From an uncultured Desulfatitalea sp. (GTDB taxonomy: Bacteria > Desulfobacterota > Desulfobacteria > Desulfobacterales > Desulfosarcinaceae), in the NCBI GenBank assembly GCA_937868765.1, contig CALMNL010000015.1, forward strand, positions 1 to 64,000: 64,000 bases of DNA. The letters run 5' to 3'. The translations under genes were made by a program, and so were the position numbers. Below are positions 1-64,000 of the stretch, one piece after another. Numbering within the stretch: position 1 is the stretch's first letter; every line of letters begins with the position of its first letter. Under the pieces are notes generated by a model that had not been told where the DNA came from, ran no database searches, and saw nothing but the letters and a program-made list of their open reading frames with translations.

Positions 1-23
1 GCTGTGACATATCCGGTCACAGC
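1..23. repeat. Perfect 8-bp inverted repeat at window edge
   Basis: GCTGTGAC and GTCACAGC face each other across a 7-nt spacer, at the extreme left of the window just beyond the broken end of the transposase gene. There is no T-run on either side, so it is not a clear terminator. It could be part of a target-site structure or an interspersed palindrome; the window edge prevents a decision. Confidence 0.5.
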
Positions 24-32
24 GATGCCTTC

Positions 33-614
33 TTATTGGTTATAGAACCGAAAATCAATGTTCGGATTACGCCCTGGACCATCATCATCGTTTCTGTCGT
101 TATCATCTTTTGGCCGGAAGCTTTTCATTGATGAACAGGCTGCCAGTAGCGTGCCATCCACTGTAAAGTGCTCATCGCTGATCAAGCCTTTTTTTTTGGC
201 CTGGTCACGGACGGAACCGAAGAAAACCGATGCTATATCAGTATTGAGCAATCGATCGCGATTTTTGGAAAACACGGAATGATCCCAAACCGGGTCATCG
301 ATGGAAAGGCCAACAAACCATCGATAAAGCATGTTGTAATCGAGTTGTTCCATCAGCAGCCGTTCACTGCGAATTGTGTAAAACACCTGAAGCAAAGAGG
401 CTCTTAAAAGATGTTCTGGCGGAATCGACGGTCGGCCGGTATGTGAATACAGATCGGAAAACCGCACATGCAATTGCTCAAACGCAATATCAACCATCTT
501 TCTGATCTCGCGCAATGGATGGTTAGCCGGAATGCGTTGCTCCGGCGACACATAACTGAACAGTGATTCTTGTCTGTTTTCGCTGCCCCTCATCACAATC
601 CTTTTTAAATCCAT
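33..614 (-). pseudogene. IS1182/IS5-type transposase, N-terminal fragment
   Basis: The 193-residue product has the typical start of IS1182/IS5 transposases: SLFSYVSPEQRIPANHPLR, then the DUF772-type segment with GRPSIPPEHLLRASLLQ and the LDYNMLYRWFVGL motif. It also has the first catalytic region FTVDGTLLAA, where D153 or so would be the first DDE aspartate. The family continues after NPNIDF with roughly 150 more residues carrying the remaining DDE residues. Here the reading frame leaves the family sequence right there and stops after FRFYNQ. The start may be the internal MRGSEN methionine (eighth codon). It cannot code a working transposase. There is no partner gene; it lies downstream of ugd on the same strand. 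Confidence 0.8.
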
Positions 615-690
615 GGGGTTGTTGATGTAAGCAGTATAATTTATCTACAGAAATTCTCAAGAAGAAAAAGAGTTTTTCAACAGCCCGCTA
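33..690 (-). mobile_element. Truncated IS1182/IS5-like insertion sequence remnant
   Basis: The segment holds a transposase 5' half on the minus strand. At its outer right side, about 670-690, is GAGTTTTTCAACAGCCCGCTA, which read inward (GGGCTGTTGAAAAA) resembles terminal inverted repeats of IS1182/IS5-type elements. No matching left end is visible before the window starts and the coding region is cut short, so this is a one-ended remnant. The family assignment rests on remembered sequence style, not on a search. Confidence 0.6.
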
Positions 691-709
691 AGGGATAGGT
701 GTTTTTGCT

Positions 710-749
710 CTCTCATCGCCAAGCCCTTTGTAGCGCATGGCGATGAGAG
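710..749. repeat. 12-bp perfect inverted repeat downstream of ugd
   Basis: CTCTCATCGCCA (710-721) and TGGCGATGAGAG (738-749) are exact reverse complements around a 16-nt loop, 35 nt past the ugd stop. No T-run follows on the minus strand, so intrinsic termination is not well supported. The stem could protect the ugd mRNA 3' end or be an IS-associated repeat. Confidence 0.6.
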
Positions 750-784
750 GTCATTCAGCTTTTATCGGTGTGCTGGGTTAACTT

Positions 785-2125
785 TTAAAGCTTCAGCGTT
801 GGCCGTCCGATGCTGAAGTAGCAAAAGCCGAGGCTTGCGATATACGAGGCGGAATAGAGGTTGCGTCCGTCGAAGATTAGAGGGGCAGTAAGGCTCTTTT
901 TTATTTTTGTGAAATCAGGATTGCGGAACTGGTTCCAGTCTGTGATTACAGCCAAAGCGTCTGCGCCTTCAAGCGGGCAATACTGGTCATCGAAGATCGT
1001 CACCAGGGAATTGTCTGAAACCATGGTCTTTGCGTTGGCGCCTGCCTCTGGATCGTATGCACTTATTTTCATTCCTTCTTTAGTCAGAATCGCTATGGTA
1101 TCCAAGGCTGCTGATTCTCGCATGTCATCGGTATTGGCTTTGAAGGCCAAACCCCAAATGGCCAATTTTTTGCCGGCAACGCCACCTTGGGGAGCAAAAT
1201 AATCGATGATTTTACGGGCCAGCACTGACTTCTGGCGGTTATTGACGGCATCCACGGCGGAGACCAATTCGGCGTGATACCCATTCTCTTTGGCTGTGTT
1301 AATCAGGGCTTTCACATCTTTCGGGAAGCAGGAGCCGCCGTAGCCAAGGCCAGGATAAATAAAATGGTAGCCGATGCGGCGGTCCGAGCCGATGCCGATG
1401 CGGACCTCTTTGACATCGGCGCCGACTTTTTCGCAGATGTTGGCCACTTCGTTCATGAAGGAGATTTTGGTGGCCAGCATGCAGTTGGCGGCGTACTTAG
1501 TCATCTCTGCGCTACGGATGCCCATGACGATCATTTTGTCGCGACTGCGGGCGAAGGGCGCATAAAGGGTCTCGAGCAGTTTGGCGGTACGGACGTTATC
1601 CGTGCCGACGATGACGCGGTCTGGTTTGAGGAAGTCGTTGACGGCGTCGCCTTCTTTTAAGAATTCCGGGTTGGACACCACATCGAATTCTATGGAAAGG
1701 CCGCGTTTGTCGATTTCAGATTGGATGATGGCCCGTACCCGATCGGCGGTGCCTACGGGCACTGTGGATTTGTTGATGAAGATTTTGTAGTCGGTGATGA
1801 CTTCGCCCACCTGATGGGCAACTTGGTCCACGTAAATGAGATCGCAGGAGCCGTCGGGTTTGGGGGGGGTGCCGACGCTGTTGAAAACGAACAATGCATT
1901 TTCGATACCTTCGACGATATTGGTGCTGAATTTGAGGCGCCCCTCTTCATGGTTGCGCTTGACCAGCGGTTCCAGGCCGGGTTCGTAAATGGGGATTTTG
2001 CCGTTATTGAGGTTGTCGATGATTTTCGGATTGATATCGATGCAGCAGACATCGTTTCCCATTTCGGCCAAACAGGCGGCCGCCACCAATCCGACATATC
2101 CGGTGCCGACAATGCAGATGTTCAT
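785..2125 (-). CDS. ugd: UDP-glucose 6-dehydrogenase
   Basis: This is a cytoplasmic NAD-dependent oxidase of UDP-glucose to UDP-glucuronate, a precursor for capsule, LPS and exopolysaccharide. The 446-residue protein has the family's normal length. The Rossmann motif GTGYVG is at residues 7-12, INKSTVPVGT near 117-126, SNPEFLKEG near 151-159, and the catalytic cysteine is C266 in GYGGSCFPKD. The C-terminal NAD-binding half ends with the usual GFCYFSIGRP. I chose the ATG at 2125 because an AAGGAT Shine-Dalgarno-like sequence precedes it and the family starts directly with the Rossmann strand; a longer in-frame extension to 2203 has no family support. It stands alone, with the IS remnant downstream. 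It fits the surface-polysaccharide genes elsewhere in the window. Confidence 0.95.
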   Translation of the reverse strand: MNICIVGTGYVGLVAAACLAEMGNDVCCIDINPKIIDNLNNGKIPIYEPGLEPLVKRNHEEGRLKFSTNIVEGIENALFVFNSVGTPPKPDGSCDLIYVDQVAHQVGEVITDYKIFINKSTVPVGTADRVRAIIQSEIDKRGLSIEFDVVSNPEFLKEGDAVNDFLKPDRVIVGTDNVRTAKLLETLYAPFARSRDKMIVMGIRSAEMTKYAANCMLATKISFMNEVANICEKVGADVKEVRIGIGSDRRIGYHFIYPGLGYGGSCFPKDVKALINTAKENGYHAELVSAVDAVNNRQKSVLARKIIDYFAPQGGVAGKKLAIWGLAFKANTDDMRESAALDTIAILTKEGMKISAYDPEAGANAKTMVSDNSLVTIFDDQYCPLEGADALAVITDWNQFRNPDFTKIKKSLTAPLIFDGRNLYSASYIASLGFCYFSIGRPTLKL

Positions 2126-2294
2126 ATAATGATATCCTTCATCCTTTTTGGCTTTTTCCTCGGAGTCTACTGGAAGATTGAAGAACAGGTTAGAGCTCGA
2201 CAAAAATAATTTCGAATATTAATTACAGGCATTTTGAGTCCAATTTCAAGGTGTTTCTTTTAGTAAACCATCCAAAAGTCATTTCGGAGGGGGC

Positions 2295-3635
2295 ATGGAT
2301 CTTCCCTTTATACACTTGGGGGGCGAGAAATGTGTGACTGGGTCGTGTCACCTGTTTCAGGTCCAAGGAATGAATATCCTGGTCGATTGCGGTATCGCCC
2401 AAGGCAATGATCGTGCGTTGCCGCTTTCGAGCTGGCCAGTTAAGGCATCAGATCTGGATTTTATCTTTTTGACGCATGCCCACGTCGATCATATCGGTAG
2501 GCTGCCCATTCTGATTGATGCGGGGTTCCGGGGGGGAAATCATTTGCTCTCACCCTACTAAGGCTTTGTTGGCGCCTATGTTGAAGGACGCTATGCGATT
2601 TAGCGAATTTCAGGATAAGGCAGCGGAAAGTATTGCGGATTCGATCGAATCATTGTCCTGGGGCTTTGAATACAATCAGGTTTTTGAGCTGGGCAAGGGG
2701 GTGACGTTCAAACTTGGACGGGCAGGGCATATTTTGGGATCTTGTTTTATACGGTTCGAAAGCCGGCGGGATAATTTATCGGTTCTATTTTCGGGTGATC
2801 TGGGTCATTCGGACAGGCCTTTATTGCCTGATCCCGATCTTGCCGATCCCGCTGATTTCCTGGTTTTGGAATCCACTTACGGGGATCGGTGTCATGATCA
2901 GCATGCGGCGCGGACGGGGCAACTGGCGGCGATTTTGAGTCGCAGTCTAACCGATGGCGGCATCGTGTACAGCCCGGCCTTTGCTTTGGGGCGCACCCAG
3001 GAGATTCTTTACGAACTGGATCGCATCTTTTCCATGTCTGAGTATTTTAAAGCCTATCCCAATTTGAATCCGACGAAACGGCCGCCGGTTTTCATCGATT
3101 CTCCTTTGGGGTTATCTATTACCGAGGTCTATTCAAAAATGTCCGCTTTTTGGGACCAGGAGGCCTGCGCCTTGATCCGTAGTGGTGATAATCCCATCGA
3201 CTTTGCCAAACTTTTTGCGGTTCAAAGTTATGATCAGCATGCGCAGTTGCTGGATTTTAAAGGGCCGGCGATTGTGATCGCCGGCAGCGGGATGTGCACG
3301 GGAGGCAGGATTGTCGATCATTTGGTGGCGGGTATCGAAGACCCCAGAAATGATATTGTATTTGTGGGGTATATGGCGGAGGGCACGCCGGGGAGAGAAA
3401 TCCAAGCAAAAGCAAAAGAGAAGGGGCGGGTGGTGTTGGATGGGGTTACGCGCTCTGTTCGAGCCGGCGTGCATGTGCTCAGCGGGTATTCCGCGCATGC
3501 CGATCAGCAAGGGTTGCTGGATTGGGTGGCTGGAATGGAGGGCAAGCCCAGGGTGATCCGACTGGTGCAGGGGATGACGATGCGCGGCGGGTGCTTGGGG
3601 CTAAGTTGATGGAGAGAGGGGATGTGGTGGGGTGA
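2295..3635 (+). pseudogene. MBL-fold/beta-CASP RNase-like protein, double frameshift
   Basis: The gene belongs to the metallo-beta-lactamase/beta-CASP family of RNA-processing nucleases (CPSF73-like, bacterial YSH1-type). The zinc motif HAHVDH is at residues 61-66. Further on are LESTYGDR, SPAFALGRTQE, GSGMCTGGR and the RNA-specificity motif with SGYSAHADQ. The frame breaks twice, at G-runs. A G7 at 2530-2536 should be G6 to join DAGFRG to EIICSHPT. A G4 at 3570-3573 should be G5 to give LVQGDDDARRVLGAKL, ending at the TGA of 3633-3635. The two indels cancel, so both ends share a frame. Start ATG 2295 follows GGAGGGGG. Either the gene is decaying or the G-runs were miscalled; corrected, it would encode about 446 residues. 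Confidence 0.85.
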
Positions 3636-3649
3636 GGGGTAGTTTGAAC

Positions 3650-3693
3650 CCCCAAAAGAAAGCCATAGACACTCTGCATTCTGTGTCTTTGGC
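3650..3693 (-). terminator. Intrinsic terminator of the PEP-CTERM gene
   Basis: Read on the minus strand, GCCAAAGACAC pairs with GTGTCTATGGC (one mismatch) around a 10-nt loop, followed by TTTCTTTT. It starts 26 nt after the stop codon of the PEP-CTERM gene at 3719. Confidence 0.7.
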
Positions 3694-3718
3694 CATTGAC
3701 GCTTTTAGAAAATACTGT

Positions 3719-4330
3719 CTATGATTTTTTTATCTTCTTTCTGCCAATGCCTGCCAAGCCGACCAATCCTGTCCCCAGCAACAGCATGGTAGCCGGCTCT
3801 GGTACCGGCGCCGTCGTTTTCAAGCCGATAAGCTGGCTCTGTGCGTCAGGGTATGCTGCTGAGGACAGATTTACCGCAACAACGGTCCAGTTGTTTTTTG
3901 TGAGATAAGCAGCATCATAGAGATTTGCTAATGTAGCCCAAGCACTTCCATTTGTTATTTCACCTTCCATATACCAAATGGCGTCTTGCACTGTTTGGGC
4001 GCTTACACCAGAGAATAAATGATCCATGTAAGCGGCATATAGCCACATACTCTCAGCCGAAACAGGGTCCCCATTGATTCCTGCCCCTACTCCGCCTCCG
4101 GTGGCGTAATCGCCAACCGAAGTCACCAAATAAGTACCGCCAGGGCTGAAATAATTTTTTGCTTCAAGACAGAATGAAGAAAAAACCTCATTACCATAAA
4201 CCATGGTATATGGCACCTGACCGTCATTGGCCATTGTTACCTTGTCGCCGGCAATCGGTAGTGCCCATGCGCTGCTCGATAACAATAACAAGACAACCGC
4301 TGTAATCGCCACCTTCACTTTTCTGTTCAT
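3719..4330 (-). CDS. PEP-CTERM surface protein with thioester-domain-like motifs
   Basis: The product is a 203-residue secreted protein. A signal peptide covers residues 1-23 (MNRKVKVAIT then a Leu-rich core, cut near AWA). The C-terminus is a PEP-CTERM tripartite sorting signal: VPEPATML at 176-183, a hydrophobic segment, and the basic tail GRKKIKKS. That signal is the exosortase substrate mark in EPS-producing Gram-negatives. The middle has a single cysteine, C54, in SFCLEAKNY, and a glutamine, Q115, in TVQDAIWYM. The pair resembles the Cys and Gln motifs of bacterial thioester domains (TED), which form an internal Cys-Gln thioester for covalent attachment. The TED call is inference; the PEP-CTERM call is firm. 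It has its own sigma-54-type promoter and terminator. No exosortase gene is in the window. Confidence 0.85.
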   Translation of the reverse strand: MNRKVKVAITAVVLLLLSSSAWALPIAGDKVTMANDGQVPYTMVYGNEVFSSFCLEAKNYFSPGGTYLVTSVGDYATGGGVGAGINGDPVSAESMWLYAAYMDHLFSGVSAQTVQDAIWYMEGEITNGSAWATLANLYDAAYLTKNNWTVVAVNLSSAAYPDAQSQLIGLKTTAPVPEPATMLLLGTGLVGLAGIGRKKIKKS

Positions 4331-4409
4331 CGTATTTTCATTTCCTTTCTTGCCGTTTCAATTATCGCTAAGCTTCCTGAGCAACTCAACTGGTATGGGA
4401 ACGTATTAA

Positions 4410-4425
4410 AGCAGGTTGCATGCCA
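4410..4425 (-). promoter_or_regulatory. Sigma-54-type promoter for the PEP-CTERM gene
   Basis: On the minus strand TGGCAT-GCAACC-TGCT fits the -24/-12 consensus TGGCACG-N4-TTGCW, with GG and GC at the required 10-nt separation. It lies about 80 nt upstream of the start codon. PEP-CTERM genes in EPS-type bacteria are known to be controlled by RpoN with the PrsK/PrsR pair, which supports this reading. Confidence 0.65.
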
Positions 4426-4554
4426 CTATAGTAAATGTTTAAAAAACATAAGCTTAACAAATATTTGTCTAAAATTTAAAAAAAGAAGCAGGTAATAACG
4501 GTAAAACATAACCGTGATAATATGTAATCCTTTACACAGGAGATGATGAAACCA

Positions 4555-5367
4555 TCAATCGAGCACCTTCCATTTCTTCATGGTGGCGGTGCCGTGAAGG
4601 TTTGGGGTTTGGGGGTACTGGGGAGAGGGCGGTACTTTGCGGATCTCCTCGAACCAGTTGGCGTAGGTGGCATCCGGCGGTAGTTTTTCGAGGGTGCGCA
4701 GAGCCACGAAGTTGAAGGCACCGTTGGGGCGGCCGAGGAAGCTGGCGTCGTAACTGTATTCGTCGTCATGGCAGCCGGATAGGAGCAGGGCTTTGGAGCG
4801 TTTGGTGGGTGGGCGGCGGGATGGCCGGGCAGGGATCTGCTCGGCTGTTTTGTTTTTGGGGAGATAGATGGCCGGGTGCAGTAAGCGCACTTTGAGCGGG
4901 GAGGGGGCTTTTTCCTGGGTGGGGATGGGCGTTGTCAGCGGAGCGAAGCGGGTGAGGGTGCCGGAGTGGCAGGCATCGGAGATCATGAGGAGTTTTACGC
5001 CTTTGGGGGCTTGGGAGAAGAGGGCGTGAAGTTCGTCGTCGCTGATCGGGCCGTTGGTGCCGATGTCGTAGGGGCAGAGGCATTCGTCGTTGCCATCCGC
5101 TTCGTCGCCGTCGAGGTCGGGGATGAACGAACCGTGGCCGGAGTATTGGATCGCGAGGCTGTCGCCTTTTTCGGCGCCTGTGATGAGCGCTTGGATGGCG
5201 TGGTGGAGTTGCGTGCCGGCGGCTTTGTGGTTGACCATCTTTTGGACGCTGAATCCGCGGCGGGTGAGGGCCTGGGCCCAGTCGTGGGCGTCGTTGACGC
5301 AGCCGGACAGGTCGAAGTCGGTGCCGGGATAGTCGTTGATGCCGATGCATAGTGCGCGTTTGGTCAT
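4555..5367 (-). CDS. Caspase-family (peptidase C14, metacaspase-like) protease
   Basis: This is a 270-residue caspase-fold cysteine protease. It opens with the strand ALCIGINDYPG. The catalytic histidine is H78 in QYSGHGS and the catalytic cysteine is C133 in SDACHSGT; the segment DLDGDEADGNDECLCPYD between them is typical of type I metacaspases. There is no signal peptide and no fused sensor, repeat or membrane domain, so it is probably a cytoplasmic p20-only protein. The start is well set: GGAGGAG lies just upstream of the ATG. The gene is monocistronic, between the PEP-CTERM gene and the broken hydrolase. Bacterial relatives take part in proteolytic signalling or immunity, but no substrate or partner is suggested here. 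Confidence 0.9.
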   Translation of the reverse strand: MTKRALCIGINDYPGTDFDLSGCVNDAHDWAQALTRRGFSVQKMVNHKAAGTQLHHAIQALITGAEKGDSLAIQYSGHGSFIPDLDGDEADGNDECLCPYDIGTNGPISDDELHALFSQAPKGVKLLMISDACHSGTLTRFAPLTTPIPTQEKAPSPLKVRLLHPAIYLPKNKTAEQIPARPSRRPPTKRSKALLLSGCHDDEYSYDASFLGRPNGAFNFVALRTLEKLPPDATYANWFEEIRKVPPSPQYPQTPNLHGTATMKKWKVLD

Positions 5368-5670
5368 TTGCTCCTCCTTGTGGGGCGGCCGGCCGCATGC
5401 CGCCGGCCGCAGGGGCTCGGGGAAGCCTCTGGGGGCGGCATGGGGTGCAACCTGTTGATTACCATCTTGGGTTAGTCGGGAACGACCGGAGAAGTGCGAT
5501 GCATTTGCGCGCAGGGTCTAAGCTGTTGGGCTTGGGGCTATCGATTTTGAGCTGTTTGCGAGATAACCGGTCGAAGGTTGTCGGGATGGCTTTTGGCAGT
5601 AAATGATCGGGTTGTCAAAATCCGCGAAAAGGCTGTCAACCAGGCTTTTGATTCTTGCTTTTTATTCTGG
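5368..5670. other. Intergenic stretch with GC-rich hairpin
   Basis: These 303 bases lie upstream of the caspase gene and downstream of the broken hydrolase. A 9-bp stem GCGGCCGGC/GCCGGCCGC (5385-5410) would fold in the 5' leader of the caspase mRNA, 18 nt before its start codon. I see no further gene or clear promoter. Confidence 0.5.
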
Positions 5671-6387
5671 TTAAACTTTATCGCGGTACCAGGCCGCGCA
5701 GGCTTCGACGAACTGTTGCTGTTTGTGTGGGTCGCTGAGGCGGTGGTCGCCGCCGCTGAAGAGGATGAGCTTTTTGGGTTCCCGGGCAGCTTGGTAGATG
5801 CGGCGGGCGTGGTCGCAGGGGACGATTTCATCGTCTTAGGCGTGCAGGACGAGGATGTTGTCGAGCAGCGGCAACTGGGGGCGGAGGTCGAAGGCCAGGG
5901 CGGCCAGGTCGTTGGTGGTCAGGGCGTTGTGGGACTGGATCTGATCGGCGGCGGCTTTTTGATGCACGCTCCGGCTGTTGATGGGGGCGGCGAAGGTGAC
6001 GATGCGCGGCGCTTTGTGGGTTACCGCGGTGGCCATCACGACGGTGCCGCCGAAGCTGCTGCCGAAGAGGCCGGCCAGGGCGCTGATGGCGGAATGGCTT
6101 TGCATTGCCTGGATGGCGTGGTAAAGATCGCGGCAACGATCGGCCAGCAGAGTGCGGCTGTCCCAGGCGCCCGGGCTGTCGCCGCAGCCGCGGTGGTCGA
6201 AGAGCAGATAGGCCTGGCCGATGCGGTTGAGGGCCGCGGCCAGTGCGATCTGCTTGGGCGATTGGCGGTTGGCCAGCAGGCCGTGGCAGCCGATGACGAC
6301 GGGGGCGCGGCCGGTATCGGGCAGATGCAGGTCGCCGACCAGTCGATGGCCGTCGGAGATGAAGCGGATGGTTTGCTGGGTGGGCAT
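5671..6387 (-). pseudogene. Alpha/beta hydrolase, copy A, in-frame stop codon
   Basis: This is the paralogue of the intact gene at 11527-12261. It starts at the same MPTQQTIRF and keeps the nucleophile motif GSSFGG with S111. A TAA at 5838-5836 replaces codon 184, where the intact copy has GAA (E184). Downstream the same frame continues without shift through DDEIVPCDHAR and FSGGDHRLSDP, which hold the acid and histidine of the triad, to a stop at 5671. One substitution therefore removes two triad residues and the last quarter of the protein. The stop is TAA, so selenocysteine read-through is excluded. The first 183 codons still match the copy well, which suggests the mutation is recent. Confidence 0.88.
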
Positions 6388-6466
6388 AGAGGGCCTCGGG
6401 TTGCAGTAGCAAGTGGAACGATTACGTTGAAGCATGAGGTCATTTTGATGCTTCGGGGCTCATATC

Positions 6467-7861
6467 GTGTCGGTTAAAAAGGGGCAACTGATCGAGTTGA
6501 CGATCGATCAGGTCGCCTTCGGCGGCAAGGGGATCACGCGCGTTGCGGGGATGGCGGTGTTCGTGGATGGGACCGTCCCCGGTGATCGGGTCTTGGCGCA
6601 GGTGGTCAAAAAAAAGAAGAGCTACGCCGAGGCGCGGGTGGTGGAGCTGCTGGCGCCGTCGTCCCAGCGGGTGGCGCCGCCGTGCGCTTGCAGCGGTCGT
6701 TGCGGCGGCTGCAAGTGGCAGTTTCTGGACTATCCTTATCAACTGCTCTACAAGCAGCAGCATGTGCGCGATGCCCTGGAGCACATCGCCTTGATCAAGG
6801 ATGTGCCGGTGCATGCGACCATCGGCAGCGAGAAGATTTACGGCTACCGCAACAAGATTGAGTTCTCCTGCTCGAACCGGCGCTGGCTGCTGCCCGAAGA
6901 GTTGGGCCGGGAGGACGTGGCGCGGGGCATGGCCTTGGGGCTGCATGTGCCGGGGACCTTCCACAAGGTGATGGACATCGAGGCGTGCCTGCTGCAGCCG
7001 GAACTGGGCAACCGCATCCTGGGCGATGTGCGCCGCCACATCCAGGCCTCATCGCTGTCACCTTACGATCTGCGCAGCCACGAGGGGTTCTGGCGCTTTC
7101 TGGTGCTGCGCCATTCCGGTGGCCTTCGACGCGTGGATGGTCAACCTGGTGACCGCCTGGGAGGCCCTGGACGAGGTGCGGCCGTTGGCCGACGCGCTGA
7201 CGGCGCGTTATCCCAATGTCGCCACGGTGGTGAACAACATCAGCTCCCGGGTGTCGGGCGTGGCCACGGGCGAGCGCGAGATCACGCTGCATGGCCCGGG
7301 CGTGATCCTGGAAAGGATCGGGCCGTTCACCTTCGAGCTGTCGGCCAATTCCTTTTTTCAGACCAACACCCGGGGCGCGGAGCGCCTGTATGCGGCGGTC
7401 AAGCACTATGCGGCCTTGACCGGCCAAGAAACGGTTCTGGATCTGTATTGCGGCACGGGCACGATCGCCATTTACCTGGCAGACCAGGCCCGGGAGGTGA
7501 TCGGCCTGGAGGTGGTCGAAGGGGCCGTGGCGGATGCCCGGCGCAATTGCGAGCGCAACGGCATCGCGAACTGCCGCTTCATCGCCGGCGACGTGCGCCA
7601 CACCTTGCCCCAGGTGGGGGGGGGGAGGTGATGGTGATCGATCCCCCCAGATCCGGTATGCATGCCGATGTGGTCAAACAAGTGATGGCCTTGGGGCCGG
7701 CCAAGATCGTTTACGTGTCGTGCAACCCGGCGACCATGGCCCGGGATCTGGTGCTGCTCAAAGAGGCGTACGAGGTGGCGGAAGTGCAGCCGGTGGATAT
7801 GTTCCCGCATACCTTTCACATCGAGGCGGTGGCGCGGCTGGAGGGGGGCAAGAGTCAGTAA
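6467..7861 (+). pseudogene. 23S rRNA (uracil-5-)-methyltransferase RlmD-like, copy A, two frameshifts
   Basis: The N-terminal TRAM domain, the iron-sulfur cysteines (CACSGRCGGC) and the first half match the intact copy at 12307-13698. After LVLRHS an extra base at 7115-7119 shifts the frame by +1. The SAM-binding part (LDLYCGTGTIA) is then read in the second frame until a TGA at 7629-7631. A G10 run at 7616-7625, one G short or two too many, returns the coding to the original frame for VMVIDPPRSG, the catalytic cysteine motif YVSCNPATM and the end. The shifts cancel, but about 170 residues would be garbled. Decay after duplication or homopolymer miscalls are both possible. The start ATG is well supported by the copy. 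Confidence 0.88.
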
Positions 7862-7862
7862 A

Positions 7863-8000
7863 AGCCATCTCAAAATAATCTTTTGGTCCAAACTCTTTGT
7901 TGGAGGCGAATGCTAAATCCACGAAATATTAATATATGTCTCCGGTTTAACATTCGCCTCCTCCGCGATTTTGAACCAAAATCTTTATTTTTAGATGGCT
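7863..8000. repeat. MITE-like long imperfect hairpin
   Basis: About 55 bases on the left (7863-7917, beginning AGCCATCT) are the reverse complement of 7947-8000 (ending AGATGGCT) at roughly four of five positions, with a loop of about 29 AT-rich bases. It begins right after the stop of the broken rlmD copy. It has no coding capacity of its own, and its right arm runs into a transposase-like relic. The shape is that of a miniature inverted-repeat element or paired IS ends. Confidence 0.7.
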
Positions 8001-8129
8001 TGTAATAGGGTTCCAGTCGATGGTCTGATTGAGCTGTTTGAGCACGGCCAGGGCGTGGTTTTTATCGGCGATCATTTCTACAGCAAGGTCGGCAAAGGAA
8101 ACGTAGCGCTGGGGATTTCTGTAAGCCAT
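7947..8129 (-). pseudogene. Probable transposase N-terminal relic
   Basis: The frame starting at 8129 gives MAYRNPQRYVSFADLAVEM followed by IADKNHALAVLKQLNQTIDW, then runs into the right arm of the hairpin and stops. A short basic start, a 'SFADL' segment and a 'LNQTIDW' segment are the pattern seen at the N-terminus of IS5-type transposases. The remainder of such a protein is absent. I cannot name the IS, and a small hypothetical protein of about 60 residues is the alternative. Confidence 0.4.
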
Positions 8130-8415
8130 ACTGCCTCCCGAAGGGGTCGTATTGAATACAGTATGGCACAAAATAACAAAAATAACAATATGATAATGGA
8201 TGCTACGGTAGTGATTAAAAAAGAATTTTATGGCCTATCGAAGTAAAGCTATCTGCAACTGCTCGCTTGCCAGGACAGGCAAGGAGGGCGATTGTGCAAA
8301 GGTCTCAGATTGCAGACCGTAAAAAGGGATTGATTCAAGCGCACGATAAAGTTAGAGCATTTCGAAGTTTTCGATAATCCCGCGCGTCCGCGGCCGAAAC
8401 CATGGAGATATTTTG

Positions 8416-10695
8416 ATGAAAAAAAAGCTTGGCTGGTTTGGGTTGGCCTTGTTGTTGGTGATAGTGGCGAGCGGTTGCTCGTCCAAGGAAGAGAAGCTGC
8501 AATCGCATATGCAGCGGGGCAAGAACTATGTCAGCAAGCAGGAATATGCGGCTGCCGAGATCGAGTTCAAGAACGCAATTCAGATCAACCCAGAATCGCT
8601 GGAGGCCAATCTGCAGCTGGCAGAAACGTTTTTGATAGCGGGCAAGGTGCCAGAGGCCTACCAGCAGTACGCGGCAGTGCTAAGGATCGACCCGAACAAC
8701 AAGGAGGCGTTGCTCAAACTAGCCTCTTTCAACCTGCTGGCCCGGAAGTTCGACGATGCCCGCAAGCAGGCGGAGGCGGTTCTGGAAAAAGAGCCGAACA
8801 ATATAGAGGCGCTCTATCTGCTGGCCGGGCTGAATGAGATGCAGGGCGATCCGGGCAAGGCGGCCGAAACTTATCAGCGCATCATCGGCTTGGACGGGTC
8901 CCAGGCGCGGGCTTATATCGGTTTGGCCAGTCTCATGGCGCGGCAGGGAAAGTCCTCGGAGGCCGAAACCTACCTGCTGAAGGCCAATTCCCTGGATGCG
9001 AAGGACAGCAAGACCTGGATGGCGTTGATCGCTTTCTATACTTCGCGCAAGGATTATGAACGAGCCGAAAAGACCATCGACCAGGCTGTCGCGGCGATCC
9101 CCGATGCGGTGGAGCTGCGTATCATGCAGGGCAACCTGCTGGCCCAGCAGAAAAAGAATGCTGCGGCCGAAGCGGCCTTCTTGAAGGCCATCGAAGTGGC
9201 TCCTAAAAATATGACCGCCTATTTGACGGCGGCGCGGTTTTATGATGCGGTCGGCAACCAGGAGAAGGCCAAGGCGATGTACCAGCAGGCCATGGCGCTG
9301 AAGCCGGACGACTACGAGGTCAAAGTCGTTGCCGCGCGCTACTTCTTTAAGATCCGGGAAACGGCCGAAGCCGAAGCGTTGGTGGAAGAGGTGTTGAAGA
9401 TCCGCCCAGGGTATCTGCCGGCGCTGTTGTTCAAGGGCGAGATGCTGGTGCAGAAACGCAGCTGGAACGATGCAATCGCGGTGCTCGATCAGGTGATCGC
9501 CCAGGACAGCAAGTCGGGACAGGCCTATTATTTCAAGGCATTGGCGTATACGGGCAAGGGGGAAGGCCAGGTGGCCAAGGGGGCGCTGCTCAAGGCCGTT
9601 GAACTGAACCCCAACGATGCCCGCGCCAGGTTGTTGCTGGCGGAGTTCCAGCTGAGGGAGCGCGATTTCGCCGGCGCCGAGGAGAGCGCCAGGGACCTGC
9701 TCGGCGTTCTGCCGGACAACTACCAGGTGCTGTTGCTGCTGGGACGCAGCTATGCCGGCCAGGGGAAGCTGGCCGATGCGCAAACCAGTTTCGAGCGGCT
9801 GATTGCTTTGCAGCCTGAAAATCCCCAGGGATATTTTCAGTTGGGAATTATTCAGAGGATGCAAAAGGAGGATGCGGCGGCGTTGGCCAGTTTCGAAAAG
9901 GCTTTGGCGCTGAATCCCAAACTGGTGGATGTGTTTTCGCAGGTGATTGGCCTTGTCGTGGCCAAGAAGGATTTCAAGGGCGCATTGGATAGGTGCGACC
10001 AACAGTTGGCGGTTTTGAAGGATTCGCCGTTTCACCAGGCGTTTGTCCTGAACATCAAGGGCCGGCTCTATGCGGCTCAGAAGATGGCCCAGGAGGCGGA
10101 AAAGGCCTATCAGGCGGCCATCGCGGCCGAGCCCAACTTCAGTCAGCCTTACTATGGTCTGGCGCAGCTGTATATGCAGCGCAAGCAGACGGACAAGGCG
10201 ATCGAGCAGTATACGGCCATGCTGCAGAAGAACCCGGATATGGTGGGCCCCAATATGCTGCTGGGCACGTTGTACGATGCCCAAAAGCAGTTCAACTTGT
10301 CCGAGAAGCACTACCGAGAGGTGCTGCGCATCGATCCGAAGTTCGCGCCGGCGGCCAACAACCTGGCCTTCCTGCTGGCCCAGAAGGGCGACAAGCTGGA
10401 CGAGGCGCTCAGCCTGGCCCAGGCGGCCAAGGCCAAGCTGCCCGAGGATCCCAGCGTGATGGATACCCTGGGCTGGGTGTACTACAAACGCGGGTTGTAC
10501 GATTCGGCCATCGCGGAGTTCAGCGACAGCCTGGAGAAGCTGCCGAACAACCCCAGCGTGCACTATCACATCGGTCTGGCGTATGCGAAGAAGGGCACCG
10601 CGGCTTCGGCCAAAGAGCACTTGAAGAAGGCGCTCGAACTGGATGCGAATTTCGATGGGGCGGATGAGGCGCGGCGGGTTTTGGCCGAGATGTAG
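8416..10695 (+). CDS. TPR-repeat lipoprotein, PrsT-like (PEP-CTERM system)
   Basis: This is a 759-residue lipoprotein made almost wholly of tetratricopeptide repeats. The lipobox VASGC sits at the end of a Leu-rich signal peptide, so the mature protein starts with a lipid-modified cysteine followed by SSKEEK. From there the 34-residue TPR pattern (NPE...A...L, YYKRGLYDSAIAEF) repeats about twenty times to the C-terminus. Length, lipobox and architecture match the TPR lipoprotein of exosortase/EPS loci (PrsT), which probably acts in periplasmic assembly or export of exopolysaccharide. A generic TPR lipoprotein is the alternative. ATG 8416 has GGAG 9-12 nt upstream; the TTG just before it is less likely. 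It is monocistronic, with its own terminator. Confidence 0.8.
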   Translation: MKKKLGWFGLALLLVIVASGCSSKEEKLQSHMQRGKNYVSKQEYAAAEIEFKNAIQINPESLEANLQLAETFLIAGKVPEAYQQYAAVLRIDPNNKEALLKLASFNLLARKFDDARKQAEAVLEKEPNNIEALYLLAGLNEMQGDPGKAAETYQRIIGLDGSQARAYIGLASLMARQGKSSEAETYLLKANSLDAKDSKTWMALIAFYTSRKDYERAEKTIDQAVAAIPDAVELRIMQGNLLAQQKKNAAAEAAFLKAIEVAPKNMTAYLTAARFYDAVGNQEKAKAMYQQAMALKPDDYEVKVVAARYFFKIRETAEAEALVEEVLKIRPGYLPALLFKGEMLVQKRSWNDAIAVLDQVIAQDSKSGQAYYFKALAYTGKGEGQVAKGALLKAVELNPNDARARLLLAEFQLRERDFAGAEESARDLLGVLPDNYQVLLLLGRSYAGQGKLADAQTSFERLIALQPENPQGYFQLGIIQRMQKEDAAALASFEKALALNPKLVDVFSQVIGLVVAKKDFKGALDRCDQQLAVLKDSPFHQAFVLNIKGRLYAAQKMAQEAEKAYQAAIAAEPNFSQPYYGLAQLYMQRKQTDKAIEQYTAMLQKNPDMVGPNMLLGTLYDAQKQFNLSEKHYREVLRIDPKFAPAANNLAFLLAQKGDKLDEALSLAQAAKAKLPEDPSVMDTLGWVYYKRGLYDSAIAEFSDSLEKLPNNPSVHYHIGLAYAKKGTAASAKEHLKKALELDANFDGADEARRVLAEM

Positions 10696-10736
10696 CAGGT
10701 TTTTCTAAGCGACGCGCAAACCTTTGTTACTTGAGA

Positions 10737-10765
10737 GGCAGCCTTCGGGCTGCCTTTCTTATTTT
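10737..10765 (+). terminator. Intrinsic terminator after the TPR lipoprotein gene
   Basis: GGCAGCC-TTCG-GGCTGCC forms a 7-bp stem with a stable UUCG-type loop, followed by TTTCTTATTTT. It lies 42 nt after the lipoprotein stop codon. Confidence 0.9.
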
Positions 10766-10773
10766 CGTTGCCT

Positions 10774-11181
10774 TCATTGCAGGAGCCAGTTTTCCGAATT
10801 CAAGTCATCGATTCTATCGAAGGCCTTTGTGTTCCCCGTTACCAGAATGAAATCTCCTGCAATTGCAATGGCGGCGATTTCGAGGTCGGCCAATGACAGC
10901 GGTTGTCCTCTTTGTTCAAGCTCCGCGCGCAGTTTGCCGCAGATGTAAGCTGCCTTGGCATCAAAATCGACGATATTTACGGCTGGCAGCAAGATTTCTT
11001 CCAGATTTTTTAAATGATATTGGGGGTGTCCGCTCTTTATGGCTCCGTAGACGATTTCCGATATGGTAATCGTACTGATGTACTGTTCGTCCTCCGAGAT
11101 ATGTTTGAGGCGTTCGATCAGGCGTATTGAAGGTCTGGGCTTTAAAACATTTGTGATGATATCCGTATCAAACAGGTACAT
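10774..11181 (-). CDS. vapC: VapC-type PIN-domain RNase toxin
   Basis: The 135-residue PIN-domain protein is predicted to be a Mg-dependent ribonuclease toxin. Conserved acids are visible: D5/D7 in MYLFDTDIITNVL, E in TITISEIVYGA, D near LSLADLEIAAIA and the last in ILVTGNTKAFDRI. ATG 11181 was chosen because the fold starts there and because this start overlaps the antitoxin end by 14 nt, the usual coupled arrangement. A longer upstream frame lacks family support. The antitoxin is the gene immediately upstream. Confidence 0.88.
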   Translation of the reverse strand: MYLFDTDIITNVLKPRPSIRLIERLKHISEDEQYISTITISEIVYGAIKSGHPQYHLKNLEEILLPAVNIVDFDAKAAYICGKLRAELEQRGQPLSLADLEIAAIAIAGDFILVTGNTKAFDRIDDLNSENWLLQ

Positions 11182-11446
11182 CTCTGCCGCTTCCTCCCTT
11201 ATTACGAAGTGATTCAAGATTATCGAGTTGTCCGGCCACCTCATCGAATCCTTTCCATTTGCCGGCCAGCGAGGCGAGGCCTTTGCGGCGAGCAGCTTGC
11301 TCAATGATCCGTAGGTCTTCAATGCTGACTAGGGCCGCTACGGGTTTATTGCGGCGCGTGATGATGACCTTTTCCTTGCTGTGGGTGCTTTTGGCGATCA
11401 GTTCGGACAAATGGCTTTTGGCTTCTGCAACGGATACTTTGGGCAT
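11168..11446 (-). CDS. Phd/YefM-type antitoxin of the vapC pair
   Basis: This is a 92-residue antitoxin. The N-terminal DNA-binding part has the Phd/YefM signature VSVAEAKSHLSELI, then a strand with VIITRRNKPVAALVS. The C-terminal tail (KWKGFDEVAGQLDNL) would wrap the toxin. The protein should bind both VapC and its own promoter, where TGGTCA/TGACTA repeats are seen. GGAGG precedes the ATG by 9 nt. Confidence 0.88.
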   Translation of the reverse strand: MPKVSVAEAKSHLSELIAKSTHSKEKVIITRRNKPVAALVSIEDLRIIEQAARRKGLASLAGKWKGFDEVAGQLDNLESLRNKGGSGRDVPV

Positions 11447-11476
11447 ATCGAGCCTCCTGGAGACAAACCGGATAAA

Positions 11477-11530
11477 TGGTCAAAATGGTCATATTGACTA
11501 TTTTATAGTTGGTCCTGGGTTGCGTGTCAA
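11477..11530 (-). promoter_or_regulatory. vapBC promoter with operator repeats
   Basis: On the minus strand TTGACA (11530-11525) and TATAAA (11507-11502) are exactly 17 nt apart. Just downstream, at the expected transcription start, are TAGTCA-ATA-TGACCA (11500-11486) and a further TGACCA (11482-11477). These are likely binding sites of the antitoxin for autorepression. The -35 box overlaps the stop codon of the upstream hydrolase gene. Confidence 0.7.
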
Positions 11531-12261
11531 CTTGCCTTTTTTGCCGAGTTGCCGCTCCGGAACCACGCCGTGCAAGCCTCGATGAATTGAGCTTGGCAGT
11601 CGGGATCGCTCAGGCGGTGGTCGCCGCCGCTGAAGATTATGAGCTTTTTGGGGTCGCGGGCAGCCGCGAAGATCTGGCGGGCGTGGTCGCAGGGGACGAT
11701 TTCGTCGTTTTCCGAATGCAGGACGAGGATGTTTTTCAGCAGGGGCAGCTGCGGACGGATGTCGAAGGCCAGGGCTTCCAGCTCGTTGGTGCTCAGGGCG
11801 TTGTGGGCCTGGATCTGGTCGGCGGCGGCTTGTTGATGTACTGTGCGGCTGGTGATGGGGGAGGCATAGGTGACCAGGCGCGGCACCGGGTGGTCCGCAG
11901 CCACGGCCATGACGATGGTACCGCCGAAGCTGCTGCCGAAGAGGCCGGCCAGACCGCCGATGGCGGAATGGCTTTGCATTGCCTGGATGGCGTGGTAAAG
12001 ATCCCGGCAGCGATCCGTCAGGAGCGTGCGGCTGTTCCAGGCTCCCTGGCTTTCGCCGCAGCCGCGGTGGTCGAAGCGCAGATAGGCGATGCTCATGCGG
12101 TTCAGGGCCTCGGCCAGGGCAATCTGCTTGGGCGACTGGCGGTTGGCCAGCAGGCCGTGGCAGCCAATGACCACGGGGCAGCGGTTTTTGTCGGGAAGGT
12201 GGAGGTCGCCGACCAGTTGATAGCCGTCGGAGGTGAATCGGATGGTTTGTTGGGTCGGCAT
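11527..12261 (-). CDS. Alpha/beta hydrolase, copy B (intact)
   Basis: The 244-residue soluble serine hydrolase has a complete triad: S111 in the nucleophile elbow GSSFGG, an acid at D186 in ENDEIVP, and a histidine near 218 in GGDHRLSD. The oxyanion-hole motif GCHGLLANR follows the second strand, and FDHRGCGES comes next. This type is often annotated as an OsmC-linked or feruloyl-esterase-like hydrolase; the substrate is unknown. There is no signal peptide. The gene is divergent from rlmD, with 45 bp between the starts, so the promoters overlap. MPTQQ is chosen as start because copy A begins the same way. Confidence 0.88.
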   Translation of the reverse strand: MPTQQTIRFTSDGYQLVGDLHLPDKNRCPVVIGCHGLLANRQSPKQIALAEALNRMSIAYLRFDHRGCGESQGAWNSRTLLTDRCRDLYHAIQAMQSHSAIGGLAGLFGSSFGGTIVMAVAADHPVPRLVTYASPITSRTVHQQAAADQIQAHNALSTNELEALAFDIRPQLPLLKNILVLHSENDEIVPCDHARQIFAAARDPKKLIIFSGGDHRLSDPDCQAQFIEACTAWFRSGNSAKKAS

Positions 12262-12306
12262 TTCAGACCTCTTTTGGAGAGTTGAAAGTAGAAACAGGTC
12301 CATATC

Positions 12307-13698
12307 ATGACGGTCAAAAAGGGACAACTGATCGAACTCACCATTGACCAGGTCGCCTTCGGCGGCAAAGGGATCACCCGCGTGGAGGGCATGGCGGTCT
12401 TCGTGGACGCGACCGTTCCGGGCGATCGGGTCCTGGCGCAGGTGGTCAAGAAAAAGAAGAACTATGCCGAGGCGCGGGTGGTGGAGAGGCTGGCGCCGTC
12501 TCCCCAGCGGGTCAAGGCACCCTGTCCGTACAGCGGGCATTGCGGCGGCTGCAAGTGGCAGTTCCTGGACTATCCGTATCAGCTGATCTACAAACAGCAG
12601 CATGTTCGGGATGCCTTGGAACACATCGCATTGATCAGGGGGGTGCCGGTGCACCCGACCATCGGCAGCGAGAAAATTTTCAGCTACCGCAACAAGATGG
12701 AGTTTTCCTGCTCCACCCTGCGCTGGCTGTTGCCCGAAGAGCTGAGGCGGGAGGATGTGGTCCAGGGTATGGCTCTGGGGCTGCATGTGCCGGGGACTTT
12801 CGACAAGGTGATGGATATCGAGGCCTGCCTGTTGCAGCCGGATCTGGGCAACCGCATTCTTTGCGATGTGCGCAGATACATCCAAGCCTCACAGCTGCCG
12901 GTGTACGGCTTGCGCAGCCACGAAGGATTCTGGCGATTCCTGGTGCTGCGCCATTCAGTGGCGTTGGACCAATGGATGGTCAATATCGTGACTGCCTGGG
13001 AGGCCTTGGACGAGGTACGGCCGTTGGCCGAGGCGCTGGCGGCGCGTTATCCCAACATCGTCACGTTGGTGAACAACATCACGGCGCGGGTTTCCGGGGT
13101 CGCCACCGGCGAGCGGGAGATTTTTCTCGTCGGCGACGGGGTGATCCTGGATAAGATCGGCCCGTTTACGTTCGAGTTGTCGGCCAACTCGTTTTTTCAG
13201 ACCAACACCCGGGGTGCGGAGCATCTATATGATGCGGTCAAGCGCTATGCCGGTCTTACGGGGAGCGAAACGGTTCTGGATCTGTATTGCGGCACGGGTA
13301 CGATCGCCATCTACCTCGCAGCCGAAGCCAAGGAGGTGATCGGTCTCGAGGTGGTGGCAGGGGCAGTGGAAGATGCCCGCCGCAACTGCAGGCGCAACGG
13401 TATCGAGAACTGCCGCTTCATCGCCGGCGACGTGCGCCATACGCTGCCCCAGGCGGGGTTGTGCCCGGATGTGATGGTCATCGACCCTCCCAGATCCGGT
13501 ATGCATGCCGATGTGGTGCAACAAGTCATGGCATTGGGGTCACGCAAGATCGTCTACGTGTCGTGCAACCCGGCCACCATGGCCCGGGACCTGGTTCTAA
13601 TCAAAGATGCCTACGAGGTGGTGGAGGTGCAGCCGGTGGACATGTTCCCCCACACCTTTCACATCGAGGCGGTGGCGCTGTTGAACAAGAAGTCCTAA
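12307..13698 (+). CDS. rlmD: 23S rRNA (uracil-5-)-methyltransferase RlmD (RumA), copy B
   Basis: The 463-residue enzyme should use SAM to methylate C5 of a uracil in 23S rRNA (U1939 in E. coli numbering). Domains in order: an N-terminal TRAM-like RNA-binding segment (QVAFGGKGITRVEGMAVFV); a [4Fe-4S] site with C73, C79 and C82 plus a cysteine in DIEACLLQP; a central domain; and the Rossmann methyltransferase with LDLYCGTGTIAIYL. The catalytic motifs are DPPRSGMHADVV and VSCNPATMARDL, with the nucleophilic cysteine in the latter. Length fits the family. RlmD and related TrmA/RlmC enzymes share this fold, so the exact uracil is inferred. Confidence 0.9.
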   Translation: MTVKKGQLIELTIDQVAFGGKGITRVEGMAVFVDATVPGDRVLAQVVKKKKNYAEARVVERLAPSPQRVKAPCPYSGHCGGCKWQFLDYPYQLIYKQQHVRDALEHIALIRGVPVHPTIGSEKIFSYRNKMEFSCSTLRWLLPEELRREDVVQGMALGLHVPGTFDKVMDIEACLLQPDLGNRILCDVRRYIQASQLPVYGLRSHEGFWRFLVLRHSVALDQWMVNIVTAWEALDEVRPLAEALAARYPNIVTLVNNITARVSGVATGEREIFLVGDGVILDKIGPFTFELSANSFFQTNTRGAEHLYDAVKRYAGLTGSETVLDLYCGTGTIAIYLAAEAKEVIGLEVVAGAVEDARRNCRRNGIENCRFIAGDVRHTLPQAGLCPDVMVIDPPRSGMHADVVQQVMALGSRKIVYVSCNPATMARDLVLIKDAYEVVEVQPVDMFPHTFHIEAVALLNKKS

Positions 13699-13776
13699 CG
13701 GAAGAGATCATCAAGGATTGAAACCATTATCGAAACGGCCTGGCGCTGGCATAGCCGGCAGGGATAATCTGCCATG

Positions 13777-14205
13777 CTATCTCCATTCCTTAGGGATCAT
13801 ATCCTGGAGAAAACAAGAAACATCAAATTGTTTGATAGCATTGTGGGCTTTTTTATCGAAGGTAAGCCACTGGCCCCCCAATTCCTTGGCCAATGACGCA
13901 TAACAGGCGTCGTATCCGGTCAGGCCGCAACGCAGGAAGGGTTCTGCGCCGTTTGCCAGCTCCTCGGTCATGGGATGGCGTAACATGCCTGACTGAAGGA
14001 TGGGGATGATGCCTTGGCTGAATGCCTTCAGGCCGTCCGGATGCGCCCTTTGAAGCACCGAGAATACCTCGAAACAGAAAAGCTCTGGCACCGCGAACGA
14101 TTCCGGATCTTCTATCAGTCTTTCGAGCACCTGCTCCGCATTGGGGTGTGTTTCCTCTTCCAATAGCCATTTGACCGCAACGGAAGCGTCGATAACGTAG
14201 ATCAT
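13777..14205 (-). CDS. PIN-domain toxin (VapC-like), second pair
   Basis: This is a 142-residue PIN protein. It starts IYVIDASVAVKWL with the first aspartate at D6, followed by E in ELFCFEVFSVLQRA. The third and fourth acids are in LTGYDACYASLAKEL and WLTFDKKAHN. It is a predicted Mg-dependent RNase toxin, only distantly similar to the VapC at 10774, so the two pairs are independent acquisitions rather than a duplication. The ATG overlaps the antitoxin stop by 4 nt (ATGA), a sign of translational coupling. Confidence 0.88.
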   Translation of the reverse strand: MIYVIDASVAVKWLLEEETHPNAEQVLERLIEDPESFAVPELFCFEVFSVLQRAHPDGLKAFSQGIIPILQSGMLRHPMTEELANGAEPFLRCGLTGYDACYASLAKELGGQWLTFDKKAHNAIKQFDVSCFLQDMIPKEWR

Positions 14206-14474
14206 CGATCATATCCCCTTAATTGCCTCAATATTTCTATGCTGCTTCTGTTACCATGCCTTTTCAGCTTCTGGCCCCTGATCTTCTCAAGCAGTTCGGA
14301 TTTTTTCTGGTGGGCCTGCCAATCGACGAAACGCTTTTCGAATTGTTCGGGTGTGATCAGGACGCCTCGAATTTTTCTGCCTTTGCTGATCAGAATAGGC
14401 TCTCCGGTGGCATTGAGTCGATCCAAGATCTCGCCTAAATGATTCCGAACCTTTAATGCGTTGACAGCTTCCAT
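14202..14474 (-). CDS. Phd/YefM-like antitoxin, second pair
   Basis: This is a 90-residue antitoxin. MEAVNALKVRNHLGEILDRL is the Phd-type DNA-binding start, followed by GEPILISKGRKIRGVLITPE and a charged C-terminal helix (LEKIRGQKLKRHG). It precedes and overlaps the PIN toxin gene. Its own operator is probably the TGTATA repeat cluster upstream. Confidence 0.85.
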   Translation of the reverse strand: MEAVNALKVRNHLGEILDRLNATGEPILISKGRKIRGVLITPEQFEKRFVDWQAHQKKSELLEKIRGQKLKRHGNRSSIEILRQLRGYDR

Positions 14475-14504
14475 AATGCACCTCTTGATTGTGTAGACGT
14501 AAAG

Positions 14505-14522
14505 TGTATATGTGTATATACA
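14505..14522 (-). promoter_or_regulatory. Palindromic operator candidate upstream of second TA pair
   Basis: TGTATATACA (14513-14522) is a perfect 10-bp palindrome, and a second TGTATAT begins exactly 8 nt before it at 14505. The cluster lies 31-48 nt upstream of the antitoxin start, where an autorepressor site is expected. Confidence 0.5.
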
Positions 14523-14565
14523 TCTTTATGGGCGAGTCGTCAACTGGAGGCAACCCCAGGAATTA

Positions 14566-14621
14566 AGAATCCAGAATTCAGAATGGCCTTGGAACATTCA
14601 TTCTTCTGAATTCTGGATTCT
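14566..14621. repeat. 18-bp perfect inverted repeat
   Basis: AGAATCCAGAATTCAGAA (14566-14583) is repeated in reverse complement at 14604-14621 around a 20-nt loop. It lies between the TA promoter and the end of acnA. It has the look of an interspersed extragenic repeat and no T-run. Confidence 0.65.
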
Positions 14622-14643
14622 GTATTTTCGGTTCGAGACCCTG

Positions 14644-14699
14644 AAGCCCCGCAATCCAACAGGATTAACTCCTTGAATGGATTGCGGGGCTTTTTGTTT

Positions 14700-14700
<1 letters not shown>
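14644..14700 (+). terminator. Strong stem-loop with T-run on the plus strand
   Basis: AAGCCCCGCAATCCA (14644-14658) pairs perfectly with TGGATTGCGGGGCTT (14678-14692), followed by TTTGTTTT. The T-run favours termination of plus-strand transcripts, but the flanking genes (acnA, second TA pair) are on the minus strand. On the minus strand it is a stem directly after the acnA stop, without a U-tract. Confidence 0.6.
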
Positions 14701-17447
<2,747 letters not shown>

Positions 17448-17801
17448 GGGCGCTCCCTTTTTTAAAGGTATCAAAATTGGTTTGAAACCACCTCGGTGGG
17501 GTAAAAACGGGTGTTATAACAAACCGATCTCAAAAACAAGCATCGGCCGAAGCCGTGTTCCGTGGTGGAAACGCTGCTACAATAAGGGCCTGTGTAATGC
17601 TTGGCAAGGGCTCAGGTCCCGATCTGGCTGGTTGACTTGAATGCTGGTGATGTCATACAGTGGACACCTTATCCATCGGCGGGTTGGCCTTCGGCCCCTG
17701 CCATACTCTGAAAAATACCGTTGATAAACGCTTCTGGTTCGCGTTCCAGGTGCATGATGCCAAAGCCCGGTGGGAAAACCGTTTCAATGAGGAGCGATTG
17801 C
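17448..17801. other. Divergent intergenic region acnA / outer-membrane gene
   Basis: These 354 bases carry the promoters of both divergent genes. On the plus strand there is one reasonable sigma-70-like pair near 17632-17661 (listed separately). I see no riboswitch, small gene or strong hairpin. Confidence 0.5.
17632..17661 (+). promoter_or_regulatory. Possible sigma-70 promoter of the outer-membrane gene
   Basis: TTGACT (17632-17637) and TACAGT (17656-17661) are separated by 18 nt, placing a start near 17668, about 135 nt ahead of the coding start. The match is moderate. Confidence 0.35.
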
Positions 17802-19112
17802 ATGAAAAAAATCCTGATTGTGCTGTTGATACTCTTTACCTCTTATTCCATGGTGTCGGCGGAAATCACCTTCAGCCCCAGGGTCCGCGTGACCGAAGAA
17901 TATACCGACAACCTTTTTCTGTCTCCCGACAACGAGGAGGACGATTTTATCACCACCACCGGCGTGGGGGCCTCGTTGGGCTTCCGAGGGGCCACGGCCG
18001 CCCTGACCCTCGCCTACGATCCGGAATACGCTTTTTACCGGGAGTTCGACAACTTGAATGCCTGGCGCCATTACGCCACCATGGACAGCTATTGGCAGAT
18101 GACGCGCTTTACCCGGCTTGCCGTCACGGACCGGTTCACGATCTCAGACGATCCGGCGGACGACATCGAGATGGCGATCCAGGACCGCGGGCGCAACCGC
18201 TACACCCGCAATACGGCCCACGCCGGGATCATCCACCAGTTCGGCCGGGAAGACTCCGTCGAACTGGGGTACAATCACACCATCCTGGAAAACAAGCTGG
18301 CGACGGAGGAAGACAACCAGAGCCACAATCCCTACCTGGACTTCATTTCGTGGTTCCTGGACAATCGATATGGCTTGCAGCTGCACGGCGACTATACCCG
18401 GGGGATGTTCGACCTGTCCGACGATTTCGACAGCTGGCGTGGCGAGATCCGCTTGCGCAAGCGCTTTTCGCGCCGCTTCGACATGTTCTTATACTATTCC
18501 CATATGGTAACCAATTATGACCATGAGCCCGATGCCATCGACCGGTATGAAGTATCGGATTATGTGGTCTACAATCCCGGTGCGGGGTTCAATTACGTGG
18601 CCGGCGAGGACACCGATATTTCCGTGGCCGTGGGATATGCATACCGGGATCGGGAGGACATCCAGACCGACGCCGGGCCCATCCCGGTGGACAATGACGA
18701 GGGACCGATCATCACCACTGATTTGCGGACGGCCTGGATCTATCCACGGGGCCTGATCGGACTCACGGCTAGCAGCGGCTACACCCAGGATACATATTCC
18801 ACCGACAACCTGGGTTTCAATGTCTACGGCGGGCTCACCGGCCGGGCAGAGTACGGATTCACCAACCGCTTTAGAGGGGACGTCCATGCCGAGTACCGCT
18901 ATGTCCGCTACCTGGACGAAGACCCTGTGACCGAAGATCATTATGTCAGTGCCGGACCGGGACTTGGGTACCAGGCGTTGCCCTGGATGCGCTTTCGCCT
19001 GGAGTATACCTATCGCACCGTTTTTTCCGATACCCCGGAGGACGAATACACCGAAAACCGTGCCATGCTTTCGCTCATCCTGGAGCCTGCCACCCCCTGG
19101 CGCTGGAATTAG
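17802..19112 (+). CDS. Outer-membrane beta-barrel protein, function unknown
   Basis: This is a 436-residue secreted protein with a signal peptide over residues 1-20 (MKKILIVLLILF, cut after VSA). The mature part consists of alternating aromatic/polar strands (ITFSPRVRVTEEYTDNLFL, YGLQLHGDYTRGMFDL, FRLEYTYRTVFSD) spaced by acidic turns, as in 14- to 18-stranded outer-membrane barrels. The start 'RVRVTEEYTDNLFLS' resembles the outer-membrane barrel proteins associated with exosortase/PEP-CTERM loci, which may export polysaccharide; this is an inference from style. The last residue is not the classic C-terminal Phe, but RWN ends with an aromatic-rich strand. GAGGAG precedes the ATG. Monocistronic. 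Confidence 0.75.
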   Translation: MKKILIVLLILFTSYSMVSAEITFSPRVRVTEEYTDNLFLSPDNEEDDFITTTGVGASLGFRGATAALTLAYDPEYAFYREFDNLNAWRHYATMDSYWQMTRFTRLAVTDRFTISDDPADDIEMAIQDRGRNRYTRNTAHAGIIHQFGREDSVELGYNHTILENKLATEEDNQSHNPYLDFISWFLDNRYGLQLHGDYTRGMFDLSDDFDSWRGEIRLRKRFSRRFDMFLYYSHMVTNYDHEPDAIDRYEVSDYVVYNPGAGFNYVAGEDTDISVAVGYAYRDREDIQTDAGPIPVDNDEGPIITTDLRTAWIYPRGLIGLTASSGYTQDTYSTDNLGFNVYGGLTGRAEYGFTNRFRGDVHAEYRYVRYLDEDPVTEDHYVSAGPGLGYQALPWMRFRLEYTYRTVFSDTPEDEYTENRAMLSLILEPATPWRWN

Positions 19113-19143
19113 CAGCGGTCGATATCCATGCCGAGACAGTCTT

Positions 19144-19178
19144 TCGGCCGCGGGGCTTCCCGCAAGCCCCGCGGCCGA
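19144..19178. repeat. 15-bp perfect GC-rich stem-loop between convergent genes
   Basis: TCGGCCGCGGGGCTT and AAGCCCCGCGGCCGA pair perfectly around a 5-nt loop, between the ends of the outer-membrane gene and the rubrerythrin gene. It has no T-run, but position and stability suit a bidirectional transcript end or mRNA 3' protection. Confidence 0.65.
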
Positions 19179-19228
19179 GAGAGAGGGGCGAGCATTCAGG
19201 TTAGGGTTCTTCCCTGGCTGAAAAGCAG

Positions 19229-19723
19229 TCAATCCACCTTGAAGAATGCCTTCTTCTTCGCCTTGCAGACCGGGCATTCGTCCGGGGCGTCGCCTTCCTT
19301 GGTAAATCCGCAGACGCTGCAGACATGAATTTCGGTCGCCGCAAGATCGCCCATCTTGTCCAGGGCTTTCTGGTAGAGCGCGGCATGCACCGCCTCCACC
19401 TTGTTGGCGTAGGTGAAGGAGAGTTCGGCCTGGGTGTGGCCTTCCGCTTTGGCGGCCGCGATCATGGGCGGGTACATGGATTTGAATTCGTGAGTCTCGC
19501 CGGCAATGGCCTCCTTGAGGTTGTCGGCCGTGGAGCCCACCCCCTTGAGGGCCCGCAGATGGGCGTGGGCGTGCACCGTTTCGGCAGCTGCCGCGGCGCG
19601 GAACAGCCGGGCGATCTGCTTGTAGCCTTCACGATCGGCTTTTTCGGCAAAGGCGAGATATTTGCGGTTGGCTTGGGATTCGCCGGCAAATGCCTCTTTG
19701 AGATTCTTCTCGGTCTGGCTCAT
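19229..19723 (-). CDS. rbr: Rubrerythrin
   Basis: The 164-residue non-haem di-iron protein reduces hydrogen peroxide in anaerobes. The N-terminal four-helix bundle carries the EXXH-type ligands (AFAGESQANRKYLAFAEKA; AAAETVHAHAH; AIAGETHEFKSMYP; EAVHAALY). The C-terminal rubredoxin-like domain binds iron with two CxxC pairs, VCSVCGFT and CPVCKAKK. Length is normal for the short rubrerythrin class. The ATG at 19723 is preceded by GGGAGATACC. Monocistronic. It suggests an anaerobic host. Confidence 0.95.
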   Translation of the reverse strand: MSQTEKNLKEAFAGESQANRKYLAFAEKADREGYKQIARLFRAAAAAETVHAHAHLRALKGVGSTADNLKEAIAGETHEFKSMYPPMIAAAKAEGHTQAELSFTYANKVEAVHAALYQKALDKMGDLAATEIHVCSVCGFTKEGDAPDECPVCKAKKKAFFKVD

Positions 19724-19916
19724 ATTAGGTATCTCCCTTCTTGTTTTGTCCCCCAGGCGCAGAGGGATTGTGGGTCGCACAACGGGTCAAGATCCAAATC
19801 GAAACGTCAAGCTCTGCGGGCTGATATCCCCGTGTATTGTATTTACATTCGGTGTGGTTGTGTGGTAGTTCTGCTGAGCGCTCAGGCTTTATATGGGACT
19901 GATTTAAAAATAAAAA

Positions 19917-20014
19917 TGGCGGAAGTGCATGGGAATCGAACCCACCCAGGACGGTTTTAGCGCCCTACACCGGATTTGAAGTCCGGGAGCCCCACCAGTG
20001 AGCTGTCCACTTCC
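19917..20014 (-). tRNA. selC: tRNA-Sec (anticodon TCA)
   Basis: The minus-strand sequence from 20014 to 19917 is 98 nt including an encoded CCA. It has the long acceptor pairing GGAAGTG/CACTTCC with discriminator G, the anticodon loop ACTTCAAA between CCGG/CCGG arms, a long variable arm (GTAGGGCGC-TAAAA-CCGTCCT region) and the T-loop GGTTCGATTCC. These are the hallmarks of bacterial selenocysteine tRNA, which decodes UGA with SelB. It shows that the organism makes selenoproteins. selA, selB and selD are not in the window. The gene is antiparallel to the adjacent peptidase gene and followed on its own strand by a T-rich stretch (TTTTTATTTTT). Confidence 0.96.
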
Positions 20015-20030
20015 GCAGGAAACGAGGCCC

Positions 20031-20058
20031 ATTGTATTCAAGCGAAGGAATTTGTCAA
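20031..20058 (-). promoter_or_regulatory. Sigma-70 promoter of selC
   Basis: On the minus strand TTGACA (20058-20053) and TACAAT (20036-20031) are separated by 16 nt, so transcription should start near 20024, about 10 nt before the mature tRNA. The -10 box overlaps the TTG start codon of the peptidase gene on the other strand. Confidence 0.75.
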
Positions 20059-21207
20059 CCAGATATCCGTGCGGAACGGTTGGGCGAAATCTTCCAGGAC
20101 CTGGTCCGGATCGACAGCATCTCCAGAGAGGAAGGGGCGCTGTGCCGGGAGTTGCGACGGCGCCTGGGGGCGCTGGGCTTTGAGACGGTGGTGGATCAGG
20201 CCGGGCCGCAAGTCCAGGGCGACACGGGCAATCTCATCGCCAGCCGGCCCGGCAATGCCTCTGTTGCGCCCTTGCTCCTTTCGGCCCACATGGATACGGT
20301 GGAGCCCGGCCGGGGCATCCAGGTGCGCTTTGCCGAGGACATCTTTTCCAGCGCGGGCGACACCATCCTGGGCGCCGATGACAAGAGCGCCCTGGCGGTC
20401 ATCCTGGAAGTACTTCACTGCATCCATGAAAACGACCTCGCCTGCGGCCCCCTGGAGGTGGTCTTCACCATCTGCGAAGAGATCGGTCTGCTGGGCGCCA
20501 AACATCTGGATTACAGTCGGCTTTCGGCCCGCGTGGGATATGTGCTGGATACGCGCAACCCGGAGGCCATCGTAACCCGCGCACCTTCGGCCCACCGTTT
20601 CACCTTCCGGGTTCACGGCAAGGCCGCCCATGCCGGCGCCGCGCCCGAAAAGGGCATCAACGCCATCTCCCTGGCCGCCAAAGCCATCGCGCAGCTTCAG
20701 TTGGGGCGCATCGATCATGAGACCACCTGCAACTTGGGCGTCATCCAGGGAGGCGTGGCCACCAACATCGTGCCGGACCTGGTGGTGGTGCACGGGGAGG
20801 CTCGCAGCCACGATGAAACCAAGCTGCAGTCCATTACCGAAACGGTGGTGTCGGCTTTCAAGGAGACTGTAGATGGTGCCCTGGCGCCGGCCGCGGAGAG
20901 GCCCTGGGTGGAGGTATCGGTGGCGCAGGATTTCCAGAGGCTGTACATCCCCGATGATCATTACGTGGTGCGGCAGGCGTCGGAGTGTGCCCGCGCCCTG
21001 GGGCACGGCATGAGCACCGTGAGTTCGGGCGGCGGATCGGATGCCAATGTGTTCGCCGCCCATGGGATCGTGGCCGGTATTCTGGGTACCGGGATGGAGA
21101 ACGTTCACACCGTGAAAGAGACGGTGCGCCTGAGCGACATGGTCCGCGCGGCCCGCTTGTTGCTCAGAATCATTCTGAATCACACCAAAACATCAGGAGT
21201 TCGGTAA
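20032..21207 (+). CDS. M20-family metallopeptidase (PepT-like)
   Basis: This is a 391-residue di-zinc exopeptidase. The first metal motif is LLSAHMDTVEPG (HxD), followed by GADDKSALAVILE with the bridging aspartate. The catalytic glutamates are in FTICEEIGLLGA, and VLDTRNP follows. The dimerisation (lid) domain begins RFTFRVHGKAAHAGAAPEKG, and the late metal histidine is in ENVHTVKETV. The closest group is the tripeptidase/M20 'peptidase T-like' class, cytoplasmic, for small peptides. The start is uncertain: TTG 20032 has a GAGG 6 nt upstream, but it lies inside the selC promoter; no in-frame ATG exists near the beginning. It is 3 nt from the next gene and probably co-transcribed with it. Confidence 0.85.
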   Translation: MYSSEGICQPDIRAERLGEIFQDLVRIDSISREEGALCRELRRRLGALGFETVVDQAGPQVQGDTGNLIASRPGNASVAPLLLSAHMDTVEPGRGIQVRFAEDIFSSAGDTILGADDKSALAVILEVLHCIHENDLACGPLEVVFTICEEIGLLGAKHLDYSRLSARVGYVLDTRNPEAIVTRAPSAHRFTFRVHGKAAHAGAAPEKGINAISLAAKAIAQLQLGRIDHETTCNLGVIQGGVATNIVPDLVVVHGEARSHDETKLQSITETVVSAFKETVDGALAPAAERPWVEVSVAQDFQRLYIPDDHYVVRQASECARALGHGMSTVSSGGGSDANVFAAHGIVAGILGTGMENVHTVKETVRLSDMVRAARLLLRIILNHTKTSGVR

Positions 21208-21210
21208 ACC

Positions 21211-22920
21211 ATGGAGAGTTGCGTTCCCATTGAAAACGGAGATCTGGTGAGCCTGATCGTGGACAAGGAGCGGGCCGCCACCCTCAAAGAGCTGTCCATG
21301 CATCTGCCCAGCATCACCCTGAACGATCACCAGCTGTGCGATATCGAACTGCTGGCCACCGGCGCGCTGTCGCCGTTGACCGGGTTCATGTGCCGCTCGG
21401 ACTACGAGTCCGTGCTGGACCGCATGCAACTGCAGGACGGCACCTGCTGGCCGCTGCCCATTTGTCTTGGCATCTCCCAGAAGCAGGGCGAACGCCTGGA
21501 GAGCGGGCAGTCCCTGGCCATCCGCGATCCGGAAGGCTTCCTGCTGGCGGTGATGCACGTGGAATCCATCTGGGAAATCGACAAGGCCAAAGAGGCCGCC
21601 ATGGTCTTCGGGACCCGGGACCGCCAGCATCCGGGGGTCAACGACCTGTTCGCCAACGAAAATCACTTTTACATCGGCGGTCGCCTGGAAGTGCTGAGCC
21701 TGCCGCTGCACTTCGACTTCAAGGCCCTGCGCCAGTCGCCCGCGGAAGTGCGCAACCTGTATCACAAGTTGGGCTGGAAGCGGGTGGTGGGCTTTCAGAC
21801 GCGGCACCCCATCCATCGACCGCAGTTCGAAATGACCCTGGCCGCCATGCAGGCGGCCAAAGCCGGATTGCTGGTGCTGCCGCTGGTCGGGCTGACCATG
21901 CCCGACGACTTCGACTATTACACCCGGGTGCGCTGCTACCAGGAAGTCATGCGCTACTATCCGCCTTCTTCGGCCCATTTGAGCCTGCTGCCCCTGTCCG
22001 CGCGCATGGCCGGGCCGCGCGGCGCCCTGCTGCATGCCATCATCGCGCGCAACTACGGATGCACCCACTTCATCGTCGGGCATAACCACGCCAATCCCGG
22101 TTGCGACAGCGCCGGCCGGCCGTTTTACGACAGCGCCGAGACACGGCAGGTGGTGATGCAGTATGCCGAAAAACTCTGCATCGAGATCGTCGCCTTCGAC
22201 GAGATGGTTTATCTGCCGTTCGAGGATCAATTCCTGACCCGGGACAAAGTCCCGGCGGGGGTTCAGGTTTTCTCCATGTCCGGGGACGACATCCGTCTGC
22301 GCATCCGCTCCGGCCGGAATATTCCGCCATGGGCAACTTTCTCCGAAGTGGCCGGCCAGATCAGCAAGGCATACCCCAATCCGCGCCACCAGGGCTTCAC
22401 GATCTTTCTCACCGGGCTGTCGGGAGCGGGCAAGTCCACCATCGCCAAGGTGCTGTACGCCCATATGCTCGAGATCGGCGACCGGCCGGTAACGCTCCTG
22501 GACGGCGACATCGTACGCCGCAATCTTTCCAGCGAATTGAGCTTTTCCAAGGAGCACCGCGACATCAACGTGCGCCGTATCGGTTTCGTGGCCAGCGAAA
22601 TCACCAAGAACCGGGGGATCGCCATCTGCGCCCCCATCGCCCCCTATGCCCAGACCCGGCGGGAGTTAAGAAAGGAGATCGAAGCCTACGGCGGTTTCAT
22701 CGAAATCCATGTGGCCACGCCCCTTGCGGTGTGCGAGCAAAGGGATCGCAAAGGCATGTACGCCAAGGCCAAGGCCGGCTTGATCAAGGGGTTCACCGGG
22801 GTGGACGATCCATATGAAATTCCCAGTGCGCCCGAGGTGCGCATCGATACCAGCGCCATGACACCGGATGAATCGGCCCAGGAGATTCTGCTGTTTTTGG
22901 GTCAGAAGGGGTATATCTGA
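21211..22920 (+). CDS. ATP sulfurylase-like/APS kinase fusion with atypical sulfurylase motifs
   Basis: This is a 569-residue bifunctional-type protein. Residues 1-385 are ATP sulfurylase-like and 395-569 are APS kinase. The kinase half looks functional: P-loop GLSGAGKST at 402-410, DGDIVRRNL, FSKEHRDINVRR and IAICAPIAPY. The sulfurylase half keeps fold motifs such as GALSPLTGFM and GWKRVVGFQTR. However, the active-site QTRNPxHRAH reads QTRHPIHRPQ (196-205) and GRDHAGPG reads GHNHANPG (290-297). The ATP/sulfate-binding asparagine, histidine and arginine are therefore replaced. It may make PAPS from APS supplied by another sulfurylase, with the first half structural or regulatory. It is 1 nt overlapped with cysQ. 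Confidence 0.88.
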   Translation: MESCVPIENGDLVSLIVDKERAATLKELSMHLPSITLNDHQLCDIELLATGALSPLTGFMCRSDYESVLDRMQLQDGTCWPLPICLGISQKQGERLESGQSLAIRDPEGFLLAVMHVESIWEIDKAKEAAMVFGTRDRQHPGVNDLFANENHFYIGGRLEVLSLPLHFDFKALRQSPAEVRNLYHKLGWKRVVGFQTRHPIHRPQFEMTLAAMQAAKAGLLVLPLVGLTMPDDFDYYTRVRCYQEVMRYYPPSSAHLSLLPLSARMAGPRGALLHAIIARNYGCTHFIVGHNHANPGCDSAGRPFYDSAETRQVVMQYAEKLCIEIVAFDEMVYLPFEDQFLTRDKVPAGVQVFSMSGDDIRLRIRSGRNIPPWATFSEVAGQISKAYPNPRHQGFTIFLTGLSGAGKSTIAKVLYAHMLEIGDRPVTLLDGDIVRRNLSSELSFSKEHRDINVRRIGFVASEITKNRGIAICAPIAPYAQTRRELRKEIEAYGGFIEIHVATPLAVCEQRDRKGMYAKAKAGLIKGFTGVDDPYEIPSAPEVRIDTSAMTPDESAQEILLFLGQKGYI

Positions 22921-23765
22921 TGACCGATGCATTATTGGAGACGGCCATCGGTGCAGCTCTGGATGCCGGCCGGGAGATTCTCGCGGTTTACCGGACCGAT
23001 TTCGATGTGGAGCGGAAAAGCGATGCTTCACCGCTGACATTGGCCGACAAGCGCGCGCACGAAACCATCAAGGCCGCCTTGATGCCGTTGGGGCTGCCGA
23101 TTTTAAGCGAGGAGGGCCGGGCGATCGCTTTCGAGGTGCGGCGGCAGTGGCCGCGCTTCTGGCTGGTGGACCCGCTGGACGGCACCAAGGAGTTTATCCG
23201 GCGAAACGGCGAATTTACGGTCAACATCGCCCTGATCGAGCACAACCGGCCGGTCATGGGGGTTGTTTATGTGCCGGTGCGGGACACCCTCTATTTCGGC
23301 GGGAATGATCTCGGGTCTTATAAAATGGATCGGGCGCGGCAGGTTTATGTACAGTTGGCCAGCGGGCGACACCCGGTGGCGCTCGCAGATTTGGTGGCGG
23401 TTGCCCGCCGGCTGCCCATGGCCAAGGCGGGCGAAAGAGGCTATACCGTGGTCGGCAGCCGCTCCCACGCCACTGCGGACCTCGAGAAATATATCGATCG
23501 ACTGCGGATCACCCACAAGGACCTTGATTTTGTTTCAGCCGGAAGTTCGCTGAAATTCTGCCTGGTGGCCGAAGGCAAGGCCGACCTGTACCCACGCCTG
23601 GGGCCGACCATGGAGTGGGACACGGCCGCAGGGCAGGTGGTGGCCCAGTGCGCCGGGGCCCGGGTCGTGAACCACCAAACGGGAGACGAACTGAGTTATA
23701 ACAAAGCGTCTCTACTGAATCCGTGGTTTATCGTCGAACGCGAAAGAACAGGAAACGGGACGTGA
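22920..23765 (+). CDS. cysQ: 3'(2'),5'-bisphosphate nucleotidase CysQ
   Basis: This 281-residue enzyme of the inositol-monophosphatase superfamily hydrolyses pAp, the by-product of PAPS use, to AMP. The metal-binding motifs are present: ILSEEGR with the first Glu pair, WLVDPLDGTKEF with the DPLDGT signature, and GPTMEWDTAAGQ with the distal aspartate. The start ATG overlaps the stop of the upstream kinase fusion gene by one base, so PAPS synthesis and pAp removal are translationally coupled. The last codons overlap larC by 4 nt. Confidence 0.93.
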   Translation: MTDALLETAIGAALDAGREILAVYRTDFDVERKSDASPLTLADKRAHETIKAALMPLGLPILSEEGRAIAFEVRRQWPRFWLVDPLDGTKEFIRRNGEFTVNIALIEHNRPVMGVVYVPVRDTLYFGGNDLGSYKMDRARQVYVQLASGRHPVALADLVAVARRLPMAKAGERGYTVVGSRSHATADLEKYIDRLRITHKDLDFVSAGSSLKFCLVAEGKADLYPRLGPTMEWDTAAGQVVAQCAGARVVNHQTGDELSYNKASLLNPWFIVERERTGNGT

Positions 23766-24940
23766 CGATCGCATATTTCGACTGCTTTTCCGGCATCAGC
23801 GGCGACATGACCTTGGGCGCCCTGGTGCATCTGGGCGTTCCGGCGGCTTGGCTCAAGGAATCCCTTCGGGCGCTGCCGCTGGACGGTTTCGATCTTGAAG
23901 TCGGTTCCGTTACCCGTCACGGTATCGGCGCGGTCCGGGTGCTGGTCCGCGTCGAAGAATCCCATCACCATCGCCATTATGGCGACATCCAGGCCATGCT
24001 CGCAAAGAGCACGCTTTCTGCTCGGGTCAAGTCCCGCAGTCTGGCTATTTTCGAGCGCATTGCCGCCGCCGAAGCCAAGGTCCACGGTTGCCCCAAGGAG
24101 CATGTTCATTTTCATGAAGTGGGCGCCATGGATGCTATCGTGGATGTGGTGGGCACCTGTCTGGCCATGGAGTACTTGGGCATCGATCGGCTGTGGGCTT
24201 CGGCATTGCCTCTGGGGCGCGGGTTCGTCACCTGCGCCCACGGAGTGCTGCCTGTGCCTGCCCCGGCAGTGCTCGAAATCCTTCAGCACGTCCCGGTGTA
24301 TGCCGGCGAGGTGGGGATGGAAATGGTGACGCCCACGGGCGCGGCGATCCTGATGGGCGCTGGCGCGGAATTCGGCGCCATGCCGCCGATGACCGTGGCC
24401 CGGGTCGGGTATGGGGCCGGCGCGCGCGAAATCAGCCGTCAGCCCAACCTGCTGCGCGTGGTTCTGGGAGACCCGGCCGGGGTGTCTGCCGAAGATCCCG
24501 CCGAACGCCTGCTGATGGTGGAAACCTGTATCGATGACATGAATCCCGAGATATTCGGTTATCTCATGGAGACCCTTTTCGATGATGGGGCGTTGGACGT
24601 TTTCTGGGTGCCGGTGCAGATGAAGAAGAATCGGCCCGGTACCCTCGTCCAGGTGCTGTGCACCCCGGAACGGCGGCAAGCCGTGATTGACCGCATTCTT
24701 TCCGAAACCACCACCCTGGGGGTGCGCTTTCACGAGGTCCAGCGCCTGGCCCTGCCGCGCCGAACGGTGATGGTCGATTGCGAGTATGGCACCGTCGAGG
24801 CGAAGCGGGCGACAAAGCCGGATGGAACATTCCGCTGGATGCCGGAGTATGAGGTATGCCGCCGGATCGCCCGGGAACGCAATTTGCCGTTGCGAGCGGT
24901 CTATGAAACCATTTGCCGAACGATTCGTCCCTTGGATTGA
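23762..24940 (+). CDS. larC: Nickel-pincer cofactor biosynthesis protein LarC
   Basis: This 392-residue LarC-family protein, known for CTP-dependent nickel insertion into the pincer nucleotide cofactor of lactate racemase and relatives, shows the family start AYFDCFSGISGDMTLGAL. It also has HVHFHEVGAMDAIVDVVG and the second domain with ETCIDDMNPEIFGYLME. The start is GTG 23762 because its GTGA overlaps the cysQ stop and TIAYFDC is the family N-terminus; an upstream in-frame ATG lies inside cysQ. LarB, LarE and LarA are not in the window, so the enzyme using the cofactor is unseen. In many genomes LarC appears as an orphan. Confidence 0.93.
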   Translation: MTIAYFDCFSGISGDMTLGALVHLGVPAAWLKESLRALPLDGFDLEVGSVTRHGIGAVRVLVRVEESHHHRHYGDIQAMLAKSTLSARVKSRSLAIFERIAAAEAKVHGCPKEHVHFHEVGAMDAIVDVVGTCLAMEYLGIDRLWASALPLGRGFVTCAHGVLPVPAPAVLEILQHVPVYAGEVGMEMVTPTGAAILMGAGAEFGAMPPMTVARVGYGAGAREISRQPNLLRVVLGDPAGVSAEDPAERLLMVETCIDDMNPEIFGYLMETLFDDGALDVFWVPVQMKKNRPGTLVQVLCTPERRQAVIDRILSETTTLGVRFHEVQRLALPRRTVMVDCEYGTVEAKRATKPDGTFRWMPEYEVCRRIARERNLPLRAVYETICRTIRPLD

Positions 24941-25054
24941 CAAGAGAGCGTAGATCCCGCAAATACGGCTGTTTTGCCGAAAATGGTTGTGGTTGCGCCC
25001 ACTTGGCGTCCAACAACGCCTTGACAAAAGGTGGGCTAAATACTAAAAGCGGGC

Positions 25055-25522
25055 ATGCTTTCAAGGCACCACGCCGTAATGATCCTGGCAACAGGGGGGT
25101 ACATTGGACGCTCGCCCAAGGCGCCCGGGACCTTGGGCTCATTGGTCGGGCTCCCCCTCGCTTATGGTCTGGCCCAGGCGGGATGGCTTTGGGCCGCCTC
25201 GCTCACCATCTTTTTAATATTGGCGTCGGTTCCGATTACCGCTCGGGCCGCGCGCATACTCGAAGCCGACGACCCTGGCGCCATTGTGCTGGATGAAATC
25301 GCAGGAATGGTTGTGGCGCTATATGGCATTGCATTTTCCGCCGGCACGGCGATTGCCGGCTTTGTTTTGTTCAGAATTTTTGATATTTCCAAATTGCCCC
25401 CCGTGGGAACCGTCGAAAAGCGCCTGCGGGGCGGTTGGGGAATCGTGATGGACGATGTCGTTGCCGGTGTGATGGCCAATGTCATCTTGCGCTTGGGAAT
25501 GTATCTCCTGAACCGTCCCTGA
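25055..25522 (+). CDS. pgpA: Phosphatidylglycerophosphatase A
   Basis: This 155-residue inner-membrane phosphatase converts phosphatidylglycerol phosphate to phosphatidylglycerol. The PgpA signature is clear: ILATGGYIGRSPKAPGTLGS, then VLDEIAGMVVAL. RIFDISKLPPVG and GWGIVMDDVVAGVMAN hold the catalytic acids. Hydrophobic segments lie at about residues 28-50, 90-108 and 135-152. The start at 25055 is the family-length choice. It is followed 28 nt later by lepB. Confidence 0.93.
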   Translation: MLSRHHAVMILATGGYIGRSPKAPGTLGSLVGLPLAYGLAQAGWLWAASLTIFLILASVPITARAARILEADDPGAIVLDEIAGMVVALYGIAFSAGTAIAGFVLFRIFDISKLPPVGTVEKRLRGGWGIVMDDVVAGVMANVILRLGMYLLNRP

Positions 25523-25549
25523 AGAATAATTGGTCTGAATTCCGAGAGG

Positions 25550-26209
25550 TTGAAAACCATTTTGAAAAACGACCCGCAAATGGCAGCTGCCGCACAAATC
25601 AAGCCTTCCAAGGGAAAAGTCAGAGAAAACGTAGAGGCGCTGGTCATTGCCATCATTCTGGCGCTCTTCATCCGTACCTTCGTGGTGCAGGCTTTCAAGA
25701 TCCCTTCCGGCTCCATGCAGAACACCCTTCTCATCGGCGATTATATCCTGGTGAACAAGTTCATCTATGGCGTGAAGATGCCCTTTACCGACGTTACCAT
25801 CATCCCGATCAAACAACCCAAAAGGGGCGACATCATCGTCTTCAAATATCCCGAGGATCCCAGCAAAGATTTCATCAAACGGGTGGTGGGGGTTGGCGGC
25901 GACACGGTCAGGGTTGAAAACAAGAATGTGTACGTCAACGGCGCACTCCAGGAAAACCCCCACGCCATCCATGTGGATCCGCGCATCTATCCAAGAGAGT
26001 TCCAGCCCCGGGATAATTTTGGTCCGGTGACCGTGCCGGAGGGCAAACTCTTCGTCATGGGCGACAACCGCGATGAAAGCAACGACAGCCGTTTCTGGGG
26101 ATTCGTGGACGTCTCGGCGGTCCGGGGCAAAGCCTTCATGATCTACTGGTCCTGGGACAAGGACGACTTCGACGTGCGCTGGCGACGCCTGGGCGACCTG
26201 ATCAACTGA
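25550..26209 (+). CDS. lepB: Signal peptidase I
   Basis: This is a 219-residue membrane-bound serine-lysine protease that removes Sec/Tat signal peptides. One N-terminal membrane anchor (ALVIAIILALFIRTFVVQAF) is followed by the catalytic serine in IPSGSMQNTL. The catalytic lysine is in FIKRVVGVGGD, and box E is MGDNRDESNDSRFWGFV. The start is TTG 25550 after CCGAGAGG; the ATG 30 nt later is an alternative. It probably forms a small operon with pgpA. Confidence 0.94.
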   Translation: MKTILKNDPQMAAAAQIKPSKGKVRENVEALVIAIILALFIRTFVVQAFKIPSGSMQNTLLIGDYILVNKFIYGVKMPFTDVTIIPIKQPKRGDIIVFKYPEDPSKDFIKRVVGVGGDTVRVENKNVYVNGALQENPHAIHVDPRIYPREFQPRDNFGPVTVPEGKLFVMGDNRDESNDSRFWGFVDVSAVRGKAFMIYWSWDKDDFDVRWRRLGDLIN

Positions 26210-26284
26210 TGCTTTCGGTTATATTTCGTAACTTATTAAAATAATAATAATGTATGGTTCCACTTCCGATCCCAAGGGGTGACG

Positions 26285-27223
26285 ATGCCGCTGGAAAGAA
26301 AAGACATTCTGGACATCACCTCCCTCTCGGTGGAGGAGATTGAGCTGATCCTGGATACCGCGGAGAGCATGCGTGAAATCTCAGAGCGGCCGATCAAAAA
26401 AGTGCCGGTGCTCAGGGGCAAGACCATCATCCTGTTCTTCTACGAACCCAGCACCCGCACCCGGCTTTCTTTCGATCTGGCGGCCAAACGGCTCAGTGCC
26501 GACACCCTGTCCATTTCGGCGGACATGAGCAGCCTGGTCAAGGGCGAAACCCTGCTGGATACGGCCAAAAACATCGAATCCATGCGACCCGATGCGGTCA
26601 TTTTGCGTCATGCCTTTTCGGGCGCGCCTCATTTTCTGGCCAAGCGGCTCAAGGCTTCGGTGATCAATGCCGGCGACGGCACCCATGCCCATCCCAGCCA
26701 GGCCCTGCTGGACATGCTCACGGTGCGCCAGCACAAGGGGCGTCTTTCCGGGCTAAAGATCGCCATCGTGGGTGACATCACCCATAGCCGGGTGGCGCGC
26801 TCCGATTGCGAAGGATTTATCAAGATGGGCGCCGAGGTGGTGCTGGCCGGGCCGCCTACGATGATGCCCAAAGGCATCGAAATTTTGGGGGCGCGGGTGG
26901 CGCCCACGGTGGAGGCCGCCGTGGAGGGCGCGGACGTGATCATCATGCTGCGCATCCAGAAAGAGCGCCAGAAAAGCTTCAGCATGGCCACCGAGCGGGA
27001 GTATGCCCGCCACTTCGGCCTGAATCGCCAGCGGGCCGCCCTGGCCAAAAAGGACGTACTGATCATGCACCCCGGTCCCATCAACCGCGGTGTGGAGATG
27101 AGCCCGGATGTGGCCGATGGTCCCGGTTCGATCATTCTGGAACAGGTGACCAACGGCGTGGCCGTGCGCATGGCCCTGCTGTATCTGGTCCTGGGAGGAG
27201 GTCGCAATGCCGATGTTGATTAG
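26285..27223 (+). CDS. pyrB: Aspartate carbamoyltransferase catalytic subunit
   Basis: This 312-residue enzyme performs the committed step of pyrimidine synthesis. The carbamoyl-phosphate loop [12 protein letters not shown] is present, followed by [23 protein letters not shown] and LRIQKERQ, then [11 protein letters not shown] near the end. I prefer ATG 26285, with AAGGGG 6-9 nt upstream, to the GTG two codons earlier. It overlaps pyrC by 17 nt. No regulatory pyrI follows, as usual outside enterobacteria. Confidence 0.96.
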
Positions 27224-28484
27224 GGGGGCGCGGGTCATCGACCCGGGCCATCTGGACCGCCCCAGCGATGTGCTCATCGACGGCGACCGGATCGAATCGG
27301 TTCAGGCCGCCCATACCATTTCCATCGCGCCCGGCACCGCAGAGGTGGTCGAAGCCGACGGTTTGTGGCTGACCCCCGGATTGATCGACCTGCACGTGCA
27401 TTTGCGGGAGCCGGGACAGGAGTATAAGGAAACGATCCTCACCGGCAGCCAGGCCGCCGCCGCCGGCGGATTCACCGCCGTCTGCACCATGCCCAACACC
27501 GACCCGGTCAACGACGATCCGGCTATCACCGCGCTGATTCTGGAAAAAGCGGCCGCGGCAGGGCTGGTGCGGGTTTTTCCGGTGGCGGCCATCAGCAAAG
27601 GCCTCAAGGGCGAACGGTTGTGCGAGTTCGGCGAACTCAAGCAGGCCGGGGCGATCGGGGTCAGCGATGACGGCCGGCCGGTGATGAACAGCCTTCTGAT
27701 GCGGCGCGCCCTGGAATACGCGGCCGGCTTTGGTCTGAAGGTGATCTCCCACTGCGAGGACCTGCATCTGGCCGAAGGCGGCGCCATGAACGAGGGCGCC
27801 CTTGGCACCCGCATGGGTCTGGCCGGCATCCCCAATGCCGCAGAGAGCGTCATGGTGATGCGCGACATCGCCCTGGCCGCTCTCACCGGCGCACCGGTGC
27901 ACATCGCCCACGTGAGCGCGCGGGAGTCAGTGATGGCCATCCGCCGCGCGAAGGAGGACGGTATTCCGGTCACCGCCGAGACCGCCCCCCACTACTTCAC
28001 CCTCACCGAGGCGGCCGTGGAAGGCTATAACACCCATGCCAAGATGAATCCGCCCCTGCGCTCCGACGAGGACCGCGAGGCCATCCGGCAAGGGCTGGCC
28101 GACGGCACGCTGGATTTCATCGCCACCGACCACGCGCCCCACTCCATCCTGGAAAAAGAGGTGGAGTTCGACCGCGCCGCCAACGGCATCATCGGCCTTG
28201 AAACCGCCTTGCCGCTGAGCCTCAGGCTTGTGGCGGAAGGCGTGCTGACGGTGGAAAAGCTCGTCACCTGCATGGCCGTGGCACCGGCGCGTTTCCTCGG
28301 CCTCACGGCCGGGGTACGGCCGGGGCTGACCGCCGATCTGACCCTCATCGATCCCCAGAAAGCCTTCGTGGTGCGAGCGGAGCAGTCGAAATCGAAAAGC
28401 CGCAACACCCCCTTCGATGGCTGGTCCCTGAAGGGCAGGGCGGTGATGACCATCGTGGGGGGAGGGGTGGTTTTCAGAGAATAG
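27207..28484 (+). CDS. pyrC: Dihydroorotase (type I)
   Basis: This 425-residue zinc amidohydrolase closes carbamoyl-aspartate to dihydroorotate. The metal motif is [10 protein letters not shown], further ligands are in [11 protein letters not shown] and [11 protein letters not shown], and the catalytic aspartate is in ATDHAPHS. Substrate-binding TMPNTDPV and [10 protein letters not shown] segments are in place, so this is an active form and not the catalytically dead partner of ATCase. GGAGGAGG before the ATG lies inside the pyrB end; the two are co-translated. Confidence 0.95.
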
Positions 28485-28494
28485 AAAGGTTCCT

Positions 28495-29886
28495 ATGCCG
28501 GCCCGACTACTCGTTGTCGACGACGAACGCAGCATGCGCGAGCTGCTCGATTACATGCTCTCCAGGGAAGGGTACGCCATCACCCTGGCCGAGAACGGCC
28601 GGCGGGCCCTGGACCTGCTCCAGGCCAATGAGTATGACCTGGTGCTCACCGACATCAAGCTGGGAGATCTCACCGGCCTCGACGTGCTGCGGGCCGCCAA
28701 GAAGAAAAACCCGGCCGTCGTGGTGATCATGATCTCGGCCTTCGCCACCACCGAAACCGCCGTGGAGGCCATGAACGAAGGGGCCTTCGACTATGTGCCC
28801 AAGCCCTTCGACAACGATGAACTCAAGCAGACCATCGCCAACGCCCTGGAGCGCAGGACCGAGCAGGCCGAGCCCAAGCCCGGCGGAGAAGAAACGGGCG
28901 AGGCCGTCCGGTTCGGCAAGATCGTGGGCAACAGTGCCCGCATGCAGCACATCTACCAGATGGTGCGTCAGGTGGCCAGGACCCGCACCAACATCCTGAT
29001 TACCGGCGAAAGCGGCACCGGCAAGGAGCTCATCGCCAAGGCCATCCACGAGAACAGCGACCGGGCCGATAAGCCCTTCGTGCCGGTGAACTGCGGCGGC
29101 ATTCCCGAAACCCTCGTGGAAAGCGAGTTCTTCGGCCACAAGAAGGGGGCTTTTACCGGCGCCAGCCAGGACAAGATGGGCCTGCTGGAAGCGGCCCACG
29201 GCGGCACCATCTTCATGGACGAAGTGGGTGAGCTGAGCATCCCCATGCAGGTCAAGCTGCTGCGGGCCGTGCAGGAGCGGGTCGTGCGCGCCGTGGGCGG
29301 CACCAAGGATATCAGCGTCGACATCCGCATCATCTCGGCCACCAACAAGCGCCTGGAAGACGAAGTCATCGGCGGCCGCTTCCGTGAAGACCTTTTCTAC
29401 CGGCTCAACGTCATCGAAATCAAGGTGCCGCCGCTGCGCGAACGCAAGGGCGACCTGAAGATCCTGGCCCAGCATTTCCTGGAAAAATACAGCAAGGAGA
29501 TGGGCAAGGCGGTCACCAAGATCTCTTCCTATGCCATCGATTTGCTCAAGAAATACGATTTCCCCGGCAACGTGCGCGAGTTGGAAAACCTCATCGAGCG
29601 CTCCGTGGCCCTCTCCAACACCAACATCCTGCTGCCCGACAGCCTGGCCATGTCCATCCACAAGCGCCGCTGGATCGAGGGGGTCCAGAACAAACGCTTC
29701 GATGTCGACGAAGTGGCCCAGGGGGTCTCCCTGGACGATATCCTGGCCGAAATCGAACGCGCCTACCTGATCAAAGCCCTGCAGTGCACCCACAACAACA
29801 AGAACAAAGCGGCGGAACTGCTGGGCATTACCTTCCGTTCGTTCCGATATCGGCTGGATAAGCTGAATATCGAAGAGCAGGGGTAG
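28495..29886 (+). CDS. Sigma-54-dependent response regulator, PilR-like
   Basis: The 463-residue NtrC-family activator has an N-terminal receiver domain ([13 protein letters not shown], phospho-acceptor in [18 protein letters not shown]). A central AAA+ domain follows, with Walker [13 protein letters not shown], the sigma-54 contact loop KKGAFTGAS, Walker [13 protein letters not shown] and the arginine-finger region [12 protein letters not shown]. The C-terminal Fis-type helix-turn-helix is [20 protein letters not shown]. The C-terminal sequence and position upstream of pilA suggest PilR, the activator of pilin transcription; no PilS kinase gene is next to it. It starts 10 nt after pyrC, with which it may share a transcript. 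Confidence 0.88.
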
Positions 29887-30489
29887 CGTGGCGAAACGAG
29901 GCCAAGCCGCTTCAATGGTTGCGTGCCGGGGAGCACTCCAGCCATGGTCATGAGCGGCCGCGCACACCGAAAAAACCAATTGACAGAACCCGTCATCTGG
30001 ATAAAGTGAGTGCATCAGCAGTCGCGCTTCACGGTCATCCCTGCTTCAGTTCCAATTTCTGCCCTCCATTGGTGATCTTTTCCCCTGCGCAAACGGTATC
30101 AGCCGATCGATTTAATCACTTTTTTCTTGAACCATATATAAAGGTGAAACTCTATTTGTCCGATAATCATCCTGGCTGACGTTTTTTGTCAAAGCCGCCG
30201 CAAATTGTTGACGAGGGATGTCATACAGATGGCAATGGAAAAGCAGACAGAATTGGCAAATTTTAATTGAGCAACAATAACAGGTATATACATACTTTTT
30301 TGAGTTTCTTTTGAGATGGCATAGCGATTGCTAATACCCATCGCAACGGAAACTGAATCGCGAAGGAGGTGGGAACCAGGCGCTACCTGTCAGCCGAACG
30401 CAAAAGAATCAAACCAAGCTTTCTAGAAAAGATCGAATGTGCAGTTAACAAGGAAGAAATCACTTATTCGTCCAAAAGGAGGACCGACC
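29887..30489. other. Long leader/intergenic region ahead of pilA
   Basis: These 603 bases contain no gene I can support. The distal half has the sigma-54 promoter at 30317-30332, leaving an untranslated leader of about 145 nt. The region before it is AT-rich and would house upstream sites for a PilR-type activator. Confidence 0.6.
30317..30332 (+). promoter_or_regulatory. Sigma-54 promoter of pilA
   Basis: TGGCAT-AGCGA-TTGCT matches the -24/-12 consensus with GG and GC correctly 10 nt apart. It precedes a pilin gene and follows a sigma-54 activator gene, as in known PilR-RpoN regulation of pilA. Confidence 0.85.
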
Positions 30490-31101
30490 ATGATCAAACG
30501 TAATCAAAAAGGTTTCACGCTGATCGAACTTATGATCGTTATCGCCATCATCGGTATTCTGGCTGCCATCGCCATTCCGCAGTTTGCCGCCTACCGTATC
30601 CGCGGTTTCAACTCCTCGGCACAGAGCGATGTTCGCAACCTCGCCACCAGCCAGGCCGCCCTGTTCTCTGATTGGCAGATGTTCGGCGGGACAGGAACCG
30701 TCGCCATGGCTAACCCGCTAGTCTTCGGTGCTTTTGCTGGTGGTGCAGGAGTGCTTTTGACTGGGCCGAGTGGCGCTGTGGGTGTTCCTAACAACGTCCC
30801 TACACTCCAAGTGACGGCCCAAGGTGCGAACCGCGGAGTCCAGCTTCCTTTGGGTAATAATGTTATGATCGTTGACGCCACCGAAGGCGTCAATAATGCC
30901 TCTTTTGTTGCGGTTTCCAAACACATCGGTGGTAACGCCTATTATGCTGCCGATAGTGATATCACGGCTATCTATTTCGACGATTTCGCCGGCTCGAATG
31001 GTACGCTGCTGGCTGCTGGTGATTGCCCCGCCTCGGTTGTCGGTACCGATGATTTTAATGGCGTCGCCGGTCCTAGCGGAAATAACTGGGCCGTCCGTTA
31101 A
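30490..31101 (+). CDS. pilA: Type IV major pilin-like protein
   Basis: This is a 203-residue type IVa pilin. The class III leader MIKRNQKG is cut by PilD before F9, giving the mature start FTLIELMIVIAIIGILAAIA with the essential glutamate at mature position 5. The long N-terminal helix continues through QFAAYRIRGFNSSAQSDVRN. The globular part is Gly/Ala/Val-rich with a single cysteine (GDCPAS), so there is no classical C-terminal disulfide loop. At about 195 mature residues it is far longer than the truncated geobacter electron-conducting pilins. AAAAGGAGGA precedes the ATG. It has its own sigma-54 promoter and terminator. Confidence 0.93.
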   Translation: MIKRNQKGFTLIELMIVIAIIGILAAIAIPQFAAYRIRGFNSSAQSDVRNLATSQAALFSDWQMFGGTGTVAMANPLVFGAFAGGAGVLLTGPSGAVGVPNNVPTLQVTAQGANRGVQLPLGNNVMIVDATEGVNNASFVAVSKHIGGNAYYAADSDITAIYFDDFAGSNGTLLAAGDCPASVVGTDDFNGVAGPSGNNWAVR

Positions 31102-31137
31102 CCGTTATTAATCAAATTCTTGATATTGCAGCATGCA

Positions 31138-31175
31138 GGGCGCCGGGTTCTGACCGGCGCCCTTCCTCTTTTTAG
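31138..31175 (+). terminator. Intrinsic terminator after pilA
   Basis: GGGCGCCGG (31138-31146) pairs with CCGGCGCCC (31154-31162), followed by TTCCTCTTTTTAG. It sits 36 nt past the pilin stop. Confidence 0.88.
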
Positions 31176-31392
31176 TCCTAACCACTGTGCACTTCCCCTT
31201 TTTTTGCGAGTCTTAATTCGATTAGTAAGTCTGTTCGGTAAAAACACTTCAAGAAAAGCAAGTAAATTTTTTCAGCTTGAATTTCGGTTGCGAATTCGGG
31301 TCATATTTCTTTTTTTATTGAAATATTAGGAGAAGTTGAGCATAGTAAAACGAATTTTGAAAACTTGGACCTCAACATTTCAAGGCCTGGTA

Positions 31393-32157
31393 ATGACCAT
31401 TAAGATTGAGAAATTGAAAAAAACGTATCGTAAAAACCTAAGGTTTAGCAAACCCGCAGTAGATGACCTTACTTTACTGATCGAAAGTGGAGAAGCGTTT
31501 GGGTTCTTGGGGCCGAACGGGGCGGGCAAGAGTACCGTTATAAAGATTTTGCTGAATTTCATTCAGCCCAGCGCCGGAGCGGCTACGATCAATGGCTTTC
31601 TGGTCAGCAATCCAGCTGTCCGCCGGAATGTCGGCTATCTCCCTGAAAACCCATATTTCTACGACCACCTGACCGCCGAAGAGCTATTAACCTTCGGTGG
31701 CAAGGCCGCCGGCATGGGAAAAGCACAAATTGCCAAACGCATCGATGAACTGCTGGAACGCTTGAAGCTTTCCCATGCGAAAAAACAGCGTCTGCGAACT
31801 TATTCCAAGGGCATGGTGCAACGCACCGGATTGGCCTTGGCTCTAATTCACAAGCCACAAATCTGTATCCTGGACGAACCCATGAGCGGGCTTGACCCTA
31901 TGGGCCGGCGTCTGGTGGCAGATCTTATTGTGGAAATGCGTAAAAACGGCCAGACTGTTTTTTTCAGTTCCCATATCCTCAGCGATATAGAACGACTCTG
32001 TGACCGTGTGGGCATCTTAAACCGCGGACGACTGCTCTATTGCGGCGGGCTCAAGGATCTGCTGCCCGCTACAGGGGGCGGCTTGGAACAGGCCTTTATC
32101 GGGCTGATAGAAAAAGATGAGAGGGAACAGCATGGAGCAGATTTGGCTGCTGGCTAA
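31393..32157 (+). CDS. ABC transporter ATP-binding protein (PilH-like context)
   Basis: This is a 254-residue ATPase of an ABC-2 type exporter. Walker A is GPNGAGKST, the Q-loop is near GYLPENPYFY, the signature variant is YSKGMVQR, Walker B is ICILDEPMSGLDP and the H-loop is SSHILSD. I take ATG 31393 as start because the family begins IKIEKLKKTY; a TTG at 31336 with AGGAGA upstream would add 19 residues and cannot be excluded. It overlaps the permease gene. In Myxococcus the pilG-H-I genes next to pilA encode an ABC transporter needed for pilus assembly; this gene would be the PilH counterpart, by context. Confidence 0.88.
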   Translation: MTIKIEKLKKTYRKNLRFSKPAVDDLTLLIESGEAFGFLGPNGAGKSTVIKILLNFIQPSAGAATINGFLVSNPAVRRNVGYLPENPYFYDHLTAEELLTFGGKAAGMGKAQIAKRIDELLERLKLSHAKKQRLRTYSKGMVQRTGLALALIHKPQICILDEPMSGLDPMGRRLVADLIVEMRKNGQTVFFSSHILSDIERLCDRVGILNRGRLLYCGGLKDLLPATGGGLEQAFIGLIEKDEREQHGADLAAG

Positions 32158-32935
32158 AATCACTTACAAGGAAGGAGTTCGCAATCGCATCCTTTTAGGG
32201 GTGCTCCTTGTGGCACTCCTTTTTTCTGCTTTTAACGTGATATTCTCCCAGATGTTTGCCCACGATTTGAGCAAAGTATCAGTGGACTTGGGCCTATCGA
32301 CGGTCTCCATCGCGGGCCTGGCGGTGATCTTTTTCATGGGGATCAACCTATTGGCCAGGGATTTCGAGAAACGGACCATCTATATGGTACTATCTCGGCC
32401 GATTGCGCGTTGGCAATATGTGGTCGGTAAATATGTAGGGCTATCTTTGATGGTGGGGACCGCTGTCGCGATCCTGGGTCTGTTCACCGCCGCCGGTGTA
32501 AAGACCTCCATGCTGATGGCGCCGAATTTCATACCGCAAAATTACTCTTGGCTTGTCTTCGCAGCAGCGGTCTGCTTCAGCCTCCTGAGCCTGATGATTA
32601 TTACCGCCTTGGCCCAGCTTTTTACCTGTCTGGCCACCAGTTCCTATATCGCTCTATTGGTTACGGCCTGTGCCTACTTCATCGGACAGAATGTCGAACT
32701 CGTGCGCAAGACATTGTTAGATAGCGCCGAAGTCAATCGATATTATGCAATCATGATCGAAGGTATCACCTGGTTGTTCCCCAATCTGCAGGCCTTTGAC
32801 ATGAAGACCGCGGCGGGCTACGGTTTGCCGATGAACACCGTTTCACTCTGTTGGACAGCTGTTTATGGTCTAAGTTATATTGCCATCACGGTATCGTTAT
32901 CCGTATTTTTCTTCCAACGTCGGGAGCTCACATGA
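32132..32935 (+). CDS. ABC-2 type transporter permease (PilI-like context)
   Basis: This is a 267-residue integral membrane protein with about six membrane segments: ILLGVLLVALLFSAFNVIF near 20-40, STVSIAGLAVIFFMGINLL, LSLMVGTAVAILGLFTAAG, WLVFAAAVCFSLLSLMIIT, SYIALLVTACAYFIG and the last YGLSYIAITVSLSVFFF. It ends with the cytoplasmic QRRELT. It partners the ATPase upstream (26-nt overlap) and overlaps the next gene by ATGA. GAGAGGGA precedes ATG 32132. The substrate is unknown. Confidence 0.85.
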   Translation: MEQIWLLAKITYKEGVRNRILLGVLLVALLFSAFNVIFSQMFAHDLSKVSVDLGLSTVSIAGLAVIFFMGINLLARDFEKRTIYMVLSRPIARWQYVVGKYVGLSLMVGTAVAILGLFTAAGVKTSMLMAPNFIPQNYSWLVFAAAVCFSLLSLMIITALAQLFTCLATSSYIALLVTACAYFIGQNVELVRKTLLDSAEVNRYYAIMIEGITWLFPNLQAFDMKTAAGYGLPMNTVSLCWTAVYGLSYIAITVSLSVFFFQRRELT

Positions 32936-33756
32936 AGGCAGCTAAATTTTTTGGTTCACTCCTTCCGCTGGCCATGTTGCTCACGTTATATACCGTCGCT
33001 CGATTTCGCGTGGATGAAATTCGTGCCGATTATTCATACCGGCTGCATGCCGCTGCGCTACCTGTCTCGACAGAAATGATGAAGGCGATAGCAGGAGAAT
33101 TCAAGGGGTTGGCAGCGGACTACCTCCTTTTGGAAGCCGCAAGCTTCATCGGCAGCAAAGAGAAAGGCACACCTGGCGATTGGGACGCGGTTGCCCGCTT
33201 GTTGGACCAAAGCAGTAGCCTTGATCCTTATTTCAGAAGTACCTATTTGTTGGCCCAGGCCAACCTGCCGTGGCGCGCCCAAAAATACAGTGAGACGCTA
33301 ACAATTTTAGAGAGAAGCAAAAAGCATCTGACTTGGGATTGGCTGCCTGGTTTCTTTATGGGATTCGATTATTATTTTTTCTTGAAGGACAATTTTAGAG
33401 CCTCGAAAGAGTTGATGGAGGCATCAAAAAGATCCGATCCTGTATCTTCTATCTCTCTCAGCTCCTGGGCGGCCCGACTGGCATCGAAGGCCGGACAAGT
33501 CAGTGCCGCCATCGATTTCCTTTCTTCCATCTACGAAAAGACCGATGATGAAGGTACAAGGGATCTGCTCATGCAAAGGATCATGACGCTCAGGGGAGCA
33601 GAAACGCTACAATCGGCTGTCGATAGCTTTGTTGCGCAGTTTGGTAGAATGCCAGACGGGCTAGACGAATTGGTCGTCACCGGCATTATCCCGGTCATTC
33701 CTTCAAACCCGTATGGCCGGCCTTTTACCCTGAAGGATGGAACGGTAGAATATTGA
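32932..33756 (+). CDS. Membrane-anchored TPR-like protein (PilG-like context)
   Basis: This is a 274-residue protein with one N-terminal membrane segment (FFGSLLPLAMLLTLYTVA) and a helical, TPR-like periplasmic part. That part includes LAADYLLLEAASFIGS, LDPYFRSTYLLAQANLPW and MDG-type turns such as WLPGFFMGFDYYFF. It ends with GIIPVIPSNPYGRPFTLKDG, a segment also seen at the C-terminus of pilin-like and pilus-associated proteins. Being translationally coupled to the ABC permease, it most likely belongs to the same export or pilus-assembly complex, corresponding to PilG. I do not recognise a named family with certainty. Confidence 0.6.
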   Translation: MKAAKFFGSLLPLAMLLTLYTVARFRVDEIRADYSYRLHAAALPVSTEMMKAIAGEFKGLAADYLLLEAASFIGSKEKGTPGDWDAVARLLDQSSSLDPYFRSTYLLAQANLPWRAQKYSETLTILERSKKHLTWDWLPGFFMGFDYYFFLKDNFRASKELMEASKRSDPVSSISLSSWAARLASKAGQVSAAIDFLSSIYEKTDDEGTRDLLMQRIMTLRGAETLQSAVDSFVAQFGRMPDGLDELVVTGIIPVIPSNPYGRPFTLKDGTVEY

Positions 33757-33813
33757 GCCCAATTCGCGCCCCTGCCGAGCCAGAAAGAAGGAGCCGGTGA
33801 AACGTGCTTTCAG

Positions 33814-34821
33814 GTGCAAGCATTGCTGAATCCAATGGAATCGTCGATGGTCACCATTATTATCCCCGTTTATAATGAAGAAAGTGCAATCCCTCAATTG
33901 CTCGACGCACTTGATGGGGTCATGCCGAACTCAGATGCCATCCTTATCGATGATGGATCGACCGATTCCAGCACTCAAAGCGCGAAATGCAAAGGGGTAA
34001 AGGTAATCCAACACCCTTATAATATAGGTAACGGCGCAGCCGTAAAGGCCGGAATACGTTCAGCCGCAGGTGATATCCTCATTTTCATGGACGCCGACGG
34101 CCAGCACGATCCAGCGGACATCTCCCGTTTGATCGCGGAGATCGGGCCCTACGACATGGTCGTCGGCGCCCGCAATTCGGGACAACATGCTTCGTGGGCG
34201 CGACGAACGATGAACGGCGCTTACAACCGGCTTGCGTCCTATGTGACCGGCTTTCCCATCAAGGATTTGACTTCCGGCTTCCGGGCCGTGCGGGCCGAAT
34301 TGGCCCGGGATATGCTGCCGTTGCTGCCCAACGGCTACTCATGGCCGACGACCATGACTCTGGTGCTGCTGCGCAGCGGCTTCAGCGTAAAATACGTGCC
34401 CATCAACGCCCGGCCGCGGCAGCATGGCCGCAGCCGCATCCGGCCGGTGCGCGACGGCATCAAATTCTTCATGATCATCCTGAAGATCTGTACCCTCTAT
34501 TCCCCCTTCCGCATCTTCCTGCCGGTGTCGGCCACCATGTTTCTGCTGGGGCTGATCAACTATGCCTACACCTATTTCACGGCCGGCCGTTTCACCAACA
34601 TGAGCGCCTTGATGTTCACCACGGCGGTGATCATTTTCATGATGGGGCTGATCTCCGAGCAGGTCAGCCAGATCAGCCTGCTGCGGCAGCAGGTGCGACC
34701 GCCGGAGGTTACAGTTAACGCGGATCCGAGCGATGCCAACGTTCAAGCAAATGAAGCCACGCTGGGGCTATCGGGAAAACTGAATTTAGAATCGATATTC
34801 CCGGATAAGACACAGGAATAG
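33814..34821 (+). CDS. Glycosyltransferase family 2, dolichyl-phosphate mannosyltransferase-like
   Basis: This is a 335-residue GT2 enzyme. The GT-A fold motifs are VTIIIPVYNEE, ILIDDGSTDSS, FMDADGQHDP (the DxD-like metal site) and DLTSGFRAVR. Two C-terminal membrane segments (FLPVSATMFLLGLINYAYTY and ALMFTTAVIIFMMGLISEQ) place it at the inner membrane, as in polyprenyl-phosphate sugar transferases. The start is unsure: GTG 33814, or ATG at 33835 or 33847, since no clear Shine-Dalgarno is near. It probably makes a lipid-linked sugar for the surface glycan. Confidence 0.88.
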   Translation: MQALLNPMESSMVTIIIPVYNEESAIPQLLDALDGVMPNSDAILIDDGSTDSSTQSAKCKGVKVIQHPYNIGNGAAVKAGIRSAAGDILIFMDADGQHDPADISRLIAEIGPYDMVVGARNSGQHASWARRTMNGAYNRLASYVTGFPIKDLTSGFRAVRAELARDMLPLLPNGYSWPTTMTLVLLRSGFSVKYVPINARPRQHGRSRIRPVRDGIKFFMIILKICTLYSPFRIFLPVSATMFLLGLINYAYTYFTAGRFTNMSALMFTTAVIIFMMGLISEQVSQISLLRQQVRPPEVTVNADPSDANVQANEATLGLSGKLNLESIFPDKTQE

Positions 34822-34871
34822 TCAGCTTTCACTCTGCCTTGGGTACTACAAAATTGAAGTACAGCCACTTA

Positions 34872-36062
34872 ATGGTAACCCCCATGCGGCTTCTGGTTCT
34901 GACAACATCCTTCCCATCCACTGCTTATTCCCGCAGCGGCATTTTCGTCCGGCACTTGCTGGAGGCACTGCCCGATGCGATCCAAATGACCGTCCTGACG
35001 CCCGATCTGGATCGGCCGGGAGTCTTCATGGGTGAGGACGGCCGCATGGAGGTGCGAGGGGTTCGGTATGCGCCGCGCGCCTGGCAGACTTTGGCCCATG
35101 GGGAGGGCGGCATTCCGGTGGCGCTGCGTTCGCGGCCTTGGCGGTGGGCCTTGGTGCCGGTCTTTTGTTGGGCCATGTTTGTGCAGGCGTTGCGCTACGG
35201 CCGACGGGCCGATCTGATCCATGCCCATTGGTCGGTTTGCGGGGTGGTTGCCGGTTTGGCGGGCCGGTTGATGGGCAAGCCGGTGGTGACCACCCTGCGC
35301 GGATCCGATGTGGCTGCTGCGGAAAAATCTCTGCTTTTTCGTGTGGCCATATTTTTATGCGGCTTGTTTTGTGATCGCGTGGTAACCGTTGGGCAGGCGA
35401 TGTTCCGGCGCGTGGCGGCATGGTTGCCTGGGAAAAGCGGGCTATTGGCAGTGATTTACAACGGCGTGGGCGCAACCTTCCGGGGTATGGCCCAAAAGGA
35501 CGAGCGCCGATTTTTCACGGTGGGCGTGGTCGGGCATTTAATTGCGATCAAAAATGTCGGGATGGTGGTGCGTGCCTTCGCCGAACTGGCCGGCGAGCGC
35601 GCGGCCCGCTTGCTGGTGGTAGGCGGGGGACCGGAACGCGCCACTTTGGAAGAACTGGCAAGACGACTTGGGCAAAACAAGCGGGTTTCGTTTACAGGCG
35701 CGATTCCGCCGGATGAAGTGCCATCGGTTCTTGCCCGCTGCAATGCACTGGTCCTGGCCAGCAGCAGCGAGGGGCGTCCCAACGCAGTGCTGGAGGCCAT
35801 GGCGGCCGGGGTGCCGGTGGTGGCCAGCGACATTGACGGCGTGCGCGAGATGATCGTTCACGGCGAGCGGGGATTGCTTTTCCCGGTGGGCGACGAACGG
35901 CAATTGGCGGTTTGCTTGCGACGCTTGATGGACGAGCCGGATCTGGCGCGGCGGCTGGCGGCCAATGCCCGGCAGTGGGTGGACGATCAGGGGCTGACCT
36001 GGGAGAATGCGGCCCGGCGCTATGCCGAGCTGTATCTTGGCATCCTCCGACGGCGGCGCTGA
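34872..36062 (+). CDS. Glycosyltransferase family 4
   Basis: This is a 396-residue GT-B retaining glycosyltransferase. The N-terminal domain starts MRLLVLTTSFPS with SRSGIFVRHLLEAL; the linker carries LIHAHWSVCG and VVTTLRGSD. The C-terminal nucleotide-sugar domain has VGVVGHLIAIKN, LLVVGGGPER and the family motif SSEGRPNAVLEAMAAGVPVV. ATG 34872 and 34884 are both possible starts. It precedes asnB by 21 nt in one transcription unit. Confidence 0.9.
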   Translation: MVTPMRLLVLTTSFPSTAYSRSGIFVRHLLEALPDAIQMTVLTPDLDRPGVFMGEDGRMEVRGVRYAPRAWQTLAHGEGGIPVALRSRPWRWALVPVFCWAMFVQALRYGRRADLIHAHWSVCGVVAGLAGRLMGKPVVTTLRGSDVAAAEKSLLFRVAIFLCGLFCDRVVTVGQAMFRRVAAWLPGKSGLLAVIYNGVGATFRGMAQKDERRFFTVGVVGHLIAIKNVGMVVRAFAELAGERAARLLVVGGGPERATLEELARRLGQNKRVSFTGAIPPDEVPSVLARCNALVLASSSEGRPNAVLEAMAAGVPVVASDIDGVREMIVHGERGLLFPVGDERQLAVCLRRLMDEPDLARRLAANARQWVDDQGLTWENAARRYAELYLGILRRRR

Positions 36063-36083
36063 CAGTAGCGGACAGGAACGAGT

Positions 36084-37943
36084 ATGTGCGGAATCGCCTT
36101 TGCTTTTCGTCCCGATCTGGAAGAGGGCGCTTTGACCGCAGCCATGACCCATGCCTTAACCTCGCTGCGCCATCGCGGCCCGGACGGCAGCGGTCAGACG
36201 GGGCGGGGGCCCTGGCGCATGGGCAACCGGCGCCTGGCCATCATCGACCTGCCCGGCAGCCGGCAGCCCATGGCGGATGAAAGCGGCCGCTACCACCTGA
36301 GCTACAATGGGGAGCTTTACAACTACCAGGCGTTGCGGGAACACCTCGGCGATCAATGGATATTCCACACCCAGGGCGATACCGAGGTGGCGCTGGCCGG
36401 CCTGGTCGTTTACGGCGTCGAATTCTTGAAGCTCATGGAGGGAATGTGGGCCTTGGCGTTGTGGGACAGCATCGCAGAGGAACTTCTGCTGGTGCGCGAC
36501 CGCATGGGGCAACGACCTTTGTATTACCAGGTCGGTACCCGCGCTTTGGCCTGTGCCTCGGAAATCCCCTGCCTTCGGCCGCTGGCGTGGGGCGACTGGC
36601 GGGAAGACCCTGCCAGTACCGCCGATTACCTGCGCTTCGGCTATTATCTGCCGGGCACCACCGCCTATCAACATGTGCACGAGGTGCTGCCCGGGCATTG
36701 GCTGCGTTGGGGGCCCGGACGCGAACCGGTCCAGCGTCCCTACTGGTCGCTCTCTCCCGGCGGCTTCCAGGGTTCCCGCGGCCAGGCCTGCCACGTGCTT
36801 CGGGAGACGCTGGTACAGAGCGTTCAGCGCCGCCTGGTATCGGATGTCGAGGTGGGGGCATTGCTCTCGGGGGGCGTGGATTCGTCGTTGATGGTCGCCA
36901 TCGTCACCCGGCAATTGGCGCGCCCCATCCGGACGTTCACCATGGGGTTCGACGATCCCACCTACGACGAACGGCGCTTTGCCCGGCGTCTGGCGGCCCA
37001 TTGCGGAAGTATCCACCTGGAGGAGCGTTTGTCTCTGGCAGAGGGCGATGCCTGCCTGGACAAAATTCTGAATAAGGTGGGCCAGCCGTTTGCCGACGGT
37101 TCGATACTGCCCACGGCCCTTGTTTGCCGCATGGCGGCCCGGCACGTGAAGGTAGCACTTTCCGGCGATGGCGGCGACGAGTTGTTCGGCGGTTATCAAC
37201 GCTACCTCGCCCGCTCGCTGCTGCGCTGGTACACCCGTCTGCCGGCCATGCTCAGGGATGCCGCGCGAGGGATGATCCAGGCGTTCCCCGAGCCGGGGGC
37301 CCACCACAGCGCCAGTCTGCTGAAAAAAGCGCATCTTTTCCTGGACGTGGCCGATCGTATGGCCGTCGAGACCCCTTATGTGGCCCCCACCTATTACAGC
37401 CTTGCCGATCTGCGGCATCTTACGCCCGACCTGTGGCGCAGGGGGCACTTGCCGCCCCAACTTCCCGAATGCACGCGGCCGGATGATCTCCAACGCATGA
37501 TGGCCGCCGATGCCCTGGTCTATCTGCCCCAGGATATCCTGGCCAAGGTGGATCGCGCGGGCATGGCCTTTTCGCTGGAAGTGCGATCGCCCTTTCTCGA
37601 CCGCCGGGTGGTGGAATTGGCCTTTGCGGTGCCGCGCCGATGGCACCGCTGGGGGTTTATCGGCAAACGCATGCTGCGCGACAGTTTTAGGGATCTGCTG
37701 CCCGGCTGGGTGTGGCGCCGGCGCAAACACGGCTTCGGGGTGCCGGTGCACCAGTGGTTCCGCCAGGGGCTTGAGCAGCGGTTGCTGGACCTGCTCGAGC
37801 ATACGACCCATCCGCTGGACCCCCGTTTCGTCCGGCAGATGGTGGCCGCCCATCTTGCCGGCCGCCGGGACCACGGCCAACGGCTGTGGCAACTTTACGT
37901 CTACCTGCGCTGGCTGTCGGAGCGACCATGGCGACCGTCCTGA
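36084..37943 (+). CDS. asnB: Glutamine-hydrolysing asparagine synthetase-like amidotransferase
   Basis: The 619-residue protein has an N-terminal glutaminase domain whose catalytic Cys2 follows the initiator Met (MCGIAFAF); RHRGPDGSGQ and SYNGELYNY are in place. The synthetase domain has the PP-loop LLSGGVDSSLM, then MGFDDPTYDE and SGDGGDELFGGYQRY. Length is usual. In exopolysaccharide and exosortase loci such AsnB-like proteins often amidate sugars or glycan intermediates, so the role here could be glycan modification rather than asparagine supply. It overlaps the next glycosyltransferase by 16 nt. Confidence 0.92.
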   Translation: MCGIAFAFRPDLEEGALTAAMTHALTSLRHRGPDGSGQTGRGPWRMGNRRLAIIDLPGSRQPMADESGRYHLSYNGELYNYQALREHLGDQWIFHTQGDTEVALAGLVVYGVEFLKLMEGMWALALWDSIAEELLLVRDRMGQRPLYYQVGTRALACASEIPCLRPLAWGDWREDPASTADYLRFGYYLPGTTAYQHVHEVLPGHWLRWGPGREPVQRPYWSLSPGGFQGSRGQACHVLRETLVQSVQRRLVSDVEVGALLSGGVDSSLMVAIVTRQLARPIRTFTMGFDDPTYDERRFARRLAAHCGSIHLEERLSLAEGDACLDKILNKVGQPFADGSILPTALVCRMAARHVKVALSGDGGDELFGGYQRYLARSLLRWYTRLPAMLRDAARGMIQAFPEPGAHHSASLLKKAHLFLDVADRMAVETPYVAPTYYSLADLRHLTPDLWRRGHLPPQLPECTRPDDLQRMMAADALVYLPQDILAKVDRAGMAFSLEVRSPFLDRRVVELAFAVPRRWHRWGFIGKRMLRDSFRDLLPGWVWRRRKHGFGVPVHQWFRQGLEQRLLDLLEHTTHPLDPRFVRQMVAAHLAGRRDHGQRLWQLYVYLRWLSERPWRPS

Positions 37944-39022
37944 CCTGTTATTACCGACCCAAACCGGGCGGGCTGTGCACTCGCCTGTTCAGGGCCATCC
38001 GGGCGCTGCTGGACCGGGGACATACGGTGCACTATCTCTCCCTGGCGCCTTTCCCCATCGACCATCCGCGCTGCCGCTTCCACCGTTTCCCCTGGCCGGT
38101 GGGGCGCAGCGACAGCCTGCTCTTCTGGGCCCTTTTCCATCTGCTGGCCCCGCCGATGCTGCTGGGCCTCGCCCTGCGCCACCGAATCGGCTGCACCTTC
38201 GCGTTCGGATCGACTTATGCCTTCCTGATGCGGCCGATTTATTGGGCTATGCGGATCCGTCCGACCTATTTTCTCCGGGGCGATCCCATCCTCAGCCATG
38301 GCCTGCAAGGTCGTGCGGGCTGGATCGTGCGGCTCGACCAGTGGATCGAGGGCGTGGCCCTCCAGGATGCAATGATCGTGGGGGTGTCCGCGCACCTGAC
38401 GCACGCCCTCTTGGGGCGCCACCCAGGCCGCCGACCACGGGCGATTCACGTTCTGCCGAATGATCTGCCCATATCGCAGGCCGATCACCCCAGTGCGCCA
38501 ACTGGCCCGCTGCGCCTTGCAGTTGCCGGTATCTTGGAGCCGATGAAAAACCATGCTTTCATTCTCACGCTGCTGCCCGGGCTGGAGACATACCCATGGC
38601 ATTTTTACCTGTATGGCCAGGGACCTGAGGCCGCCCGGCTCGCCGCCATCGTCGATTGTTCGGGCCTTGGGGGCCGGATCTTTTTCAGGGGCTGGGTCCC
38701 AAGGGAGAACATTTGGCCGGCAGTGGATCTGCTGCTTTCGCCCTCCCTTCACGAGGGGATGCCCAATGCCGTGCTGGAAGCCGTGGCCGCCGGCGTGCCG
38801 GTGCTGGCCAGCGACATTCCCGCCCACCGGGAAATCTTGCCAGCCGACCAGTTGCTGCCCCTGGACGATCCGGATCGATGGCGTCGAGCACTGGTGAACC
38901 TTCTGGAGGCGCCTGCGGACACGCTGCCCGCCATGGCCCGCCGTCAACTGCGAGCATCGGCCCGTTTGTGCTTCGACTGGGACCAGCACATCGTCGACCT
39001 CATCGTCCCCCCGCGCCCATGA
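37928..39022 (+). CDS. Glycosyltransferase family 4, second
   Basis: This is a 364-residue GT-B enzyme. The N-terminus is VLTCYYRPKPGGLCTRLFRA, followed by a hydrophobic stretch (LLFWALFHLLAPPMLLGLAL) that may be a membrane-associated helix. The C-terminal domain has LAVAGILEPMKNH, FYLYGQGPEAARL, FFRGWVPRENIW and the signature SLHEGMPNAVLEAVAAGVPVL. The start ATG lies inside the asnB end. It is the last gene of the surface-polysaccharide block before the T6SS promoter. Confidence 0.88.
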   Translation: MATVLTCYYRPKPGGLCTRLFRAIRALLDRGHTVHYLSLAPFPIDHPRCRFHRFPWPVGRSDSLLFWALFHLLAPPMLLGLALRHRIGCTFAFGSTYAFLMRPIYWAMRIRPTYFLRGDPILSHGLQGRAGWIVRLDQWIEGVALQDAMIVGVSAHLTHALLGRHPGRRPRAIHVLPNDLPISQADHPSAPTGPLRLAVAGILEPMKNHAFILTLLPGLETYPWHFYLYGQGPEAARLAAIVDCSGLGGRIFFRGWVPRENIWPAVDLLLSPSLHEGMPNAVLEAVAAGVPVLASDIPAHREILPADQLLPLDDPDRWRRALVNLLEAPADTLPAMARRQLRASARLCFDWDQHIVDLIVPPRP

Positions 39023-39026
39023 ATGC

Positions 39027-39053
39027 TTGACGACATCCCGGATTTATTATAAT
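39027..39053 (+). promoter_or_regulatory. Possible sigma-70 promoter of the T6SS operon
   Basis: TTGACG (39027-39032) and a perfect TATAAT (39048-39053) are separated by 15 nt, somewhat short. It lies right after the last glycosyltransferase gene and about 100 nt before the first T6SS-locus gene. All following genes are on the same strand. Confidence 0.5.
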
Positions 39054-39152
39054 TTCACGGTACATCAGATATCCGGGAACGAGGGTCGGACTTTCATCTC
39101 CCAACGGCAAGCCCCACAAGGGCATCAACCAAAACCGGTAATTCTTTTCCGA

Positions 39153-40685
39153 ATGGACAAACCGCAGATGACGGAACCGACGACCGAAGGAGGGCTCTCG
39201 CTCCTTCCTTACCTGGAGAGTCGGGCGCCCGGCTTGCGCCTGACCTTGACCGAGATGGCAGCGGTGTCTGGTGAGGTCTCGCCGTCCGCCGCCCGGGAGC
39301 CTTTCGGGCCTTTCGCCGCCCTCTGGCATGCACACGTCACTTTAGACGGTCGTAAGGCGCTGTCCGAACTCTTTCTGCTGATCCAGCCCGACCAATACGG
39401 CCAGGCGGTATCAGGGCCGCCTGTCACCAATCCCGCGGTGGAAGCCTTCTGGCAAAAAGTGGCGGCCCGGCTCGAGACTCGCAACGAGAATCGCGGGACG
39501 CTGCTGCTGCCCGGCCAAACGGACGACCAGGGACGATTGATCGCACTGCGGCCCTTATTCTACTGCCGTCATCGACGGCGGTACGCACATCCGGCGTGTC
39601 CGCAGTGCGGTGGCGGGCTGACCTTGTGCCGGGACGATCAAACGCTGCGGGCCGCGGGCCTCCAGGCCTACAGCGAAAGCCTCGTACGTTACCTGTGGTG
39701 CGCTGCCTGCCACGCCGAGCCGATATTTTACGCGCGGGAGTTATCAACTCCGGCGCCAGATCGTCTGCGCGACGCCCGGTACCTGGTGGAAGCCTTCAGC
39801 CGTCTGCTCGGGCGGGAAGAGCTGGGGGGCGAGTTGCCTTGCGTCGGCTGCCCCGAAGCGACTGCCTGTTACGGCCCCGATACCCTGGTGCACCAACGCA
39901 TGGCGCCGCTCTGCTTCTTTCCTTTCCACATGCTCGTGCTGCCCGCACCCACCATCGAATCGCCCTACCTGCTCACCTTGTGGCGCAACGACCTGCAGCG
40001 GGAAATCGAAACGCTCCTGGTCGATACGGTTCCGTCGCCAGCGGCTGCGCCGCCGCAGGTACCGCTGCCTGTCCATGAGCAGGCGGCGCAGGCCCCCGGG
40101 GATGCGGATGAACGCATCGCCGCCATCTTGCGTACGATTTTATCCCAGTGGCCGGAGAAAGACGCAGCAGCCCGGACGGAGGCCTCTGCGGCGCCACCAC
40201 CTTTCGAAGCCAAGCCCCCGCAGGCGCCGCGGCCCGATGAAGACGGCGATTCCGTGGAGACGATCATCCTGGGTGCTGCGCCCAAACCGGGGTCGCCACC
40301 CACGCCTGCGATGCCGACCCCTTCGCCGGACGCCGAAAAGACGGTGCTGATCCAGCCGCCGCCAGGCCCGGCCAAGCAGAGCGCTGCGCAAGATTTGCAG
40401 GCCACGGTGCTCATTTCGCCTTTCCAGGCCGGCCAGGCCCGGACGCCTGCCGACGAAGAGCTCGAGAAAACGGTGTTGATGGGCGCTCCGGAAGCGCCGC
40501 CGAAAGCCGCCGCCGACGATGATCTGGCCCAAACGGTGCTCATGACGCCGGCGAAACCGACACCCGGGCCGCCCCGGACGCCGCCGCCCCTCCCGCCCGA
40601 CCCACCGCCGCCGGCACCCGATGACTTGGCCGAGACGGTGATCATCTCCCCGGACCCGGCCAAAGGCAGGAGGCCCAAGCCATGA
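39153..40685 (+). CDS. T6SS-linked Cys-rich protein with six Thr-motif repeats
   Basis: I do not recognise a named family. The product is about 510 residues. Residues 1-290 form a globular part with nine cysteines, three as CxxC (C149/C152, C183/C186, C230/C233) plus C138, C159 and C239. This suggests zinc-ribbon or iron-sulfur sites. Residues 295-510 are Pro/Ala-rich and carry six copies of an acidic-xx-TV[IL][LIM] motif with threonines T370, T397, T418, T440, T461 and T495. Such 'EKTVLM'-like motifs resemble phospho-threonine sites recognised by FHA domains. The gene leads the T6SS operon and overlaps the next gene by 4 nt. The start could also be ATG 39168. A role in phosphorylation-controlled T6SS assembly is inference. 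Confidence 0.7.
   Translation: MDKPQMTEPTTEGGLSLLPYLESRAPGLRLTLTEMAAVSGEVSPSAAREPFGPFAALWHAHVTLDGRKALSELFLLIQPDQYGQAVSGPPVTNPAVEAFWQKVAARLETRNENRGTLLLPGQTDDQGRLIALRPLFYCRHRRRYAHPACPQCGGGLTLCRDDQTLRAAGLQAYSESLVRYLWCAACHAEPIFYARELSTPAPDRLRDARYLVEAFSRLLGREELGGELPCVGCPEATACYGPDTLVHQRMAPLCFFPFHMLVLPAPTIESPYLLTLWRNDLQREIETLLVDTVPSPAAAPPQVPLPVHEQAAQAPGDADERIAAILRTILSQWPEKDAAARTEASAAPPPFEAKPPQAPRPDEDGDSVETIILGAAPKPGSPPTPAMPTPSPDAEKTVLIQPPPGPAKQSAAQDLQATVLISPFQAGQARTPADEELEKTVLMGAPEAPPKAAADDDLAQTVLMTPAKPTPGPPRTPPPLPPDPPPPAPDDLAETVIISPDPAKGRRPKP
40260..40637 (+). repeat. Six-fold threonine motif region
   Basis: The encoded units are VETIILGA, EKTVLIQP, QATVLISP, EKTVLMGA, AQTVLMTP and AETVIISP. Threonines are spaced 27, 21, 22, 21 and 34 residues apart, within proline-rich linkers. 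The linkers vary, so the protein motif rather than the DNA is conserved. Confidence 0.8.
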
Positions 40686-41404
40686 CCGATGCTCCCCAGA
40701 CGCCCCAGCTGGCCGCTGAAATCCGACGGCTCTATCAGGCCGATCCGTCCGTTGCGCCCCAGGCCATCACGGCAATGCTGCGCGCACGGCTTGCCGATCG
40801 CCCGGCCGCGGATGGCAAGCGGGCTGTGCAGGAACTCCTGGCCCAATTCGCTCCCCGGGAGGCCAAGGCCGAAGCGAACGCCGACAACGAGGTGCTGACC
40901 CGGGTGGTGGGGCTGCTGCTGGGCCGCAAGGTGACCCCCGATGATCTCTCTTCGGAGGAAATGCTTCGGCGGCTGGCCCAATCGCTCAATACGATATTCA
41001 ATGCGCTGAACCAGTTGGTCCGGGTCATCAACGCCACGCTTTCGGGCGGTGACGGCGAGCAGACCATTCGCCAGTTCATCGGCGAGCATCTGGAGGGCGA
41101 GGACCAGACCCAGTCCCTGGAAGCCTACCTGGGGCGCATCAACGACGCATTTCTCGCCAGCCAGGAGGCGTTCAAGAAAGCTGTCACCGCCAAGGTCGGT
41201 CAGATCATGCAGGCTATCGATCCGGAAAAGGTCGCGGCCGAACGAAGCGGCGGACTGAAGATCGGCCCCCTGCGCAAGGCCGAAGATTTCGACATCCTGA
41301 AAGAGAAGATCGACCGGATCAAACGCTGGTACGATTCGGGCCGCTTCATGGAAGATTTTCTGCGTGAATTCGAGAAACATTGTCAGGCGTTCAGCCGCAA
41401 GTAA
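40682..41404 (+). CDS. TagH C-terminal-domain-like T6SS accessory protein
   Basis: This is a 240-residue soluble, helical protein. Its second half (LNTIFNALNQLVRVINATL; EAYLGRINDAFLASQEAFKKAV; WYDSGRFMEDFLREFEKHCQAF) resembles the 'type VI FHA' C-terminal domain of TagH/Fha proteins. No FHA domain precedes it; instead residues 1-90 are a helical segment rich in Ala and Arg. TagH acts in threonine-phosphorylation control of T6SS assembly. With the upstream protein providing threonine motifs, the two may be a split or rearranged TagH system. It is coupled to the gene before (4-nt overlap) and lies 13 nt from tssJ. Confidence 0.6.
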   Translation: MTDAPQTPQLAAEIRRLYQADPSVAPQAITAMLRARLADRPAADGKRAVQELLAQFAPREAKAEANADNEVLTRVVGLLLGRKVTPDDLSSEEMLRRLAQSLNTIFNALNQLVRVINATLSGGDGEQTIRQFIGEHLEGEDQTQSLEAYLGRINDAFLASQEAFKKAVTAKVGQIMQAIDPEKVAAERSGGLKIGPLRKAEDFDILKEKIDRIKRWYDSGRFMEDFLREFEKHCQAFSRK

Positions 41405-41417
41405 GGAGGTCGTTGCG

Positions 41418-41939
41418 ATGAAAGGAAGAACGTTAGCTTGGTTGGGATGGGTGGTTTTACTGCTGGCAGCCTGTGCCTCCCAGCCGCCGCCGCAGACCGT
41501 TTGGAGCTATGAAAAAGATGCGGTGACCATTCATGTCAAGGCCGACGCAAAACTCAATTTCGACGATGGGATGCCCCACACCCTGGTGCTGTGCATTTAC
41601 CAGCTCCGGGACCCAAATACTTTCAACCAACTGGCCGACGACATGCCCGGCATTTACAAGCTGCTGGAATGCGGGCTTTTCGACGGCAGCGTGGCCACGG
41701 CCAAGCGGCTCATCATCCACCCGGGCCAGGACATGGACGTGCGCCTGGATCGCGCCGAGGGGGCCAAGTACGTGGCAGCCGTGGCGGGATACTACGAATT
41801 GCAGAAAGGACGCATGATCCGGCTCTACGAAATCCCCAGCGTGGTGGAGACCAAGGGGTTTTTCAAGAAGACCACCACCTCCAAGCCCGGCCCGTTGAAG
41901 GTCGATCTGCAGTTGGGACCGTCGCAGATCGGACAGTAG
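41418..41939 (+). CDS. tssJ: T6SS outer-membrane lipoprotein TssJ
   Basis: This is a 173-residue lipoprotein. The signal peptide WVVLLLAAC has its lipobox at residues 17-20 with the lipidated C20. The transthyretin-like sandwich follows: HTLVLCIYQLRDPNTFNQLA, the loop region CGLFDGSVATAKRLIIHPGQ and AKYVAAVAGYYELQ. TssJ anchors the TssJLM membrane complex to the outer membrane by binding the TssM periplasmic end. AAGGAGGT precedes the ATG by 7 nt. Confidence 0.93.
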   Translation: MKGRTLAWLGWVVLLLAACASQPPPQTVWSYEKDAVTIHVKADAKLNFDDGMPHTLVLCIYQLRDPNTFNQLADDMPGIYKLLECGLFDGSVATAKRLIIHPGQDMDVRLDRAEGAKYVAAVAGYYELQKGRMIRLYEIPSVVETKGFFKKTTTSKPGPLKVDLQLGPSQIGQ

Positions 41940-42046
41940 TCCGGCGGAAGACGGGAGACCGGAGGCCGAAGGGGAGGCAATCACAGGCCGAAGACGGATG
42001 GCCGCATGGGAAAAGAGAAGACCTAAGTGGGAGGATAGGGGGTCGA

Positions 42047-43432
42047 ATGGAGAAGGCGCTTTTCTGGCACCAGGGATTGTTCTTGCAGCCCCAGCATCTT
42101 CAATTGGGCAGCCGTTATCAGGAGGAGCTGAACCTGCCCCTCAAGCAGTATCTGCAGCCGCACTTCTGGGGCGTCGGCCGTTACAGTGTGCCGGCGGGCG
42201 CCCTGGGAAACCGCAGCTTTCATCTTTCCGATGGCTGCTTTCTCTTCCCGGACATGACCTATGTGGAACTGCCCGGCAATGCCGTGGTCATGCCGCGCTC
42301 GTTCGAGAGCGACTGGGAGCAGGGGAGCCAGCATTTCAATGTCTACCTGGGCCTGCGCAAGTTCAACGCCGCCGGCCGCAACGTCACCGTGGTGGCCGAC
42401 GAGAGCCACGTGGTGGACGTCAACACCCGCTGGGTAACGGCCAATGTGGCCGCCCAGGTGCCGGACCTGCACATGGACGGTCCGCCCGCCGATGTGCAGA
42501 GGTTGACCTATCTGCTCCGGATCTTCTGGGAAAGCGAAAAGGATCAGCTGGGCGACTACGAGCTGATTCCCATCGCCCGCCTTACGCGCGACCAGGATCA
42601 GGTGCGCCTCTCGCCCGCCTACGTGCCGCCCTGCCTTTCGGTGGGCGGCGACGACACCCTGTTCAAAATCATCCGCGAAATCCGCGACCAGATCGGCGCC
42701 CGGGCCCGTCAGCTGGAGGCGTACAAACGAGACCGCGGCCTGCATTCGGCCGAGTTCGGAGCGCGGGACATGGTCTACCTGCTGGCCTTGCGTTCGCTCA
42801 ACCGTTATGCTTCTCTGCTCGGTCACCTGACGGCGTCCCGTCAGGGCCATCCGTGGTCGGTCTACGGCCTGGTGGGCCAGCTGATCGCCGAGCTTTCGAC
42901 ATTTTCAGGGGAGATCTCATACACGGGAGAAGATCAGGCGGGCCAGCGGCTGCTGCCCGACTACGCTCATCTGGACCTCTATGGTTGTTTTGCTTCGGCA
43001 CTGGCGCTGGTCACCCAGTTGCTCGATCAGATCACCGCCGGTCCGGAGTACATCCTGCCCCTGATGTTCGACGGCACCTATTTTGGTGCCGAATTGCCGC
43101 CGGCCATCTTCGACGGCCGCAACCGGTTCTATCTGGTGATGGAGACCGAGTCCGATCCCCAGCAGGTGCTGCCGGCCCTGGAGCGCATCGCCAAGCTGGG
43201 CAGCCGCGAGTCGCTGCCGATCCTCATCGCGCGTTCTCTTTCGGGGGTGGGAATGGCCCATCTGCCGGCCCCGCCCCAGGAACTGCCACGGCGCGCCCGT
43301 GCGCTCTACTTCCAGGTGGACCACCATAGCGACCAGTGGGCCCAGGTGCAGCGGGGCAAGAATCTGGCCCTGTACTGGGACACGGCCCCGGCGGACCTCA
43401 AGATCGAACTGATGGCCGTGGGAAGGAGTTGA
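42047..43432 (+). CDS. tssK: T6SS baseplate protein TssK
   Basis: This is a 461-residue cytoplasmic connector between baseplate and membrane complex. The family start FWHQGLFLQPQHLQ is clear, followed by NRSFHLSDGCFLFPDMTYVELP, a helical middle (ARDMVYLLALRSLNRYAS) and the C-terminal beta domain ending NLALYWDTAPADLKIELMAV. GGAGGATAGGGGG precedes ATG 42047. It is separated from tssJ by 107 nt without a terminator. Confidence 0.95.
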   Translation: MEKALFWHQGLFLQPQHLQLGSRYQEELNLPLKQYLQPHFWGVGRYSVPAGALGNRSFHLSDGCFLFPDMTYVELPGNAVVMPRSFESDWEQGSQHFNVYLGLRKFNAAGRNVTVVADESHVVDVNTRWVTANVAAQVPDLHMDGPPADVQRLTYLLRIFWESEKDQLGDYELIPIARLTRDQDQVRLSPAYVPPCLSVGGDDTLFKIIREIRDQIGARARQLEAYKRDRGLHSAEFGARDMVYLLALRSLNRYASLLGHLTASRQGHPWSVYGLVGQLIAELSTFSGEISYTGEDQAGQRLLPDYAHLDLYGCFASALALVTQLLDQITAGPEYILPLMFDGTYFGAELPPAIFDGRNRFYLVMETESDPQQVLPALERIAKLGSRESLPILIARSLSGVGMAHLPAPPQELPRRARALYFQVDHHSDQWAQVQRGKNLALYWDTAPADLKIELMAVGRS

Positions 43433-43435
43433 CGT

Positions 43436-44116
43436 ATGCGCCTGTCCGATTGCTTTATGGAGATCATCGCATATACCGCCCTGGCGGTGCGCAGGGAGGG
43501 TGGCCCGGCGCCGGCATACCAGCAAGTGCGCTCCGACCTGGGACGGCTCATCACCCAGAGCGAGGCGCGCTTCGAGCAGGGGCGTTTCAACCGTGAAGAT
43601 TTCGAACTGGCTCGTTTCGCCGTATTCGCCTGGGTGGATGAAACCATCCTGGCTTCTCCATGGGAAGGCCGCACCCAGTGGCAGCGCGAGCAGCTGCAGC
43701 GTCAGTATTATCAGACCGCCGATGCGGGCGAACTCTTCTTTGAACGGCTCAACACCATCGGCCCCCACCAGCGCGACGTGCGCGAAGTCTACTACCTGTG
43801 CCTGGCCCTGGGGTTCACCGGCCAGTACTGCCACGAGGGAGACGACTTCATGCTCGAACAGTTGCGGGCCTCCAACCTCAAGCTGTTGAGCGGCAGCTCC
43901 ATGGGCGTCCCCTCCATCGAGAAAGATGAGCTTTTTCCCGAGGCCTATCCCCGGGGCGACATCGAACCGGCCGGCCGCATCCGGGGCAGGGGACGCATCT
44001 CGGCGCTGCCCATCCTGGCTGCAGTGCTGCCGCCGATCTTCGGCGTGGTGCTGTTCTTCGTCTATCAATTCATCCTGGGCAACATCGGTGCCACTCTCAT
44101 GGGCACGGTGCAATAG
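43436..44116 (+). CDS. tssL: T6SS inner-membrane protein TssL (DotU/IcmH)
   Basis: The 226-residue protein has a cytoplasmic helical hook (CFMEIIAYTALAVRREGGP; FAVFAWVDETILASPWEGR; YYLCLALGFTGQYCHEGD) and a single C-terminal membrane segment (LPILAAVLPPIFGVVLFFVYQF). It has no fused OmpA/peptidoglycan-binding domain, so cell-wall anchoring must come from another protein. It contacts TssM and TssK. It begins 3 nt after tssK. Confidence 0.94.
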   Translation: MRLSDCFMEIIAYTALAVRREGGPAPAYQQVRSDLGRLITQSEARFEQGRFNREDFELARFAVFAWVDETILASPWEGRTQWQREQLQRQYYQTADAGELFFERLNTIGPHQRDVREVYYLCLALGFTGQYCHEGDDFMLEQLRASNLKLLSGSSMGVPSIEKDELFPEAYPRGDIEPAGRIRGRGRISALPILAAVLPPIFGVVLFFVYQFILGNIGATLMGTVQ

Positions 44117-44125
44117 GGGCAACAG

Positions 44126-47100
44126 ATGTTGAGAGCGCTTTTTAAAGGAGTACTGGTCTTCACCCTGCTGGCCTTGCTGATCTTGCTGATCTTCGGCCTG
44201 ACCCTGTGGATCGGCTGGCCCTGGTGGGTGGGGTTCTTCCTGCTGGTCGGCGTGGCGGGCGCGGCCCTGGCCGCGGTGCTGGTCCGCAAGATGCTGCTGC
44301 GCCGCAAGGAGCAGATGTTCGTCCAGGATGTCATCGCCCAGGACGAGTCCAACCGCCAGCGCATGGCGCCCAAGGAGCAGGACACGGCCCGGGAGCTGCA
44401 AGCGCGCTGGAAAGAGGCCATCGATGCCCTGCGCAAATCCCACCTGCGCAAGCAGGGCAATCCGCTCTATATACTGCCCTGGTATATGGTGATCGGCGAG
44501 AGCGGGTCGGGCAAGACCACCGCCATCCAGAGCGCCCGGCTCACCTCCCCCTTTGCCGAAGTGAGCCGGACCTCCGGCATCTCCGGCACGCGCAACTGCG
44601 ACTGGTGGTTTTTCGAGCAGGCCATTATCCTGGATACGGCCGGCCGTTATGCCCTGCCGGTGGATCAAGAGCGCGACAAGGACGAGTGGCAGAAGTTTCT
44701 GACCCTGCTGGCGCGTTTCCGCAAAAAAGAGCCGCTCAACGGCCTGGTGGTGACCATTGCCGCCGACCGCCTGGCCCAGGCTTCGGCCGAAACCCTGCGT
44801 GAAGACGGCCGCACCCTGCGCAAACGCATCGAGGAGCTGACCCGGGTGCTGGGGGCCCGTTCGCCGATCTATGTGCTGGTGACCAAGTGCGACCTGATCC
44901 AAGGGGCCACCCACTTCTGCGAACAGCTGCCCGAACCCTCGCTGAACCAGGCCATGGGATATGTCAACCAAAACCTGAGCGCCGATGCCGGTGCGGTGAT
45001 CGCCAAAGCCGTGGCGACCGTGGGAGATCGGTTGCGGGAACTGCGTCTGCTGTTGCTGCACCGGCTCCAGAACCGCTCGGCGGCCGCCGCCATGCTGCTT
45101 TTCCCCGAAGAGCTGGAGAAATTGAAGGACGGGCTGGCCGCCTTCGCCCAGACCATCTTCCAGGAGAATCCCTACCAGGAGACGCCGCTTTTGCGCGGCA
45201 TCTTTTTCAGCAGCGGCCGCCAGGAGGGCACTCCCTTTTCCCATTTTCTCAGCGCCCTGGGGCTGATCCAGGCCCGGGACGTGCTCAAGGGCACCAGCAA
45301 GGGGCTTTTTCTGCACGACTTCTTCGCACGCATCCTGCCCACGGACCGTAATCTGTTCCGGCCCACCAGCCATATGCAGGAGTGGCGGCGCCTGACCCGC
45401 AACCTGGGGCTCACGGCCTGGGTTGCGGTGGTGGTGGCGGTCTGTGGTTTGCTCAGCTACTCGTTCGTGAAGAACCTCAACGCCCTCTCCGACGTGCGCC
45501 GGGAGTTCGACAAGCCGGCCCTGCTCCAGGGCGAGTTGATGGCCGACGTCATGGCCATGGACCGCTTCCGTGAAGCGGTGCTGCAGGTCGAGCGCGGCAA
45601 CCGCAACTGGTGGATCCCGCGGCTGGGCTTGAACGAGAGCCTCGCCATGGAAACGGCCTTGAAGCAGAAGTACGTGAATCTGTTCCGCAACGGTTTCCTT
45701 CAGAGTTTCGACAAAGGCATGGCCGACCGCATGACCACCTTCGACGCGACTACTCCCGGTCCGGTGTTCGGCGCCCACGTGGCCCACCTGGTGCGGCGCA
45801 TCAATCTGCTCAAGGCGCGCTTGTCCCGGGAAGATCTGGGGCAACTGGCCGGCTTGCCCCAGCCAGCCTACACCACGGCGCTCGTGGGCCGCGGCGAAGT
45901 GATCCCGGAGATGCAGGAGAAGATCGGCAGCGAGTACCTTTACGCCCTGCTCTGGGAAAGAGACAATGATCGGTTGAGCACCGAATTGACCCATCTGCAG
46001 ACCTGGCTCAAACACTTGATGACCCGGCCGGGCCTGATGCTCAACTGGCTGGTGGATTGGGTCAACAGCGAACCGGATCTGGCGGCGGTCACGTTGCAAG
46101 AGTTCTGGGGCGGCGATCCGCGGATCGAGGCCGCCACGGTGCCGCCGGCCTTCACCCAGGCGGGCAAGGCGCGTATCGACGCGGCCATTGCCGAGATCGA
46201 GGCGGCGCTCTTCGATCCGCTGATCGTGGCGGCGCCCAAAGCCGAATTCGCAGCCTGGTACCAGAAGAATTTCGTGACCGCCTGGCAGGGGTTCGGTCTT
46301 TCGTTCGACCAGGGTCTCAAGCTGCTGCCCCAAAAAGAGCAATGGCAGGCCGTGGCCAAGCGCATCCCCGGCGACAGCGGCCCCTATCAAGGGCTGATCC
46401 GGCGCATTACCGAAGAGTTCGACGCCTTCGATCCCGACGCCGGGGTGCCGGCCTGGGTGGGCCTGGCCATGGATTGGCAGGCGGTGCGCAAAGAGGCCTT
46501 GGAAGGCAAAATCATCGATCCCCAAAAGGCGGGGCTGGTGCAGAAGGCCACCCGGGCAGTGACCGCGAATATCAAAAAGGCGGAAAAAGCCTTCGGGGCC
46601 AAGATTCGTACCCCCATGGGCGCACAGGCTCAGATCAATGCGGCCAAGGCCATGAGCGCCTATCAGCAGGCGCTGGAAGCGGCCGCCAAAGCGGCCGATT
46701 CCCGCAAAGTGGCTTTCGACCTGGCCACAGCGCTCTTCCAACAGGACCCGGCCACCGGGGAGGCGCCGTTCTATGCCGGACAGCGGGCCCTGGAAGAACT
46801 CAATACGATCATGTCCGATCGCCGGGACGAGAATGAAAAGATCTTCTGGGACCTGGCGGCCGGTAACCTGCGTTTCCTTCAGAAATACACCATCCGGGAA
46901 ACGGCTTGCGAGCTGCAGTCCTTATGGGAACGGCAGGTGCTGGTGGAACTCCAGGACGTGAGCGCCGACCGGGATATGGCCCAACTGATGATGGGCAGCG
47001 ACGGGTTTGCCACCCGGTTCCTCAAGGGACCGGCCGAACCGTTCGTGGCCCGGGGCCTGGCCAAAGGATACTACGCCAAACGGGCCATGGAGATGGAGAT

Positions 47101-47605
47101 GCCCTTCGAGCCCGCTTTCCTGACCTACCTCAGCAAGGGCGCCCAGGCCGCCCGACCGGCAAAAAGCAGTTATCTGGTAAAGATCCAGGCGTATCCGACC
47201 GATACCAACCGGGAAGCCAAAATCCAGCCCCACGCGACGGTCTTGGAACTGCAGTGCGCGGACAGCAAGGTGCGGCTGGAAAACTTGAACTATCCGGTGG
47301 CCAAGGATTTCAACTGGTCGCCGGACAATTGCGGAGATGTGCTCTTCCAAATTTCCGTGGGCAACCTGGTGCTGAGCAAGAGCTATACCGGCCGCAACGC
47401 CTTTGCCCAGTTTCTCAGTGACTTCAAGAGCGGCCAACGGACGTTCCGGCGCCAGGAGTTCCCCAATGACGAACCGGCCCTGCGGCGCATGGGGATCGAT
47501 TTCATCAAGGTTAAGTACCAGTTCCAGGGAAACAACGAAGTGCTGGCGCTCATTCAGAATTCACCCGGTGCGCCGCCGCGGAAGATCACCCCATGCTGGG
47601 AATGA
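44126..47605 (+). CDS. tssM: T6SS membrane complex protein TssM (IcmF)
   Basis: This is a 1159-residue inner-membrane protein. Two N-terminal membrane segments lie at about residues 5-52 (FTLLALLILLIFGLTLWIGW and WWVGFFLLVGVAGAALAAVL). A cytoplasmic NTPase-like domain follows, with an intact Walker A GESGSGKTT near residue 126. A third membrane segment (TAWVAVVVAVCGLLSYSF) is near 430, then the long periplasmic part whose end binds TssJ (SYLVKIQAYPTD; NWSPDNCGDVLFQISVGNL). Length is usual. The intact Walker A suggests an ATP-dependent type. The stop overlaps tagF by 13 nt. Confidence 0.95.
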   Translation: MLRALFKGVLVFTLLALLILLIFGLTLWIGWPWWVGFFLLVGVAGAALAAVLVRKMLLRRKEQMFVQDVIAQDESNRQRMAPKEQDTARELQARWKEAIDALRKSHLRKQGNPLYILPWYMVIGESGSGKTTAIQSARLTSPFAEVSRTSGISGTRNCDWWFFEQAIILDTAGRYALPVDQERDKDEWQKFLTLLARFRKKEPLNGLVVTIAADRLAQASAETLREDGRTLRKRIEELTRVLGARSPIYVLVTKCDLIQGATHFCEQLPEPSLNQAMGYVNQNLSADAGAVIAKAVATVGDRLRELRLLLLHRLQNRSAAAAMLLFPEELEKLKDGLAAFAQTIFQENPYQETPLLRGIFFSSGRQEGTPFSHFLSALGLIQARDVLKGTSKGLFLHDFFARILPTDRNLFRPTSHMQEWRRLTRNLGLTAWVAVVVAVCGLLSYSFVKNLNALSDVRREFDKPALLQGELMADVMAMDRFREAVLQVERGNRNWWIPRLGLNESLAMETALKQKYVNLFRNGFLQSFDKGMADRMTTFDATTPGPVFGAHVAHLVRRINLLKARLSREDLGQLAGLPQPAYTTALVGRGEVIPEMQEKIGSEYLYALLWERDNDRLSTELTHLQTWLKHLMTRPGLMLNWLVDWVNSEPDLAAVTLQEFWGGDPRIEAATVPPAFTQAGKARIDAAIAEIEAALFDPLIVAAPKAEFAAWYQKNFVTAWQGFGLSFDQGLKLLPQKEQWQAVAKRIPGDSGPYQGLIRRITEEFDAFDPDAGVPAWVGLAMDWQAVRKEALEGKIIDPQKAGLVQKATRAVTANIKKAEKAFGAKIRTPMGAQAQINAAKAMSAYQQALEAAAKAADSRKVAFDLATALFQQDPATGEAPFYAGQRALEELNTIMSDRRDENEKIFWDLAAGNLRFLQKYTIRETACELQSLWERQVLVELQDVSADRDMAQLMMGSDGFATRFLKGPAEPFVARGLAKGYYAKRAMEMEMPFEPAFLTYLSKGAQAARPAKSSYLVKIQAYPTDTNREAKIQPHATVLELQCADSKVRLENLNYPVAKDFNWSPDNCGDVLFQISVGNLVLSKSYTGRNAFAQFLSDFKSGQRTFRRQEFPNDEPALRRMGIDFIKVKYQFQGNNEVLALIQNSPGAPPRKITPCWE

Positions 47606-48324
47606 GCACGCGATCAGCGGTATGGCAATGGCAGGCAGTGGGCAAGCACCCCACGGCCGCCGATTATATCCAGGTGATGGGCGGCACCCCGCTGACCAAG
47701 GCCTTGGGCGAATGGATGACCAAGGGGTATGACCAGTGGCAGGCAGGGCGGCCCGGCGCGCACGAACCGTGCTCCTTTCGCTTCTGGCTGCGGGGCGGCC
47801 AGAAGGAACATCTGGTGTGCGGGGTGGTGCGCGACAGCAGCGACCGCATCGGGCGGCCCTTTCCCCTGATGCTGATGGGCGAGGGCACCCTCAGGGGGTG
47901 GGAGCAGCGCTGGGCAAGCCTGCCCCTGGTGCTGGAAAAGACCTGGGCCCGCATGGAGCGACTGGCGGTTCATGGCTACGGGGATCTCAAAGAATTTGGC
48001 GAGGAGCTGATGCAGTTGACGGCGCCCCGGGATCAGGACGGCGAGCCGGCTGCCAAGACGCCGCCATCGGCGACCAGCGATCCGGTGTGGCAAACGTGCC
48101 AGGCCGATCTGCGGCAGAGCGGCCGGGCGACGATGCCCCTGCACGCGCCCCCGGGCCAGGATCCGAGCCAATACGCCGCCAACCGGCATGCCGGATTGGA
48201 GCGTTGTTGCACGGAAACTCCCCGGGCGGTCTTCATGGGCGGCAACCCCCGGCGGTCATGCCTGACCGTGATCCTGCAACCATTGACCGCTGCCGATTTC
48301 GTGACCTTATGGAGTGTTGCATAA
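47593..48324 (+). CDS. tagF: T6SS-associated protein TagF
   Basis: This is a 243-residue protein of the TagF/ImpM family, a post-translational repressor of T6SS in Pseudomonas. The family start is visible in WQWQAVGKHPTAADYIQVMG, with FRFWLRGGQKEHLVCGVV and GRPFPLMLMG. It is not fused to a PppA phosphatase as in some species, and neither PppA nor PpkA is seen in the window. Its start overlaps tssM and its stop overlaps tssA by one base. Confidence 0.88.
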   Translation: MLGMSTRSAVWQWQAVGKHPTAADYIQVMGGTPLTKALGEWMTKGYDQWQAGRPGAHEPCSFRFWLRGGQKEHLVCGVVRDSSDRIGRPFPLMLMGEGTLRGWEQRWASLPLVLEKTWARMERLAVHGYGDLKEFGEELMQLTAPRDQDGEPAAKTPPSATSDPVWQTCQADLRQSGRATMPLHAPPGQDPSQYAANRHAGLERCCTETPRAVFMGGNPRRSCLTVILQPLTAADFVTLWSVA

Positions 48325-49949
48325 TGGATATTTCTGCCCTGGGCAAAACGCCGATCAAAGCGGAGGCTCCCTGCGGTGCGGAAGCGCGCTACGAGCCTGA
48401 ATACGAATCGGTCCAGACCGAAATCGACAAGCTGAGTTCGCCCACCGCCTCCGGGCAGGTGGCATGGGACCGGATCGTCGAGAATGCGGCCGTGGTGCTC
48501 GAGAAGAAATCCAAAGACTTGACCATCGCCGGGTACCTGGCCGTGGCCCTGGTGATCACCCGCCAGATCGACGGGCTGGACCAGGGGGTGGCCGTGCTCC
48601 ACGATCTGCTGACCACTTACTGGGAGGGGTTGTATCCCAACTTGAAGCGCATGCGCGGACGGGCGGCCGCCCTTCAGTGGTGGCTGGAGCGCACCGAAAC
48701 CGAGCTGCAAAAACTCAGCCCGGCCCCGCTGCCCGCTGAACAGGTCGCGCGGATCAAGGCCAACCTGGCAGCCATCGATGCCTTGCTGGCCGAGAAGATG
48801 CCCGACGCGCCGATGCTGCGCCCCCTCCAGCGTCGGGTCGAAGCCTTGCCGGTGCAGGCGGAGGTTCAGGTCCCAGCGCCGGCGCCCGCGAGCGCACCGG
48901 CCCCCACCACCGCTTCGGCTGCCCCGGCGGCTGCGGCGCCCCCGGGCGGAACCCAACCCGCCGCGCCGGCCCCGACAAGTCCCCCGGCAGAGAAAGCGGC
49001 CGATGACCCCCTGAATGCCCCCATCGGAGACGAAACCCAAGCCGGCCGGGCTGCCGATGCCGCCTTCCAACGCCTGCGCCAGACCAGTCTGTTTCTGTTG
49101 CAGCATGACCTGAAGAATCCGCTTTCCTACCGCTACCGGCGCATCGCCGGGTGGGCCAAGGTGACCTCGCTGCCGCCGCACAAGGACGGTGCTACCCAGC
49201 TCGTGCCCCCACCGCCTCCGGTGGCGGAAGCGCTCTGTGCTCAGCGGGACCAGGGCCAGCTGGAAGCACTGATCCAGAATGCCGAACAGAAATTTTCCCA
49301 GTACATTTTCTGGCTGGATCTGAACCGATATGTGGCCGAAGCCCTCGGCGACCTGGGATCGGGCTGCGAAGCGGCGCGACGGGCGGTATGCCAGGAAACT
49401 GCCGCATTTCTGGAACGTTATCCGGATTTGGCCACCTTGCGTTTCTCGGATGGCACCGCCTTCGCCGATCCCCAGACCAAAGGGTGGCTCAAGCGGCTGC
49501 GGCCGGCAGGCCCCGAGGGCGGCGAAGCCGCCGCTGGGCCGACGGCCGGTTCGGCGGCCGGAACCGCGGCCGATCCCATCGCCGCGGCCCTCGAACAGGC
49601 CCGGGCCCTGGCGCGCAAGAAGGAGCTGGCGGCGGCCGTGGCGTTGCTGCAGCAACCCATGCAGCAGAGCGCAGGCCAGAGCTCCAAGCTGCGCTGGCGC
49701 CTGGCCATCGTCGAGCTGTTGCTGGAGGCCAAAAAGGCGCCTATGGCCCTACCGCATCTGGAACGAGTGTTGGCCGATATCGACACCTTCCGCCTGGAGC
49801 AGTGGGACCCGGCCCTGGCGCTGGAAGGCTTCACCATCGCCTGGCAGGGGTTCAGCGCCGCGGGCGGAGAGGGTAAAGGCCGAGCGGCCGGACTGCTGCA
49901 GCGCATTGCGGTGATCGATCCGGCCGGCGCGTTGCAGCTGGGAGGCTGA
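48324..49949 (+). CDS. tssA: T6SS cap/baseplate protein TssA
   Basis: The 541-residue protein has the ImpA N-terminal domain: DWDRIVENA-like helices, LAVALVITRQIDGLDQGV and LLTTYWEGLYPNLKRMRGRAAALQWW broken by polar turns. A Pro/Ala linker runs from about 180 to 240. The C-terminal part is a VasJ-type domain (FWLDLNRYVAEALGDLG; LRWRLAIVELLLEAKKAPMAL). TssA primes and coordinates tail tube/sheath growth. The one-base overlap with tagF implies co-translation. About 125 nt of non-coding sequence follows before tssB. Confidence 0.9.
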   Translation: MDISALGKTPIKAEAPCGAEARYEPEYESVQTEIDKLSSPTASGQVAWDRIVENAAVVLEKKSKDLTIAGYLAVALVITRQIDGLDQGVAVLHDLLTTYWEGLYPNLKRMRGRAAALQWWLERTETELQKLSPAPLPAEQVARIKANLAAIDALLAEKMPDAPMLRPLQRRVEALPVQAEVQVPAPAPASAPAPTTASAAPAAAAPPGGTQPAAPAPTSPPAEKAADDPLNAPIGDETQAGRAADAAFQRLRQTSLFLLQHDLKNPLSYRYRRIAGWAKVTSLPPHKDGATQLVPPPPPVAEALCAQRDQGQLEALIQNAEQKFSQYIFWLDLNRYVAEALGDLGSGCEAARRAVCQETAAFLERYPDLATLRFSDGTAFADPQTKGWLKRLRPAGPEGGEAAAGPTAGSAAGTAADPIAAALEQARALARKKELAAAVALLQQPMQQSAGQSSKLRWRLAIVELLLEAKKAPMALPHLERVLADIDTFRLEQWDPALALEGFTIAWQGFSAAGGEGKGRAAGLLQRIAVIDPAGALQLGG

Positions 49950-50074
49950 GATCGGGATTGGAGCTGAAGCCCGGTGGTCGGAGAGAAGAGGCGGAAGACT
50001 TAAGGCTGAAGGTTGAAGGCTGAGAAATTTAATAGCGTAACAAGACGATGACATCGTAGAAAGGGAGAAAAGCC

Positions 50075-50563
50075 ATGGCCAAAGAAGGAACCGTTGCCCC
50101 CAAAGAGCGTGTCAACATTGTCTATCGACCGGCCACCGGCGATGCCAAGGAAGAGGTGGAACTGCCCTTGAAGCTTCTGGTTGTGGGCGACTTCACCTTG
50201 CGCCAGGATGATCGCATGATCGAAGACCGCGAGCCGACCAACATCGACAAGGACAACTTCAACGAAGTGATGAAGGCCCAGAACCTGAACCTGGATGTGA
50301 CCGTGCCGGACAAACTTTCCGGCGAAAAAGACAAAGAGATCGCGGTCAATCTCAAATTCGAGTCCATGAAGGATTTCAGCCCCGAGACCATCGCCCAGAA
50401 CACGCCGGAGCTGAACAAGCTGCTGGAACTGCGGGAAGCCTTGAACGCCCTCAAGGGCCCCATGAGCAACCGTCCGGAGTTCCGCAAGAAAATCCTTGAA
50501 ATCGTCAAAGACCAGGGAGCTCGGGAAAAACTCCTGAAAGAGCTCAATCTGGATAAAGAATAG
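50075..50563 (+). CDS. tssB: T6SS sheath small subunit TssB (VipA)
   Basis: This 162-residue protein forms the contractile sheath with TssC. The family start is KERVNIVYRPATGDAKEEVE then LPLKLLVVGDFT. VPDKLSGEKDKEIAVNLKFE and the helical C-terminus LRKKILEIV-type (FRKKILEIVKDQGAREKLL) follow. GAAAGGGAGAA lies upstream. Sixteen nt separate it from tssC. Confidence 0.96.
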   Translation: MAKEGTVAPKERVNIVYRPATGDAKEEVELPLKLLVVGDFTLRQDDRMIEDREPTNIDKDNFNEVMKAQNLNLDVTVPDKLSGEKDKEIAVNLKFESMKDFSPETIAQNTPELNKLLELREALNALKGPMSNRPEFRKKILEIVKDQGAREKLLKELNLDKE

Positions 50564-50578
50564 AAAGGGGGAGATCCT

Positions 50579-52066
50579 ATGGCTGAAGAACGGGAAATGC
50601 AGAAGGCGGCACCGGAAGCCCAGGCGGCCGAGGCGGTGTCCCTGTTGGACGATATCGTTACCGCCACCAAGCTCAAACCGGCCGATGACGGCTACGCCAT
50701 CGCCAAACGCGGCGTCGAGGCGCTGCTGGCCCAGTTGATCGAGCCCGGGCGCACCGTGGACAAGGTGTCCAACGCGCTGATCGACGAGTTTATCGCCGAA
50801 ATCGACGTGAAGCTCAGCGCCCAGCTGGACGCCATTTTGCACCATCCCAAGGTGCAGCAGCTCGAATCGGCCTGGCGTTCGCTAAAGTTCCTGGTGGATC
50901 GCACCGATTTCCGGGAGAACATCAAGATCGAAATCATGAACGCTTCCAAAGAGGATCTGTTGACCGATTTCGAGGATTCCCCCGAAGTGCCCAAATCGGG
51001 GCTCTACAAGATCGCCTATACCGCTGAGTACGGCCAGTTCGGCGGCAAGCCTTACGGCAATATCATCGCCAACTACGATTTTGGGCCGGGGCCCCAGGAC
51101 ATCAAGCTGCTGCAATATGTGGCCGCCGTGTCCGCCATGTCCCACGCGCCCTTCATCGCCGCGGCCGGGCCCCAATTCTTCGGCGCCGAAAGCTTCAACG
51201 AACTGCCCAACCTCAAGGATCTGCACTCCATCTTCGAAAGCCCCCAATACACCAAGTGGCAGTCGTTCCGCGAGTCGGAAGACGCACGCTACGTGGGATT
51301 GACTGCGCCGCGCTTTCTGCTGCGCCTGCCCTATGGCCGAGACACCCAGCCGATCAAATCGTTCAACTATGAAGAAGATGTCTCCGCCTCCCACGACCAC
51401 TACTTGTGGGGCAACACGGCCTTTGCCTTCGCCAGCCGACTCACCGACAGCTTCGCCAAGTACCGCTGGTGCTCCAACATCATCGGCCCCATGGGCGGCG
51501 GCACGGTGGAGGATCTGCCCCTGCACCAGTTCGAGGCCATGGGCGCCACCCAGACCAAGATTCCGACGGAAGTGCTCATCTCCGAGCGCCGGGAGTTCGA
51601 ACTGGCCGAAGAGGGTTTCATGGCCCTGACCATGCGCAAGGGCAGCGACAACGCCTGCTTCTTCTCGGCCAACTCGGTGCAGAAGCCGAAAAACTTCGGC
51701 ATCAGCGAAGAGGGCAAAGCCGCGGAGCTCAACTACAAACTGGGCACCCAGTTGCCCTATATGTACGTGGCCAACCGTCTGGCCCACTACCTGAAGGTGA
51801 TCCAGCGGGAGAATATCGGCAGCTGGAAAGAACGCTCCGACCTGGAGCGCGAGCTGAACCAGTGGATCCGCCAGTACGTGGCCGACCAGGACAATCCGCC
51901 GGCCTCCGTACGCAGCCGGCGGCCGTTGCGCCAGGCCCAGATCACGGTGGAAAACGTGGAAGGCGAGCCCGGTTGGTACCGGGTGGGCATGAAGGTCCGC
52001 CCCCACTTCAAGTATATGGGTGCCTTTTTCACCCTTTCCCTGGTAGGTAAGTTGGATAAAGAATAA
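50579..52066 (+). CDS. tssC: T6SS sheath large subunit TssC (VipB)
   Basis: This is a 495-residue sheath protein. The signature segments are present: LESAWRSLKFLVDRTDFREN, GGKPYGNIIANYDFGPGPQD, PFIAAAGPQFFG, FLLRLPYGRDTQP, EVLISERREFELAEEGFMAL and the C-terminal FKYMGAFFTLSLVGKLDKE. With TssB it forms the helical sheath later disassembled by TssH. GGGGGAGA precedes the ATG. Confidence 0.96.
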   Translation: MAEEREMQKAAPEAQAAEAVSLLDDIVTATKLKPADDGYAIAKRGVEALLAQLIEPGRTVDKVSNALIDEFIAEIDVKLSAQLDAILHHPKVQQLESAWRSLKFLVDRTDFRENIKIEIMNASKEDLLTDFEDSPEVPKSGLYKIAYTAEYGQFGGKPYGNIIANYDFGPGPQDIKLLQYVAAVSAMSHAPFIAAAGPQFFGAESFNELPNLKDLHSIFESPQYTKWQSFRESEDARYVGLTAPRFLLRLPYGRDTQPIKSFNYEEDVSASHDHYLWGNTAFAFASRLTDSFAKYRWCSNIIGPMGGGTVEDLPLHQFEAMGATQTKIPTEVLISERREFELAEEGFMALTMRKGSDNACFFSANSVQKPKNFGISEEGKAAELNYKLGTQLPYMYVANRLAHYLKVIQRENIGSWKERSDLERELNQWIRQYVADQDNPPASVRSRRPLRQAQITVENVEGEPGWYRVGMKVRPHFKYMGAFFTLSLVGKLDKE

Positions 52067-52093
52067 AAACCGATCGAAGAAGGAGAAGAGAGT

Positions 52094-52609
52094 ATGCCGA
52101 CCCCAGCGTATCTTACCGTAGAAGGCGTTCGTCAAGGCAACATCACCCAAGGCACGTTCACCCAGGAAAGCGTGGGCAATGTCTATCAGGAGGGCCATGA
52201 AAACGAGATTCTGGTAGAAGCCTTCAGCCACACCATTACCATCCCCCGCGACCCCCAAAGCGGCCAACCCACGGGGCAGCGCGTTCACAAACCCCTGGTG
52301 ATCACCAAGGTGTTCGACAAATGCTCCCCATTGCTGTATACCGCGCTGACCACCGGCGAACGGCTGAAGAAATGTGAACTCAAATTCTACCGCACCAGCT
52401 CCGACGGCAAACAGGAACATTACTTCACAATCGCTCTGGAAGATGCCATCATCGTGGACATCAACGCCTATATGCCCAACTGCCAGGATCCGTCCAAGGC
52501 CCACTTCACCCATCTGGAAGACGTGGCCTTCACCTACCGCAAGATCACCTGGACTCATGAGGTGGGCGGCACCGAAGGCTCGGACGACTGGCGGGCGCCT
52601 GTGGCTTAG
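52094..52609 (+). CDS. hcp: T6SS tube protein Hcp (TssD)
   Basis: This 171-residue protein forms hexameric rings of the inner tube and carries small effectors. The family pattern is AYLTVEGVRQGNITQGTF, HTITIPRDPQSGQPTGQRVH, PLVITKVFDKCSPLLYTAL and IVDINAYMPNCQDP. GAAGGAGAAGAG precedes the ATG. A hairpin follows in the gap before tssE, a possible means to keep hcp transcripts more abundant. Confidence 0.95.
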   Translation: MPTPAYLTVEGVRQGNITQGTFTQESVGNVYQEGHENEILVEAFSHTITIPRDPQSGQPTGQRVHKPLVITKVFDKCSPLLYTALTTGERLKKCELKFYRTSSDGKQEHYFTIALEDAIIVDINAYMPNCQDPSKAHFTHLEDVAFTYRKITWTHEVGGTEGSDDWRAPVA

Positions 52610-52647
52610 TTGCGAAAGGCACAACGAGAACGTCATCAATCTGGTAA

Positions 52648-52687
52648 GCGTGCTCGTACCCGGAGCGTTTTTCGGGTGCGCGCACGC
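52648..52687 (+). promoter_or_regulatory. Interrupted stem-loop between hcp and tssE
   Basis: GCGTGC (52648-52653) pairs with GCACGC (52682-52687), and inside it ACCCG pairs with CGGGT around a loop of GAGCGTTTTT. It may be a partial terminator or mRNA-stability element downstream of hcp. There is no T-run after the stem. Confidence 0.4.
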
Positions 52688-52733
52688 CATGCCGATTACG
52701 GGTAGGCTTGAGATCGAAGATTAGGATGGCAAG

Positions 52734-53147
52734 ATGCGCGAGTACCGGCTTCTGGACCGCATCCGCGTGATGGCCAAGAACCCCAGCCGTCGCGTCACCG
52801 AGGATCCCCAACAGATGATCCGTTCGGTCCAGGAGCATTTGCAGCGCATCCTGAACACCCGCCAGGGCAACGTGCTCATTGCGGAAGATTACGGAGTGCC
52901 CGACTTCACCGAACTCATGAGCGGGTTCCCCGAATCCCAGCGGGTCATCGAGCGCGCCATCCGCAATACCATCGAGCGCTTCGAACCGCGTCTGCAGTCG
53001 GTGCGGGTCACCCTGTTGGGCGGCGAAAAGGATAACCTGACACTGAGCTTCCAGATCTCGGCCCGCCTGATGCTCAAGGACGGTCGGGACGCGGTGACCT
53101 TCGACAGCGTGCTCGATTCCGGCGGACGCTTCACGGTGAAGAATTAG
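52734..53147 (+). CDS. tssE: T6SS baseplate protein TssE (gp25-like)
   Basis: This 137-residue protein is homologous to the phage T4 gp25 wedge protein. Visible features are RLLDRIRVMAKNPS at the start, VQEHLQRILNTRQGN, the conserved EDYGVPDFTEL and IRNTIERFEPRLQSVRVTLL. It starts sheath polymerisation at the baseplate. It is 7 nt ahead of tssF. Confidence 0.94.
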   Translation: MREYRLLDRIRVMAKNPSRRVTEDPQQMIRSVQEHLQRILNTRQGNVLIAEDYGVPDFTELMSGFPESQRVIERAIRNTIERFEPRLQSVRVTLLGGEKDNLTLSFQISARLMLKDGRDAVTFDSVLDSGGRFTVKN

Positions 53148-53154
53148 TGGATCG

Positions 53155-54888
53155 ATGCTGAACCAATACTTCCAAAAAGAGTTGGCCAACCTGCGTGAGC
53201 TGGGCGCGGAATTCTCCCGGCTGCACCCGGCCGTGGCCCCCATGCTCAGCGGCATGTCCACCGATCCGGACGCCGAGCGGCTGCTGGAAGGAGTGGCGTT
53301 TCTGACGGCCCTGCTGCGCCAGCGGCTGGACGACGACTTTCCGGAGATCATCCAGGAGCTTTTCCAGCTCATCTGGCCCCACTACCTGCGCCCCATCCCG
53401 TCGGCCACCATGGTGGCCTTTGCGCCCAAGGAGAACATCAAGCAGACGGTGCGGGTGGCCAAGGGGGTGCAACTCGCATCCGAGCCGGTGGACGGCACCT
53501 CATGCCTCTTCCGCACCTGCTATGACGTGGATGTTCACCCCCTGACGCTGGAGCAGGCTTTTTTGGAAGAAAAACCCGGTCGGCCGCCGGCCATTTGCCT
53601 GCACCTCGGCCTGAGCGATCTGAAGCTCTCCGATTGGCAGCCGGAGACGCTGCGGCTCTACCTGGCGGGCAATGTCGTGCAGGCCGCCGACATCTACCTG
53701 CTGCTGCTGCGCCACCTGCGCCAAATCGTGCTGACGCCCCTGGAATCGGGCGAGCCTTGTTTTCTCACCCCCGAACACCTGACGCCCGTGGGCTTCGGCA
53801 GCCAGGAGAGCCTGCTGCCATACCCATCCCAATCTTTTCCCGGGTACCGCATCATCCAGGAATATTTCATCCTGCCGGAGAAGTTCCTTTTTCTGGACCT
53901 GGGCGGTTGGTCCCGCTGGACCAGGCGAGGGGAGGGCCGGCGCTTCGAGATTCGCTTCGAATTGAGCAATCCGCCCTTTACGCCGCCGCGGGTGCGGGCC
54001 GACAGTTTCGCCCTGGGGGTCACGCCGGCCATCAATCTTTTCCCCCACAGCGCGGACCCGATCCGCCTGGATCACCAGAAGAGCGAATATCTGGTGCGGC
54101 CTTCCGGCGGCAACGACCGCAATTACCAGGTCTACGGCCTGACGAGCGTCACCGGTTTCGTCCAGGGCACGGCCCAGGAGCGGGTCTATGCCCCCTTCGA
54201 GATGTTCTCTCCCAATCCCGAAGCGGCCCCCACCTATCACACCCAGATCCGCCAGTCGCCCGTGCGTCAGGGGTTCGACTTCTTTCTCTCCGTGGCTTAT
54301 CCGCCCGGGGCCGGCCTGCCGCCCACCGAGACCTTGTCGATCCAGTTGGAGTGCACCAACGGCCTGCTGCCCGAAGGCCTGCAAACCGGAGACATCCGCC
54401 GGCCCACCAGCAGCACCCCCGAATTCGTTTCCTTTCAAAACCTGCGACCGCCCACCTCTTCGATCCTGCCCACGCCGGGCCGCAACCTGCACTGGAAGCT
54501 GCTTTCGCACCTGTGCCTCAACTACCGTTCGCTGGAGGAGGCCGAAAACCTGCGCGCCCTGCTGGAGCTTTACAACTTCGAGGAGAACCGCGACCGGCCG
54601 GCCTTCATGGCCAACCAGAAACGCATTGCCGGCATCCAGGCCATCGCCTGCCGCGCTGCCGACCAGCTGGTGCAACGGGTGATCATGCGCGGTCGTGAAA
54701 TCCGCCTGGAGGTGCGCCAGGACCACTTTGCCGGTCCGGGAGACCTATTTCTCTTCGGGTCGATTCTGGATCACTTCCTGGGGCTGTTCGCTTCCCTGAA
54801 CACCTTCACCCAACTGACCGTCAAAGAGACGCTTAAAGGAGAGGTGCGGCAATGGGCGGCGCGCATCGGCGAACATCCCCTGATCTGA
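53155..54888 (+). CDS. tssF: T6SS baseplate protein TssF
   Basis: This is a 577-residue wedge protein (VasA/ImpG family). The N-terminus LNQYFQKELANLRELGAEF is diagnostic. RLHPAVAPMLSG, DPDAERLLEGVAFL and DDDFPEIIQELFQLIWPHYL follow, and the C-terminus FLGLFASLNTFTQLTV is also typical. It forms the (TssF)2-TssG wedge. The last 37 nt overlap tssG. Confidence 0.95.
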   Translation: MLNQYFQKELANLRELGAEFSRLHPAVAPMLSGMSTDPDAERLLEGVAFLTALLRQRLDDDFPEIIQELFQLIWPHYLRPIPSATMVAFAPKENIKQTVRVAKGVQLASEPVDGTSCLFRTCYDVDVHPLTLEQAFLEEKPGRPPAICLHLGLSDLKLSDWQPETLRLYLAGNVVQAADIYLLLLRHLRQIVLTPLESGEPCFLTPEHLTPVGFGSQESLLPYPSQSFPGYRIIQEYFILPEKFLFLDLGGWSRWTRRGEGRRFEIRFELSNPPFTPPRVRADSFALGVTPAINLFPHSADPIRLDHQKSEYLVRPSGGNDRNYQVYGLTSVTGFVQGTAQERVYAPFEMFSPNPEAAPTYHTQIRQSPVRQGFDFFLSVAYPPGAGLPPTETLSIQLECTNGLLPEGLQTGDIRRPTSSTPEFVSFQNLRPPTSSILPTPGRNLHWKLLSHLCLNYRSLEEAENLRALLELYNFEENRDRPAFMANQKRIAGIQAIACRAADQLVQRVIMRGREIRLEVRQDHFAGPGDLFLFGSILDHFLGLFASLNTFTQLTVKETLKGEVRQWAARIGEHPLI

Positions 54889-55892
54889 CGGATCGCAACG
54901 AAACCCTGCTGGTCAACGAATTGCTGACCAACGGCCGCGCGTTTGCCTTCAGCCAGGCCATGCGCCTGTTGCGCCGCCTGATCAAGACGCCGGCGGAGGC
55001 CGCCGAAAGCATCGGCCGCGAACCCATCCGCGTGCGCCCCAAACTCACCTTGGCCTTTCCTCCGGCGGACATCGACCGCATCGAAACCACCGAAGAAGAG
55101 GGCGAATATCTCATTACGGCCAATTTTCTAGGGCTCTACGGCACGGGATCGCCGCTGCCCACATTTTACACCGAGGATCTGCTGGCCGAGGCCTCCCAGG
55201 ACGAAACAGTCTCCCGGGATTTCCTGGACACCCTCAACCAGCGGGTCTACTCTCTCTTTTTCCAAGGTTGGCGCAAGTATCGCCAATACCTGCAGGTGTG
55301 TGAAAACAGGGACGCGCCGCACCTGGAACGCCTATATTGCTTGATCGGCTTGGGATCGGAGACCTTGCGCCGGAACCAGGACAGTGGCTATCCGGGCTAC
55401 CGCCTGCTGCGCTATATCGGCCTGCTGACCCAATTTCCGCGTTCGGCCGCGGGGTTGGCCACCTTGTTATCCGACGCCTTGGGCGGTCTTCCCCTCAGGG
55501 TGGTGCCGTGCATCCCACGTAAAGCCAAGATCCCCGAAGCCCAGCGCCTGCGCGTGGGGTTATCGGGCAGCCGCATCGGCGTGGACGGGTACCTGGGCGA
55601 AGAGATCGAAGACCGCATGGGGCAGTTCCGGATAGAGATCGGTCCCCTGGATCAAGCGGGTTTCTTGCGCTTCACCCCGGGCAAAGAAGGGTATGCCATC
55701 GTCAAAGCCCTTACCGCCACATACGTCACCGATCCCCTGGCCTACGAGGTGGAATTGATTCTGGCGGCGCGCCAGGCCCGGACCGTGGCCCTGGGAGATC
55801 CGGTGCGTTCGGTGCTGGGGGTCACCACCTGGGTCTTTTCCGAGGCGCATTTGGGAGAAGTGCGCACGCGCTTCGCGGTGAACGGACGATAA
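54852..55892 (+). CDS. tssG: T6SS baseplate protein TssG
   Basis: This is a 346-residue wedge protein (VasB/ImpH family). The family motifs are FSQAMRLLRRL, ITANFLGLYGTGSPLPTFYTE and DFLDTLNQRVYSLFFQGW. The C-terminal part contains MGQFRIEIGPLDQAGFLRF. It begins within tssF. A 76-nt gap separates it from tssH. The ATG at 54852 is the usual length choice. Confidence 0.94.
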   Translation: MGGAHRRTSPDLTDRNETLLVNELLTNGRAFAFSQAMRLLRRLIKTPAEAAESIGREPIRVRPKLTLAFPPADIDRIETTEEEGEYLITANFLGLYGTGSPLPTFYTEDLLAEASQDETVSRDFLDTLNQRVYSLFFQGWRKYRQYLQVCENRDAPHLERLYCLIGLGSETLRRNQDSGYPGYRLLRYIGLLTQFPRSAAGLATLLSDALGGLPLRVVPCIPRKAKIPEAQRLRVGLSGSRIGVDGYLGEEIEDRMGQFRIEIGPLDQAGFLRFTPGKEGYAIVKALTATYVTDPLAYEVELILAARQARTVALGDPVRSVLGVTTWVFSEAHLGEVRTRFAVNGR

Positions 55893-55968
55893 GGCCGAAG
55901 ATAGAAATTGGAACGCTGTCTTCTGAATATTCGAGTTTCTTAAAACAATTATTGCCAGGAGGAACACC

Positions 55969-58587
55969 ATGCTCTCGGTCGACATCAAATCCCTGCTGCG
56001 TCGCATGAACCAGTACTGCACGGGCTGCCTGGAAGCAGCAGCCGGTCTGTGCGTGTCGCGGACTCACTACGAAGTCACGGTGGAGCATTTCCTGGTCAAG
56101 CTCCTGGAGAATCCCCAGGCCGATGTGGGCCTGATCCTGCGTCAATTCGAGCTCGACCCGGGACGCCTGGAAAAGTCCCTGGCGCAAACCCTGGAAGAGT
56201 TCAAGACCGGCAATGCCGCCAAGCCGGTCTTCTCGCCCCTGCTGCTGGAGTGGATTCAAGAGGCATGGCTGGTGGCCTCGGTGGACCTGGCCGAAGCCCG
56301 GGTGCGTTCGGGGGCGCTGCTCTCCGCTTTTCTGAATCGCCCCCGGCAGATGGCGGGCGGGCGCTATGTGGAGCTGCTGACCGTCATCAGCCGCGATGCC
56401 CTGATGAAGGATTTCTGGAACCTGGTGAAAGGTTCGGCCGAGCATGCCGTCAAAGAGGTCTCGGAAGAGGCCGAGGCCGGCCCGCCGGGTGAGGCCACCG
56501 CCCTGAAGCGCTTCTGCACCGATTTCACCGCCAAGGCAGCGGCCGGCGATATCGATCCGGTCTTTGGCCGGGATCGCGAAATCCGTCAGATGGTGGACAT
56601 CCTGGCCCGGCGGCGCAAGAACAACCCGATCGTGGTGGGCGAGGCCGGTGTGGGCAAGACCGCCGTGGTCGAGGGCCTGGCCCTTCGGGTGGTGGAAGGC
56701 GACGTGCCCGAACTGCTGCGCGATGTCTCGATCCTGGGCTTGGACATGGGCCTGCTCCAGGCCGGTGCCGGCATGAAGGGCGAGTTCGAAAACCGTCTCA
56801 AATCGGTGATCAGCGAGATCAAGGCTTCGGTCAAACCGATCATCCTCTTCATCGACGAAGCCCACACGCTCATCGGCGCGGGCGGGGCCGCCGGCATGAG
56901 CGATGCCGCCAACCTGCTCAAGCCGGCCCTGGCGCGCGGCGAGTTGCGCACGGTGGCGGCCACCACCTGGTCGGAATACAAGAAGTATTTCGAGAAGGAC
57001 GCGGCCCTGGCGCGCCGCTTCCAGCTGGTCAAACTGGACGAGCCGTCCACCGACATGGCCAAGCTGATCCTGCGCGGCCTCAAGGCTAAATATGAAGCCG
57101 CCCATCATGTGGTGGTGCGCGACGACGCCATCGAGGCCGCCGCCGAGATGTCCAGCCGCTACATCTCCGGGCGTCAGCTGCCCGACAAGGCCGTGGATCT
57201 GCTGGACACCAGCGCGGCGAGGGTCAAGATCCTGCTCAGCGCCAAGCCGGACGTCATCGAAGACATGGAGCGCCGCATCCAGGCCCTGGCGCGGGAGCTG
57301 GACGCCATCGGCCGGGACCGCAACCACGGCGTGGCCGTGGATGGTGAGCGGGAAAAAGGGCTCCTGGACGAGCGGGAAGGTCTGCTCAAGGAGGTCGAGG
57401 AGATTCGCCAGCGCTGGCGCAACGAGCAGCAACTGGCGCAGAAGGTGATCGAGATCCGGGGCCGGCTGGCCGAGGCCCTGGAGGCCGACACCGATAAAAG
57501 CCCCATCCAGGCCGAACTGGACGAAGCCACCCGGGCGCTGGCCGCGGTCCAGGGAGACGGCGCCATGGTGCGCACCGAAGTGGACCCGGATGTGGTGGCC
57601 AAAGTGGTCTCCGACTGGACCGGCATTCCCCTGGGCAAGGTGATGCGCGACCAGGCGCGCAACATGCTCCAGCTGGAAGACCGGCTCAAGGAGCGCATCA
57701 AGGGTCAGGACCAGGCCATGGGGGCCATCGCCCAGGTGCTCAAGGCGGCCAAGGCCGGCATCAAGGATCCCAACCAGCCGTTGGGCGTATTCCTGCTGGC
57801 CGGGCCCAGTGGCGTGGGCAAGACCGAAACCGGTCTGGCCATCGCCGATCTGCTCTTCGGCGGCGAAAACTTCATCGTCACCATCAACATGAGCGAGTTC
57901 CAGGAGAAGCACACCGTCAGCCGCCTGATCGGTTCGCCCCCCGGTTACGTGGGCTACGGCGAAGGCGGCGTGCTCAGCGAAGCCGTGCGCCAACGGCCGT
58001 ATTCCGTGGTGCTGTTGGACGAGGTGGAAAAAGGCCACCCCGAGGTGTTGAATCTCTTCTACCAGGTGTTCGACAAGGGCATGCTGGCCGACGGCGAGGG
58101 CCGCGAGATCGATTTCAAAAACACGGTGCTCTTTTTGACCAGCAACCTGGCCACCGACGTGATCACCGAGATGTGCACCGCCGACGCGGCCCTTCCCGTG
58201 GAGACCCTTGCCGGCGCCGTCCGGCCGATCCTGAACAATTACTTCAAGCCGGCCCTGCTGGCGCGCATGAACGTCATTCCCTACAAAATTCTGCCGGCCG
58301 ACGTGCTCAAGGAGATCGTGGCGCTCAAGATGCAGAAACTGGTGCGCCGCCTGGACAACACCCACAAAATCGCCATGACCTACTCCCAGGCGGTCATCGA
58401 CCAGATCGCGGCCCGCTGCACCGAGGTGGAGACCGGCGCGCGCAACATCGACTACATCATGAGCGGCACCATCATGCCACGCATGTCCCAGGAGGTCCTG
58501 GCCCGCATGAGTACCGGCCAGATGCCTGCTTCGGTACATCTCGATCTGGATGCCGAGGGCGGCTTCAGCGTCGTGTTCGGAGGATGA
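55969..58587 (+). CDS. clpV: T6SS sheath-recycling ATPase TssH (ClpV)
   Basis: This is an 872-residue AAA+ Clp-family unfoldase. The N-domain (residues 1-150, LEAAAGLCVSRTHYEVTVEH) is of ClpV type and recognises contracted TssC. AAA-1 has Walker A GEAGVGKTAVVEG and Walker B ILFIDEAHTLIGAGG. The coiled middle domain follows. AAA-2 has GPSGVGKTETG, VVLLDEVEKGHPEV and SNLATDVI. CAGGAGGA precedes the ATG. All nucleotide-binding residues are intact. Confidence 0.95.
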   Translation: MLSVDIKSLLRRMNQYCTGCLEAAAGLCVSRTHYEVTVEHFLVKLLENPQADVGLILRQFELDPGRLEKSLAQTLEEFKTGNAAKPVFSPLLLEWIQEAWLVASVDLAEARVRSGALLSAFLNRPRQMAGGRYVELLTVISRDALMKDFWNLVKGSAEHAVKEVSEEAEAGPPGEATALKRFCTDFTAKAAAGDIDPVFGRDREIRQMVDILARRRKNNPIVVGEAGVGKTAVVEGLALRVVEGDVPELLRDVSILGLDMGLLQAGAGMKGEFENRLKSVISEIKASVKPIILFIDEAHTLIGAGGAAGMSDAANLLKPALARGELRTVAATTWSEYKKYFEKDAALARRFQLVKLDEPSTDMAKLILRGLKAKYEAAHHVVVRDDAIEAAAEMSSRYISGRQLPDKAVDLLDTSAARVKILLSAKPDVIEDMERRIQALARELDAIGRDRNHGVAVDGEREKGLLDEREGLLKEVEEIRQRWRNEQQLAQKVIEIRGRLAEALEADTDKSPIQAELDEATRALAAVQGDGAMVRTEVDPDVVAKVVSDWTGIPLGKVMRDQARNMLQLEDRLKERIKGQDQAMGAIAQVLKAAKAGIKDPNQPLGVFLLAGPSGVGKTETGLAIADLLFGGENFIVTINMSEFQEKHTVSRLIGSPPGYVGYGEGGVLSEAVRQRPYSVVLLDEVEKGHPEVLNLFYQVFDKGMLADGEGREIDFKNTVLFLTSNLATDVITEMCTADAALPVETLAGAVRPILNNYFKPALLARMNVIPYKILPADVLKEIVALKMQKLVRRLDNTHKIAMTYSQAVIDQIAARCTEVETGARNIDYIMSGTIMPRMSQEVLARMSTGQMPASVHLDLDAEGGFSVVFGG

Positions 58588-58588
58588 A

Positions 58589-60661
58589 ATGGCCACATTC
58601 TCTCGCGCCAACGCCGCCCGGTTCAGCTTTGTCGTGGACGGCAACGAATGGCGGGTGGCCGATTTCACCCTGCGGGAACAGATGTCGGCCCCCTTCGAAT
58701 TGCAGATCGGCCTGGTCACCGAAGAGGAGGCCCAACTCGCCGACTGCGTCGGCAAGACGGCTCTGCTGACCATCGAAAGTACGGACCAGGACCGCTATCT
58801 GCATGGCATCGTCCAGCGTTTCACCCAGACGGGGGTCGACGGCCGCTTCTTTCTCTACCAGGCGCGGGTGGTACCGCAGCTGTGGTTGCTCTCCCTGACC
58901 CGGGATTGCCGCATCTACCAGAACAAAAGCGTTCCCGACATCGTCAAAGAGACCCTGGAGCGGAGCCGATTGACCAGCGACCTTTTTGCCTTCCGGCTGC
59001 AAGGCACCTATCTCCCCCGGGAGTACTGCGTGCAGTACCGTGAAAGCGACCTGGACTTCATCTCCCGTTTGCTGGAAGAAGAGGGCATTTTTTACTTCTT
59101 CGAGCACTCGAACGATAAACACCGCCTGGTATTCGGAGATGGAGCGGTCAATTACCTGCCCATCGCCGGCGAAGCCGAGGTCGTTTTCAACCCGGGCGAC
59201 GGCCTGGTGGCCGAAGAGGAGGCGGTGATCGGCTTTCACCTGTCACGGCAGATCCGCACCGGAAAGTACACCCTGCGGGATTTCAATTTCGAAAAGCCGT
59301 CAGTGGATCTCACCGCCGAAAATGAAGACAAAGAGAACACCCAGTTGGAGGCCTACGATTATCCCGGCGAGTACACCACCACCGGCGAGGGCCTGCGATT
59401 GGCGCAGATACGCTTGCAGGAGGCGATCCTGTTCAAGGAGCGCGCCGATGGCAAAAGCGTCGTGCCGCGGCTGACCCCCGGGTCGACCTTTACCCTGCGT
59501 GACCATCTCGTGGAGAGCTGCAACCAGGAGTATCTGCTCACCAGCGTGGTCCACAAGGGGGCCCAGCCCCAGGTGCTGGAAGAAAAGATGGCCGCCCGCG
59601 CCGCCACCAGCTATGAAAACACTTTCGAGGCCATTCCCTCGGCGGTTACCTTCCGCCCCGAACGCACGACGCCCAAGCCAGTGGTGGAAGGGGTGCAGAC
59701 CGCCATCGTCACCGGGCCCTCCGGCGAGGAGATCTACCCGGATAAGCACGGCCGGGTCAAGGTTCAGTTCCACTGGGACCGACTGGGCAACAAAGACGAG
59801 AGCAGTTCCTGCTGGATGCGGGTGAGCCAGCTGTGGGCCGGTGCCGGTTGGGGCGCCATGTTCATCCCACGCATCGGCCAGGAGGTGATCGTCGATTTCA
59901 TCGAAGGCGATCCGGACCGGCCCATCATCACGGGCCGGGTCTACCACGGCACCAACACGCCGCCATACCCGCTGCCCGCCGAGAAGACCAAGAGCACGAT
60001 AAAGTCGGACTCCAGCAGCGGCCACGGCGGCTTCAACGAGTTGCGCTTCGAGGACAAGAAAGGCGACGAAGAGATCTACCTCCAGGGTCAAAAAGACTGG
60101 AATATCCTCATCAAGAACGACAAGGCCCAGAATATCGGCCATGACGAGACCCTGGCGGTGGGCAACAACCGCACCAAAAGCGTCGAGAAGGACCAAGGCG
60201 AGACCATCGGACAGAACAAGACGATCAGCGTCGGGAAGCATCACAACGAAACCATCGGCGAAAACGTCACCAGAACCACTGGCAAGAACGAGTCGGTCTC
60301 CATCGGCGAAAACTCGAACACCAGTGTCGGCAAGGACGACACACTCAACATCGGCGGAAAATCCGATGTCTCCGTGGGCAAAGAGGCGTCGATCACCGTC
60401 GGCAAAGACATGACGACCACAGTGGGCAAAAGCAGCGTCACCCAGATCTCGGAGGATATGCAAATTACGGTCGGCAAGAAATTGGGTATCCAGGCCGCCG
60501 ATGCCATCACCATCGACAGTGACCGGCAGCTCGTGCTGAGTTCCGGAAGCGCTAGCATCACACTTAAGAAAAACGGCGACATTACCATCAAAGGCAACAA
60601 GATCACCATCAGTGCATCCGGGAATCTCGTGTTAAAGGGATCGAAGGTTACCGCCAACTAG
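58589..60661 (+). CDS. vgrG: T6SS spike protein VgrG (TssI)
   Basis: This is a 690-residue spike protein. The gp27-like base (FVVDGNEWRVADFTLREQMS; RYLHGIVQRFTQTG; YRESDLDFISRLLEEEGIFY) is followed by the OB-fold (VTGPSGEEIYPDKHGRVKVQ; WAGAGWGAMFIPRIGQEVIV). The C-terminal gp5-like beta-helix has a run of short repeats (ETIGQNKTISVGKHHNETIG, and several VGK/IGE units) and ends ITISASGNLVLKGSKVTAN. There is no extra C-terminal enzymatic domain, so cargo is carried by other proteins. It starts 2 nt after clpV and heads the cargo module. Confidence 0.95.
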   Translation: MATFSRANAARFSFVVDGNEWRVADFTLREQMSAPFELQIGLVTEEEAQLADCVGKTALLTIESTDQDRYLHGIVQRFTQTGVDGRFFLYQARVVPQLWLLSLTRDCRIYQNKSVPDIVKETLERSRLTSDLFAFRLQGTYLPREYCVQYRESDLDFISRLLEEEGIFYFFEHSNDKHRLVFGDGAVNYLPIAGEAEVVFNPGDGLVAEEEAVIGFHLSRQIRTGKYTLRDFNFEKPSVDLTAENEDKENTQLEAYDYPGEYTTTGEGLRLAQIRLQEAILFKERADGKSVVPRLTPGSTFTLRDHLVESCNQEYLLTSVVHKGAQPQVLEEKMAARAATSYENTFEAIPSAVTFRPERTTPKPVVEGVQTAIVTGPSGEEIYPDKHGRVKVQFHWDRLGNKDESSSCWMRVSQLWAGAGWGAMFIPRIGQEVIVDFIEGDPDRPIITGRVYHGTNTPPYPLPAEKTKSTIKSDSSSGHGGFNELRFEDKKGDEEIYLQGQKDWNILIKNDKAQNIGHDETLAVGNNRTKSVEKDQGETIGQNKTISVGKHHNETIGENVTRTTGKNESVSIGENSNTSVGKDDTLNIGGKSDVSVGKEASITVGKDMTTTVGKSSVTQISEDMQITVGKKLGIQAADAITIDSDRQLVLSSGSASITLKKNGDITIKGNKITISASGNLVLKGSKVTAN

Positions 60662-60683
60662 CCAATACGCAGAGAATGAGAGC

Positions 60684-61193
60684 ATGGGCACTAAGCGTTT
60701 CATTGAAAAAGCGATCACCGAAAGCCAGTCGGCCCCGTCGACACCTTGTATCGGCCGCCTCGCCGGCACGAACGCACAGCATGAAATTCTGGTGGAGTAC
60801 GAAGGCCAGGGGCCCTTTGCCGCCCGGCTTACCGCCGGCGTCAAGCGCAGTGAGCTGATGAAAGACGAAAATCGCGCCAGCGAGGTGCTGCTGGTTTTCG
60901 AAAAGGGGGATATCCGTCGGCCGATCATCCTCGCGCTCATGGAAGATCCCTTGGAGAGTATGGTATCCTTCGAACTTCCTCCTGACGAGGCACCGGCGCC
61001 TGAGGACAGGCGAGACCTGCTGGTGGATGGCAAGCGCATCACCATCGAGGCCGAAGAAGAAATTCTGCTCAAGTGCGGGCAGGGCAGCATCCTGATCCGA
61101 AAGGACGGCAAGATCATCGTCAAAGGCACCGACCTGCTGTCCAGGTCATCCGGCCGCCAGCGGATCCGGGGCGCCAGCGTGGCCATCAATTGA
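60684..61193 (+). CDS. DUF6484 domain protein, VgrG-linked
   Basis: The 169-residue protein has an N-terminal DUF6484-like domain (CIGRLAGTNAQHEILVEYEG; VLLVFEKGDIRRPIILALM), a Pro-rich linker, and a C-terminal beta-helix-like part (RITIEAEEEILLKCGQGSIL, IRKDGKIIVKG). The latter mirrors the end of VgrG. Proteins of this type sit directly after vgrG in T6SS cargo operons and may extend or adapt the spike. Function is not established. Confidence 0.78.
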   Translation: MGTKRFIEKAITESQSAPSTPCIGRLAGTNAQHEILVEYEGQGPFAARLTAGVKRSELMKDENRASEVLLVFEKGDIRRPIILALMEDPLESMVSFELPPDEAPAPEDRRDLLVDGKRITIEAEEEILLKCGQGSILIRKDGKIIVKGTDLLSRSSGRQRIRGASVAIN

Positions 61194-61206
61194 AAGCCGG
61201 GAGCCC

Positions 61207-62241
61207 ATGCTGCAGCTCAAAAACCACACCCCATTCAAGGCCGCCATCGCCGTCTTTCCCAACGAGCGGGGCATCGACAGCCTGTATGTGGCCGTCAAGG
61301 CTACCTTCACCCTCGGGCGTTCGCTCGAACCCGCCGACGAACAAATCCCGGTCCGCATGGCCGACGAATACTGGGGCGAACCGGGGCAATCGAGTCTGAA
61401 ATACGCTTCTGAATTGCATCTCTCGAAACCATCCACCGATATCGTCATGATCGGACGGGCCTGGCCGCCCGGCGGCAAGGCCGTGACCAGGCTCGACGTC
61501 CAGCTCCAGGCCGCACGCCAGCGCAAGACCGTTCGCGTCTTCGGGGAGCGCCGATGGTTCAAGGCCGGCAACGAGCTGCGCATCACCGAACCGATTCCTT
61601 TCGAATCCATGCCGCTGCGCTACGAACGCGCTTACGGTGGCCTGCATGCGAAAGACCCGGAGGGGCGGCAGGTGCTCTGCGAGCCGCGCAACCCGGTGGG
61701 CGCGGGGTTTCGGGGCGATCGCCGCCCGGAGGAGCTTCACGGGCTGCCCCTGCCCAATCTGGAAGATCCGGCCCATCCCATCGCCCGGCCCGATGACAGA
61801 CCGCCTCCCGCCTGTTTCGGTTATGTGGCCGCGGCCTGGGAGCCCCGGAAATCCTTTGCCGGCACCTATGACGAGACCTGGGCCAAGAAGCGCGCGCCAT
61901 ATCTCCCGCAGGATTTCGATAGCCGCTATTTCAACGCCGCGCATCCGGACCTGGTATGCCAGGCATATTTGAAAGGCGGAGAGCCGGTGACCATGACCCA
62001 TCTTTCCCCGGCGGGTCCGCTGGCATTCAATCTGCCGCTCTGTGAATTCGATATTTCCGTTCAGGTTGCAGGTCGCATGGAACATCCGCCGCTCAACCTG
62101 GAGACCGTGCTGATCGAACCGGAGGAGAACCGTCTGGGCCTCCTTTGGCGGGCCGCCGTGGAATGCGATAAAATGGTGCTCAAGGTGAGCCAGGTGGATA
62201 TCGTTTTGAAAGATCTCACCGCGGATGGGGCAAGGATATGA
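61207..62241 (+). CDS. DUF2169 domain protein, T6SS adaptor candidate
   Basis: This 344-residue cytoplasmic protein shows the DUF2169 pattern: an N-terminal LKNHTPFKAAIAVFPNERG, LYVAVKATFTLG, MIGRAWPPGGK, RYERAYGG and EPRNPVGAGF, and at the end VLIEPEENRLGLLWRA. DUF2169 proteins are found between VgrG and DUF4150 PAAR-like genes and are thought to be chaperones or adaptors for tip-borne effectors. It overlaps the next gene by 4 nt. Confidence 0.82.
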   Translation: MLQLKNHTPFKAAIAVFPNERGIDSLYVAVKATFTLGRSLEPADEQIPVRMADEYWGEPGQSSLKYASELHLSKPSTDIVMIGRAWPPGGKAVTRLDVQLQAARQRKTVRVFGERRWFKAGNELRITEPIPFESMPLRYERAYGGLHAKDPEGRQVLCEPRNPVGAGFRGDRRPEELHGLPLPNLEDPAHPIARPDDRPPPACFGYVAAAWEPRKSFAGTYDETWAKKRAPYLPQDFDSRYFNAAHPDLVCQAYLKGGEPVTMTHLSPAGPLAFNLPLCEFDISVQVAGRMEHPPLNLETVLIEPEENRLGLLWRAAVECDKMVLKVSQVDIVLKDLTADGARI

Positions 62242-63281
62242 ACACGCGCGGCGCATCCATCCTGAGCATGGGCATGATGACGCCGGTGGGGCTCACGGCA
62301 CCGCAGAGTGCGGCCTCGGTGCGGGCGGGCATTACGCGGTTCGCCGAAACTTCTTTGTATGACAAGCGCTTCGAGCCCTTTACCATGTCCCTGCTCCCCG
62401 ATGAAGTGTTGCCGCCCTTGCATCCGGAATTGGAAAAGACGGTCGGTCTCACAAGCCGGCAGGTGCGCTTGCTGCGGCTGACCGCGCCTGCCTTGCAGGA
62501 AGCCCTGAAAGGCTTTCCCGATGAGGGCGGCATGCCGCTTTTTCTGGGCGCCCCCGAGCATTTGAAGGATCGCCCGCAGCCCTTGAACGATGGCTTCCTC
62601 GCGCAGCTCGGCCTGCAGTCCGGCGTCGGTTTCGATATCGCCGCCAGCAAGGTGATCTTCGGCGGCCGCGCCGCCGGACTCATGGCCCTGCAGGCCGCCA
62701 TGGCGTGTCTTGCGGCTGGAAAACACCCGGCGGTGCTGGCGGGCGGCGTGGACACCTACCTGGATCTCTACCTGCTCGGAACGCTCGATATGGAAGATCG
62801 CATTTTGGGCCAGGCTGTGATGGACGGGTTCATTCCCGGCGAGGGGGCGGGTTTTGTTCTACTTTCATCCAGTGGCGCATCGTTCGCCAGAATTTCTCCG
62901 GTCTTCACCGGTTTCGAAGAAGGCCATCTCGGCAGCGATAAGCCCTACCAGGGCGAAGGGCTGGCCACCGTTTTTGCGGAAATCTTCGGCTCCGGAGCCT
63001 TTGCGCAGCCGGTGCGGGAGGTATATTCGGCCATGAACGGCGAGAACCACTGGGCCAAGGAATGGGGCGTGGCCTTTCTCAGGAATCAAGGATCATTCGA
63101 CCCCAGCCACGGCATACACCATCCGGCCGACTGCCTGGGGGACACCGGCGCGGCCAGCGGCATCCTTCTGACCATCCTGGCCGCCTTCGGTATCGGCAAA
63201 GGCTATCGCCGCAGCCCGGCGTTGATCACCTGTTCGTCCGATCTCGGCAATCGCGCTGCCGTGGCAGTCGGTTCCCCATAG
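62238..63281 (+). CDS. Ketosynthase-fold protein lacking catalytic residues, T6SS cargo module
   Basis: This 347-residue protein has the thiolase/beta-ketoacyl-synthase fold: ILSMGMMTPVGLTAPQS at the start, AGGVDTYLD, the PGEGAGFVLL motif at 200-209 and LGDTGAASG at 300-308. Where ketosynthases have the nucleophilic cysteine (ACA[ST]), it reads FDIAASKVIFGG (132-143) without cysteine. Where they have GHxxGAAG, the histidine is replaced by D302. Condensing activity is therefore unlikely, and a binding or scaffold role is inferred. It is translationally coupled to DUF2169 and precedes DUF4150, so it probably handles the same cargo. Confidence 0.75.
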   Translation: MNTRGASILSMGMMTPVGLTAPQSAASVRAGITRFAETSLYDKRFEPFTMSLLPDEVLPPLHPELEKTVGLTSRQVRLLRLTAPALQEALKGFPDEGGMPLFLGAPEHLKDRPQPLNDGFLAQLGLQSGVGFDIAASKVIFGGRAAGLMALQAAMACLAAGKHPAVLAGGVDTYLDLYLLGTLDMEDRILGQAVMDGFIPGEGAGFVLLSSSGASFARISPVFTGFEEGHLGSDKPYQGEGLATVFAEIFGSGAFAQPVREVYSAMNGENHWAKEWGVAFLRNQGSFDPSHGIHHPADCLGDTGAASGILLTILAAFGIGKGYRRSPALITCSSDLGNRAAVAVGSP

Positions 63282-63292
63282 AGGAGAAAACC

Positions 63293-63673
63293 ATGGCGCA
63301 GAGCACCTACTGCAATTCGAGAGGCATCGCCCACAAGGGCAGTGGCGGGATGAGCCCGGTCTTTCCGGATGTCTGCAAGACCCCCACGCCCGCAGGTCCG
63401 GTGCCCATTCCCTATCCCAACATCGGCAAAGCCGCCGACACCACCGGAGGGCCCACCACCGTGAAGGTGGACGGCGAGATGCCACAGGCCAAGGGCGCCA
63501 AATACATGATGTCCAGCGGCGACGAAGCCGGCACCGCCGGCGGGGTCATGAGCAGCAAGTTCAAGGGAGAATGCGAATACATGATGTATTCGTTTGATGT
63601 CAAATTCGAAGGCAAAAATGTTTGCAGGATGGGAGACCCATTGTTTCATAACAATAAGAATATTATGGGGTAG
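63293..63673 (+). CDS. DUF4150 PAAR-like spike-tip protein
   Basis: This 126-residue protein has the DUF4150/PAAR-like pattern, with FPDVCKTPTPAGPVPIPYPN, DTTGGPTTVKVDGEMPQAKG, SSGDEAGTAGGVMS and GKNVCRMGDPLFHN. Such proteins cap the VgrG spike and carry or bind effectors. This one is a bare tip domain with no C-terminal toxin, so the effector should be a separate protein, probably the next gene. GAGGAGAA precedes ATG 63293 by 5 nt. Confidence 0.88.
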   Translation: MAQSTYCNSRGIAHKGSGGMSPVFPDVCKTPTPAGPVPIPYPNIGKAADTTGGPTTVKVDGEMPQAKGAKYMMSSGDEAGTAGGVMSSKFKGECEYMMYSFDVKFEGKNVCRMGDPLFHNNKNIMG

Positions 63674-63724
63674 TAAATATTCGGAACTGGCTGAAACGAC
63701 TGAATCCTGCATAAAAGGCGGCTT

Positions 63725-64000
63725 ATGGAATTAAATGAGACAATAAGTGTTCTTAACGTTATGACCGAAGATAAAGCAAAAAATTACTGCGAGAATAAAA
63801 AACACGACCCGCCACAGAGTGGTCCTAATCTCATTGATGGTTATACGGGCACCCCAACTCCCGAAAATCTGCTCAAGAACATGGCGAAGCATAAAAGAAA
63901 CAAAACAGATGGGCCCCCTGAGATTCCGATAATGCCTAAAAAGAAAGCAGGGAGCAAATTATGGGATATTGAACAGTGCAGCAAAAGCAGATATCCATTT
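63725..64000 (+). CDS. Partial A/T-rich gene, candidate T6SS effector (runs off window)
   Basis: From ATG 63725, preceded by AAAGGCGG, 92 codons are open to the window end. The visible part is hydrophilic and lysine/asparagine-rich (ISVLNVMTEDKAKNYCENKK; TPTPENLLKNMAKHKR; GPPEIPIMPKKKAGSKL), with no signal peptide or membrane segment. Base composition and codon use (AAA, AAT, ATA) differ sharply from the GC-rich genes before it, a sign of separate acquisition. Its position right after VgrG, DUF2169 and DUF4150 genes makes it a candidate T6SS effector or effector N-terminus. I recognise no domain in the visible part. Confidence 0.6.
   Translation, partial: MELNETISVLNVMTEDKAKNYCENKKHDPPQSGPNLIDGYTGTPTPENLLKNMAKHKRNKTDGPPEIPIMPKKKAGSKLWDIEQCSKSRYPF

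Follow-up and report, generated by a model that had tools for sequence, protein, structure and literature searches.

As far as the accessible text of the papers cited here goes, T6SS phospho-control described so far turns on one Thr and one Fha protein. The TPP members are PpkA, PppA and Fha1 in Pseudomonas aeruginosa H1 and in Serratia, and PpkA, TagF-PppA, Fha and TssL-pT14 in Agrobacterium (PMC5995506, PMC3953482, PMC10482370). In these known systems the Thr that PpkA phosphorylates lies on Fha1 or TssL (PMC5995506, PMC3953482, PMC10482370). TagF binds Fha in other bacteria and thereby represses (PMC5995506).

The window (the whole stretch of DNA analysed, 64,000 nt from an uncultured Desulfatitalea sp.) carries a T6SS operon that opens with a gene for a 510-aa protein, called the ladder protein here after the row of threonine motifs in its tail (Table 1). 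The ATG of this gene sits inside a longer open frame, and the choice of start is backed by the orthologue in a genome of the same genus (G404), with which the alignment begins at MDRPQMTEP. No Pfam or NCBIfam family matched the protein. The family profile gave nothing significant against sequences of solved structures (best E 0.52), and no relative was found among the viral contigs searched. The 216-aa tail contains six motifs of the form acidic-xx-T-V/I-hydrophobic, where 0.013 are expected from 20,000 shuffles of the tail and the shuffle maximum was one. The earlier note had described three CxxC pairs, six evenly spaced acidic-xx-TV motifs and a position at the head of a T6SS operon. The CxxC pairs are present, and the core tss genes lie in the same cluster. 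The six motifs are also there, the first of them reading TIIL and not TV; they are roughly and not strictly even, since the distances from Thr to Thr are 27, 21, 22, 21 and 34 residues. The short segment between the Cys-rich part and the tail is still recognisable in the shortest family members and presumably forms a helix.

Table 1. Features of the ladder gene, of the T6SS genes that follow it and of candidate partner genes on contig C16 of the same genome (coordinates without a prefix are those of the window).
Feature	Coordinates	Strand	Basis or remark
Threonine-ladder (TV) gene	39153..40685	+	510 aa; opens T6SS operon
Cys-rich part (C138 to C239; nine conserved Cys, three CxxC pairs)	39564..39869	+	Alignments
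Junction region, site of the extra ~250-aa kinase-like domain in most orthologues	39948..40100	+	Domain absent here and in G404
Conserved short segment DADERIAAILRTILSQWP	40101..40154	+	I322 and W333 nearly invariant
Motif 1, DSVETIIL, Thr370	40248..40271	+	Motif scan
Motif 2, DAEKTVLI, Thr397	40329..40352	+	Motif scan
Motif 3, DLQATVLI, Thr418	40392..40415	+	Motif scan
Motif 4, ELEKTVLM, Thr440	40458..40481	+	Motif scan
Motif 5, DLAQTVLM, Thr461	40521..40544	+	Motif scan
Motif 6, DLAETVII, Thr495	40623..40646	+	C-terminal copy; nearly invariant in 18-row alignment
Stand-alone Fha C-terminal domain (T6SS_FHA_C, weak match), without FHA domain	40682..41404	+	Overlaps ladder gene by ATGA
TssJ	41364..41939	+	Pfam/NCBIfam
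TssK	42062..43432	+	Pfam/NCBIfam
TssL (DotU)	43436..44116	+	Pfam/NCBIfam
TssM (IcmF)	44126..47605	+	Pfam/NCBIfam
TagF-like	47593..48324	+	Pfam/NCBIfam
Open frame with TssA	47736..49949	+	Gene itself probably starts near 48318
Tandem-FHA protein	C16:9287-10237		Candidate reader
PP2C	C16:10573-11301		Candidate eraser
PEGA Hanks kinase	G000:C16:12232-13485		Candidate writer

The T6SS cluster extends to about 63.3 kb, and the window holds TssA-C, E-G and J-M, Hcp, VgrG, ClpV and a TagF-like gene. The latter and the neighbour of the ladder gene, a stand-alone Fha C-terminal domain (FHA-C), had been overlooked in the earlier note. FHA-C matches the last part of the T6SS_FHA_C domain at E 0.0012, below the Pfam cut-off. 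Its relative at locus L030 (E 5e-4) is also below the cut-off, and several other relatives exceed it. A search of the window's genome (G000) with T6SS_FHA_C at E 0.001 missed this FHA-C copy, and one at E 0.01 still missed it. Neither of the two proteins encoded in 39153-41404 has an FHA domain, and no FHA, Hanks kinase or PP2C match was found on the window's contig (C15). At the far end of the cluster (60684-63281) lie a DUF6484 gene, a DUF2169 gene and a weak ketosynthase-like gene, relatives of which come after VgrG in a Brocadia locus (L042). In five loci a gene of about 270-290 aa (ImpE/TagJ-like by eye; e.g., L030:10918-11742 and L033:19112-19918) is found between TagF and TssA; there is no room for one in the window. 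The genome has a second T6SS on contig C11 at about 39-48 kb (L138), with matches to TssE, F, G, J, K, L and M. No ladder gene was seen within the 20 kb read there, and a single-FHA protein (L005) is encoded about 6 kb before its TssE.

One protein search found ladder relatives in 20 of 394 other genomes of the phylum, and in a set of relatives the ladder protein has matches in 26 of the 78 other genomes. A scan of genome contigs gave 42 named ladder loci. The hosts, by record title, are mostly Desulfobacterota; Nitrospirota, Candidatus Brocadia and Geobacter are also represented. The earlier note had considered that the gene might turn up away from T6SS loci. It was found directly before a stand-alone FHA-C in 39 of the 42 loci (the remaining three contigs end in the ladder gene), and TssK is present in 21/21 ladder-positive genomes of the phylum. 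TssJ comes next after FHA-C in 38 of the 39 loci, and the other one (L032) ends at the contig edge. Where 1.4 kb or more remain after TssJ, TssK was found in 35/35 loci; TssL was found in 32/33 with at least 2.3 kb and TssM in 31/32 with at least 6 kb, L035 being the lone exception for the last two. No constant gene was detected upstream of the ladder gene across the loci. A six-frame scan of loci L030-L071, L084-L088 and L119-L150 yielded 38 ORFs with three or more motifs among 8,735; 34 of these belong to the ladder family by search, and the other four, each immediately ahead of FHA-C, are short genes or cut ones.

In the usual layout of the relatives the Cys part is followed by a middle domain (about 250 aa) and then by the short segment with its terminal Trp, and the TV tail comes last. 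The middle domain is missing from the window protein, from L012, L016/L066, L063 and L069, and from the G404 relative, and other members of the same genus have frames of 715-818 aa. Since two genomes (the window's and G404) agree, a recent loss is a likelier cause of its absence from the window protein than a misassembly. Six genomes (G007, G045, G140, G215, G237 and G434) have the short segment and TV motifs alone, in frames of 130-250 aa directly before FHA-C. As these short members keep nothing else, the ladder is the usual core of the family and the cysteines are dispensable. G408 is an exception: its short gene before FHA-C (L171:4916-5455) keeps the segment and lacks a TV motif. In L026 (G292) the main frame is without a motif, and motifs are found in another frame. 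An apparent fusion of ladder and FHA-C in G355 was rejected because the frame passes through an X.

The number of strict motifs differs widely among 48 proteins not flagged as truncated (none in one protein, one in two, two in three, three in seven, four in 16, five in 13, six in five and seven in one). The protein with no strict motif (L158) retains looser TV sites in its tail. Among 31 orthologue pairs more than 55% identical outside the tail, which overlap and are not independent samples, 118 of the 120 motif Thr that align are the same in both members (two not kept); a further ten fall in gaps. Other Thr and Ser of the tail are identical in 243/498 cases (134 in gaps), other residues in 1,538/3,031 and the residue at +1 of the motif Thr in 90/115. 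The codons tell the same: of the motif Thr codons in ten close pairs, 28 are unchanged, 13 differ synonymously and none changes the amino acid, and for the other Thr/Ser codons the numbers are 87, 29 and 84, respectively. The motif position is occupied by Thr 156 times and by Ser never in 40 proteins, in whose tails Ser and Thr are about equally frequent (571 and 525, respectively). All six motif Thr are retained in the 66% identical same-genus relative in G404. The motif Thr are under position-specific purifying selection, and the expectation of the earlier note, that the motif number would vary among orthologues and the Thr would be kept, was borne out. The consensus of 298 sites is an acidic residue followed by LEETV[IV][LI]SP. 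In the accessible text of the sources, a high specificity for pThr is ascribed to FHA sites (PMC3953482), so that the preference for Thr over Ser fits the demand that an FHA domain would impose. The pT+3 residue contributes to FHA selectivity, M and V being among those reported (PMC5549992).

The window protein has Cys residues at positions 138, 149, 152, 159, 183, 186, 230, 233, 239 and 254. Nine of them (the three CxxC pairs plus 138, 159 and 239) do not vary across the 38 rows of one alignment; in another, of 18 rows, two rows lack C159. The Cys part gave no significant Pfam match in 40 members (best E 0.018). It may have a weak zinc-ribbon tendency, and the nine conserved Cys may serve as structural zinc sites. 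The suggestion in the earlier note that the cysteines sense metal or redox state found no support, and some members of the family lack the Cys module altogether. For the middle domain no Pfam kinase match was obtained. HHalign of three distant members together against protein kinases gave P 9e-5 over 32 columns, and L028 alone gave 3.6e-5 over 97 columns. The merged profile reached 0.011, and the main family alone 0.09, which is not significant. With moderate confidence we regard the middle domain as kinase-like and probably inactive. An active kinase was judged unlikely because a DFG-like motif, and in the main family also an HRD-like motif, could not be recognised by eye.

Genes for the parts that the window lacks lie on another contig of the same genome (C16), where a tandem-FHA gene, a PP2C gene, a trypsin-like gene and a PEGA Hanks kinase gene stand side by side. 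The earlier note had stated that none of the known control genes is present; this is correct for the window and its contig, and does not extend to the genome. The genome contains eight Hanks kinase matches over the cut-off, none on C15, three PP2C (one beside the tandem-FHA gene) and eight ORFs with nine FHA matches between them. In the tandem-FHA family, the first FHA domain (FHA1) keeps GR and SRxHA in 20/20 sequences that cover it (21 aligned), and these intact pThr-pocket residues are counted in favour of the tandem-FHA protein as reader. FHA2 is without the serine and mostly without the arginine. Twelve tandem-FHA neighbourhoods were fetched from the 28 positive phylum genomes, favouring long contigs. 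PP2C and the PEGA kinase are near the tandem-FHA gene in 9/12, the trypsin-like gene in 8/12 and a TssC-like ORF in 7/12 (by sequence search, three checked with Pfam). In L139:16140-17714, L140:6591-8180 and L145:8618-10180 the ORF adjoining the tandem-FHA gene encodes a VipA-like and then a VipB-like part, that is, a fused and shortened TssB/TssC relative. Examples of the trypsin-like protein that accompanies PP2C and the PEGA kinase are L084:11298-12227 and L123:4204-5154. In G237 the trypsin-like and kinase genes adjoin the short ladder operon in opposite orientation. In 32 loci, several of which are close relatives, the sequence extends 970 bases or more ahead of the ladder gene. The nearest same-strand gene upstream is a Hanks kinase in eight of them and the tandem-FHA gene in two, and in the other 22 it is not a TPP gene. 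T[VIM][IVLM][ILMV] sites also follow the FHA domain in four of the eight FHA proteins of the window's own genome (L002, L004, L005 and L006), which may hint at an FHA-ligand code of broader use there.

The ladder and tandem-FHA genes co-occur. Among 395 phylum genomes the ladder was found in 21 (long query), tandem FHA in 28 and both in 20 (Fisher p 3e-26); among 79 relatives the numbers are 27, 29 and 24 (p 2e-12, or 3e-11 once the six genomes that also belong to the first sample are removed). All these p-values ignore shared ancestry, and the genomes are not independent samples. Starting from 27 of the 42 named loci, 27 genomes were reached, and tandem FHA was found in 24 of them; Nitrospirota, Geobacter and Brocadia are represented. 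At least G474 and G483 share coordinates with G436 and G301 and are thus not new genomes. The Brocadia match is weaker and contains stops within one piece. In 43 scorable TssK-positive genomes both genes are present in 25, the ladder alone in two (G093 and G272), tandem FHA alone in none and neither in 16. For this count G355 and G310 were set aside due to contig ends, and G007, G045, G140, G215, G237 and G272 were scored as ladder-positive after their short or cut genes had been seen. The loci were read for 11 of the 16 genomes with neither gene; a short ladder gene could be missed in G138, G168, G219, G302 and G343.

A ladder without a tandem-FHA match occurs in G093, G272, G401, G464 and G451 (weak ladder match), and in 3/27 of the named-locus genomes. 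A tandem-FHA match without TssK occurs in G198 (weak) and G319, neither of which gave FHA-C. Eight genomes with tandem FHA only were checked for a hidden ladder. FHA-C was found in four and not in G415, G465, G319 and G198; of the four, G355 and G434 have a ladder, the contig is cut in G418, and G408 has the helix without a motif. FHA-C was found in 0/12 controls without tandem FHA. Across the phylum genomes and the set of relatives, 43 genomes have both genes. The two are on the same contig in 18, in 15 of these not more than 45 kb apart; the more distant pairs are in G132 (about 221 kb), G396 (about 93 kb) and G417 (about 411 kb). The distance is at most 45 kb in four of the five genomes that consist of one or two contigs. 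In G000 tandem FHA lies on a different contig from the ladder operon. Strong full-length T6SS_FHA_C matches in frames of 439-461 aa were found in G141, G146 and G168, which have neither the ladder (long query) nor tandem FHA; at the G141 and G146 loci the FHA matches fall within the same frames. G325 and G343 have a stand-alone T6SS_FHA_C (frames of 207-242 aa) with no ladder match and no tandem FHA. The G325 locus was read and has no ladder, and a split Fha is therefore not always paired with one.

We consider it probable that the locus encodes a T6SS phospho-threonine switch with a split Fha, in which a multi-site ladder recruits an FHA reader to control assembly. The observed basis is the anatomy of the protein, the synteny, the Thr-specific purifying selection, the co-occurrence and the partial physical linkage of writer, eraser and reader; we infer phosphorylation, binding, activation as the direction of control, and the coupling role of FHA-C and the conserved helix. 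The ladder protein would offer several FHA-ligand Thr in a presumably disordered tail. A Hanks-type kinase, for which the PEGA kinase on C16 is the candidate, would phosphorylate them, and the first FHA domain of the tandem-FHA protein would bind the phosphorylated Thr. FHA-C next door would couple the complex to the TssJKLM machine, PP2C would reset the switch, and TagF would also oppose it. With several Thr the protein would act as a multivalent scaffold, and assembly might start sharply once enough of them are phosphorylated. The idea of a multi-site Thr substrate and FHA scaffold had been put forward in the earlier note; the Thr conservation, the T6SS linkage and the co-occurring kinase, PP2C and tandem-FHA set speak for it, and the phosphorylation step is predicted from sequence.

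Three other explanations were weighed against this switch. The phosphorylated ladder might bind another FHA protein, or the switch might be inhibitory and block assembly, the tandem-FHA protein then being a parallel part of the same T6SS type. Other FHA ORFs are available in the genome, the tandem-FHA gene is unlinked there, and the direction of control is unreadable from sequence. We nevertheless find this unlikely, given that tandem FHA, the sole FHA protein scored for co-occurrence, tracks the ladder across phyla and, in two loci, is the closest gene upstream of it. Somewhat more doubtful still is the view that the TV motifs are unphosphorylated short linear motifs, e.g., beta-strand peptides docking on a sheath-like or baseplate protein, with the fused TssB/TssC-like protein as the receptor. 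The motifs are indeed beta-prone with hydrophobic ends, and the TssC-like ORF near the tandem-FHA gene would supply such a receptor. A hydrophobic dock, however, should accept Ser, Val or Ile, whereas Thr is fixed (156:0 against Ser), and the +1 residue varies more than the Thr itself.

Shared descent of one T6SS subtype, with the ladder as a structural linker and the tandem-FHA set as a passenger, could also produce the co-occurrence. The ladder-type T6SS loci do have one conserved gene order in common, and the counts are not phylogenetically independent. Yet the tandem-FHA set is retained in several genomes although it is distant or on other contigs, and it accompanies the ladder in other phyla. 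The PP2C, trypsin-like and kinase genes stay together, the ladder Thr are under selection, and the ladder usually survives when other domains are missing (G408 excepted). We hold this explanation to be the least probable of the three.

The phospho-threonine switch may represent a broader class. Our confidence is lower here, only just on the positive side, that this is an undescribed class of T6SS control, in which a split Fha is combined with a ladder protein (often with a degenerate kinase-like domain) that would form a multivalent, countable phospho-scaffold and be read by a tandem-FHA protein whose gene comes with those of a dedicated kinase and PP2C, and which recurs across Desulfobacterota, Nitrospirota and Brocadia. 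If true, the interchangeable sites and the reader in trans make a natural system for studying how the number of sites sets the threshold or sharpness of assembly. For T6SSs of mostly uncultured bacteria it would also predict which control parts are missing from view, and it names the exact genes and residues. We found no description of the ladder and tandem-FHA arrangement in the literature searched (mostly outside subscription journals, and including the accessible part of PMC8993066), which suggests that the layout is new relative to known TPP control.

The resemblance to the known systems is partial. Like Fha/TagH proteins (FHA plus T6SS_FHA_C), FHA-C is encoded before TssJ and matches the last part of the domain; unlike them it has no FHA domain, and its T6SS_FHA_C match is a weak one. 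Rv2623 and Rv1747, FHA ligands with a conserved pThr site, share with the ladder a Thr with a suitable +3 residue, and a separate FHA reader is proposed here; in the part of the source available, those proteins have one mapped site, no ladder and no relation to T6SS (PMC5549992). As in TPP control, to the extent that its sources were accessible, a T6SS cluster with the Fha C-terminal domain and TagF is combined with a Hanks kinase and PP2C in the genome, and a Thr is the proposed FHA target. In TPP control the target described on Fha1 and on TssL is a single Thr each (T362 and T14), whereas the ladder is a dedicated protein with up to seven strict Thr sites; and the Fha of TPP control carries its own FHA domain, whereas here the Fha C part stands alone and the FHA is supplied in trans by a separate tandem-FHA protein.
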